Part shown: positions 1 through 33,906 of the stretch, one piece after another
How positions within the stretch are numbered: position 1 is the stretch's first letter
Layout: each line of letters opens with the position of its first letter
NCBI GenBank assembly: GCA_016193385.1
Contig: JACPSF010000199.1
Span: forward strand, 1-33,906
DNA: 33,906 nucleotides
Reading direction: 5' to 3'
Origin: Deltaproteobacteria bacterium
GTDB lineage: Bacteria > Desulfobacterota_B > Binatia > UBA9968
Program-made: the position numbers and the translations under genes
Notes under the pieces: generated by a model
Told to the model about the DNA's origin: nothing
Databases searched by the model: none
Seen by the model: the letters and a program-made list of their open reading frames with translations, nothing else

Positions 1-42
1 ATAGTCCAAAAAGGATTTGCGAATCTCGTTTCCTGTCAGCAT
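1..42 (-). CDS. alaS: Alanyl-tRNA synthetase, N-terminal 14 codons (runs off the left edge)
   Basis: The minus strand from 42 reads [14 protein letters not shown], the typical first residues of alanyl-tRNA synthetase, the cytoplasmic enzyme that charges tRNA-Ala. Only the start lies in the window, so it cannot be told whether this copy is complete. The same 42 bases recur without a difference at 4581-4622, where the gene is truncated. The order recA-recX-alaS is common in bacteria and recX lies on the same strand at 6598, so this is the likely functional copy. That is inference. The start is chosen because the preceding in-frame sequence is not AlaRS-like. Confidence 0.7.
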   Translation of the reverse strand, partial: MLTGNEIRKSFLDY

Positions 43-182
43 AAAGCCTTTAAGACTGGATCCATCCCTGTCTTGACCCTCCGCATCGACCCTCACCCGT
101 AGTGCAGATATACGTCATAGCACCCAGTCTGTAGTTAATGTATTTCAGGGACTTGAGAGGGTCAAGCGGAGAATGAATGGAG
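1..182. repeat. Direct repeat, copy A: alaS start plus leader
   Basis: Bases 1-59 match 4581-4639 and bases 113-182 match 4641-4710. By eye there are about 4 differences over 129 aligned bases, none of them in the alaS coding part. Copy A contains about 52 extra bases (about 60-112) that copy B lacks. Similarity ends abruptly after the shared AATGGAG at 176-182. The left limit is unknown because the window begins inside the repeat. Confidence 0.9.
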
Positions 183-333
183 CTTACTGAAGTTTTTGCT
201 GTTTCTCTCCGTCTATAGATCCGGCTAGTAGGGCAGAAGGGAGCACGGAAGTTACCCCTTGGACTAAAGGATCTACGGTAAGGCTTTGGCGCCTCCGATT
301 TGTTGGCCATATCTCCAGGGGATCGGCTGCCAC

Positions 334-876
334 TTAGTCAGCGTGAAGCTGTTCGCGCCAGGCCTTGCGCGAGATGCCGACCGCTGTTAGAGGTCCCAAG
401 ACCTCAGCCACTACTGCGACATCTGGATCTTTAAGCCGAACGTTGGGCTTCACGCGGTGTTTTTCCTTCAAGGCCGTCCAGATCGCGCCGCCAATCTCTT
501 GCTCCAGAGTTAAGGTATCGTGCTCCAAAAAATGGGCTCCCCGCTTGTGGAGCCTGAAGCAAAAACTCTCCTCCGGGCCGACCCCCTCCATCCCGATCCG
601 CACCGCCGTCTCCTTGATTGGCTCAAACCTGCTCTCGACCTCTGCCAGAACTGCGGTAGCGTGTCCAATCCGTCGCCAACACTCCCGGCATATGAGCTTC
701 GCCAGCTCAAAGACGTCACCTTCTGCCTCCAAGGAAAAGATGCCTTTAAGGCCCGTTCTCCGAATGCGCGCAGTAGGGATCGCTGCTTTGAGGGCAAACC
801 GGGTATCACGTGCCGCCTCAAGCCCGGCGCTCGTGATAATGAGCTTCGCGATTTCGCGTCGGATATTTTCAGCCAT
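334..876 (-). CDS. THUMP-domain protein, stand-alone
   Basis: This 180-residue protein has the layout of a THUMP RNA-binding module without any catalytic domain. An N-terminal ferredoxin-like half (about residues 10-85) is followed by the THUMP core. The core shows the SFCFRLHKRG strand near residue 105, the EQEIGGAIW helix and a 'VRLKDPDVAVVAEVLG' strand near 150, which corresponds to the family's 'vdLknPdv.v.vev' signature. THUMP domains bring methyltransferases, thiouridine synthases or Tan1-type acetylation partners to tRNA, so a tRNA-modification adaptor role is likely. That role is inferred from family only. ATG at 876 has no strong Shine-Dalgarno sequence. The gene follows pcm by about 75 bp on the same strand and precedes the alaS start. 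Confidence 0.7.
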   Translation of the reverse strand: MAENIRREIAKLIITSAGLEAARDTRFALKAAIPTARIRRTGLKGIFSLEAEGDVFELAKLICRECWRRIGHATAVLAEVESRFEPIKETAVRIGMEGVGPEESFCFRLHKRGAHFLEHDTLTLEQEIGGAIWTALKEKHRVKPNVRLKDPDVAVVAEVLGPLTAVGISRKAWREQLHAD

Positions 877-951
877 ATCGAAATCTTAAACCGCCAACGT
901 TTCCATCTTTCGTCTAATAAAAGACAAACGCAAGTCTCTTGGAGAAGCCTT

Positions 952-1800
952 TTAGGGAGCAGGCTTCCCGCTTCGCGCGTATTTCCCTCTCAAAGAAACG
1001 TAAAGCACTTCACATAAGACCTGCCGGGTGAAACCGCTCTCACGTTTTTCATGTAAAACGAGATTCTGAACTCCTCGTTCCAGTACGGGGGCAATGAGCA
1101 TTCCTCCGACCTTGAGATGCTCCAGCAAGGGAGGGGGAATCTCAGTGCAAGCGGCAGTGATGCAAATTCTGTCATAAGGGGAAAACTTTGGATAGCCGAG
1201 GCCTCCATCTCCTTTTACAAGCACGATATCGCGATAGCCTGCAGCTTCGAGATTTTTTCTCGCATACTCAAACGTCAGCGGATCGATTTCAATGGACACA
1301 ACCAGGCCATTGTTGCCCACAATCTCCCGCGCAAGGGCCGTGCCATAACCGGACCCAAGCCCCACCTCTAAAAACCTGTGGCCTTCGTCTAGCAGGGTGC
1401 GGAAAAAGTGTTTTTCATGCTTCGAGAGTCTCAGCATGAACGGAAAATCGCGAATGATTTCAAGGGCTGCTCCGTTCGCCCTGAGTTCGTCGAAGGGTGA
1501 ACGGAGCGTTTTTCCGCAGCCTGCTAGACCCAGAGGCTCATAAAAGAGCGGATAGCTGTGGGGGCACGATATCGATGCCTCCTCGCCTGGTAGTGGGAAC
1601 GGGACTTCGAGGTAGGCATAATCTCTGTAGGACTGTGGCATGAAATCCTCTCTCGGGACCTTGAGCATGGCATTTTTGATCCGTTCGGCCCTGAGATATC
1701 CGTATCTGAGAAGCGATCTCACCTTCCTTTCTCTTTCCCTTTTTAGCTCTTCCTTGGTTTTCGTGGGCTCTTTTGGTGGCGGCACTCTCCAGCCCTGCAT
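952..1800 (-). CDS. pcm: Protein-L-isoaspartate O-methyltransferase with a 45-codon in-frame insertion
   Basis: This SAM-dependent enzyme repairs isoaspartyl damage in proteins. The N-terminal part carries VPREDFMP (about residues 48-55) and the ISCPH substrate loop near 77. SAM motif I is FLEVGLGSGYGTA near 143-155, followed by VSIEID, YDRICITAAC and a GGMLIAPV strand. The family is usually about 210-230 residues; this one is 282. The excess comes mainly from a basic N-terminal extension and a foreign segment at about residues 91-135, between the substrate loop and motif I. That segment is encoded by the inverted-repeat element at 1387-1529. Without it the protein reads LGL-DEGHRFLEVG, a normal family join. 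The frame is open throughout, but the insertion lies just before the SAM-binding loop, so activity is uncertain. Confidence 0.9.
   Translation of the reverse strand: MQGWRVPPPKEPTKTKEELKRERERKVRSLLRYGYLRAERIKNAMLKVPREDFMPQSYRDYAYLEVPFPLPGEEASISCPHSYPLFYEPLGLAGCGKTLRSPFDELRANGAALEIIRDFPFMLRLSKHEKHFFRTLLDEGHRFLEVGLGSGYGTALAREIVGNNGLVVSIEIDPLTFEYARKNLEAAGYRDIVLVKGDGGLGYPKFSPYDRICITAACTEIPPPLLEHLKVGGMLIAPVLERGVQNLVLHEKRESGFTRQVLCEVLYVSLRGKYARSGKPAP
1387..1529. mobile_element. MITE-like/palindromic element inserted in pcm
   Basis: Imperfect 21-bp terminal inverted repeats lie at 1387-1407 (GTCTAGCAGGGTGCGG then AAAAA) and 1509-1529, with one mismatch. CTAG at 1389-1392 and CTAG at 1524-1527 can be read as a 4-bp target duplication. 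The core is then 1393-1523 (131 bp) and the net gain 135 bp, exactly 45 codons. Two further palindromes lie inside: arms 1414-1421/1433-1440 (TTCATGCT/AGCATGAA) and 1470-1482/1494-1506 (CTCCGTTCGCCCT against its near complement). On the pcm strand these encode PFDELRANG and MLRLSKHE, peptides that I recall as frequent translated-repeat scars in environmental genomes. There is no transposase, so it would have moved in trans. A YTAR-type target would fit IS5-family elements, which is inference. Confidence 0.8.
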
Positions 1801-2196
1801 TTCCGACTCTGCTTTCCGTTGTCTCTAGAGAATTTGACAACAAGATGATCTAAAAGTAGCGATGACAAAGAGCGGGGAGCCTACACGGTAATCCCTCGAC
1901 CCAAACGAAAACCGAGATTATCCGTCTTCTCACAACCCTGGAGGCAGTGACCGGAATTTACCACCAATATAGGAGGTCGCTTTGCGAAAACAAATCATTT
2001 CTATCTCGGCTATTACGCTGCTGGCTGTAGTAGTCATTATGGTGCCATATTGGACGAGAAGCGAGCCGGGCTGCTCTTGGTCAGACTTCAGTTAGAGACG
2101 CGGCGGCTGTTATCCTGCTTTCGGCGGTTTATGGAAGACCCACGGCGAAGTACGTAAACAGGGAAATCCGGTATGTACATATGGAGATCGGGCACT
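1801..2196. other. Intergenic stretch between pcm and the CBS gene
   Basis: About 400 bases lie upstream of pcm and downstream of the CBS gene. The only structure I can support is a short TTG-initiated reading frame with a good ribosome binding site (listed separately). No RNA gene, convincing terminator or further recognisable protein fragment was seen. Confidence 0.5.
1982..2095 (+). CDS. Possible 37-residue membrane peptide (TTG start)
   Basis: A TTG codon at 1982 is preceded by AGGAGGT at about 1971-1977, which gives good spacing. The frame begins MRKQIISIS, then has a hydrophobic run (AITLLAVVVIMVPYW) and a short polar tail ending at 2095. It would be a single-pass membrane peptide or a signal peptide that has lost its mature domain. 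No family is recognised. Its opposite strand relative to both neighbours and its small size make it either a true small protein or the decayed 5' end of a larger gene. Confidence 0.35.
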   Translation: MRKQIISISAITLLAVVVIMVPYWTRSEPGCSWSDFS

Positions 2197-2676
2197 TTAT
2201 CCCCGGGTGTTTTCGCGCGCCGGGTCGTACCTCCCAAATCTCAAAGGAAAAGGTTCGTCGAGAGGGATTGTTTCCGAGACGGTCTTCCCGATTTCGAACA
2301 TTTCATCGCCGAGCAAGGCAATGAGATCATCCAGGGTCACGATCCCGAGCACCTTCTCGACACCGTCAACAATAGGCACACGCCGAACATGATACGTATG
2401 CATGAGGCTGGTTAGCTCATGCAGGCTCTTGTCCACAGAGATGCAAATCGGCTGCAAGGTCATGATTTCGCCCACCTTGGTTTGCCGGGCGTCTTTCCCC
2501 TGTCCTGTCACTTTAATCGCGACGTCCCGGTCGGTAAGGATACCGCACAACCTACCGTCTTCCTGTACCACGATGCAGCCAACACTATTTCGCGCCATTG
2601 CCTGGCAGGCGTCCACGATGGCGCTCCGAGGAGAGATAGTAACAACGCAGCGCCGACAAAATTCGTGTAATGACAT
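2197..2676 (-). CDS. CBS-domain pair protein
   Basis: This 159-residue protein consists of two CBS domains in tandem. The first is about residues 8-65 (AIVDACQAMARNSVGCIVV, then GILTDRDV) and the second about 70-130 (ICISVDKSLHELTSLM, HVRRVPIVDG, VLGIVTLDDLIALL). Such Bateman modules bind adenosyl ligands (AMP, ATP, SAM) and act as regulatory proteins when free-standing. The ligand and target are unknown here. The start at 2676 is well supported by GGAAGGAGGTG just upstream. The last about 25 residues are a non-CBS tail. It lies on the same strand as CapA and pcm but is separated from them by 250-400 bases, so it is probably transcribed on its own. Confidence 0.88.
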   Translation of the reverse strand: MSLHEFCRRCVVTISPRSAIVDACQAMARNSVGCIVVQEDGRLCGILTDRDVAIKVTGQGKDARQTKVGEIMTLQPICISVDKSLHELTSLMHTYHVRRVPIVDGVEKVLGIVTLDDLIALLGDEMFEIGKTVSETIPLDEPFPLRFGRYDPARENTRG

Positions 2677-2928
2677 GGTACACCTCCTTCCGGAAGTTAT
2701 TTACCTCTGGCATTGTTGCAGCAAATGTCGTGCCAGCATTTATCACGGACGGAACCTATGGAATTTCGCGCAGCCGTCGCGCCAAAGACCCACAACGACG
2801 CTCGAAAAAGTAATAGTTCTGCTTGCTCATTGATCTCAATTCCGTCTGCGGTGACGGCACCAGTCGTCGGTCGCAAATTTTATTTTCACATTTTTTAATA
2901 TGCAAAAGTCTCCCAGGACTTCGAAGCG

Positions 2929-4041
2929 CTAAGCCCACTCAAGGGTTAGGATATCCTCGGCGTTTCGTTTCACTCGCGTGCCGAAGCGCTTGCCTTCTCG
3001 ATTGAGAAGACCTTCAAGCCATTTGGAATCGACTTCAGTAGCACGGTTCACCCGAAAGCGCCGGACTTGGGTAGGTATCATGCGCAGGGCCAGAAGCCGC
3101 CCCGTCCAGGGATCCACATCCGCAAAGTACATCAAGCCGAGATCCCCACGGAAGCTCTCATAACCCCCAATCCCCTCATAATCGTTGAGAAAATCACCGC
3201 AGCCGTAGAGAATGAGGCAACGGTTATACACTTCAATGGCTTTGACATGGTGCGAAGAATGTCCGTGGAGGATAGCTGCCTCCGTTTCGTCCACAAAGCG
3301 GTGTGCGAGCATCCTCTGCGCGGAAGGAATTTCATAGCCCCAATTCCCTCCCCAGTGTATTGAGATGATAACGACATCCCCCTTCCGTCTCACCTCGCGG
3401 ATCATCTTCGCCAGCGAGCGAACCGCATCGTCGCTTTCGCTTTCTACTACGTTTACTCCAGGCCGATCATCTGAGGCCGACCACTCGGCAGGAATGCCGC
3501 TCGACAGCGAGCCCACGCTGAACACGATCAACCTGCAACCTTCTCCGCTTTGCAGGATCACTGGCGCCTGCGCTTCTCGGAGGTTACGCCCGGCCCCGGC
3601 ATGCTTGATCTCTGTTTTGTCTAGCGTTTTCAGCGTATCGAGCAAGCCTGAAATCCCCCAGTCCAGCATATGATTGTTCGCAAGAACGCAGCAATCAATT
3701 CCAGCCACAGTGAGACATGCAATGTTTTCCGGGCTCATTCTGTAGTGGATGTCCTTGTCCTGCCAGAATGTATCGCTACGCGTTATACTAGTTTCTAAAT
3801 TGATCACCTTCGCCTGCGGCGCTTCGCGGCCAAACTCCTTTAACGCGTCACCCCAGATATAGCTGAATTCGCTGGGACGGGGGATCGGGCCGCTTGCCTG
3901 CTCCGCAAGCTTCACATAGCCCGTAGCGCTGTGCATATACGGCTCATGAAGTCGTGGGTCTCCTGGGAAGGGCAAGATCTGGTCTATCCCCCGTCCCGTC
4001 ATCACGTCACCGCACAAAAACAAAGTCATACGATCCTTCAC
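2929..4041 (-). CDS. CapA/PgsA-like metallophosphatase-fold protein
   Basis: This belongs to the CapA (PGA_cap) family, linked in some bacteria to poly-gamma-glutamate capsule synthesis or export but widespread with unknown roles. Visible motifs, in order, are the FLCGDVMTGRG opening, INLETSIT, VLANNHMLDWG, ISIHWGGNWGYE and LHGHSSHH. These correspond to the metal-binding residues of a calcineurin-like phosphoesterase fold. The GTG at 4041 is preceded by AGGGAGG with about 8-nt spacing. ATG at 4029 is an alternative, and the frame also stays open upstream to 4134, but that extension is not family-like. No capB/capC-type ligase is present, so a capsule role is not supported by context. Confidence 0.85.
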   Translation of the reverse strand: MKDRMTLFLCGDVMTGRGIDQILPFPGDPRLHEPYMHSATGYVKLAEQASGPIPRPSEFSYIWGDALKEFGREAPQAKVINLETSITRSDTFWQDKDIHYRMSPENIACLTVAGIDCCVLANNHMLDWGISGLLDTLKTLDKTEIKHAGAGRNLREAQAPVILQSGEGCRLIVFSVGSLSSGIPAEWSASDDRPGVNVVESESDDAVRSLAKMIREVRRKGDVVIISIHWGGNWGYEIPSAQRMLAHRFVDETEAAILHGHSSHHVKAIEVYNRCLILYGCGDFLNDYEGIGGYESFRGDLGLMYFADVDPWTGRLLALRMIPTQVRRFRVNRATEVDSKWLEGLLNREGKRFGTRVKRNAEDILTLEWA

Positions 4042-4811
<770 letters not shown>

Positions 4812-4966
4812 CTATCATTTCAATTTCTGCTCGACGAACTGCGCAAGGACTTGCGGGCTGCGATGAAGGAAGCTCGAAGTGATTTTTATCCCCAGGCCAA
4901 ACCCGAGTAGAGGCGGCAATTTTCGTGACGCTTGAAAGCGTTGATCCGGGCCGCTAAGATTTGCTT

Positions 4967-5245
4967 ATGATTAGTCTGGAAGAGATTAAAACGACATTAG
5001 AGCAAACGCTGCCCGGCTCCATCATCGAAATGCAGGATCTAACGGACGGTATTCCCTTCGCCAGCGAAGACGTGCTGGCCGATCCTGCCGTTCGTGACGG
5101 GATCAAGCTGTACTCGAGCTGGCCTACAATCCCGCAGGTCTTCATCGGTGCAAAATTCGTCGGTGGCTGCGATATCTTGTACGAACTCCACGAGCGCGGC
5201 GAGCTCAAACCCATTCTGAAGGCTGCCTTCGGCGAGACCGAGTAA
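4967..5245 (+). CDS. Chimeric ORF: BolA N-terminus joined to glutaredoxin C-terminus
   Basis: The 92-residue product starts like a BolA/IbaG protein ([18 protein letters not shown], then IEMQDLTDG, residues 1-28). It then continues as the C-terminal half of a monothiol glutaredoxin (Grx4 type): [43 protein letters not shown]. The BolA core and the glutaredoxin N-terminal half, including the CGFS iron-sulfur motif, are absent. BolA and Grx4 genes are often adjacent and their products form [2Fe-2S] heterodimers. The simplest explanation is an in-frame deletion that fused neighbouring genes. The WPTIPQ and GGCD glutathione-binding segments remain. Function is doubtful without CGFS. ATG 4967 has only a weak ribosome binding site. 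Confidence 0.75.
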
Positions 5246-5348
5246 GCAAACGATTAATGCCAGCGGTCAGCCGGCGATGTTAGCCTTTTTAAAACCCGCG
5301 ACGAGTGTGACGAGGATATACTCTGCGAATGGTCCGGTAAGGCGCGCT

Positions 5349-5726
5349 ATGCTGAATGGAAAGATCGGTGTGCTGTGGCTGCTTCTTCTGACGGGAGTCC
5401 TCTCGTGCGCAACCTTAAAAGTTTATCAAGAGGGGCAGGCGAATTTCGATCGTGGCCTTGCTCTCTTCAACCACGGAGATTTCAAAGAGGCGATCTCGTA
5501 TTTTCAGAGAGCCACGGAAGAGAATCCTGGCTTCGCACAAGCGTATCTCTACCTCGGACGCTCCTACCTCAGTATGCGTCGCTGGCGTGAAGCGATACAG
5601 CCGCTGCGCACCGCGTATCGACTTTCCCCGGAGGAGACCAAAGATCAGATTTTCGAGCTGATGATGGATGCCTTTTTTGGCGCTGCGCTGGGTGCTAACG
5701 AGGCCGGGCGCCCGGGTTCACCTTAG
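5349..5726 (+). CDS. TPR-containing lipoprotein
   Basis: The product of about 125 residues begins with a lipoprotein signal (MLNGKIGVLWLLLLTGVLSC), with the lipobox VLSC giving Cys20. Tetratricopeptide repeats follow: FDRGLALFNHGDFKEAISYFQRATEENPG and FAQAYLYLGRSYLSMRRWREAIQPLRTAYRL are two helical pairs with the usual TPR spacing. It is probably an envelope-anchored protein-interaction lipoprotein; the partner is unknown. The frame is open from 5277, but ATG 5349 is chosen because the signal peptide starts there and GTAAGG lies 6 nt upstream. It is on the plus strand together with the chimera and the DUF4197 gene. Confidence 0.75.
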   Translation: MLNGKIGVLWLLLLTGVLSCATLKVYQEGQANFDRGLALFNHGDFKEAISYFQRATEENPGFAQAYLYLGRSYLSMRRWREAIQPLRTAYRLSPEETKDQIFELMMDAFFGAALGANEAGRPGSP

Positions 5727-5827
5727 GAATTCTTGAAACACTATCCTTGGCAAAAAAAGGTTTGCAAGAAAACCCACCGTGCAGCGTCTAATCCGAAAAA
5801 CGGTTTTTAAGTCAAAGGAGGATGTGT

Positions 5828-6544
5828 ATGTTTCGAATTATCATGTTGCTTGGGGTGCTTTTCGCCTCCGCGAATCCCGCCTGGGCCCAGTTCGATCAAA
5901 TGCTTAAAGGGCTTGGGGGTGCGATGAAAGGAAGCGATGGGCTGAGCGACGTCAAGATCGGTTCTGGCCTCCAGGAAGCCCTTAAAGTCGGTACGGAAAA
6001 CGCGGTACTCAAAACCGGCCAGACCGACGGGTTTTTCGGCAACAAGATAATAAAAATTCTGATGCCTAAAACTCTCCAGAGAATAGAACGACCGCTTCGT
6101 CTAGTGGGCTATGGCCCGCAGATCGATGAATTTGTTTTGAGCATGAATCGCGCGGCGGAAAAGGCAGTGCCGTTCGCTAAGGAAATCTTTTGGGATGCGA
6201 TTGGGCAGATGACCTTCGACGATGCCAGGAAGATACTCAACGGAGGGGATACCGCGGCAACGGACTACTTCAAGGCCAAAACGTCAAACAAGCTCCACGC
6301 AGCCTTCCGGCCGACCGTGGAAAACGTCATGAACGACGTGGGGGTCACTCGGCAGTACAACGACTTGATGGGCCGCTACAAGAGCGTTCCCTTTGCTCAG
6401 AGTATTACATTCGATGTTAATCAATATGTCACCGAAAGAGCTACGGATGGGCTCTTTTATGTCGTCGGACAAGAGGAGAAGAAAATCCGCACCAATCCGG
6501 CGGCTCGCGTAACGGATCTTCTTAAAGATGTGTTCGGCAAATGA
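5828..6544 (+). CDS. DUF4197 family exported protein
   Basis: This 238-residue protein has a cleavable signal peptide ([20 protein letters not shown], cut before QFDQM). The body matches my recall of the DUF4197 family: [65 protein letters not shown] and the final [17 protein letters not shown]. Function is unknown; homologues are secreted or periplasmic in proteobacteria. An ATG also exists at 5822, but it touches the strong AAAGGAGG site directly, so ATG 5828 with 6-nt spacing is the better start. The gene converges on recX, whose stop lies about 50 bases away, with no clear terminator between them. Confidence 0.85.
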
Positions 6545-6597
6545 AAATAGAAGTTTGTCGAAACAATCACTATATTTTTTCGCCATGGTCTATGTCT

Positions 6598-7077
6598 TCA
6601 CTCGTCCGCGATCGGCTGCTTCACCAGCTCCGCGATTGCGGAGTTGCGGTAGCCACGGCGCTGCAGGAAGGCTACGGCCCGGCGCAGAACTTTTAGATCG
6701 CTAAGGTCTTTATCCCTGAATCTTTTTTCCAAAAGCTTTTTCGCCCTCTCCTTCCCTTCTTCATCGCCGAAGGTCTCTCTCACAACCTGGCGGATCACTG
6801 CTTGTGCTATCCCTTTTTGCCGCAACTCCCTCTCAACACGCAAGGGACCATAGCCTCTGCCCTCTACTCTTCCCAAGATCCAGTTTCGAGCAAAGGTCTC
6901 ATCATTTAGCAAGTTAAGCGAACGGAGTTTTTCCAGTGTGGATTCGATGACGTTCTGCGGAAAGGCTAGTTGCTTCAGTTTGGCCTGAACTTCCGCTTCA
7001 CTTCGAGGGCAGTAGCCGAGAAACTTTAGGGCGGCCCTCAGGGCTCCCTGCGTAGTTCCATCCGGCTTTCTAACCAT
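6598..7077 (-). CDS. recX: Regulatory protein RecX
   Basis: RecX binds RecA filaments and modulates recombination and the SOS response. The product of about 159 residues shows RecX-type helical repeats: ALKFLGYCPRSEAEVQAKL, LLNDETFARNWI, GYGPLRVERELRQKGI and AVAFLQRRGYRNSAI. The frame is open upstream to 7152 inside recA, but ATG 7077, 19 bases after the recA stop, is the family-like start. It is co-transcribed with recA. In the common gene order alaS would follow; here plus-strand genes and a truncated alaS come instead. Confidence 0.9.
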   Translation of the reverse strand: MVRKPDGTTQGALRAALKFLGYCPRSEAEVQAKLKQLAFPQNVIESTLEKLRSLNLLNDETFARNWILGRVEGRGYGPLRVERELRQKGIAQAVIRQVVRETFGDEEGKERAKKLLEKRFRDKDLSDLKVLRRAVAFLQRRGYRNSAIAELVKQPIADE

Positions 7078-7096
7078 CAGCCTTAAGCTGACTCCC

Positions 7097-8143
7097 CTAT
7101 CTCCCCTTGCCCTTTTCCTTCTTTTCCGGTGTGGGCGCCTGGCCGCCCGCACGCTTGAGGCCTGCCTTGTCCAGGATCCTGTCGGCCAATTCTTTGGCCG
7201 TCTCGGGGTGTTCCTTGAGGAACGCTTTGGCGCTCTCCCGACCCTGGCCTATTCTTTCCCCGTTAAAGGAGTACCATGCGCCGCTTTTTTCCAGAATCCC
7301 CGTGTCGCTGCCAATATCGACCAGCTCACCATCGCGCGAGATGCCTGTCCCATAGAGAAGGTCAAACTCCGCCTCTTTGAAGGGGGGGGCGAGCTTGTTC
7401 TTCACCACCTTGACTCGGGTCCGCCCCCCGATGACCGCGTCTCCCTCCTTGAGGGCGCCGGTGCGCCGGATGTCCATGCGCAGCGAGGCATAGAACTTCA
7501 GCGCATTGCCTCCGGTCGTGGTCTCAGGATTGCCGAACATGATCCCGATCTTCATCCGGATCTGGTTGATGAAGACGACGATGGTTTGGGAACGGGAGAT
7601 GGTCGCGGTGAGCTTGCGCAGGGCCTGGGACATCAGGCGGGCCTGAAGCCCCATATGGGCGTCCCCCATCTCTCCTTCGATCTCGGCCTTGGGAACCAGG
7701 GCCGCCACCGAGTCGATGACCAGGACATCAATGGCCCCGCTGCGGACCAAGGTCTCGGCGATCTCCAGGGCCTGCTCCCCATGGTCGGGCTGAGAGATCA
7801 AAAGGTCGTCGGTCTTTACCCCGAGTCTCTTAGCATAGCTCAGATCCAGGGCATGCTCCGCGTCAATGAAAGCGCCGATCCCTCCTTGCTTCTGGGCCTC
7901 CGCGATAATGTGCAGGGCGAGAGTGGTTTTTCCCGAGGCTTCAGGGCCATAGATCTCAACGACGCGGCCGCGCGGCACTCCGCCTACGCCCAAGGCGATA
8001 TCGAGACCAAGGGAACCGCTCGATATCACGGCGATATCTTTGATCAGACCGCCTTCCCCGAGCTTCATGATTGCCCCTTTACCAAACTGCCTCTCGATCT
8101 GACTGACCGCGAGATCAATCGCCTTCTCTCGATTTACATCCAT
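7097..8143 (-). CDS. recA: Recombinase RecA
   Basis: RecA is the DNA strand-exchange ATPase and SOS co-protease. The 348-residue product has Walker [10 protein letters not shown] (about residues 67-75), the [16 protein letters not shown] segment with Walker B, QALRKLT, the [14 protein letters not shown] loop and GNALKFYAS, all canonical. The C-terminus is the usual variable, charged tail. ATG 8143 is preceded by AAGGAGGAAGG; the upstream open frame to 8191 runs into thpR. It follows thpR by 22 bases, so it is part of the pgpA-cinA-thpR-recA-recX run. No LexA-type box was identified directly upstream. Confidence 0.98.
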
Positions 8144-8165
8144 GACCTTCCTCCTTGTATCGACC

Positions 8166-8741
8166 TTAGGGTAGAGAGCGCTCAACGCCAAGGGAGAGAA
8201 CCCCCAAGGGCTTGTAAACAGCGCCTTGCGGCTTAAGGACGCTTTGAAAAAAGACCGCTTCCTTCACCCATGACTCGCCAAAATCGTGATCTCTCCAGCG
8301 TTCGATCTCTTCCTTCAAGTGCTCTATGGAGCCGCTGAAATGGCCCCAGCGCCCAATCGTAAGATGAGGTGTGAAGGCTCTCTTCTCCCGTGGAAAACCC
8401 ATGGCTTCCAAAACCTTCTCCACTTCTTTCGCCAAAGACTCCAGGCCCTCCGCCCACAACCCTATCCACAGAACCCTGGCTCTCTTTATGTCAGGAAATA
8501 CCCCTATTCCTCTGCCGTTCATGGGGAAGGCCGGTGTAGCGGAGAGGGCTTGCTCCAGGGCCTTCAGTATGGGCCCGATCTTCTCCTCTTGAACCTCTCC
8601 AAGGAACTTGAGGGTAAAGTGGAGGTTTTCGGCCCTGACCCACCGGATGCCGCTCAATTTCCGCTTGAGTTGGGCTTGTACCTCGAAGATTTTCTGGACC
8701 ATATCCGGTTCGATCCGGACAGCGACGAAGGCTCGAATCAC
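8166..8741 (-). CDS. thpR: RNA 2',3'-cyclic phosphodiesterase ThpR (LigT)
   Basis: This 2H-phosphoesterase superfamily enzyme hydrolyses 2',3'-cyclic phosphate ends of RNA. Both catalytic HxTx motifs are present: HFTLKFLG at about residues 41-48 and HLTIGR at 126-131. The length, 191 residues, is usual for the family. The start is GTG at 8741, which overlaps the TGA stop of cinA (GTGA), a sign of translational coupling. The position between cinA and recA is conserved in several bacterial groups. Confidence 0.93.
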
Positions 8742-9982
8742 TGTTTTTGTAGGAGAACCGCCATTAACCAGTAGAGTGCCGCCTGTGAGGCTCCGAGAAT
8801 AACGTGCTCCCGATCCCCGGCAAAGCGGAAAAGCCTGGCCTCAACCTGATCGCCGCAAGCCATGCCGAGCCAGACCGTACCGACGGGGTTTTCCCGGCTT
8901 CCTCCCGAGGGGCCAGCGACTCCTGTCGCGCTGACTCCGACGTCCGCCCCGGCCAACCGCTTGATCCCCTCTGCCATCTCGCAGGCCGTCTCCCGGCTGA
9001 CTGCCCCATGTTGCTGCAAGGTGGCCTGCTTAACGCCGACAAAGTGAATTTTAGATTCAGGGGAGTAAGCTACCGAGCCGCCTTTGAAGTAGGCCGAGCT
9101 GCCGGCGATGCGAGTGACGCGGTGGCTGATGTAGCCGCCGGTGCAGGACTCCGCCAGGGCCAGGCTCCAACCCTTCTTCAGAAGCAGGTTGCCGACGACC
9201 TCCTCTAAGGTCTCTTCGCCCTCGCCGTAGATGTAGGGACCGATGAGGTCGTTAATCTGAGCCTTCAGCGCCGCGAATTTTTCCTCCGTCTCTCTACCTC
9301 CCCCGAGCGTTAAGCTGAGGGAGAGATCAGGGTAGTGGGCGCGAAAGGAGAGCTTCGCCTGCGCGCCAAGGGAGACCGGTTTCAATATGGCATCAAGCTT
9401 AGACTCCGTCAAGCCGTAGATCTTGAACGTGCACGCCCACACCGCCGCTTTCGTCTTCGCCTCGCTCGTCAACCACGGGAGGACGTACTCCTTAAGCATC
9501 GCCTCCATTTCCCGCGGTACCCCAGAGAGCCACAGCAGCGTCTTTCCCCGCCCGAGGTCGAGACGGAAACCTGGAGCGGTCCCAAGAGGGTTAGGAACGA
9601 TCTCCGCCCCCTCGGGGAAACGGGCCTGTTTGAGATTGTTGGCAGTCCAGGGAAGGCCGCGGGCTTCGAACCTCCGCGTCAAGGCTTCAGCAATGCTCTC
9701 GTCCAGCCTTAGCTCCCGCCCGAGAAACTCCGCCACCACTTCGCTCGTCAGATCATCCTCCGTCGGTCCCAACCCTCCGGTACCGATGACGAGGTCGCCG
9801 AGTTCCGTCCCTTGCCGCAGCGCCCAGAGAAGCGGCTCTTTGGTATCTCCAACTTTGAGGACAGCAACGACCTCAAGCCCGACAGAAAAAAACTTGTCGG
9901 CGATGTAGGCGGAATTCGTATCGACCACCCTGCCCGTTGTGAGCTCATCACCGGTGCTGAGGATAACTGCCTTGTCGATCAT
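8738..9982 (-). CDS. cinA: CinA-family nicotinamide mononucleotide deamidase
   Basis: This full-length protein of 414 residues has an N-terminal molybdopterin-binding-like (COG1058) domain with ILSTGDELTTGRVVDTNS and GTGGLGPTEDDLTSE. Its C-terminal CinA amidohydrolase domain has LALAESCTGGYISHRVT, VGVSATGVAGPSGG and PVGTVWLG. The enzyme recycles NMN to nicotinic acid mononucleotide in pyridine-nucleotide salvage, and its association with recA and competence is long known. ATG 9982 overlaps the end of pgpA by 4 bases, and its stop overlaps the thpR start, so the three genes are tightly coupled. Confidence 0.96.
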   Translation of the reverse strand: MIDKAVILSTGDELTTGRVVDTNSAYIADKFFSVGLEVVAVLKVGDTKEPLLWALRQGTELGDLVIGTGGLGPTEDDLTSEVVAEFLGRELRLDESIAEALTRRFEARGLPWTANNLKQARFPEGAEIVPNPLGTAPGFRLDLGRGKTLLWLSGVPREMEAMLKEYVLPWLTSEAKTKAAVWACTFKIYGLTESKLDAILKPVSLGAQAKLSFRAHYPDLSLSLTLGGGRETEEKFAALKAQINDLIGPYIYGEGEETLEEVVGNLLLKKGWSLALAESCTGGYISHRVTRIAGSSAYFKGGSVAYSPESKIHFVGVKQATLQQHGAVSRETACEMAEGIKRLAGADVGVSATGVAGPSGGSRENPVGTVWLGMACGDQVEARLFRFAGDREHVILGASQAALYWLMAVLLQKQ

Positions 9983-10473
9983 AGAAGACCCCCGTACAGC
10001 AGCATCTGGACGATCACGAAGGAGTAAAAGCCGGCGATGAGATCGTCCATCACGACGCCAACTCCTCCAGAGATTTCTTCCGCCCGTCCCGCCGGAAACA
10101 ACTTTATGATATCGAAAAAACGAAACAGAATGAAAGCCGCCGCGTTAGGCCCAAACTCCGCGGGGCAGAGAAAGCCGGCTAATAAAAACCCCGCGATCTC
10201 GTCAATGACGATGCGTGGAGAGTCCTTCTGATGAAAGATCTCCTCCCCCTTTTGTGCGAGCCATATGGCGGTCGCAGCGAATGCCGCAAGGGTTAAGAGG
10301 GCAAGGGAAAGGGAGACGGAGGCGATCCGATTCAGGGCGAGGGATAGGGGGATAGCCACCAGCGTGCCCACGGTCCCCGGGAACCAGGGAAAATATCCCG
10401 CACCCGAGCCCGTAACCAAAAATAGAATGACTCGTTTCAGCTTAGGAATGAGGCGTAGCCGCCAGCTGTGCAA
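9979..10473 (-). CDS. pgpA: Phosphatidylglycerophosphatase A
   Basis: PgpA is the inner-membrane phosphatase that converts phosphatidylglycerophosphate to phosphatidylglycerol. The product shows the family opening FLVTGSGAGYFPWFPGTVGTLVAIPL, then IVIDEIAGFLLAGFL and FILFRFFDIIKLFPAG, and ends with GVVMDDLIAGFYS. These contain the conserved acidic residues, with several membrane helices between them. The start is uncertain: TTG 10473 overlaps the M23 gene by 32 bases without a visible ribosome binding site. A CTG at 10440, directly after the upstream stop, would give the more family-like MKRVILFL. Confidence 0.92.
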   Translation of the reverse strand: MHSWRLRLIPKLKRVILFLVTGSGAGYFPWFPGTVGTLVAIPLSLALNRIASVSLSLALLTLAAFAATAIWLAQKGEEIFHQKDSPRIVIDEIAGFLLAGFLCPAEFGPNAAAFILFRFFDIIKLFPAGRAEEISGGVGVVMDDLIAGFYSFVIVQMLLYGGLL

Positions 10474-11842
10474 GTAGAATCTGTTTTAAGTCTTCAAAAG
10501 CCCTTCGCAGTGCTGGCTCGATTCTATCTTCGCGAGGAAACTCAAAATTAAGCGGGTTGACGTAGCGTTGGTCCTTATACAGCTCAAAATGGAGGTGTGG
10601 TCCGGTGGTCAAGCCTGACGAGCCAACATAGCCGATAATCTGCCCTTTCTTCACATGAATTCCTTTGCGAACTCCCCTGCCAAGCCCTTGCAGGTGGGCA
10701 TAGCGCGAGGCGTAAACGACATCGTGCTGAACTTCGATCATCCTGCCGTAGCCGCCCTTTTTCCAGCCCGCATAGACGACCTGACCGTCACCGATAGCAC
10801 GAACCGGCGTCCCGCGCCGGGCGACAAAGTCCACACCGTTGTGGGGGCGATCCACCTTGAGGAGCGGATGAAATCGGGAATGGGTCAAATAGGAACTAAT
10901 GCTGGTGAACTCCAGGGGGAAACGCAAAAACGCGCGTGCCAGGGATCGTCCGTCCAAATCGTAATAACCCCCTTTGCCCTTTTCCTTTTCGAAATATATG
11001 GCGACGTTGGGCTGTCCCGTGCTGACGAGCTCTGCGGCCAAGATACGCATCAGCGGCTTCCGCTTGCTCCCTATGCGCGACTTGAGCTCGTAGAGGAGCC
11101 GATAGGTATCCCCCTTTTGGATCTCCTTGTCGAAATCGATGTCCCACGAGAAGATATCGGCGAATTGGGACAGAAGCCCGGGGTCCAACCCGGCCTGAAA
11201 GCCATCCCCAGAAAGCGATTTCTCGATGGTGCCTCCCGCGGTTTTAATTTCAACGTCGTAAGGCTTTTCCCGCCGGTTGAAGGCGATCCCCTGCCGCCCC
11301 TTCTCCCACGCGAAGATCCAGTCCTCATCCAATTCCATCTCCAGGGCCTTGAGACTCCCCCCCCCCTTCTTTCCCCGCACCGAGGGATCAGACCGGTTAA
11401 AGTAAAAATGTAGATGCCTCCCGGACGGGAGCTTTTTTCCCGGATAATGACTTTCAATCGCACGTAGCCACATCTGCTTCTCTCGCTCGGATAAGCCAAA
11501 TCGAAGTAACAGTTTAGCGAGGGAATCTCCCGGCCGGGAGCGATGCGTTACCCGCCTTAGACTCTCGAGCCCCTCTAGAGGTGCTGGACTTTGCTGCGGA
11601 AGGTAAATGCGGGGGGGGAAGGTTTTATCGCCCTCGACGTTGAGGAGAGGGGTCGCTCTTTGCGCCTTTCCCTCTGTCGCAACGAGCGGGGACTCGGCGC
11701 GCACTTCCGCCGGTGCCCCGCCGCTGACATGAATCACGGTTCCGATCCATAGTACAGGTTTGACGAGCACCAGGAAGAACGCCACTGTCCCACGAAGCAA
11801 ATTCTCTTTGCGCACGTCTGCAGCTCTTCCCGCGAAGACCAA
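10442..11842 (-). CDS. M23 family metallopeptidase (murein endopeptidase)
   Basis: This 466-residue protein has an N-terminal membrane or signal segment (about residues 16-40), a LysM/opacity-associated-like region (VTHRSRPGDSLAKLLLRFGLSE) and a central Csd3/MepM-like domain. The LytM/M23 catalytic domain lies near residues 330-440. The zinc-binding motifs HNGVDF (HxxxD) and HLHFEL (HxH) are present, so it should cleave peptidoglycan cross-links in the periplasm. TTG 11842 has AAGGA 5 nt upstream; GTG 11815 is an alternative. It is located between the VWA genes and pgpA, in line with a cell-envelope operon. Confidence 0.9.
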   Translation of the reverse strand: MVFAGRAADVRKENLLRGTVAFFLVLVKPVLWIGTVIHVSGGAPAEVRAESPLVATEGKAQRATPLLNVEGDKTFPPRIYLPQQSPAPLEGLESLRRVTHRSRPGDSLAKLLLRFGLSEREKQMWLRAIESHYPGKKLPSGRHLHFYFNRSDPSVRGKKGGGSLKALEMELDEDWIFAWEKGRQGIAFNRREKPYDVEIKTAGGTIEKSLSGDGFQAGLDPGLLSQFADIFSWDIDFDKEIQKGDTYRLLYELKSRIGSKRKPLMRILAAELVSTGQPNVAIYFEKEKGKGGYYDLDGRSLARAFLRFPLEFTSISSYLTHSRFHPLLKVDRPHNGVDFVARRGTPVRAIGDGQVVYAGWKKGGYGRMIEVQHDVVYASRYAHLQGLGRGVRKGIHVKKGQIIGYVGSSGLTTGPHLHFELYKDQRYVNPLNFEFPREDRIEPALRRAFEDLKQILLAQLAATPHS

Positions 11843-11879
11843 AAAATTCCTTACCGGTTATCCTTTTTAGCTTAAAAAG

Positions 11880-14468
11880 TCAATCAAAAAATTCATTTGC
11901 AGGCGAAAAGAGGCCGGCGGATAAAACCCTTCTGGCAATGATCTCGAGCAGAAACAGAGCCAGGGCTAAAAAGATAAGCTGGGCGCGAAAGGGTTGAGAG
12001 GCCCGCACCACCTGAATTTTCCCAGCTTTCTCCCGCCACTTGGGGTTGATCTCCCCGCCAGTGGAGCGGGCGAGCTGTTCGAGCAAGGAGAGATGAATCT
12101 CCCCGTGGGGGATTTCCGCCTTCGGGTCGAAGGAAAGCGTATATCCCACAGGAGGATAAGCGACGCTTCGACCACCCCTTTCTTCGAAGAGTTCAATCCG
12201 GTAGTCTCCGGGGGCAGAAAGCGGTAGCTCGGCCTGGTAACGGCCTGGCGCCAGACGCTTCAAGGCTCCCTCTCCCCGGCTTCCCTGGCCACTGAAAGCG
12301 TAGTGAAAGAGTCCGCCTTCGCTACCCTCCCCGAAGAAATAGAGATCCAGCACCGCATGCTCGCCGAAGTGGCTCAGTCTCACCTCATGCGGCGGGACGG
12401 CTTCTTTTGGCGGCATCAGCCAGTCAAAAATTCTACCCCAAAACCCTTCGAGACCGTCCCATTGAATCCACTCCCTGCTCCAACGTCCGTGCAAATCCGT
12501 GGTGAAAGCGATCGCTTTGCCTTTGCCATAGGTCCAAGAGGCCAACAGCGGGGAAGTACTTTCTGCTCGCGGAACAACCAGATCCAGCTTGGCACCCTTC
12601 TTGATCTCCGTCTCGATGTATCCTTGCAGCGGCGGGTAAGACCGCGAGGAAAAGCCGGCGAGGACTTCGGAGCCTCTGACTGGAAGCGGGACGAACTCCT
12701 TCTCGACGAGCGGTGTCGACTGCGGTTTTTCCTGTACCTCTTCTAAAACGATCTGGGGCAGCGTCTTCGGATTATAGGTGTGATGAAACAGCCCGCCACC
12801 GTACTGCGCGATTCTTTTGAGCAGGGGAATATTAGCCTGGTCGCCGATGGCCACGGCGGAGACGGTCATTTTGAGTTCCCCTTTCATGAGGGTTACAAGA
12901 TCGATGTAATCCCCGCCGCTGCCTCCGGTCTCTCCGTCGCTCAGGATAATCACATGCTTTCGGCTCGCCGTCTGCCTCTCCAGTTGGCGTTTGGCTTCGA
13001 GGAGAGCAGGGTAGAGATAAGTCTTACCACCGGCTTTTAAGCGATCGATCTCAGCACCAAAGCCGGCGCGAATCTTTTCCAGCGGGGCCAGGGGAACCAC
13101 CACAAAGGGGGCCACATCGAAGCCAACCACGCCGAGCAGGTCTTTTTCCGCGAGTTGCCGCGCCATCGCCTTGGCCGCCTCCTTCGCATAAAGGAGTTTA
13201 TCCTCTTCCCGCATGCTCCCGGATTTGTCGATGATCAGAACCACCGCGCGATTTTTTTCCTCTTTTTTCGGCTCCTTGAGTTCCACGGGCAAGAGCCTCT
13301 CGATCGGCGTGTGCCGGTAGCCGCCGGGGCCGAAGCTTGCCTCACCCCCGAGCATTACGAAGGCTTTTCCTGCAGTCACCTGCCGCTCGATTTCCGCCAG
13401 ATAAGCGGGAGAAAACCGCTCTTTTTCGATATTGTTGAAGACCACCGCGGCGTAATCCCCAGGCGCCGGGGGCGCTGCATTCAGTGCCAGCGCGGTCACT
13501 TCGAAGCCGCGCCGCTTGAGGATTTCCTCCAAACGGCGGTTTTCTGCGGCGCGCGCGCCAAGGAGCAAAACCTTCTCCTTGCTTTGTACCGCAACCCAAG
13601 CCGTTGCTTGGTTATCCTGCGCGAAGCGGTCCAGCGCGGCCGTCTGGGGCACAAAGCTGACCTGAAAGGAGGTGAGCGGACCGTCCTTTAGCGCGGCCTG
13701 AAGGTTGTAGATTTGGCTTCCCGGCGCAACACGCACGGCGTCGTTTTTAAGCAACTCACCGCTGCGCTTTAAAACCAGACTTCCTTCGATCTCACGCCGA
13801 CCATAGTTTTCCACGATGACCTTCAACTGGATCCCCTCCCCGCTCATACCCTGATGCGGGGCAAGGACCTTTTTGACCGCCACGTTGGGAATCTCAGGAC
13901 GCTGGAAGGGTATGAGCGGAAAAACCTTCAGGCCGGAATGCTGAAGAGAAAGGAAAAGACGCTCCACGGAACCCTGATTTTCCCAGCCATCGGTAAAAAG
14001 AAAGAGCGTCCGAGGCGCTTTAGGCAAACGCGACAGCGTGGAGAAGAGCGCTTCCAGGTTGGTGCGCTCGGGACCCAGAGAGTCACTTGCAGCTTGGCCC
14101 CGAATCCACCTCTCCCAATCGGACACCTCCTTGACCTCGCGTGAAAAAACGAAGGTTCGGTCTTCAGACCGAAGCGCTAAATCCTCTTTTGCTGTCCGCT
14201 CCATCCAAACCCTCATCGCCTCAGGGATGCTGCGCGAAAGATCAAAGGCAAAGATGCGCTCGAGTTTTTCGGGCGCCTGCTCCACCTTAGACTCCTCAAT
14301 CCGCTCCGGACCGGCCAGGGCGAGCACCAAGAGAAAAAAGATTAACGATCGCCACAAAGCGACGGCCGAAGCGCGGCGGTGCAAACGCATCCAAAAAAGC
14401 GGCAGGAGCAGGAGCAACCAAAGATACCAGGGCTGAGCGAGATGAAGCTGCAAGAGAAAATGTTTCAT
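11880..14468 (-). CDS. Large membrane protein with two VWA domains and a GATase-1-like domain
   Basis: The 862-residue product starts with two membrane helices (about residues 13-28 and 40-53). The first VWA-like domain has AFDLSRS near residue 76 (a DxSxS MIDAS) and FLFTDGWEN at 157. A beta-rich CARDB-like segment follows (about 195-290). A glutamine-amidotransferase-like fold is at about 298-398 (KVLLLGARAAENRRLEEILKRRGF, FVMLGGEASFGPGGY). A second VWA domain has a complete MIDAS, DKSGSM, at 414-419 and VIILSDGETGG near 510. The C-terminus has a further beta-rich region and a membrane helix near 830. ATG 14468 overlaps the preceding gene by 4 bases. The substrate is unknown. The AAA+/VWA context suggests an envelope complex matured or controlled by the MoxR ATPase. 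Confidence 0.85.
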   Translation of the reverse strand: MKHFLLQLHLAQPWYLWLLLLLPLFWMRLHRRASAVALWRSLIFFLLVLALAGPERIEESKVEQAPEKLERIFAFDLSRSIPEAMRVWMERTAKEDLALRSEDRTFVFSREVKEVSDWERWIRGQAASDSLGPERTNLEALFSTLSRLPKAPRTLFLFTDGWENQGSVERLFLSLQHSGLKVFPLIPFQRPEIPNVAVKKVLAPHQGMSGEGIQLKVIVENYGRREIEGSLVLKRSGELLKNDAVRVAPGSQIYNLQAALKDGPLTSFQVSFVPQTAALDRFAQDNQATAWVAVQSKEKVLLLGARAAENRRLEEILKRRGFEVTALALNAAPPAPGDYAAVVFNNIEKERFSPAYLAEIERQVTAGKAFVMLGGEASFGPGGYRHTPIERLLPVELKEPKKEEKNRAVVLIIDKSGSMREEDKLLYAKEAAKAMARQLAEKDLLGVVGFDVAPFVVVPLAPLEKIRAGFGAEIDRLKAGGKTYLYPALLEAKRQLERQTASRKHVIILSDGETGGSGGDYIDLVTLMKGELKMTVSAVAIGDQANIPLLKRIAQYGGGLFHHTYNPKTLPQIVLEEVQEKPQSTPLVEKEFVPLPVRGSEVLAGFSSRSYPPLQGYIETEIKKGAKLDLVVPRAESTSPLLASWTYGKGKAIAFTTDLHGRWSREWIQWDGLEGFWGRIFDWLMPPKEAVPPHEVRLSHFGEHAVLDLYFFGEGSEGGLFHYAFSGQGSRGEGALKRLAPGRYQAELPLSAPGDYRIELFEERGGRSVAYPPVGYTLSFDPKAEIPHGEIHLSLLEQLARSTGGEINPKWREKAGKIQVVRASQPFRAQLIFLALALFLLEIIARRVLSAGLFSPANEFFD

Positions 14469-16291
14469 CGCGGCGAGCTGGCCCGGGCAGGTCTCCCGCG
14501 TCGATCGGCGGCAGACCGGGAAGCGGGCGGGTTAAGAAACCATTCCAACAAGAGAAGCAGAACGGAGAGGAGAAGGAGATAAGGCCGAAGGGCGGAAAAC
14601 AGATCGCCGCTCGCGCCAGCGTCCCCATGCTTCGGGAAACTGATCGGCGCAGGATGGTTGAGATCGGATTCCTTTGCGTCCTGAAAGTTGACCGCTCGGT
14701 ACTCTCTTTCCTGGCCTCGAAGCACTTGATACACCCCTTGAAAGTAGGTCCGAGAAAAAAAATGCGGGCCCTCCTTGAAGCTGAGTTCCTCTCCCTGCGG
14801 GGTCACGAGGATTCCGCCTCGCCGGGAGCTGAGGGGAAGGGACTCTCCCGTGGCCGTTCCTCCGCTTCCCCCTGCTTCCTGGAACCACTGAAGCATATTC
14901 AAGGTGAAGATCGATACGGGGAGGTTCTCGCTGCCGAGATAGGGAAAAGGATCGAAACCGAGAACCAGGTAGCGAAAGCCCTGATGCTCTATGGCAATCG
15001 CCAACGCTCCCTCAGGACTCCCGAGAATGGTTTCACCTACCAGGGACAGGGACCTCAACGGACGGGCATAGGTCGGGCGAAACAGCATAAAATTGATGTA
15101 GCGAGTAAGCGCATGGGGTTCCCGCCAGTCGGAGACGACCGGTTGAGTTAAGGCTCTTCCTACGCTAACTAGCGGGTTCCGTGCCGGTGGGAGGATTAAC
15201 AGAGCATGGCTTTGCGGCAACATGGACGGGGCGGAGAAGTGAAAAATTTCCACTGCTTGATCCCCGACCCCGATCTTTGCGTAGTCCCCGGGTGGTATCA
15301 CCTTCACGCTGAGACCCGGGACCGAGCGCAAGCTCAAAAGCGCTTCGGGCCGGGGTGATATGCCGAGCAATTTGAGTCCTCTCAAAGTTGGCGCCACAGC
15401 AAACCGTCGGTTGTCGAGGGCCAGGCCATCACTCACCGCCAGATCGGCCTGGTAGTGAGGGTAAGCGGGGAGCCCTTCGAAGGCTGTTTCAATGCGCCTG
15501 CGCGGTCCTATCTTAAGCGTGCGGGCAGCGAGCTTCCTTTCCCCAGTCTTCAGGGAAAGCTCGACGCTCGCGTCTTTCGTGGAAAAATTCGTGACCTCGA
15601 CCCTGGCCTCCAAGCGTGATGCGACCAGCGCAGGGCGGCTGAGATAAAACGAGGTGATCGCAAGATTGTCCTGTGGCCGCCCCACGGTGATGACTCTGAC
15701 CGCGTCGCTTCGGCCCTGGACGGGATGGTCGGTGAGAAGGTAAATTTGCTCGTAATGCATCTCCTTCTTTAAACGCGGAATCTCTGCCTCAACATCGACC
15801 GGGGGATCGCCCATATCGTACGGGCGAAGCGAGGAGAGCAGGGATCGCGCCTCCGCGGACCCCAAGCCCTTTTCCCCCACCCGTTCTATTCTCGGGACGG
15901 TTTGATAAACATCGATTCGAGCACGGGCAGAAAACTTGCCCATCAGGTTTCGCGCCTGCTCCTGCGCCAGCTCAAACCTGCTCCGTTGCCCTTCCCGAGC
16001 CTGCATGCTCGCCGAGTTATCCAGAACGATGGCAACCTGCAACGGGCGCACGGAAAAGACCGGCTCTCCCAACGCCAAGATGAGAAGCACGAGAAGCAGG
16101 AGCTGGAGAAAAAATATCGGGGGAAGCCGGATCACCCTCCAGCGTCGCTCGGTGGACCGGGTCGAGAGATCCCTTAAAAACAGAAGGCTGGAGAAGACCA
16201 TGCGGCGCGGCCGGCCCCTGATCAAATACGCTAACAACAAAAGCGGCAAAAGCAAGAAGGTGTAGAGCGCTACCGGATTGAGAAATTCCAT
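14465..16291 (-). CDS. BatA-like VWA membrane protein
   Basis: The 608-residue protein begins with the BatA/aerotolerance N-terminal signature (MEFLNPVALYTFLLLPLLLLAY). A second helix near residues 58-76 follows, then a VWA domain with the MIDAS motif VLDNSASM at about 89-96 and IYLLTDHP later. A long extracytoplasmic beta-rich region follows, and a C-terminal membrane helix (about 570-588) ends in a basic tail. BatA-type proteins act with MoxR ATPases and DUF58 proteins in envelope stress or complex assembly, with poorly known targets. ATG 16291 lies 5 bases after the DUF58 stop, and the end overlaps the next gene by 4 bases (ATGA), so the three genes form one unit. Confidence 0.87.
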   Translation of the reverse strand: MEFLNPVALYTFLLLPLLLLAYLIRGRPRRMVFSSLLFLRDLSTRSTERRWRVIRLPPIFFLQLLLLVLLILALGEPVFSVRPLQVAIVLDNSASMQAREGQRSRFELAQEQARNLMGKFSARARIDVYQTVPRIERVGEKGLGSAEARSLLSSLRPYDMGDPPVDVEAEIPRLKKEMHYEQIYLLTDHPVQGRSDAVRVITVGRPQDNLAITSFYLSRPALVASRLEARVEVTNFSTKDASVELSLKTGERKLAARTLKIGPRRRIETAFEGLPAYPHYQADLAVSDGLALDNRRFAVAPTLRGLKLLGISPRPEALLSLRSVPGLSVKVIPPGDYAKIGVGDQAVEIFHFSAPSMLPQSHALLILPPARNPLVSVGRALTQPVVSDWREPHALTRYINFMLFRPTYARPLRSLSLVGETILGSPEGALAIAIEHQGFRYLVLGFDPFPYLGSENLPVSIFTLNMLQWFQEAGGSGGTATGESLPLSSRRGGILVTPQGEELSFKEGPHFFSRTYFQGVYQVLRGQEREYRAVNFQDAKESDLNHPAPISFPKHGDAGASGDLFSALRPYLLLLSVLLLLLEWFLNPPASRSAADRRGRPARASSPR

Positions 16292-16296
16292 AAGAG

Positions 16297-17190
16297 CTAT
16301 TTAAAAAGGCCGATCTTGGGTAGGGTCCCGAGCACAAACTCGCTTACTTCCTCGTCCGTTAAGAAAACCGAGTAGCGGATACCCGCCTGGTGACAGAAGC
16401 TCCGGAGCTCGCGATTATGGCGCTCTAACCGCTCCTGGTATTCGGCTAAGGAGGCCGTGTCCCACTCAAGCCTCGCCTCGAGACCACTTTCACAATCAGC
16501 CACCGCCAGGCCGCCACGGGGAAAAGACGGGCGGCGCTCCTGGCTGCTCAGCACCTGAATCACGGCGATATCTAGGTTAAAGGCTCGAAGAAGGTTGAGC
16601 CCCCGCTGATAGGAGGGGGCGGGCAGGAGAAAATCGGAGAGCACAATCGCCTTTCCGGGGCGGCGAATGTGCTTTAAGTGCTCTCCAAGAGCCGAAGCGA
16701 ATTCCACCTGGCCAGCCGGAGAAACCTGGGAGAGAAAATCCATTAAATCTATGATCCGGTGGCGTCCCCGGAGAAAAGGCGTGGCCGCAGCAGAGAAAGT
16801 CCCTCCCAGGAGATGAAGCTTTACATGGTCATGATTGGCTAAAACAACATAGGCGAGCGCCAGGGCGATGGACGAGGCAGGAGAAAACTTCTCCGCCCTG
16901 GAGGGAAAGGCCATGGAGCCGCTCGCGTCCATGAAGAGATAGACAAAGAGGTCCACCTCTTCACGGAAAAGCTTGATATAAAACCGGTCGCTACGAGCGA
17001 GAATGCCCCAATCGAGATAGCGGATGTCGTCTCCCGGAGAATATCTCCGATAATCGGCAAACTCGAGGCTCGTTCCCCGGCGCGGCGAGGAATAGCTACC
17101 AGGGCGGTTGCCGAGAAACTCCTTACGGGTGCGCAGCCGGAGACACTCCAGACGACTGATGAACGCAGGCGTGAAAGGAGGGGGCAACAT
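16297..17190 (-). CDS. DUF58 (VWA-like) protein
   Basis: The 297-residue product carries the DUF58 signature RGTSLEFADYRRYSPGDDIRYLDW (about residues 38-61) followed by FMDASGSM at 87-93, a MIDAS-like motif. A further VLSDFLLP stretch follows. DUF58 proteins are the usual partners of MoxR ATPases. Normally moxR directly precedes this gene; here 1.2 kb with pal on the other strand lies between. ATG 17190 has no visible Shine-Dalgarno sequence, which would fit a gene cut off from its original upstream partner. That link is inference. Confidence 0.9.
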   Translation of the reverse strand: MLPPPFTPAFISRLECLRLRTRKEFLGNRPGSYSSPRRGTSLEFADYRRYSPGDDIRYLDWGILARSDRFYIKLFREEVDLFVYLFMDASGSMAFPSRAEKFSPASSIALALAYVVLANHDHVKLHLLGGTFSAAATPFLRGRHRIIDLMDFLSQVSPAGQVEFASALGEHLKHIRRPGKAIVLSDFLLPAPSYQRGLNLLRAFNLDIAVIQVLSSQERRPSFPRGGLAVADCESGLEARLEWDTASLAEYQERLERHNRELRSFCHQAGIRYSVFLTDEEVSEFVLGTLPKIGLFK

Positions 17191-17598
17191 AACTATCTCG
17201 TAATATAGAATTACAGATGCGCACCACCGTCAAGAGAACCCCGCGCCCGGACCTTCAGTAAATCGACCTTTGGTACAGCCAAAGCCGTGCCGCCAAGCCT
17301 TCAAGCACAGGGGATAAAGCCTCCTCCAACTCGCCACCAAATAATATTTGTGGGATATCAAGAGCTCAGGCTTCCCCATCTGAACAATCCTGCGATCTAA
17401 GATTTTGAGAGTGGCTGATGTTGGCATTTCTTTGTACTCGATTGCCCAAAATTGTACCCATCTGCCATCGTGACGAAGGAAAACATTCTCAATATTCGGT
17501 AGTTACATATTGGCATCCGTTTTGCGTCTTACCTTTAGAGTCAAACTACTAAAGCGTAAAAACAAATGCTAAGAAATTTTATATCGGAGGAGGAAATC
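17191..17598. other. Divergent spacer between the DUF58 gene and pal, with possible degenerate coding
   Basis: The minus strand from about 17490 to 17230 stays open for about 80 codons (NVFLRHDGRWVQFWAIEYKE, then KILDRRIVQMGKPELL). A one-base shift would continue it as QILFGGELEEALSPVLEGLAARLWLYQ. This looks like the remains of a frameshifted gene, but no family is recognised. The composition is more AT-rich than in the neighbours. The stretch must also hold the pal promoter, for which no convincing -35/-10 pair was seen. Confidence 0.3.
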
Positions 17599-18150
17599 AT
17601 GGTTAGTCGGTTAATTTTTCCATTGTCCGGCTTTATTTTTCTCGCCTCGCTGGTGCTGCTGGGCTGCGCCCCTACATCCATAAACACGAATGATGATTCC
17701 GCTCCGGGGCTAACTCGCACTTCAATGATTAATCCCGGAGAAAACGGAGTCCAATCGGGCTCGAGCCTCGAGGCAATGCGGCGGGGACAACTGGCTGAGT
17801 CCGGCCCCCTGAGGGACGTCTTTTATGAATTCGATCATTACAACCTTCGGCTGGACGCCAGGGAGACACTGAAAAGAAATGCGGAATGGCTAATGGCCAA
17901 CCCTTCAGTCCGGGTGGAGATTGAGGGTCACGCGGACGAACGGGGCACCAACGAATACAATCTCGCCCTGGGCGCCAAGCGGGCGCATACGAGCAAGGAC
18001 TATCTCATCTCGCTCGGGATCTCGGGAGACCGCCTGAACACGGTGAGCTATGGCGAGGAAGTTTCTGTTTGCACGGCGCACAGCGAGGATTGCTGGCAGA
18101 AAAATCGCCGCGCGCGCTTCGCCGTCATCGCCCCGCGGCCGGCTCTTTAG
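17599..18150 (+). CDS. pal: Peptidoglycan-associated lipoprotein Pal (OmpA-like)
   Basis: The 183-residue product has a lipoprotein signal with the LLGC lipobox (Cys23), a short linker and a C-terminal OmpA/MotB domain. The domain shows VFYEFDHYNLR, VRVEIEGHADERGTNEYNLALGAKRA, YLISLGISGDRLNTVSYGEE and KNRRARFAV. Pal anchors the outer membrane to peptidoglycan in the Tol-Pal system. ATG 17599 follows a GGAGGAGG ribosome binding site; the frame is open upstream but the signal peptide starts here. Unlike the usual setting, no tolB, tolA or ybgF is adjacent. It lies alone and opposite to the AAA+/VWA genes on both sides, so it looks inserted. Confidence 0.92.
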   Translation: MVSRLIFPLSGFIFLASLVLLGCAPTSINTNDDSAPGLTRTSMINPGENGVQSGSSLEAMRRGQLAESGPLRDVFYEFDHYNLRLDARETLKRNAEWLMANPSVRVEIEGHADERGTNEYNLALGAKRAHTSKDYLISLGISGDRLNTVSYGEEVSVCTAHSEDCWQKNRRARFAVIAPRPAL

Positions 18151-18187
18151 CGGCGCTGGCTACGCCCGAGCCGGCAAACCGCCCGTC

Positions 18188-18396
18188 TCAGCTGGGCCTG
18201 AACGCAGGATCATTTTGGACCAAAAACATCATCGCCTTGAGGCTCTCAAACGCTTTCGCGTTCAGGCCCAGAATCTTCTCCATTATCGAATCCGTCAAAT
18301 CTTCGCGTTCCTGGATTTCCTCGGCAGAGGTCTCCCTCGCGCCGTGCGGGATATCTGCCGAAATGACGATGCCTTCATTCCAATCTGTGGAAGGCG
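18188..18396 (-). pseudogene. C-terminal remnant of an amidohydrolase-2 family gene
   Basis: On the minus strand an open frame reads DWNEGIVISADIPHGARETS, then AEEIQEREDLTDSIMEKILGLNAKAFESL, and stops at 18188. This resembles the end of amidohydrolase-2 (ACMSD-like) enzymes, where a D-x-P-H strand is followed by a helix and a 'kILgeNArrfy.l' terminus. No start codon or upstream catalytic domain exists, because the sequence runs straight into the end of moxR. It is therefore a fragment left by deletion or insertion next to moxR. The family assignment is from pattern recall. Confidence 0.55.
18192..18271. repeat. Perfect 14-bp inverted repeat
   Basis: CTGGGCCTGAACGC at 18192-18205 and its exact complement GCGTTCAGGCCCAG at 18258-18271 are separated by 52 bases, within the amidohydrolase remnant. 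There is no T-run next to it, so it is not a standard intrinsic terminator. It could be a recombination scar, a fold in the RNA downstream of pal, or coincidence in GC-rich coding remains. Confidence 0.6.
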
Positions 18397-18407
18397 CCCG
18401 CGCGACT

Positions 18408-19394
18408 TTAGCCTCTAGGGACCTTCTTTAGCAACGCGGCCAAGATCTGCTCGGCACCGACATTTTCCGCCTCGGCCTGGAAATTGAGAATCAGCCGGTG
18501 ACGCAGCGCAGGATAAACCACCACTTCCACATCCTCATAACTCACATGAACCCTCCCTGCAGCCAAGGCGTTCCCTTTGGCCCCCAGGATCATCGCCTGG
18601 GCCCCTCGTGGGCTCGCCCCGAAGCGCAGATATTCCCGCACTTCGGAAAGCACGGACTCTCCTCTCTGACCCGCCGGTTGGGTTGCATCAACCAGGCGCA
18701 CCACGTACTCCTCGATAGGCGGTGCAACGAGCACTTGCCGGAGCAGAAGTTTCATCTCCGCGACAAGCTCAGCCCCGTCCTCAGAAAAAACCGCCGCTGC
18801 TTCGTGAAACTTTTCGCCCGTCGTCCGCCGCAAGATTTCCAGGAGCTCCTCAGGAGCGGGAGAGGAGACCAGGAGCTTGAAAAAGAAACGGTCCAGCTGA
18901 GCCTCGGGGAGAGGATAAGTCCCCTCCAGCTCGACAGGGTTCTGGGTTGCCAGGACCATAAACGGAGACTCCAGAGGATATGTCTCGCCGAAAACCGTCA
19001 CTTGCCGCTCTTCCATCGCTTCCAATACGGCAGACTGGGTCTTCGGCGTGGCACGGTTGATCTCGTCGGCCAAAACTATTTGAGCAAAAATCGGTCCCTT
19101 GCGAAACTGGAATTCGCGGCGGCCATCGCTTTCGGTCAGCACCTGAGTCCCGATGATATCCGACGGCATCAGATCGGGCGTGAATTGAACTCGCTTGAAA
19201 GAAAGGCCCAGGGCGCGGCTCAGGGACTTGATGAGCAAGGTTTTTCCTAATCCCGGCACCCCCTCAAGGAGCACATGACCTCCAGAGAGAAAGGCAACGA
19301 GGACCTTGCGGATGATATCCTCGTGGCCGACGATGACCTTTTTCACCTCCTGCTCGACCCGGTACAATAGTTCACGAAATCTTTCCGGCTCCAC
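18408..19394 (-). CDS. MoxR-family AAA+ ATPase
   Basis: The 328-residue protein is a canonical MoxR/RavA-type AAA+ ATPase. It has Walker A GVPGLGKT (about residues 45-52), Walker B VLADEINRA near 108-114, the sensor-1 region MVLATQNPVELEGTYPLPEAQLDRF and a C-terminal lid. Members are chaperone-like ATPases that act on metal-centre or envelope complexes together with VWA-domain proteins. The start is GTG 19394, preceded by AAGGAAGG. It lies 12 bases after the preceding gene, so the two are co-transcribed. Its expected partners (DUF58 and the two VWA proteins) lie further on, beyond the pal interruption. Confidence 0.95.
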   Translation of the reverse strand: MEPERFRELLYRVEQEVKKVIVGHEDIIRKVLVAFLSGGHVLLEGVPGLGKTLLIKSLSRALGLSFKRVQFTPDLMPSDIIGTQVLTESDGRREFQFRKGPIFAQIVLADEINRATPKTQSAVLEAMEERQVTVFGETYPLESPFMVLATQNPVELEGTYPLPEAQLDRFFFKLLVSSPAPEELLEILRRTTGEKFHEAAAVFSEDGAELVAEMKLLLRQVLVAPPIEEYVVRLVDATQPAGQRGESVLSEVREYLRFGASPRGAQAMILGAKGNALAAGRVHVSYEDVEVVVYPALRHRLILNFQAEAENVGAEQILAALLKKVPRG

Positions 19395-19406
19395 GGCTTC
19401 CTTCCT

Positions 19407-20777
19407 TTAACGAATCAGCTCTCGGTATTCCACAGGCAAGGATTGTTTCTCAGGAGAAGCCTCGGGCGCATGCGGGCGGCGCAAAGGCACATTGCTGACG
19501 GGAACCTTGGGACGCAGCACACGCTTCGCCTCTGACCCGTCTTCACCGCCGGAGGCCTCGGCCTCCGCTTCAGGCAACTGGACCGTGACAAACCGCTCGT
19601 CCTTGATCGACCTGTCTCCCTGCTCTCCCGGCTTGAAGAATCGCTCCGGCGGAGCTCCACGTGGAATTTCTTCCTGCGTGCTCCTTCCCCCGCTCCGCCC
19701 TAGATCTCCCCGCCCCGCACCTTCGCTCTCTCTCCCGCTTCCCGGCTGCAACTGGGGCTTATCGGATTTAACCTGACCGCTCTCTCGCCGCGCCATCTCT
19801 GTCCCTTTCGTCTCAGCCCTTCCCCCCGTCAGCCGCTCGCTTACCCCAGCCGTTTGGCCCTCGCGATCACCGTCCCCCGTGCCGGAAGATTTCTCCTCCC
19901 TCCCCTCACCCTCCGCTGCCATGTCACTTTTCAATTCCCCTCCACTCGCGCCTTGACGCTGACCAGAACCACCGGCCAATTCCCGCAGGGCATTCACCGT
20001 CTGAGCCAGCAGCGCATCGCCGGCCCCCTGCTGCGATCCGGTCCTTAGGTGATCCTCCACCCGGCGCAGTAGCTCTTGAACCTGCGACTCCTTTTGTGCG
20101 TTGGCTGTCTCCTTCTCTTTTTTGATTTCGACCGCCACCGCGTTCAGGTCACGAGCGAGCTCCGAAAGAGCAGGCAGCCGAGCTAATTCTCGGGCTAAAA
20201 TCGCCAGCTCATTGGCAGTGCGTGCTTCTGAATTGAAAAAGAACCAGAGCTCCACGAGGATTTGAAACAAAATGAAAACGATTAAAGAGGCGATCGCGGA
20301 GCCCATAAAAGAGCGCTTGAGCCGGTAAGGAAAATCCCTCCGCCAATCTATCCGGTGAAGGAACCCGACGGCCTCTTCCTGCAAGCGGACCAGGAGAAAA
20401 GACCGGCAAGATGATCGATCCACGGTTGCCAAAGTGAGAAAACGATCTTGCGCTTGAGCTTTGATATCCATCAGGCGGGCGGCGAAACGAAGGGAAAAGG
20501 AGCGCGAACGGTGCCGCAAAACCCCCAGAGCCAAAGCGGTCCCAAGGACCGCCACGCCCGCGCCGATCACTGTCCCTCGGGCCAGGAAGGCCGACCAATA
20601 GAGGAAAGCCCCGAGGTAGACAAAGACTCCGAGCGGGGGGAGAAGCATCAGGAGAGAATCCCACAGCGCATGGCGCTTGAGGCGGCCGAGAAGACGCTGC
20701 AGGAGCTTTTCGGGTAAAGCCGCTCCCCGCTGAGCCGGTGAGCCCGTCGTCCTCTCTCGATCTGGATATCCAGCCAT
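19407..20777 (-). CDS. Membrane protein with a low-complexity charged tail, MoxR-operon associated
   Basis: This 456-residue protein is of no named family that I can identify with confidence. Two membrane helices lie at about residues 40-58 and 66-84 and a third near 155-175. A coiled-coil-prone segment follows (ELAILARELARLPALSELARDL to about 245). Next comes a long Gly/Ser/Glu/Arg-rich low-complexity region (about 265-375). The conserved-looking end is KDERFVTVQLPEAE and LPVEYRELIR. Together with the moxR neighbour, this resembles the large DUF4175-like membrane proteins found with MoxR/DUF58/BatA genes. ATG 20777 lies 27 bases after the mltG stop. Confidence 0.75.
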   Translation of the reverse strand: MAGYPDRERTTGSPAQRGAALPEKLLQRLLGRLKRHALWDSLLMLLPPLGVFVYLGAFLYWSAFLARGTVIGAGVAVLGTALALGVLRHRSRSFSLRFAARLMDIKAQAQDRFLTLATVDRSSCRSFLLVRLQEEAVGFLHRIDWRRDFPYRLKRSFMGSAIASLIVFILFQILVELWFFFNSEARTANELAILARELARLPALSELARDLNAVAVEIKKEKETANAQKESQVQELLRRVEDHLRTGSQQGAGDALLAQTVNALRELAGGSGQRQGASGGELKSDMAAEGEGREEKSSGTGDGDREGQTAGVSERLTGGRAETKGTEMARRESGQVKSDKPQLQPGSGRESEGAGRGDLGRSGGRSTQEEIPRGAPPERFFKPGEQGDRSIKDERFVTVQLPEAEAEASGGEDGSEAKRVLRPKVPVSNVPLRRPHAPEASPEKQSLPVEYRELIR

Positions 20778-20804
20778 TATGTCCCAAAACGAACCCGGCA
20801 GCGT

Positions 20805-21815
20805 TCAAGGCCGGGAGTGATTGTGACCCTTGGTCTGATATTTCTCAACTGCTCGGTTGTGCTCTTCCAGAGTTCCAGAGAAGAGATGTGATCCGTCGTT
20901 TCTGGAAACAAAGTAAAGGTACGGAACACGGGCCGGAAAGAGTGCGGCCCTGAGAGAGGCGAGGCCGGGATTGCAGATCGGAGCGGGAGGGAGACCCGCG
21001 ACGCGGTAGGTGTTGTAAGGACTGGGGCTCTGGAGATCCCGTCGCGTCAAGTGGCCGGAGTATCGCTTGAGCCCATAAATCACGGAAGGGTCGCTTTGCA
21101 GAGGGATTTTGAGCTTCAATCGATTATGAAAGACCGCTGAGATCAGCGGCCGTTCGGCCTCGTTCCCGGTTTCTTTCTCGATCAAAGAAGCCAGGGTGAC
21201 CGCCTGATGCAGGCTCAAGCCCATTTCCCTGCTTTTGTACTGCATCGACTGATTGAAATTGCCTCGGAACTGACCCGCCATGGCGAGCAGGATCTCCTGC
21301 GCCGTCGTATGAGGGGTGAAATGATAAGTATCCGGGAAGAGATAACCCTCGATGCCTTGGTCCTCGAGACCGAGGCGGGCGAGGACCAGCGGATCTCGGG
21401 CCTCAGCGAGGAATCGATCTTTACGCGTGATTGCCGCATCCTCCAGAAGCGTGGCGATCTCCATCACGGTTAGCCCCTCGGGGACAGTGATGCGCCGAAA
21501 GGCGCCCTTCCCCAGCAGCATCCGATCCAGCACTTCGCGGGGCGACTGGGGTAGCTCGAACAGGTATCGACCCCAGTGGATCTTCCTCTCCACCGACAAG
21601 AGGCGGGCCCAAACGATGAAAAGCCTCTCGTTGGGGATCACGCCCTTTTCCTTAAGCTCGTTCGCGATGGAAGCAACCGGTTCCCCTCGCTCGATCTTAA
21701 CCTCCACTGCCTCCCGTCGCCCGGGAAAGGGAAGCCAGAGAAACGAGAGAAAAAACCCAAACACCAGGAGAGAAGAGACGGCGAGAAAACAAGCGGTGAG
21801 GAGAGAATATTTCAC
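20805..21815 (-). CDS. mltG: Endolytic murein transglycosylase MltG
   Basis: MltG (YceG) is an inner-membrane lytic transglycosylase that ends glycan-strand growth. The product of about 336 residues has one N-terminal membrane helix, a LysM-like domain (VEVKIERGEPVASIANELKEKGVI) and the catalytic core. The core includes GYLFPDTYHF, LASLIEKETG (the first Glu corresponds to the catalytic E218 of the E. coli enzyme), ISAVFHNRL, LQSDPSVIYG and SPYNTYRVAGLPPAPICNPG. GTG 21815 has AAGG about 10 nt upstream; TTG 21824 is an alternative start. A 50-base gap separates it from the preceding gene. Confidence 0.93.
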   Translation of the reverse strand: MKYSLLTACFLAVSSLLVFGFFLSFLWLPFPGRREAVEVKIERGEPVASIANELKEKGVIPNERLFIVWARLLSVERKIHWGRYLFELPQSPREVLDRMLLGKGAFRRITVPEGLTVMEIATLLEDAAITRKDRFLAEARDPLVLARLGLEDQGIEGYLFPDTYHFTPHTTAQEILLAMAGQFRGNFNQSMQYKSREMGLSLHQAVTLASLIEKETGNEAERPLISAVFHNRLKLKIPLQSDPSVIYGLKRYSGHLTRRDLQSPSPYNTYRVAGLPPAPICNPGLASLRAALFPARVPYLYFVSRNDGSHLFSGTLEEHNRAVEKYQTKGHNHSRP

Positions 21816-21875
21816 GGTCGACAAGCCTTGGGCTTAAACGCCGGGATCGCTAGACTAACCCCCGGCTGGCTGGGG

Positions 21876-22451
21876 CTAGTTCTCGGTCAGGTTCACCTTC
21901 ATCCAGCCTTCGATCTGCTTCAGGAAGCCGGCAAAGGGATCCTCGCCCGGCTGGGGGGCAAAGTAGGCCTTGCGCATATAGTCAAGGGCGCCCGAATAGT
22001 ATTCAAACTTCTTGGAGAGTTCCTGAAAGAGAATGAAGCCGGTGCGGTAAAGAGAGAGATCCAGCTCGGAGACAGTCCAGTAGGACCGCCTCCCCTCTTG
22101 AAGATAGTAGTCGAGAAATCCCCGGTTCTCCACATAGGAGCGAAAGATGCCGCTCATAAAGAGCGTATAATCTCCCAGATATTTCCGCTGCGCCCTCTCC
22201 CTGAGCAAGCGGCCCTCCTCTGCTCCCTTGGGCTGGCTTTCCGTCAGAATCTCCACCACGCTGCCCGGCTTCCTTCCTGCGCGGGAGCGAATCCGATAGA
22301 GGTTATCGCTCCGGGCGAAATCAGTCAGCACGTCCGCCACGTACCCGGCCACGGTAGCATCGCAGATCCCCAACTGCCAGAAACTCTGACGGGTCAACTC
22401 GTGGAAGAAACTCTGCAAACGGTTTTGCGAAAGGTTCCGTTCCATCGCCAT
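21876..22451 (-). CDS. Conserved-looking hypothetical protein
   Basis: The 191-residue product is soluble-looking, rich in aromatic and charged residues and largely alpha-helical, with no signal peptide or membrane segment. Recognisable stretches are QSFWQLGICDATVAGYVADVL, a GRKPGSVVEIL segment, YLGDYTLFMSGIFRSYV and DFL/DYYLQEGRRSYW. I cannot assign a family. ATG 22451 has no strong ribosome binding site; the Met two codons later is an alternative. It sits between the translation-factor-like gene and mltG on the same strand with 50-60 base gaps, so it is likely in the same transcript. Confidence 0.75.
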   Translation of the reverse strand: MAMERNLSQNRLQSFFHELTRQSFWQLGICDATVAGYVADVLTDFARSDNLYRIRSRAGRKPGSVVEILTESQPKGAEEGRLLRERAQRKYLGDYTLFMSGIFRSYVENRGFLDYYLQEGRRSYWTVSELDLSLYRTGFILFQELSKKFEYYSGALDYMRKAYFAPQPGEDPFAGFLKQIEGWMKVNLTEN

Positions 22452-22507
22452 AAAAAATCATACCAAACTTGGAGGGGTTTTTAAAGATTGTTCGCTCAGG
22501 GTCCGCG

Positions 22508-22771
22508 TCAGACCCGAAAGACCCGATCGTGCTCACGCACCTTCTCTTTCACCTTGATACCGACGACTTTCCCCTTTTCTGCGCGGGTCACGTTTTGATG
22601 CTCGACCTGCATCGAGTCCACGGTTTGGGTGAAATCGGTGTGCGTGCCCTTGACGTGGATCGTGTCCCCGAGCTTCAGTTCCCCCTCGGTGAGCTCGATG
22701 ATCCCCACGCCCAGATGGGAAAAATAATGGGTGATGCGTCCGATCGGAATTTCCGTAGCTTGGGCAGCCAT
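22508..22771 (-). CDS. Translation elongation factor-like protein (EF-Tu domain II fold)
   Basis: The 87-residue protein is a single beta-barrel of the translation-factor domain-II type. IPIGRITHYFSHLGVGIIEL, GELKLGDTIHVKG, FTQTVDSMQVEHQNVTRAEKG and VGIKVKEKVREHDRVFRV follow the EF-Tu/IF2 domain-II pattern. There is no GTPase domain. Stand-alone proteins of this kind are annotated in archaea and deltaproteobacteria, with unknown function. ATG 22771 is preceded by GGAGGG at 6-nt spacing, and an upstream in-frame TTG is less likely. It is the first gene of the minus-strand run, with its own -10/-35 pair (22794-22823). Confidence 0.88.
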   Translation of the reverse strand: MAAQATEIPIGRITHYFSHLGVGIIELTEGELKLGDTIHVKGTHTDFTQTVDSMQVEHQNVTRAEKGKVVGIKVKEKVREHDRVFRV

Positions 22772-22793
22772 AGCCAACCCTCCTTCGCCCCAT

Positions 22794-22823
22794 ATTATAG
22801 GCTAAAAAATCTTTGCCCCACAA
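22794..22823 (-). promoter_or_regulatory. Sigma70-type promoter of the translation-factor-like gene
   Basis: On the minus strand a perfect -10 TATAAT (22799-22794) and a -35 TTGTGG (22823-22818) are separated by 18 bases. Together they lie about 25 bases upstream of the start codon. It is back to back with the plus-strand promoter at 22837-22865. Confidence 0.6.
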
Positions 22824-22836
22824 CACGTTTCTGTCC

Positions 22837-22865
22837 TTGGCCATTTCCCAACGCAGGGATATAAT
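22837..22865 (+). promoter_or_regulatory. Sigma70-type promoter of the LeuA-domain gene
   Basis: TTGGCC (22837-22842), a 17-base spacer and a perfect TATAAT (22860-22865) lie about 50 bases upstream of ATG 22918. This is one of the clearest promoters in the window. Confidence 0.65.
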
Positions 22866-22917
22866 GGGACGGCTTTTCGCCCTCACCGAATGGCCCGCAA
22901 TAGACTAGGAGGTGCCT

Positions 22918-23439
22918 ATGGAAAAAGCTCTCAAAGAGGTTTTCTTCCGCCTGGACGGGGCGTGGGCCTCATTCGAGCTCATGTCGATTCGCAAGCGCGA
23001 GGACTACTTGAAGCCTTTTCGCGTGCTCAGGTGCAAGATTGACGATCAGGTAGACTTCCAGGCCGCCGCGGAGAATAAAAACACCACCGAAGCTACCGTG
23101 TTGATCGAGATTTTCGGGGACGAAGAGCTGGTAGCGGCGAGTGGGCGCGGACCGGTCCATGCGGTGGACAACGCCATGCGAAAGGTTCTGGAGAAGCATT
23201 ATCCCCAGCTCTCCGAGGTGCGGCTTGAGGAGTTCGACGTGCGCTTGCTGCACCACGGCGAGACCGGCGCGGACGAGGAGGAGAAGGGGGTTGAGGCCCC
23301 GGTTCGAGTCTTGGCCATTTTTTCTGACGGGAACGAGCGATGGGGAACTGTTGGGGTAGCCGAGGACATCCTCCAGGCAAGCGTGGAGTGCATCATCGAC
23401 GGGTTAGAGTGGAAACTCAGGGGCGAGCACAAACACTAG
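22918..23439 (+). CDS. Stand-alone LeuA/CimA-type regulatory (dimer) domain protein
   Basis: The 173-residue product matches the C-terminal allosteric domain of 2-isopropylmalate and citramalate synthases. TEATVLIEIFGDEELVAASGRGPVHAVDNAMRKVLEKHYPQL, EFDVRLLHHG and VRVLAIFSDGNERWGTVGVAEDILQASVECIIDGLEWKL follow the family pattern. The catalytic TIM barrel is absent and the first about 45 residues are not synthase-like. In the parent enzymes this domain binds leucine or isoleucine, so an amino-acid-sensing role is possible but unproven. ATG 22918 is preceded by AGGAGG. A sigma70-type promoter lies upstream, divergent from the translation-factor-like gene. Confidence 0.88.
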   Translation: MEKALKEVFFRLDGAWASFELMSIRKREDYLKPFRVLRCKIDDQVDFQAAAENKNTTEATVLIEIFGDEELVAASGRGPVHAVDNAMRKVLEKHYPQLSEVRLEEFDVRLLHHGETGADEEEKGVEAPVRVLAIFSDGNERWGTVGVAEDILQASVECIIDGLEWKLRGEHKH

Positions 23440-23444
23440 GCCCC

Positions 23445-24293
23445 TTGGCACCGTTGGTTCCTAGACCCAGGATCACTAAACCCTCTCTTTTAGTAACCCT
23501 GATTTCCTTGCTCCTTTCGGGATGTCCGATGGAAGAGAGATTCATTTTCTTTCCCGAAGTGCGGATTGATCAGACCCCGCGCGATGTTGGGCTCGCTTTC
23601 GACGACGTCTATTTTACCACTAGCGATGGAATTCGCCTCAACGGCTGGTTTGTCCCTTCGCCAGGCGCGCGCCTGACCCTCCTCTGGTCCCACGGCAACG
23701 CCGGCAACATCAGCCACCGTGTGGAAAACATCAAGCTCTTGCACGAGAAGGTCAAGATCAACGTATTTATCTTCGACTACCGGGGCTATGGTCGGAGCGA
23801 GGGAAAAGTCTCCGAGGAGGGAACCTACAGAGACGCAACGGCAGCGCTTCGGTACCTGCGCTCCAGAAACGACATAGACCCTAAAAGAATAGTTTTTTTC
23901 GGCCGCTCCCTGGGCGCGGCTGTCGCGGCTGATCTGGCCGCACGCGAAGAGTGTTTGGCACTCATCCTCGAGACCCCTTTCGTCTCGATCCGCGAGATGG
24001 CCAAGGCGGCTTTCCCATTTTTACCCATCGGCCCGCTGCTCCGCACCCGCTATGACATCGTCGAGAAAATCGAAAAAGTCCACGTGCCGGTGCTCGTTTT
24101 ACACGGCGACAGTGACGAAGTGGTTCCCTACGAGCAAGGGAAACGAGTTTTCGAAGCGGCGCGTGAGCCTAAAGAGTTCTACACGATCCGCGGCGCGCAC
24201 CATAACGACACCTTCCTGGCGGGCGGGGAAAACTACTTTGCAGCCCTCCGGAGCTTCATCGAGCGGGTGACGGCACGCCCGCCTGCAAGCTAG
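23445..24293 (+). CDS. Alpha/beta hydrolase with lipoprotein-like N-terminus (ABHD13/BEM46-like)
   Basis: The product of about 282 residues opens with a hydrophobic segment ending in LLLSGC, a plausible lipobox (Cys27). An alpha/beta-hydrolase fold follows: the oxyanion strand LLWSHGNAGN (about residues 79-88), FDYRGYGRSEG, the nucleophile elbow GRSLGAA (Ser155), HGDSDEVVP with the acid (about Asp224) and GAHHNDTF with the catalytic His (about 252). The pattern is that of BEM46/ABHD13-type serine hydrolases; the substrate is unknown. The start is uncertain: TTG 23445 (6 bases after the preceding stop) or TTG 23454, because ATG is lacking before the signal. The frame stays open further upstream inside the LeuA-domain gene. 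Confidence 0.85.
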   Translation: MAPLVPRPRITKPSLLVTLISLLLSGCPMEERFIFFPEVRIDQTPRDVGLAFDDVYFTTSDGIRLNGWFVPSPGARLTLLWSHGNAGNISHRVENIKLLHEKVKINVFIFDYRGYGRSEGKVSEEGTYRDATAALRYLRSRNDIDPKRIVFFGRSLGAAVAADLAAREECLALILETPFVSIREMAKAAFPFLPIGPLLRTRYDIVEKIEKVHVPVLVLHGDSDEVVPYEQGKRVFEAAREPKEFYTIRGAHHNDTFLAGGENYFAALRSFIERVTARPPAS

Positions 24294-24511
24294 CCTCCCC
24301 TGGACAAAACCGCCTTCGTGCGCTAATGAGAGGCAAGACCAAAGAGTCTCTGCCGGTCAGAGCGTTCTTAGCGCCAGGATCTTCAAACGGCCAGCCCCCA
24401 TGCACCGTCGAAGGTCTTCGCTTTTGGCTGCGGAGAAAGACCGACCAAGAATCACAGCGAGGGCAAGGAAGCCGCAGCCCAAAAACATCGAAGCACTCAA
24501 GGAGGCCTCAG

Positions 24512-26131
24512 ATGGCAAAGACAGCAACGAAGGCGCGAAGCGCCGGGCGAGGATACGCGGATCTGCGCGAGCACGTGGAGGCGCTGGAGCAAGAGGGATT
24601 GTTGGTCCGCGTCAGCCGCGAGATTAACAAGGACACCGAGATGCATCCGCTGGTCCGCTGGCAGTACCGCGGAGGGCTGAAGGAAGAGGACTGGCGCGGT
24701 TTTCTCTTTGAGCGGGTCACCGATGCCAAGGGCAGGCGCTACGACATCCCGGTGGGTGTCGGCATCATGGCGGGCTCGAAATATATCTGCGCTGTCGGTC
24801 TCGGCTGTAAGCCCGAACAGATGTGGGACAAGTGGCAGCAGGCCTTCCGCAGCCCCATCACGCCGGTCCTGGTCTCTAACGGCTCGGTCCAGGAGATGAT
24901 CCAAAGAAAAGACGAGCTCAAACGCGCGGGGGGGCTGGATCAGTTTCCGGTCCCCATCTCCACGCCCGGTTTTGATGGCGCTCCCTTCATCACCGCCGGT
25001 CACTGGGTGACGAAGGATCCGGAGACAGGAATCCGCAACGTCGGCAATTATCGCGGCCACCTCAAGGCCCAGGACCGTGTCAGCATCTTTCCCGGTCCGG
25101 GACAGCATGTCTTGGCCCACTGGCAGAAGTGCCAGGCGCGTAAAATCCCGCTCGAGGCCGCGATTGTGGTGGGCCCCCCGCCGGTAGTTTCTTACGCCGC
25201 CGTCCAGAAGGTCCCTTACGGCGTGGATGAGCTGGCGATTGCGGGGGGTTTGGCGGGCGAGCCGATCCGGCTGGTCAAGTGCCAGACCGTGAATCTGGAG
25301 GTTCCCGCGGAGGCAGAAATCGTTATCGAGGGGATACTCTCCACGGAATACCTCGAGCCCGAAGGCCCGTTTGGCGAATCGCATGGCTATATGCATCCCC
25401 GCACGCTGAGCCCCTTCATGCAGGTGACTTGCATCACGCGCAAGAAGAAACCCATCTTGGTCTCTTGGACGAGCCAGGTAACCCCCAGTGAGTCGAGCAT
25501 CATCAAACGGGTGGGCTACGAGCCGCTCTTTCTGCGATTCCTGCAACAAGACTTGGGCATCAAGAGCGTGGTGCGAGTGGCGATGCATGAACCCCTGACC
25601 AACCTGCGCAAGGTGATCGTCGTCCAGATGAGGAAGCCGAGCGAGGCCGAAACCTGGCGCGCCCTGATGGGAGCTGCGAGCTTCCACCCTGGTGTGGGCA
25701 AGTTTCTCGTCGCGGTCGACGAGGATATCGACCCCTGGGACATGGATACGGTCATGTGGGCAATCAGCTATCGGGCGATGCCTCACCGAGACGTCCAAAT
25801 CCTTACCGGCAGAGAGCGCGGTCACGGCCCGCCGTTTGGGCGCGATGACCGCCCGGTAGAGACACGCCAGGCTGACGAGTCTGCCCTTCTCATCAACGCG
25901 ATTCTACGCGAGCCATTTCCGCCGGTTTCCCTACCCAAGCGCGACTACATGGAAAAGGCGCGAGAGATATGGGAGGAGCTGGGGTTGCCCCGGCTCTCGC
26001 CTAAACCTCCTTGGTACGGCTATTCGCTAGGCGATTGGGATACGGAATTGGAGGAGGAGGCCAAGCTGGCGGTGAAAGGGGAATACCTGCGCAATGGCGA
26101 AAAATTGAAAACCCGCCGCGTCAAACTCTGA
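24512..26131 (+). CDS. UbiD-family prenylated-FMN-dependent decarboxylase
   Basis: The 539-residue enzyme belongs to the UbiD family of reversible (de)carboxylases that use prenylated FMN. Family segments are YADLREHVEALEQEGLLVRV at the N-terminus, the cofactor region FITAGHWVTKDPETGIRNVGNYRG, PPPVVSYAAVQKVPYGVDELAIAGGL, EIVIEGILSTEYLEPEGPFGESHGY (with conserved acidic residues) and the C-terminal DVDEDIDPWD-like segment (VAVDEDIDPWDMDTVMWAI). The substrate cannot be read from sequence; aromatic or heteroaromatic acids are typical. No ubiX (flavin prenyltransferase) is in the window. ATG 24512 follows AAGGAGG; the open frame upstream from 24326 is not family-like. Confidence 0.93.
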   Translation: MAKTATKARSAGRGYADLREHVEALEQEGLLVRVSREINKDTEMHPLVRWQYRGGLKEEDWRGFLFERVTDAKGRRYDIPVGVGIMAGSKYICAVGLGCKPEQMWDKWQQAFRSPITPVLVSNGSVQEMIQRKDELKRAGGLDQFPVPISTPGFDGAPFITAGHWVTKDPETGIRNVGNYRGHLKAQDRVSIFPGPGQHVLAHWQKCQARKIPLEAAIVVGPPPVVSYAAVQKVPYGVDELAIAGGLAGEPIRLVKCQTVNLEVPAEAEIVIEGILSTEYLEPEGPFGESHGYMHPRTLSPFMQVTCITRKKKPILVSWTSQVTPSESSIIKRVGYEPLFLRFLQQDLGIKSVVRVAMHEPLTNLRKVIVVQMRKPSEAETWRALMGAASFHPGVGKFLVAVDEDIDPWDMDTVMWAISYRAMPHRDVQILTGRERGHGPPFGRDDRPVETRQADESALLINAILREPFPPVSLPKRDYMEKAREIWEELGLPRLSPKPPWYGYSLGDWDTELEEEAKLAVKGEYLRNGEKLKTRRVKL

Positions 26132-26132
26132 C

Positions 26133-26153
26133 GCCGGGCTTTCGCCGGCTTTT
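26133..26153. terminator. Possible terminator between the UbiD and kinase genes
   Basis: GCCGG (26133-26137) and CCGGC (26145-26149) can pair around a 7-base loop and are followed by TTTT. It sits just after the UbiD stop, between convergent genes. The stem is short, so strength is doubtful. Confidence 0.4.
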
Positions 26154-26198
26154 GGTCTTGAGGCAGGTCTGGCCGTGGAATACGGGTCTCCGACCAGC

Positions 26199-28013
26199 TC
26201 AGGTCGGCAGCGTGACCGTAAAGATCGAGCCTCTGCCCGGCGCGCTTTCAACCTGCATCGTCCCACCGAGCAGCTCGGTAAGCCTTTTAGCGATATAAAG
26301 CCCAAGTCCGATCCCGCCGTGAGACCTGGTCTCGGAGTTGTTCACCTGACGAAACTTCTCGAAGATGACGGGCATGTATTCTTGCGGAATGCCAATCCCG
26401 GTATCGCTGACTGTGAACTCAACCCTCTTGTCCTCGGGCGAATGGCGGGCCGAAACGGTCACCCGACCTCCGGGCGTAAACTTGATTGCGTTATGGATCA
26501 GACGCTGCAGGATCTGCTTGAGCTTGTCTTGATCGGTTTTGATGACAGGCAAATCACGGGGGTATTCCCAGGCGAGCGTCACCTCTTTATTCAACGGCGC
26601 CCCGTACGTCTCTCGTAACTCACGCAGTAAATCGGCCAGCCGGACCGGTTCGCTTTCCGCCTGGACCGCCCCCGCCTCAAGGCTCGTGGCCTGCAGGATA
26701 CCGCTGATCATGATGAGCAAATCTTGAGAACGGGCCGTGACCTTCTCCAAGGATCGCTCCTGCGCCGGGTTGATTTCTCCCAGGATCCCATCCTTGATCA
26801 TCCCAGCGTGACCCACAATGACATTGAGGGGCGTCCTAAGCTCATGGGACATGGTGCTCAGGAAATCGTCCTTGACCCGGTTGGATCTCTCTAGGGCGAT
26901 CGCCTGCATCTTGGTCTGCTCATAGAGCTGGGAATTGTGAATCGCGATTGCGGCCTGGGCGGCCAGCGCGGAGAAAAACTCGACCTCCTCACCGGTGAAC
27001 TCATGCTCCACTTTGGTGTAGAAGGAAACCACTCCCAGCACCTCGTCTTTAACCAGCAAGGGGTGGCCCAGAAAGGAGACCAGGCCGTGGCGCCGGAACC
27101 ACTCAGGATTCCAGGTGCGCCGGTCTAATAGGAGATTCGTGACCACCAGCGGCTCCCTACTACGGAATACCCCAGTGGTAAAACCCCGACCTCCCCATGG
27201 ATAACTTTTCCATTCCCGCTCATCGAGATTGCGACAGGCCACGGGATTCAAATCCCCGGTTTCCCGGTTCACCAACCACACGGCGGTGGCGGCATCGGGG
27301 AGAAGGAGACCTACTCGTTCCTGCAGGACTGCTAACACCGAGTTGAAGTCGAGGCTCGACGTAATGGCTAGATTAATCTGGCTCAAGGTGCGGATCCGCT
27401 CCAGTTGACGTTGAATCTGCGCCTGAGCTTCCTCGCGCTGAGCCACGCGCTCGGCATCCTCCTCTATGCTGCGGGTAAAATTCTCAAGCTGGGCAAAGTA
27501 GCCGTAGAAAAGCGCGACCACAAACGGGAAGGGAATACGCAGGTAGAGGCTCGGGTCCAGGCGTTCGGCGGATTGAAAAAGGTAATAGCCGTAGACAAGG
27601 GGAGATAAAAACGAAACCACAATCCATCCGCGAATGTCCTTGCATATGCCGCACAAAACAATTGTCAGGAAGTAGGCAAGATAAAAATCCGCGCCTATTT
27701 GGCCGCTCAAGCTCAAAGAAGCGGTAAGGAAGAAGGTGTCGAAGAGGACCAGCGGAGCATAAAAATAAGAGGAGCAGAATAGCTTTTCCTCCACCCAGTA
27801 AAGAGCGGCATTGGACAAAAGATAGAGCAAAAGGAATCCGTGGACCATCGCCGGCTCGATCTGGCCACCGTCCGAGTAAAGGAGCAAGTAGGAACAGATA
27901 ATGACCCAAGGCCATCTTAGCCTGATAATCGCGCTCTTCCTGGGGACGTCCAGGATCGCCGCCGGCTGGGAGATAGCAAACAGAGACGAAATGGTCGAGA
28001 TGGTGGCGCTCAT
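26199..28013 (-). CDS. Membrane-bound GAF sensor histidine kinase (orphan)
   Basis: The 604-residue protein has an N-terminal region with about five or six membrane helices (residues 30-185) and a short coiled linker (about 185-215). A GAF domain follows at about 215-365 (AVWLVNRETGDLNPVA, FLGHPLLVKDEVLGVVSFY), then a HisKA dimerisation domain with MSHELRTPLNVIVGH, whose His is phosphorylated. The HATPase domain has N-box LIHNAIKFTPGG, G1 DTGIGIP and G2 HGGIGLGLYI. It should sense a membrane or cytoplasmic signal and phosphorylate a response regulator. None is adjacent, so it is an orphan kinase. ATG 28013 lacks a clear ribosome binding site. It converges with the UbiD gene. Confidence 0.93.
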   Translation of the reverse strand: MSATISTISSLFAISQPAAILDVPRKSAIIRLRWPWVIICSYLLLYSDGGQIEPAMVHGFLLLYLLSNAALYWVEEKLFCSSYFYAPLVLFDTFFLTASLSLSGQIGADFYLAYFLTIVLCGICKDIRGWIVVSFLSPLVYGYYLFQSAERLDPSLYLRIPFPFVVALFYGYFAQLENFTRSIEEDAERVAQREEAQAQIQRQLERIRTLSQINLAITSSLDFNSVLAVLQERVGLLLPDAATAVWLVNRETGDLNPVACRNLDEREWKSYPWGGRGFTTGVFRSREPLVVTNLLLDRRTWNPEWFRRHGLVSFLGHPLLVKDEVLGVVSFYTKVEHEFTGEEVEFFSALAAQAAIAIHNSQLYEQTKMQAIALERSNRVKDDFLSTMSHELRTPLNVIVGHAGMIKDGILGEINPAQERSLEKVTARSQDLLIMISGILQATSLEAGAVQAESEPVRLADLLRELRETYGAPLNKEVTLAWEYPRDLPVIKTDQDKLKQILQRLIHNAIKFTPGGRVTVSARHSPEDKRVEFTVSDTGIGIPQEYMPVIFEKFRQVNNSETRSHGGIGLGLYIAKRLTELLGGTMQVESAPGRGSIFTVTLPT

Positions 28014-28421
28014 CGAACCTGTAATCGGACCCGCTTTTTATTCCCCTTAGTCCTCAATCTTTAGTACCTCTGCGACTTCCAACGGTGCCAATATTTCCTC
28101 CGCGCCAAATCATTCCCTCTGTGGCTAAAGATTCCCGAAAATGACCTTAAACGCACAAATTATGCCAATTAGGTCGGATTCCCGCTGCGTCCTAACTTAT
28201 TGTTTTTGCGAAAGAACTGTCATTCCAGAGGTAGCCGGGAAACGACTTCGCCACAGACCAAAGCCGCACTTACCGACCAATCCTGCCCAGCAAGACCAGA
28301 ATTGTCCAGAGATGGAATCCGCCTCTTTGCAGAGTTCTGCATCCCTGCCGTTGACCGGAGCGGCGCATACTGGTAAACGGATACGGCAGCTTCTCTGATC
28401 GATACCAGCAAGGAGGTACCT
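28014..28421. other. Divergent spacer between the kinase and aldehyde dehydrogenase genes
   Basis: About 400 bases hold promoters for both flanking genes, but I see no strong -35/-10 pair. TTGACC at 28351-28356 with a weak -10 at 28374-28379 is the best candidate for the dehydrogenase. Short open frames here show no family-like sequence or ribosome binding site. No RNA gene was recognised. Confidence 0.45.
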
Positions 28422-29891
28422 ATGCACACAGGTTCATATGTCAACGGCCAATGGTACCACCCGTGCTCGGAGCGGCTCGTGCGCAACACCAACCCAGCCG
28501 ACCTTGACGACGTCCTGGCGGAGTTTCCGAGCGCCACGGCCGAGGACGTCAAGCGCGCGATCGCGGCCGGCCAGGCCGCTTTCCCTGAGTGGAAGCGGAC
28601 GCCCGGACCCGAGCGCGGGCGGGTAATCTGGCGCGCGGCTGACATCGCCCGGCGGCGGGCGGACGAAATTGCACGGACGCTAACGCGGGAGGAGGGCAAG
28701 ATTCTCAAAGAGGCCAAGGGCGAAGTCCTCAAAGGCATATCGCTTTTGGAATTTTATGCCGGAGAAGGCTTCCGCATGCACGGCAAGACGCTGCCGTCGG
28801 AGGCTCGCGACACCTTTAGTTATACGATCCGGCGGCCACTCGGTGTTGTTGGCCTCATCGCGCCATGGAATTTTCCCTGGGCCATCCCGGTGTGGAAATC
28901 AGCCCCCGCAATAGTGGCGGGCAACACAGTCGTTTTCAAACCGGCGGAGCTCACCCCAGCCACAGCGACGCTTCTAGCGGAAATTTACGAGGAGGCCGGA
29001 ATGCCCGCCGGCGTCTTCAATATGGTCGTAGGCTCCGGCTCCGTGGTCGGGGAGGCTATCGTCCATTCACCCGCGATTCGGGCAGTCTCGTTTACCGGCT
29101 CCAACGAGGTTGGCGGGGCGCTCTATACTAAAGCCGCAACGCGGGGCGCCAAAGTGACCTGTGAGATGGGCGGGAAAAATGCCGTCATCGTGATGGCCGA
29201 CGCCGATCTCGATAAGGCCGCGGTCGCGATTCACGGCGGTGCGTTCGGCTCCACCGGCCAGCGCTGCACCGCGACTTCCAGGGTCATTGCCCTGCCAGCG
29301 GTTAAGGAAGGCTTGCTCGAGCGGCTCGTCGAACAGGCAAAAAAGATCAAAGTCGGTCCCGGATTGGATGAAAACGTCGATATGGGGCCGGCGGTCGACG
29401 AGAAGCAGTGGAAAACCGATGTCGAATACATTCACCTCGGTCAACAGGAGGGGGCCCGTCTGGTGCTAGGGGGCAAAAAGCCCGAGCATCTGAAAACGGG
29501 CTATTTCGTCGAGCCGACGATCTTCGATAATGTCGCGCCGAATATGCGCATCTTTCGTGAGGAGATCTTTGGCCCCGTGCTGTCCGTGGCCACCGCCAAC
29601 AGTTTAGAGGAGGCGCTTAAGTTCGCCAACTCTGTGGAGTATGGCCTGACAACCTCGATTTTCACGCAAAATATCGATTCGGTGATGAACTTTGTCGAAG
29701 AAGTCGAGACTGGCATGGTCCACGTCAATGAGCCCACCGTCGGCGGCGAGGCCCAACTCCCCTTCGGGGGCACGAAGGCCACTGGCGTCGGCGAGCGCGA
29801 GATGGCGGAGGAGGGCCTCAACTTCTTTACCGAGCTCAAAACGGTCTTTATCAACTACTCGGGCAAGGCCGAGCGGCTGATGATCCGCTAG
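28422..29891 (+). CDS. NAD(P)-dependent aldehyde dehydrogenase
   Basis: The 489-residue protein is a full-length class-3-like member of the ALDH superfamily. It has the Asn of LIAPWNFPW (N150), [10 protein letters not shown] with the cofactor-binding Lys, the FTGS loop (224-227), the general base Glu in CEMGGKN (E248), the nucleophile Cys in [12 protein letters not shown] (C282) and [10 protein letters not shown] near the C-terminus. It oxidises an aldehyde to the acid. The pattern recalls 2,5-dioxopentanoate (alpha-ketoglutaric semialdehyde) or vanillin-type dehydrogenases, but the substrate cannot be fixed. ATG 28422 has AAGGAGG with 5-nt spacing. It converges with the binding-protein gene, with 21 bases between the stops. 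Confidence 0.95.
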
Positions 29892-29912
29892 TAGCCTCTG
29901 GTTGTCTCGCTG

Positions 29913-31439
29913 TTACCGCAGGACGCGGACCTCGGGGCCGAAGATGCGGAGATCCGGGCGCGGCTTATGCTCGATATTTTTTGCCAGCCCATAAGCGAGG
30001 TGGTGACGCCACAAAAAGTGAGCCGGCGCTTCCTCCGTGAGGAGACTCATCGCCTCGCCGAGAACCTTCTTGCGCTTAGTGGGATCGAAGGTCTGCCGCT
30101 CCTCGGCTAAAAGCTTGTCTAACCTCTGATTCGAGTACCCTATCCGGGGGGAGCCGCCGGTCTCGAAATATTGCGACAAAGCCACGCTAGGGTCGACCAC
30201 CCCACCGCGTCCCATGTAATAGAAGGGAACCTTCCCAGCCTGAACGTTGGCCCAAAGGGTCGCCCACTCCGGGGTCTGCAGCTTAGTCCGGATACCCGCC
30301 GCGTTCAGCATCGGAACGATCGCCTCGGCGATCTGCTTGTCTAAAGTGTAGCGGCCAACGGGGGTGTAAAAATCCACATCCACGCCGTTGGGAAATCCCG
30401 CCTGCTTGACCAGTTGCCGGGCCTTTTCAGGATTGTATTCGTATTTCGGCCTCAGATTGGGGTCATAGCCGTATTGCCCCGGACCGATCGGACCATCGAG
30501 TCGGGTGGCCTCTCCCCTGAGCAGCGTCGCGATGATGGTGTCGCGGTCGATGGCGTAAGCCACCGCCTGGCGCAAGAGCTTGTTGTCCCAGGGCTTAAAT
30601 TTCGGGCTCATAGCCAGAAACATCATCTCGATCGCATCGGTCGCAACCACCTTCGTCCCCGGATTTCTGTCTACACGGTCGCGCAGGTGAGGCGGGATAA
30701 ACTGGGCGATCTGAATCTCGCCGTTAAGAAGCGCCGTAATACGCTGCTCGGGCTCACGCATGACGCGGAAGACGATCTCATCGGGGGCCTGAGGATGCTT
30801 CTTGACATCCGGATGGCCCGGATTCTTGACGATGACGAAGCGCTGACCGGGGATGAGCTCCTTGAATTTGTAAGGGCCACTCCCGATCGGATACTGCCGA
30901 TCGGCTACCTCCGCGCCGTACTTATCGAAGACGGCCTTGCTCGTGATGATGAGCCGGTCGGAGAGATACTCCAGAAGCGGCGCGGTGGGTTTCTTAGTCG
31001 TAAAACGCACCGTTCGGCCATCCACGGCCTCCACGTTGGCGATCGGCGCGATGTTCTGCTTCTGCTTGCTCTGCGGGTCGGTCCTGATCCGATTAATGGA
31101 GTGCACTACATCGGCGGTGGTCACCGGAGACCCGTCCTGCCAGCGAGCATCGCGGCGAAGATGAAAGAGCCAGGTGTTCGGATCTTTGACCTCCCAGCCC
31201 TCGACTAGCCATCCTACATAGTCGCCCTTTTCAAAATCGTAACTAACGAGACAGCCGAGAGTCTGGCACCAGATCGCATAGAGCATCGCGACGCTGTCAG
31301 CATAAGGGTTGTAAGTCTCCATGGTCTCCGTAACTCCAACGGATACGCGAGTCTGAGAATCAACCCGCGATGAGGCGCTGACGAGGAAAAGTCCCGCAAG
31401 CGCGGCCACAACGATGGTCTTCAAGACCGGTCGCTTCAT
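29913..31439 (-). CDS. ABC transporter substrate-binding protein, family 5 (peptide/nickel type)
   Basis: The product of about 508 residues has an N-terminal signal peptide (MKRPVLKTIVVAALAGLFLVSAS, then SRVDSQ) and the SBP_bac_5 fold. LVEGWEVKDPNTWLFHLRRDARWQDGSPVTTADVVHSINRI is the family hallmark near residues 75-120, followed by YPIGSGPYKFKE and RQAVAYAIDRDTI. Such proteins deliver oligopeptides, nickel or other solutes to an ABC importer. No permease or ATPase gene is adjacent, so it works with a distant transporter or has another binding role. ATG 31439 has an AAAGGGG ribosome binding site; the open frame to 31496 lies before the signal peptide. Confidence 0.93.
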   Translation of the reverse strand: MKRPVLKTIVVAALAGLFLVSASSRVDSQTRVSVGVTETMETYNPYADSVAMLYAIWCQTLGCLVSYDFEKGDYVGWLVEGWEVKDPNTWLFHLRRDARWQDGSPVTTADVVHSINRIRTDPQSKQKQNIAPIANVEAVDGRTVRFTTKKPTAPLLEYLSDRLIITSKAVFDKYGAEVADRQYPIGSGPYKFKELIPGQRFVIVKNPGHPDVKKHPQAPDEIVFRVMREPEQRITALLNGEIQIAQFIPPHLRDRVDRNPGTKVVATDAIEMMFLAMSPKFKPWDNKLLRQAVAYAIDRDTIIATLLRGEATRLDGPIGPGQYGYDPNLRPKYEYNPEKARQLVKQAGFPNGVDVDFYTPVGRYTLDKQIAEAIVPMLNAAGIRTKLQTPEWATLWANVQAGKVPFYYMGRGGVVDPSVALSQYFETGGSPRIGYSNQRLDKLLAEERQTFDPTKRKKVLGEAMSLLTEEAPAHFLWRHHLAYGLAKNIEHKPRPDLRIFGPEVRVLR

Positions 31440-31594
31440 AATAACCCCTTTCCGAGCGGCTCTCCCCAGGCGGGAGGCACGCTTCTGGCAAGTCAAAAAG
31501 CCCTTCCCGATCGGCTCTCTAAAGGTATTCCAACAACCGGAGCTTAGATATCAAATCGTGCTGCTCTGTCAAGGAGAAAAACGCAGGGAGCCGC

Positions 31595-31780
31595 CTAATT
31601 TCTCCGCCAGCGGGGAACCAGACTGCCGATTAAAAATCCAACGACACTGAGACCGGTAACAGCCAGGCCAGCCGAGACCACGGCTGAATTAGGATCGGTC
31701 GCGTATGCCGAGCCGGCGACGAAAAGACCAAGCGCCGCTACGAGCGCGGAGCTATGCCTGACCGCAGTCCAAACCTTCAT
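31595..31780 (-). CDS. Small exported/membrane protein
   Basis: The 61-residue product begins with a signal peptide (MKVWTAVRHSSALVAALGLFVAGSAYA, predicted cut before TDPNS). It then has a second hydrophobic segment (GLAVTGLSVVGFLIGSLV) and ends in a basic RWRRN. The short helix plus arginine-rich end looks like a C-terminal membrane or sorting tail, but no PEP-type motif is present. No family is recognised. It lies about 155 bases upstream of the binding-protein gene on the same strand. The ribosome binding site is weak (AAAGAG). Confidence 0.5.
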   Translation of the reverse strand: MKVWTAVRHSSALVAALGLFVAGSAYATDPNSAVVSAGLAVTGLSVVGFLIGSLVPRWRRN

Positions 31781-32146
31781 TTCTCTTTACCATCCTTCAT
31801 TGTTCTTGATGCCCGGCGAGCAAGCGCACCCTCACGTTGCCATTTTGCCATGTAGCCCTGAAGGCACAAGAGCCCAAGCCTCCCAATTGCCCTACTAATC
31901 CCAGCACATTAGGAGACCATAACAGAAAGCTAAGGCTCAATCTCGCGCCAGCCACGAGGCGCCGTTGACGCCCGTCCTCAATTTGCCTTATTTTACACGA
32001 AGCTAACTTCGGCTGGGTTCATCCTCCGGTCACATCTTTGGTTCCTGATCACCGCCGCGCCCCAGGCGCCCTCCGCCTTCCCCGTTTAGGGCTCCGGGAA
32101 TTGATTTTGGGTTACGTTTAGCTATTATGTGGCCAAAGAAGAACTC
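31781..32146. other. Spacer upstream of vapBC
   Basis: About 365 bases lie between divergent genes. A small perfect hairpin (CGAAG/CTTCG, 31998-32011) is present without a T-run. Otherwise I see no gene, RNA or repeat. The vapBC promoter begins at its right end. Confidence 0.45.
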
Positions 32147-32175
32147 TTGACATACTTTTCTATTTTGGGTATATG
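32147..32175 (+). promoter_or_regulatory. Sigma70-type promoter of the vapBC operon
   Basis: A perfect -35 TTGACA (32147-32152), a 17-base spacer and -10 TATATG (32170-32175) lie about 30 bases before the vapB start. GTAT (32169-32172) and ATAC (32182-32185) form an inverted pair over the -10, a possible operator for VapB autoregulation, which is inference. AGGAGGG lies 3 nt before ATG 32204. Confidence 0.7.
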
Positions 32176-32203
32176 AAACGCATACAGGTATCCAGGAGGG
32201 ACT

Positions 32204-32434
32204 ATGGATAGATCCGTTGTAACAGTTAAGGGTCAAGTAGTGATTCCGTCTAAGCTCAGGCGGAAGTTCGGCATTAAGAAGGGAACACAGGTCTACCTCT
32301 ACGAGCGCAACGGAGAAATTGTCATAAAGCCTATCACCGACGAGTATATCCAAAAGATGGCTGGAATGGCTGGCACAAAGGGCAAGCTCCTTAAGGCACT
32401 GATGGAAGAGAAGGCGAAGGAGCGCGAGCTGTGA
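32204..32434 (+). CDS. vapB: AbrB/MazE-type antitoxin of a VapBC pair
   Basis: The 76-residue protein starts with a SpoVT/AbrB swapped-hairpin DNA-binding domain (VVTVKGQVVIPSKLRRKFGIKKGTQVYLYERNGEIVIKPI). A helical C-terminal tail follows (YIQKMAGMAGTKGKLLKALMEEKAKEREL) that should wrap the toxin. VapB neutralises VapC and represses its own operon. ATG 32204 has an AGGAGGG ribosome binding site. The last bases overlap the toxin start (GTGA), typical of translational coupling in toxin-antitoxin pairs. Confidence 0.92.
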   Translation: MDRSVVTVKGQVVIPSKLRRKFGIKKGTQVYLYERNGEIVIKPITDEYIQKMAGMAGTKGKLLKALMEEKAKEREL

Positions 32435-32835
32435 GAGCTGCTGTCAGGGTTTTGGACAGCTACAGCCTCATAGCCTACATAGAGGGCGAAGCCGGCAAAG
32501 ACACAATGATCGAAATTTTCCGGTCGGCCAGAGATTCAGGAAAGGCTCTTTACCTTTCCGTCGTGAACTGGGGCGAAGTCTATTACATAACCCTCAGAGA
32601 GGCTGGACAAGAGCAGGCGGACGAAGTAGCCCACCTGATCTCGACTCTCCCGATTCAACTTGTCCCAGCAGATCTAGAGCTGGCCAAACAGGCGGCTCTA
32701 TTCAAGGCAAGTAAAAAGATGTCCTACGCCGACTGCTTCGCCGCGGCCTTAGCAAAACTGCGAAGGGTTGAGTTGGTGACCGGTGATAAGGAGTTCAAAC
32801 AGATCCAGGAGGAGGTAAAAATCCTGTGGCTGTGA
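32431..32835 (+). CDS. vapC: PIN-domain ribonuclease toxin VapC
   Basis: The 134-residue PIN-domain protein has the acidic metal-binding residues in place: Asp9 in VLDSYSLIAYIEGE, Glu49 in NWGEVYY, Asp101 in MSYADCFAAALA and Asp119 in VTGDKEF. VapC toxins cleave RNA, often tRNA-fMet or the 23S sarcin-ricin loop, when free of antitoxin; the target here is unknown. The start is GTG 32431, overlapping the vapB stop. The end overlaps a further frame at 32826, so the operon may have three genes. Confidence 0.93.
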   Translation: MRAAVRVLDSYSLIAYIEGEAGKDTMIEIFRSARDSGKALYLSVVNWGEVYYITLREAGQEQADEVAHLISTLPIQLVPADLELAKQAALFKASKKMSYADCFAAALAKLRRVELVTGDKEFKQIQEEVKILWL

Positions 32836-33065
32836 ATATTAGAAAACGTCCTGTGAAAATGGAACGTTGGGCTATAAAAATGGAAAACTATTTGCTGCTG
32901 TTGCAAAAAGACGAATTTATAGAATTTTGGGCTGCTACGGGGGGGTCGGTACCTTCGGTAAGAAACAGGCCAGTGGAAAAGATTTGTGAAGCGATCCTCG
33001 ATCTTCCAAGAGATGCCCTACCAACCGTTCTAAGAGAGCGTACTCGCAAGTTGGAGAGACTATAG
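32826..33065 (+). CDS. Unrecognised 79-residue protein directly after vapC
   Basis: GTG 32826 overlaps the vapC end by 10 bases and has AGGAGG 10 nt upstream; a second GTG at 32832 overlaps the vapC stop as GTGA. The product is charged and helical. It begins with a basic stretch (NIRKRPVKMERWAIKME), then DEFIEFWAATGGSVPSVRN and ends DLPRDALPTVLRERTRKLERL. No family is recognised and no membrane segment is seen. Its spacing suggests co-expression with vapBC or with the next gene. A non-coding reading cannot be excluded. Confidence 0.5.
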   Translation: MAVNIRKRPVKMERWAIKMENYLLLLQKDEFIEFWAATGGSVPSVRNRPVEKICEAILDLPRDALPTVLRERTRKLERL

Positions 33066-33105
33066 ATGAGAAAATTTAGGCAGATGGAAGAGTAAGAGGT
33101 CTGCA

Positions 33106-33840
33106 GTGGAGCATTCAAGCAAGCCAAAGCCTTTCACTCTGTCAACTGAAAGAGAGTTGCTGACCGTTCAACCTATACTGCCTGCACGCTACGAGAACGA
33201 GCAACTGGCTGCGCTCGCCGTTTATTCCATTCATTGGCTAAGGCAGTGGGGGCTGCGCCCAAGTGTCGAATCAATCACGGTTTTGAACCACAGACTCTTT
33301 CCTAAGCGCTTCGGAATGGATTGGTTCCCGGAGTTCCCGGACGCCAATCGAACCCTAAGGTCCCTGCTTCAGTGCGGACCAAAATACCGCGGCTGGCTAT
33401 CCGGGAGTAACCGGCGCGGATACGCAATCACGCCAAGCGGCCAGGCATTAGTGGAGGAACTCCTCCGAAGAGTGGGTTATCCCCAGGTTGGGACCCACCT
33501 GCTCGGCCACGCAACGGAAGCGCCTCGACGGCGCACACTAAAGCGCAAAGAAAAAACCAGAGACGTGGATTTTAAGGCCGAGGTCGCACAGCTTCGGGGA
33601 AGCAGGTTGTTCGAAAGGTGGAGCAATGGCCCCCTCCAAAGCCGTGACCTGATTCACGTCTATTCCGCTCTCAGGGTATTCGACCACACACCCGCGGCAG
33701 CAAAGCGCCAGAGGCTAAACGACCTCAAGGATTCAGCGAGCAAAGCCAGCGATAGCGAGATTGGGAAGTTACTTGAAAACGTCGAGCTCTCGTTTCCAGG
33801 ATTGTTCACAGAGACAGAGCAGGTGAAGAAGCGACGCTAG
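33106..33840 (+). CDS. Unrecognised 244-residue protein, possibly winged-helix
   Basis: GTG 33106 has AGAGGT 6 nt upstream. The N-terminal half (about residues 30-120) looks like a winged-helix fold: YSIHWLRQWGLRPSVESITVLNHRLFP, then ANRTLRSLLQCGPKYRGWLSGSNRRGYAITPSGQALVEELL. The RGYAITPSGQ segment resembles the wing and following helix of such domains. A basic linker (RRRTLKRKEKTRD) follows, then a helical C-terminal part (LRGSRLFERWSNG, LENVELSFPGLF). No family name can be given. The start lies 40 bases after the small frame and the gene is followed by another start 18 bases after its stop, so it belongs to a multi-gene unit downstream of vapBC. Confidence 0.7.
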   Translation: MEHSSKPKPFTLSTERELLTVQPILPARYENEQLAALAVYSIHWLRQWGLRPSVESITVLNHRLFPKRFGMDWFPEFPDANRTLRSLLQCGPKYRGWLSGSNRRGYAITPSGQALVEELLRRVGYPQVGTHLLGHATEAPRRRTLKRKEKTRDVDFKAEVAQLRGSRLFERWSNGPLQSRDLIHVYSALRVFDHTPAAAKRQRLNDLKDSASKASDSEIGKLLENVELSFPGLFTETEQVKKRR

Positions 33841-33857
33841 AAAGGAAGGATCTCTCC

Positions 33858-33906
33858 ATGGGGACAAAAATCATCCGCTGGGCAGGTCGTGAAAAAAGAC
33901 GACAGA
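33858..33906 (+). CDS. Start of a further gene (runs off the right edge)
   Basis: ATG 33858 is preceded by AAAGGAAGGA at suitable spacing. The 16 codons in the window read MGTKIIRWAGREKRRQ without a stop. It follows the preceding gene by 17 bases on the same strand. Nothing more can be said from so short a piece. Confidence 0.5.
   Translation, partial: MGTKIIRWAGREKRRQ

Follow-up and report, generated by a model that had tools for sequence, protein, structure and literature searches.

The pcm gene in the window, which is the whole 33,906-nucleotide stretch analysed here (contig JACPSF010000199.1 from a Deltaproteobacteria bacterium), hosts a 131-bp mobile element that has no genes of its own and leaves the reading frame unbroken. 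There is good evidence for the identity of this segment (positions 1393-1523), which is confirmed as a genuine in-frame insertion of a MITE. We consider it very likely that this is an IS5-type MITE, non-autonomous and carrying two REP-like hairpins as cargo, that was mobilised in trans and landed at a CTAG site within pcm.

The insertion in pcm

The pcm gene (952..1800, minus strand) codes for a protein-repair enzyme, a protein-L-isoaspartate O-methyltransferase of 282 amino acids that includes a 45-residue insert (residues 92-136). The assignment is based on the open reading frame, a match to Pfam PF01135 (E 4.8e-47) and insert-free homologs. A preliminary description had placed a palindromic element at 1387..1529. 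The element is present, and its precise limits are 1393-1523 (minus strand, the orientation in which its hairpins are read), with the flanking CTAG being duplicated target outside the element. Every feature described earlier was recovered, including the 21-bp arms with one mismatch, CTAG on both sides, two inner palindromes and a frame that is open throughout. The arms at 1387-1407 and 1509-1529, flanking bases included, are 21 nucleotides long and complementary at 20 of 21 positions (95%). The element proper ends in 15-bp terminal inverted repeats that differ by one mismatch: CAGGCTGCGGAAAAA at the upstream end (1509..1523, minus strand), which resembles insertion sequence (IS) ends, and CAGGGTGCGGAAAAA at the downstream end (1393..1407, plus strand). 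The pcm element is short, free of a transposase and bounded by terminal inverted repeats, as expected for a MITE.

In pcm orientation, one CTAG lies upstream (1524..1527, minus strand) and the other downstream (1389..1392, minus strand), and both conform to the family duplication YTAR. They are 135 nucleotides apart and in codon phase. If the flanks are joined at one CTAG, precisely 135 nucleotides drop out in phase, which agrees with the predicted net gain of 131 + 4 = 135 bp, or 45 codons. The joined flanks encode a normal methyltransferase of 237 amino acids that reads ...PLGLDEGHRFLEVG...

The eight best other Pcm homologs are 235-238 amino acids long and 72-74% identical to the query. Residues 92-136 are absent from all 21 homologs that were aligned, which were hand-picked among 119 others listed, and the Leu137-Asp138 pair overlapped by CTAG is invariant across this alignment. 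A protein query of 58 genomes around a Deltaproteobacteria MAG, that MAG included, gave a match at E <= 1e-20 in 18, although three of these matches (one in genome G001 and two in G004) cover mainly the element. The closest real Pcm ortholog is in genome G012, with protein identities of 88% and 87% in two pieces. Its locus aligns with the joined pcm gene free of gaps at 613 of 713 identical nucleotides (86%), and so an empty site exists in relatives. The expected empty CTAG was not found as such, because the target reads CTGG in this locus and CTCG in a second relative (locus L001), so the exact CTAG is preserved in neither. The proposal of a mobile palindromic element is therefore supported by the terminal repeats, the duplicated CTAG, the empty site in relatives and the existence of other copies.

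The 143 nucleotides that include the arms fold strongly as RNA, at -68.4 kcal/mol and z -9.1 versus 200 shuffles. The corresponding z for DNA is -9.2, none of the 200 shuffles is as good in either case, and both strands beat their shuffles. The window has no Rfam matches at gathering scores. Elsewhere in the window, two stretches (1-191 and 4581-4719) are 95-97% identical, with 1-59 corresponding to 4581-4639 and 113-191 to 4641-4719. The first has about 53 extra bases (60-112) that are absent in the second. A truncated N-terminus of alanyl-tRNA synthetase (4434-4646, minus strand; PF01411 positions 1-57 of 552), which ends in a stop, overlaps the second stretch.

The ribosome would read through the insertion because 131 + 4 = 135 and because this orientation and phase contain no stop, which would yield a Pcm protein whose 45 extra residues form a loop that connects an alpha helix to strand beta-1. 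In an AlphaFold2 model of P0008, a homolog without the insert (mean pLDDT 74.5 for the best of five models, with 45.5 as the lowest), the 45 residues would enter between residues 92 and 93, within a coil that links helix 82-90 to strand 97-101. The alignment with relatives of solved structure, among them 2yxe, continues across this position. The insertion had been described as lying next to the SAM-binding motif. It does adjoin the motif in sequence, but since the motif follows strand beta-1 and the insertion falls in the loop before it, the two lie at opposite ends of that strand, which is a statement of topology and not of distance. The model with the insert (mean pLDDT 44.7) is too poor to use.

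Pcm probably tolerates the insert and does not benefit from it. The near-identical ends of the element suggest a young insertion, so that the intact frame is no proof that Pcm still works. There is a fair chance, though short of an even one, that pcm is dying, with the enzyme inactivated by the insertion and decay not yet begun. The MITE explanation is compatible with this reading, which bears on what becomes of the gene. The ends differ at one position, so the insertion may be recent, and the strong RNA fold noted above lies within the coding region. The drop in mean pLDDT upon insertion also points this way, although the two values come from different proteins and alignments and are no clean comparison. 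Against this reading, the 282 codons have no stop or frameshift, the homolog alignment has no other gaps outside the insert up to the variable ends, and the predicted site of insertion is a loop.

Dispersed copies and the likely mover

The preliminary description expected further copies of the repeat, and these are seen in other genomes. The Deltaproteobacteria MAG mentioned above (locus L003, genome G001) carries a near-identical copy, with 137 of 143 nucleotides the same (96%) and TTAG on both sides, that stands among genes other than pcm. This copy (L003 2100-2242) occupies the end of an open stretch of 331 codons, just upstream of the possible start of the next ORF (MLIDAHAHLD...). The same genome holds 26 family matches at E <= 1, and 12 stretches of at least 85 bp match at E <= 1.2e-12. 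Family matches at E <= 1e-6 occur in 21 of 97 genomes around this MAG, itself included; only about eight candidates per genome were scored in that survey, so its match numbers are lower bounds. The RecA protein of the window organism is 87, 86 and 82% identical to those of genomes G008, G012 and G028, respectively; a search of four further genomes with it gave no match at E <= 1e-60.

The copy set was defined as every distinct pair of facing ends, each with at most four mismatches to an 18-base pattern, about 100-300 bp apart. It comprises 45 distinct copies, the window copy and 44 in other genomes, and lengths other than 131 bp also occur. YTAR is present on both sides of 29 copies, as identical 4-mers in 23; the two sides differ in the other six, and YTAR is missing on one or both sides of the remaining 16. 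Exact direct repeats at the flanks are found at 4 bp in 23 of 45 copies and in at most one at 2, 3 or 5-8 bp, which bears out the proposal that CTAG is a duplicated target. CTAG alone cannot separate a duplication from a longer inverted repeat, and hence the 11 copies with asymmetric YTAR serve as the test. In five the two sides agree as direct repeats (CTAA/CTAA, TTAG/TTAG), in none do they agree as inverted repeats, and six fit neither pattern. The family thus consists of dispersed copies with a target duplication.

Plasmids and phages gave no family match at E 1e-5, and viral contigs gave no exact match to the pattern of the second hairpin. The literature searched yielded no publication on the repeat family or its peptides, and of the DNA words from the repeat only the shortest matched, once per paper, in papers on unrelated subjects by title. 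The available part of one paper (PMC12306157) makes no mention of the family.

A candidate autonomous partner is found in genome G028 (locus L058), where facing ends, CAGGCTGCTGAAAAA at both, enclose 1341 bp that encode a single transposase of 376 amino acids. This protein scores 296.7 bits with the NCBIfam IS5 model NF033581 (cut-off 140) and 219.9 with the IS1182 model, below the cut-off of 270. The flanks of this element are themselves unequal (CTAG and TTAG). Among 193 genomes searched for the transposase, 17 have matches at E <= 1e-60. We inspected 22 IS loci, consisting of 21 transposase matches and a relic in G012, and at 11 of them YTAR stands on either side of an end pair, with identical 4-mers at seven, although some end pairs at IS loci are weak, with up to nine mismatches over 20 bases. 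The other half comprises 10 loci with no credible end pair, several being partial genes, and one with YTAR on one side only. Three genomes that carry copies (G001, G004 and G008), all fragmented assemblies, have no transposase relative at E <= 1e-30.

IS701 is a source of YTAG targets. It was considered as the partner and dropped once the G028 transposase scored as IS5. YTAR is the published duplication motif of IS5 in the portion of the source available (PMC10359306). Judged by sequence, the G028 element and related IS in other genomes appear to be autonomous partners with the same ends as the MITE, and the combination of a 4-bp YTAR duplication with a partner transposase in the IS5 model would make the family IS5-type. 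An IS5-family transposase is thus the likely mover. Such a transposase would bind the 15-bp ends of the MITE and cut the CTAG that lies at the Leu-Asp codon boundary of pcm with a 4-bp stagger, and repair would then duplicate CTAG.

The hairpin cargo and its outer ends

The interior of the element carries two REP-like hairpins. Hairpin 1 (1470..1506, minus strand; inverted repeats 1469-1482/1494-1507) has 12 counted pairs and encodes SPFDELRANG, whereas hairpin 2 (1414..1440, minus strand; inverted repeats 1414-1421/1433-1440) has eight and encodes MLRLSKHE. The peptides PFDELRANG and MLRLSKHE had been likened earlier to repeat-derived scars in other environmental genomes, and the same peptides or variants do recur in other translated copies. 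The hairpins stand in opposite orientation, as in a REPIN, in which two inverted REPs form a single unit.

Among 17 copies of the 131-bp subfamily, the paired fraction of cells is 94.6% for hairpin 1 and 98.5% for hairpin 2. Over three helices it is 94.3%, compared with 37-52% when partners are slid, a lenient control because the structure was drawn from the same sequences. Covariation is modest. Nine cells changed on both sides (reached by 5 of 500 shuffles) and the covariation score is 0.078 (4 of 500), whereas the number of pairs changed on both sides (4; 167 of 500) and of further pair types (14; 278 of 500) does not exceed that in shuffles. At one pair of hairpin 2, A-U, G-C and G-U replace one another.

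This cargo is also found with different outer ends. Genome G004 has 37 exact matches to the pattern of hairpin 1. Of the 19 that we inspected, with several further ones left out, none is at the known ends of the kind found in pcm (shell A). Twelve are surrounded by GATTCTGCTGAAAAA-like ends (shell B), and four (L144, L145, L148 and L160) have other, ATTAAGGAGTTCATAAGTAAG-like flanks (shell C). The remaining three comprise one that resembles shell A (L147), one with degenerate ends (L159) and one with the hairpins in another order (L161). A shell-B consensus, built from 30 copies in G004, G018 and G011 (loci within L143-L182), agrees with shell A in 81% of the inner columns (102 of 126), yet in only one of four columns at each outer end. 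The outermost 4 bp are CAGG in shell A, which has the 4-bp YTAR duplication, and GATT in shell B, which has one of 6 bp.

Exact 6-bp direct repeats flank 12 of 29 fully flanked shell-B copies, versus 0.04 expected from random pairing. Among the others there is one 7-bp repeat and one 3-bp repeat, and the rest have none. The 6-bp repeat is plain in cargo-bearing copies of G004 (L143, L146, L149 and L154). The shared cargo was read copy by copy in G004, and in some cases (L183-L186) the sequence between shell-B ends is a different one. Shell C is the weakest of the three cases. One such copy (L145) shares 73 of 92 columns (79%) with the shell-A cargo, and the duplication is determined for shells A and B only.

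No full-length IS behind shell B was recovered. In genome G023, a sequence that is 99-100% identical and carries a shell-B end occurs at 15 places (L183, L184, L195-L209), and at least 11 of the 15 start within seven bases of a contig start. This sequence is perhaps an unassembled IS with shell-B ends. We offer, as a tentative proposal that might well prove wrong, that two transposition systems amplify one REPIN-like cargo in one lineage, such that the cargo and not the ends would be the conserved unit of an end-swapping MITE.

The presence of one cargo between different ends also raises the prospect that it is the REP-like hairpins that move, by the action of a RAYT (Y1 transposase), and that the outer ends are incidental. 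The hairpin pair has the inverted order of REPINs, Y1_Tnp matches were found in all eight genomes searched, and one match (G018:C631:7913) lies about 87 bp from a shell-B copy. However, IS200/IS605-type transposition is not known to make a target duplication of the kind seen here at 4 bp in shell A (23 of 45 copies) and at 6 bp in shell B (12 of 29). Furthermore, the element ends resemble those of IS5-type IS, and the hairpin base lacks a GTAG or CGTC tag, the sole CGTC of the pcm element being in the loop of hairpin 1. Movement by a RAYT is thus improbable. The Y1 transposase match in G018 (locus L174, C631:7280-8230) extends over 7913-8242 with one TAG inside, in a REPtron-like neighbourhood.

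The open frame and related systems

The frame of the pcm element might be open because the family is adapted to translation, but we see no sign of this. Because TAR read as a codon is a stop, YTAR is not available as a target in that phase, and four insertion configurations remain. The pcm copy is open in two of the four, which is ordinary given that at least two are open in 58% of dinucleotide-shuffled sequences. In the 131-bp subfamily, the frame is open in 10 of 17 copies, whereas random mutation of the consensus leaves 12.2 open on average, with at least 10 in 92% of 1000 simulations. Only two of the 45 copies (the window copy and one in L005) stand in a frame that is open for at least 50 codons on both sides, although gene-breaking insertions would escape this count. 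Frame survival therefore looks like luck plus tolerance, with the frame no more open than chance; because openness matches the shuffles and the simulation, a length of 131 + 4 = 135 and luck suffice. Differences from the consensus at codon positions 1, 2 and 3 number 81, 58 and 94, which leans towards coding, but shared ancestry makes these counts hard to read.

In 13 of 45 copies, an open stretch of at least 150 codons ends at a stop codon supplied by a flanking YTAR, versus 69 of 650 control sites (Fisher p 0.001). At 100 codons the counts are 17 of 45 versus 137 of 650 (p 0.015), and at 60 codons they hardly differ (20 of 45 versus 233 of 650). The controls are YTAR sites in the same loci, which leaves nearness to gene ends in general uncontrolled. 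Gene-sparing insertion, in which the duplication restores the stop codon, would fit these counts.

These data bear on the comparison with Rickettsia palindromic elements that was made at the outset. As described in the available parts of the literature (Ogata et al. 2000/2002; PMC10969869, PMC3733652), these are palindromic repeats, first described at about 150 bp, that keep the frame open in unrelated genes. The outcome in pcm is alike, a palindromic repeat in a gene with its frame kept, but the MITE has terminal repeats, a YTAR duplication and a likely IS5-type transposase that acts on the terminal repeats as mover. This comparison is one of descriptions and not of sequences. Frequent in-frame insertion into ORFs was not seen for the MITE family, in view of the two copies in long open frames and an openness not above chance. 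A strict protein-coding element of the Rickettsia type, selected for an open frame and a whole-codon length and spreading inside genes, would agree with the +135 of the subfamily, its 10 open copies and the clean fusion in pcm. Since mutation and shuffling leave frames no less open, other element lengths occur and long frames on both sides are so few, we regard such an element as a poor candidate. The notion of the 45 residues as an ancient, conserved feature of this Pcm subgroup, which the preliminary description named as the observation that would count against an insertion, is practically untenable, given their absence from all 21 aligned homologs and a search with the insert region whose 27 candidates yielded the window protein and one weak match (E 0.94) only.

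An IS5-type MITE with a REP-pair cargo resembles several other known systems. Intragenic GTAG/CGTC REPs, in the available part of their description, are short hairpins in opposite orientation, some of which lie within ORFs and add 20-82 residues (Di Nocera et al. 2013; PMC3733652). The pcm element likewise has short, opposed hairpins within an ORF, but its stems end without a GTAG or CGTC tag, its loops are 11 nucleotides in contrast to 4-5 in CGTC repeats, and its hairpins are enclosed in an element with terminal inverted repeats and a target duplication. QMITE2 of Coxiella, as far as the accessible portion of its report goes, is also a REP-containing MITE with some in-frame insertions (PMC5896051). 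It has variable duplications of 7-11 nucleotides and a GTAG REP, unlike the 4-bp YTAR and untagged hairpin pair in pcm.

The cargo corresponds to a REPIN in form only, since it lacks GTAG and the unit lies within terminal inverted repeats with a target duplication. IS5-family MITEs in general have the ends and target of an IS5-type IS and no transposase, as does the pcm MITE. What sets the latter apart is a REP-pair cargo shared with a second shell that differs in outer ends and duplication.

The insertion itself is known in kind, and closer attention is due to the occurrence of the REP-pair cargo between different ends. In pcm, a MITE has added 45 codons to a housekeeping protein in a setting where the empty site, the target duplication and the likely transposase family can all be examined. 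If peptides like PFDELRANG and MLRLSKHE recur in environmental protein sets, as the preliminary description holds, then translated REP-like hairpins would explain them. An end-swapping MITE, if real, could also leave translatable inserts in host proteins. If one cargo does travel between two types of ends, then what makes this cargo worth keeping becomes a testable question.
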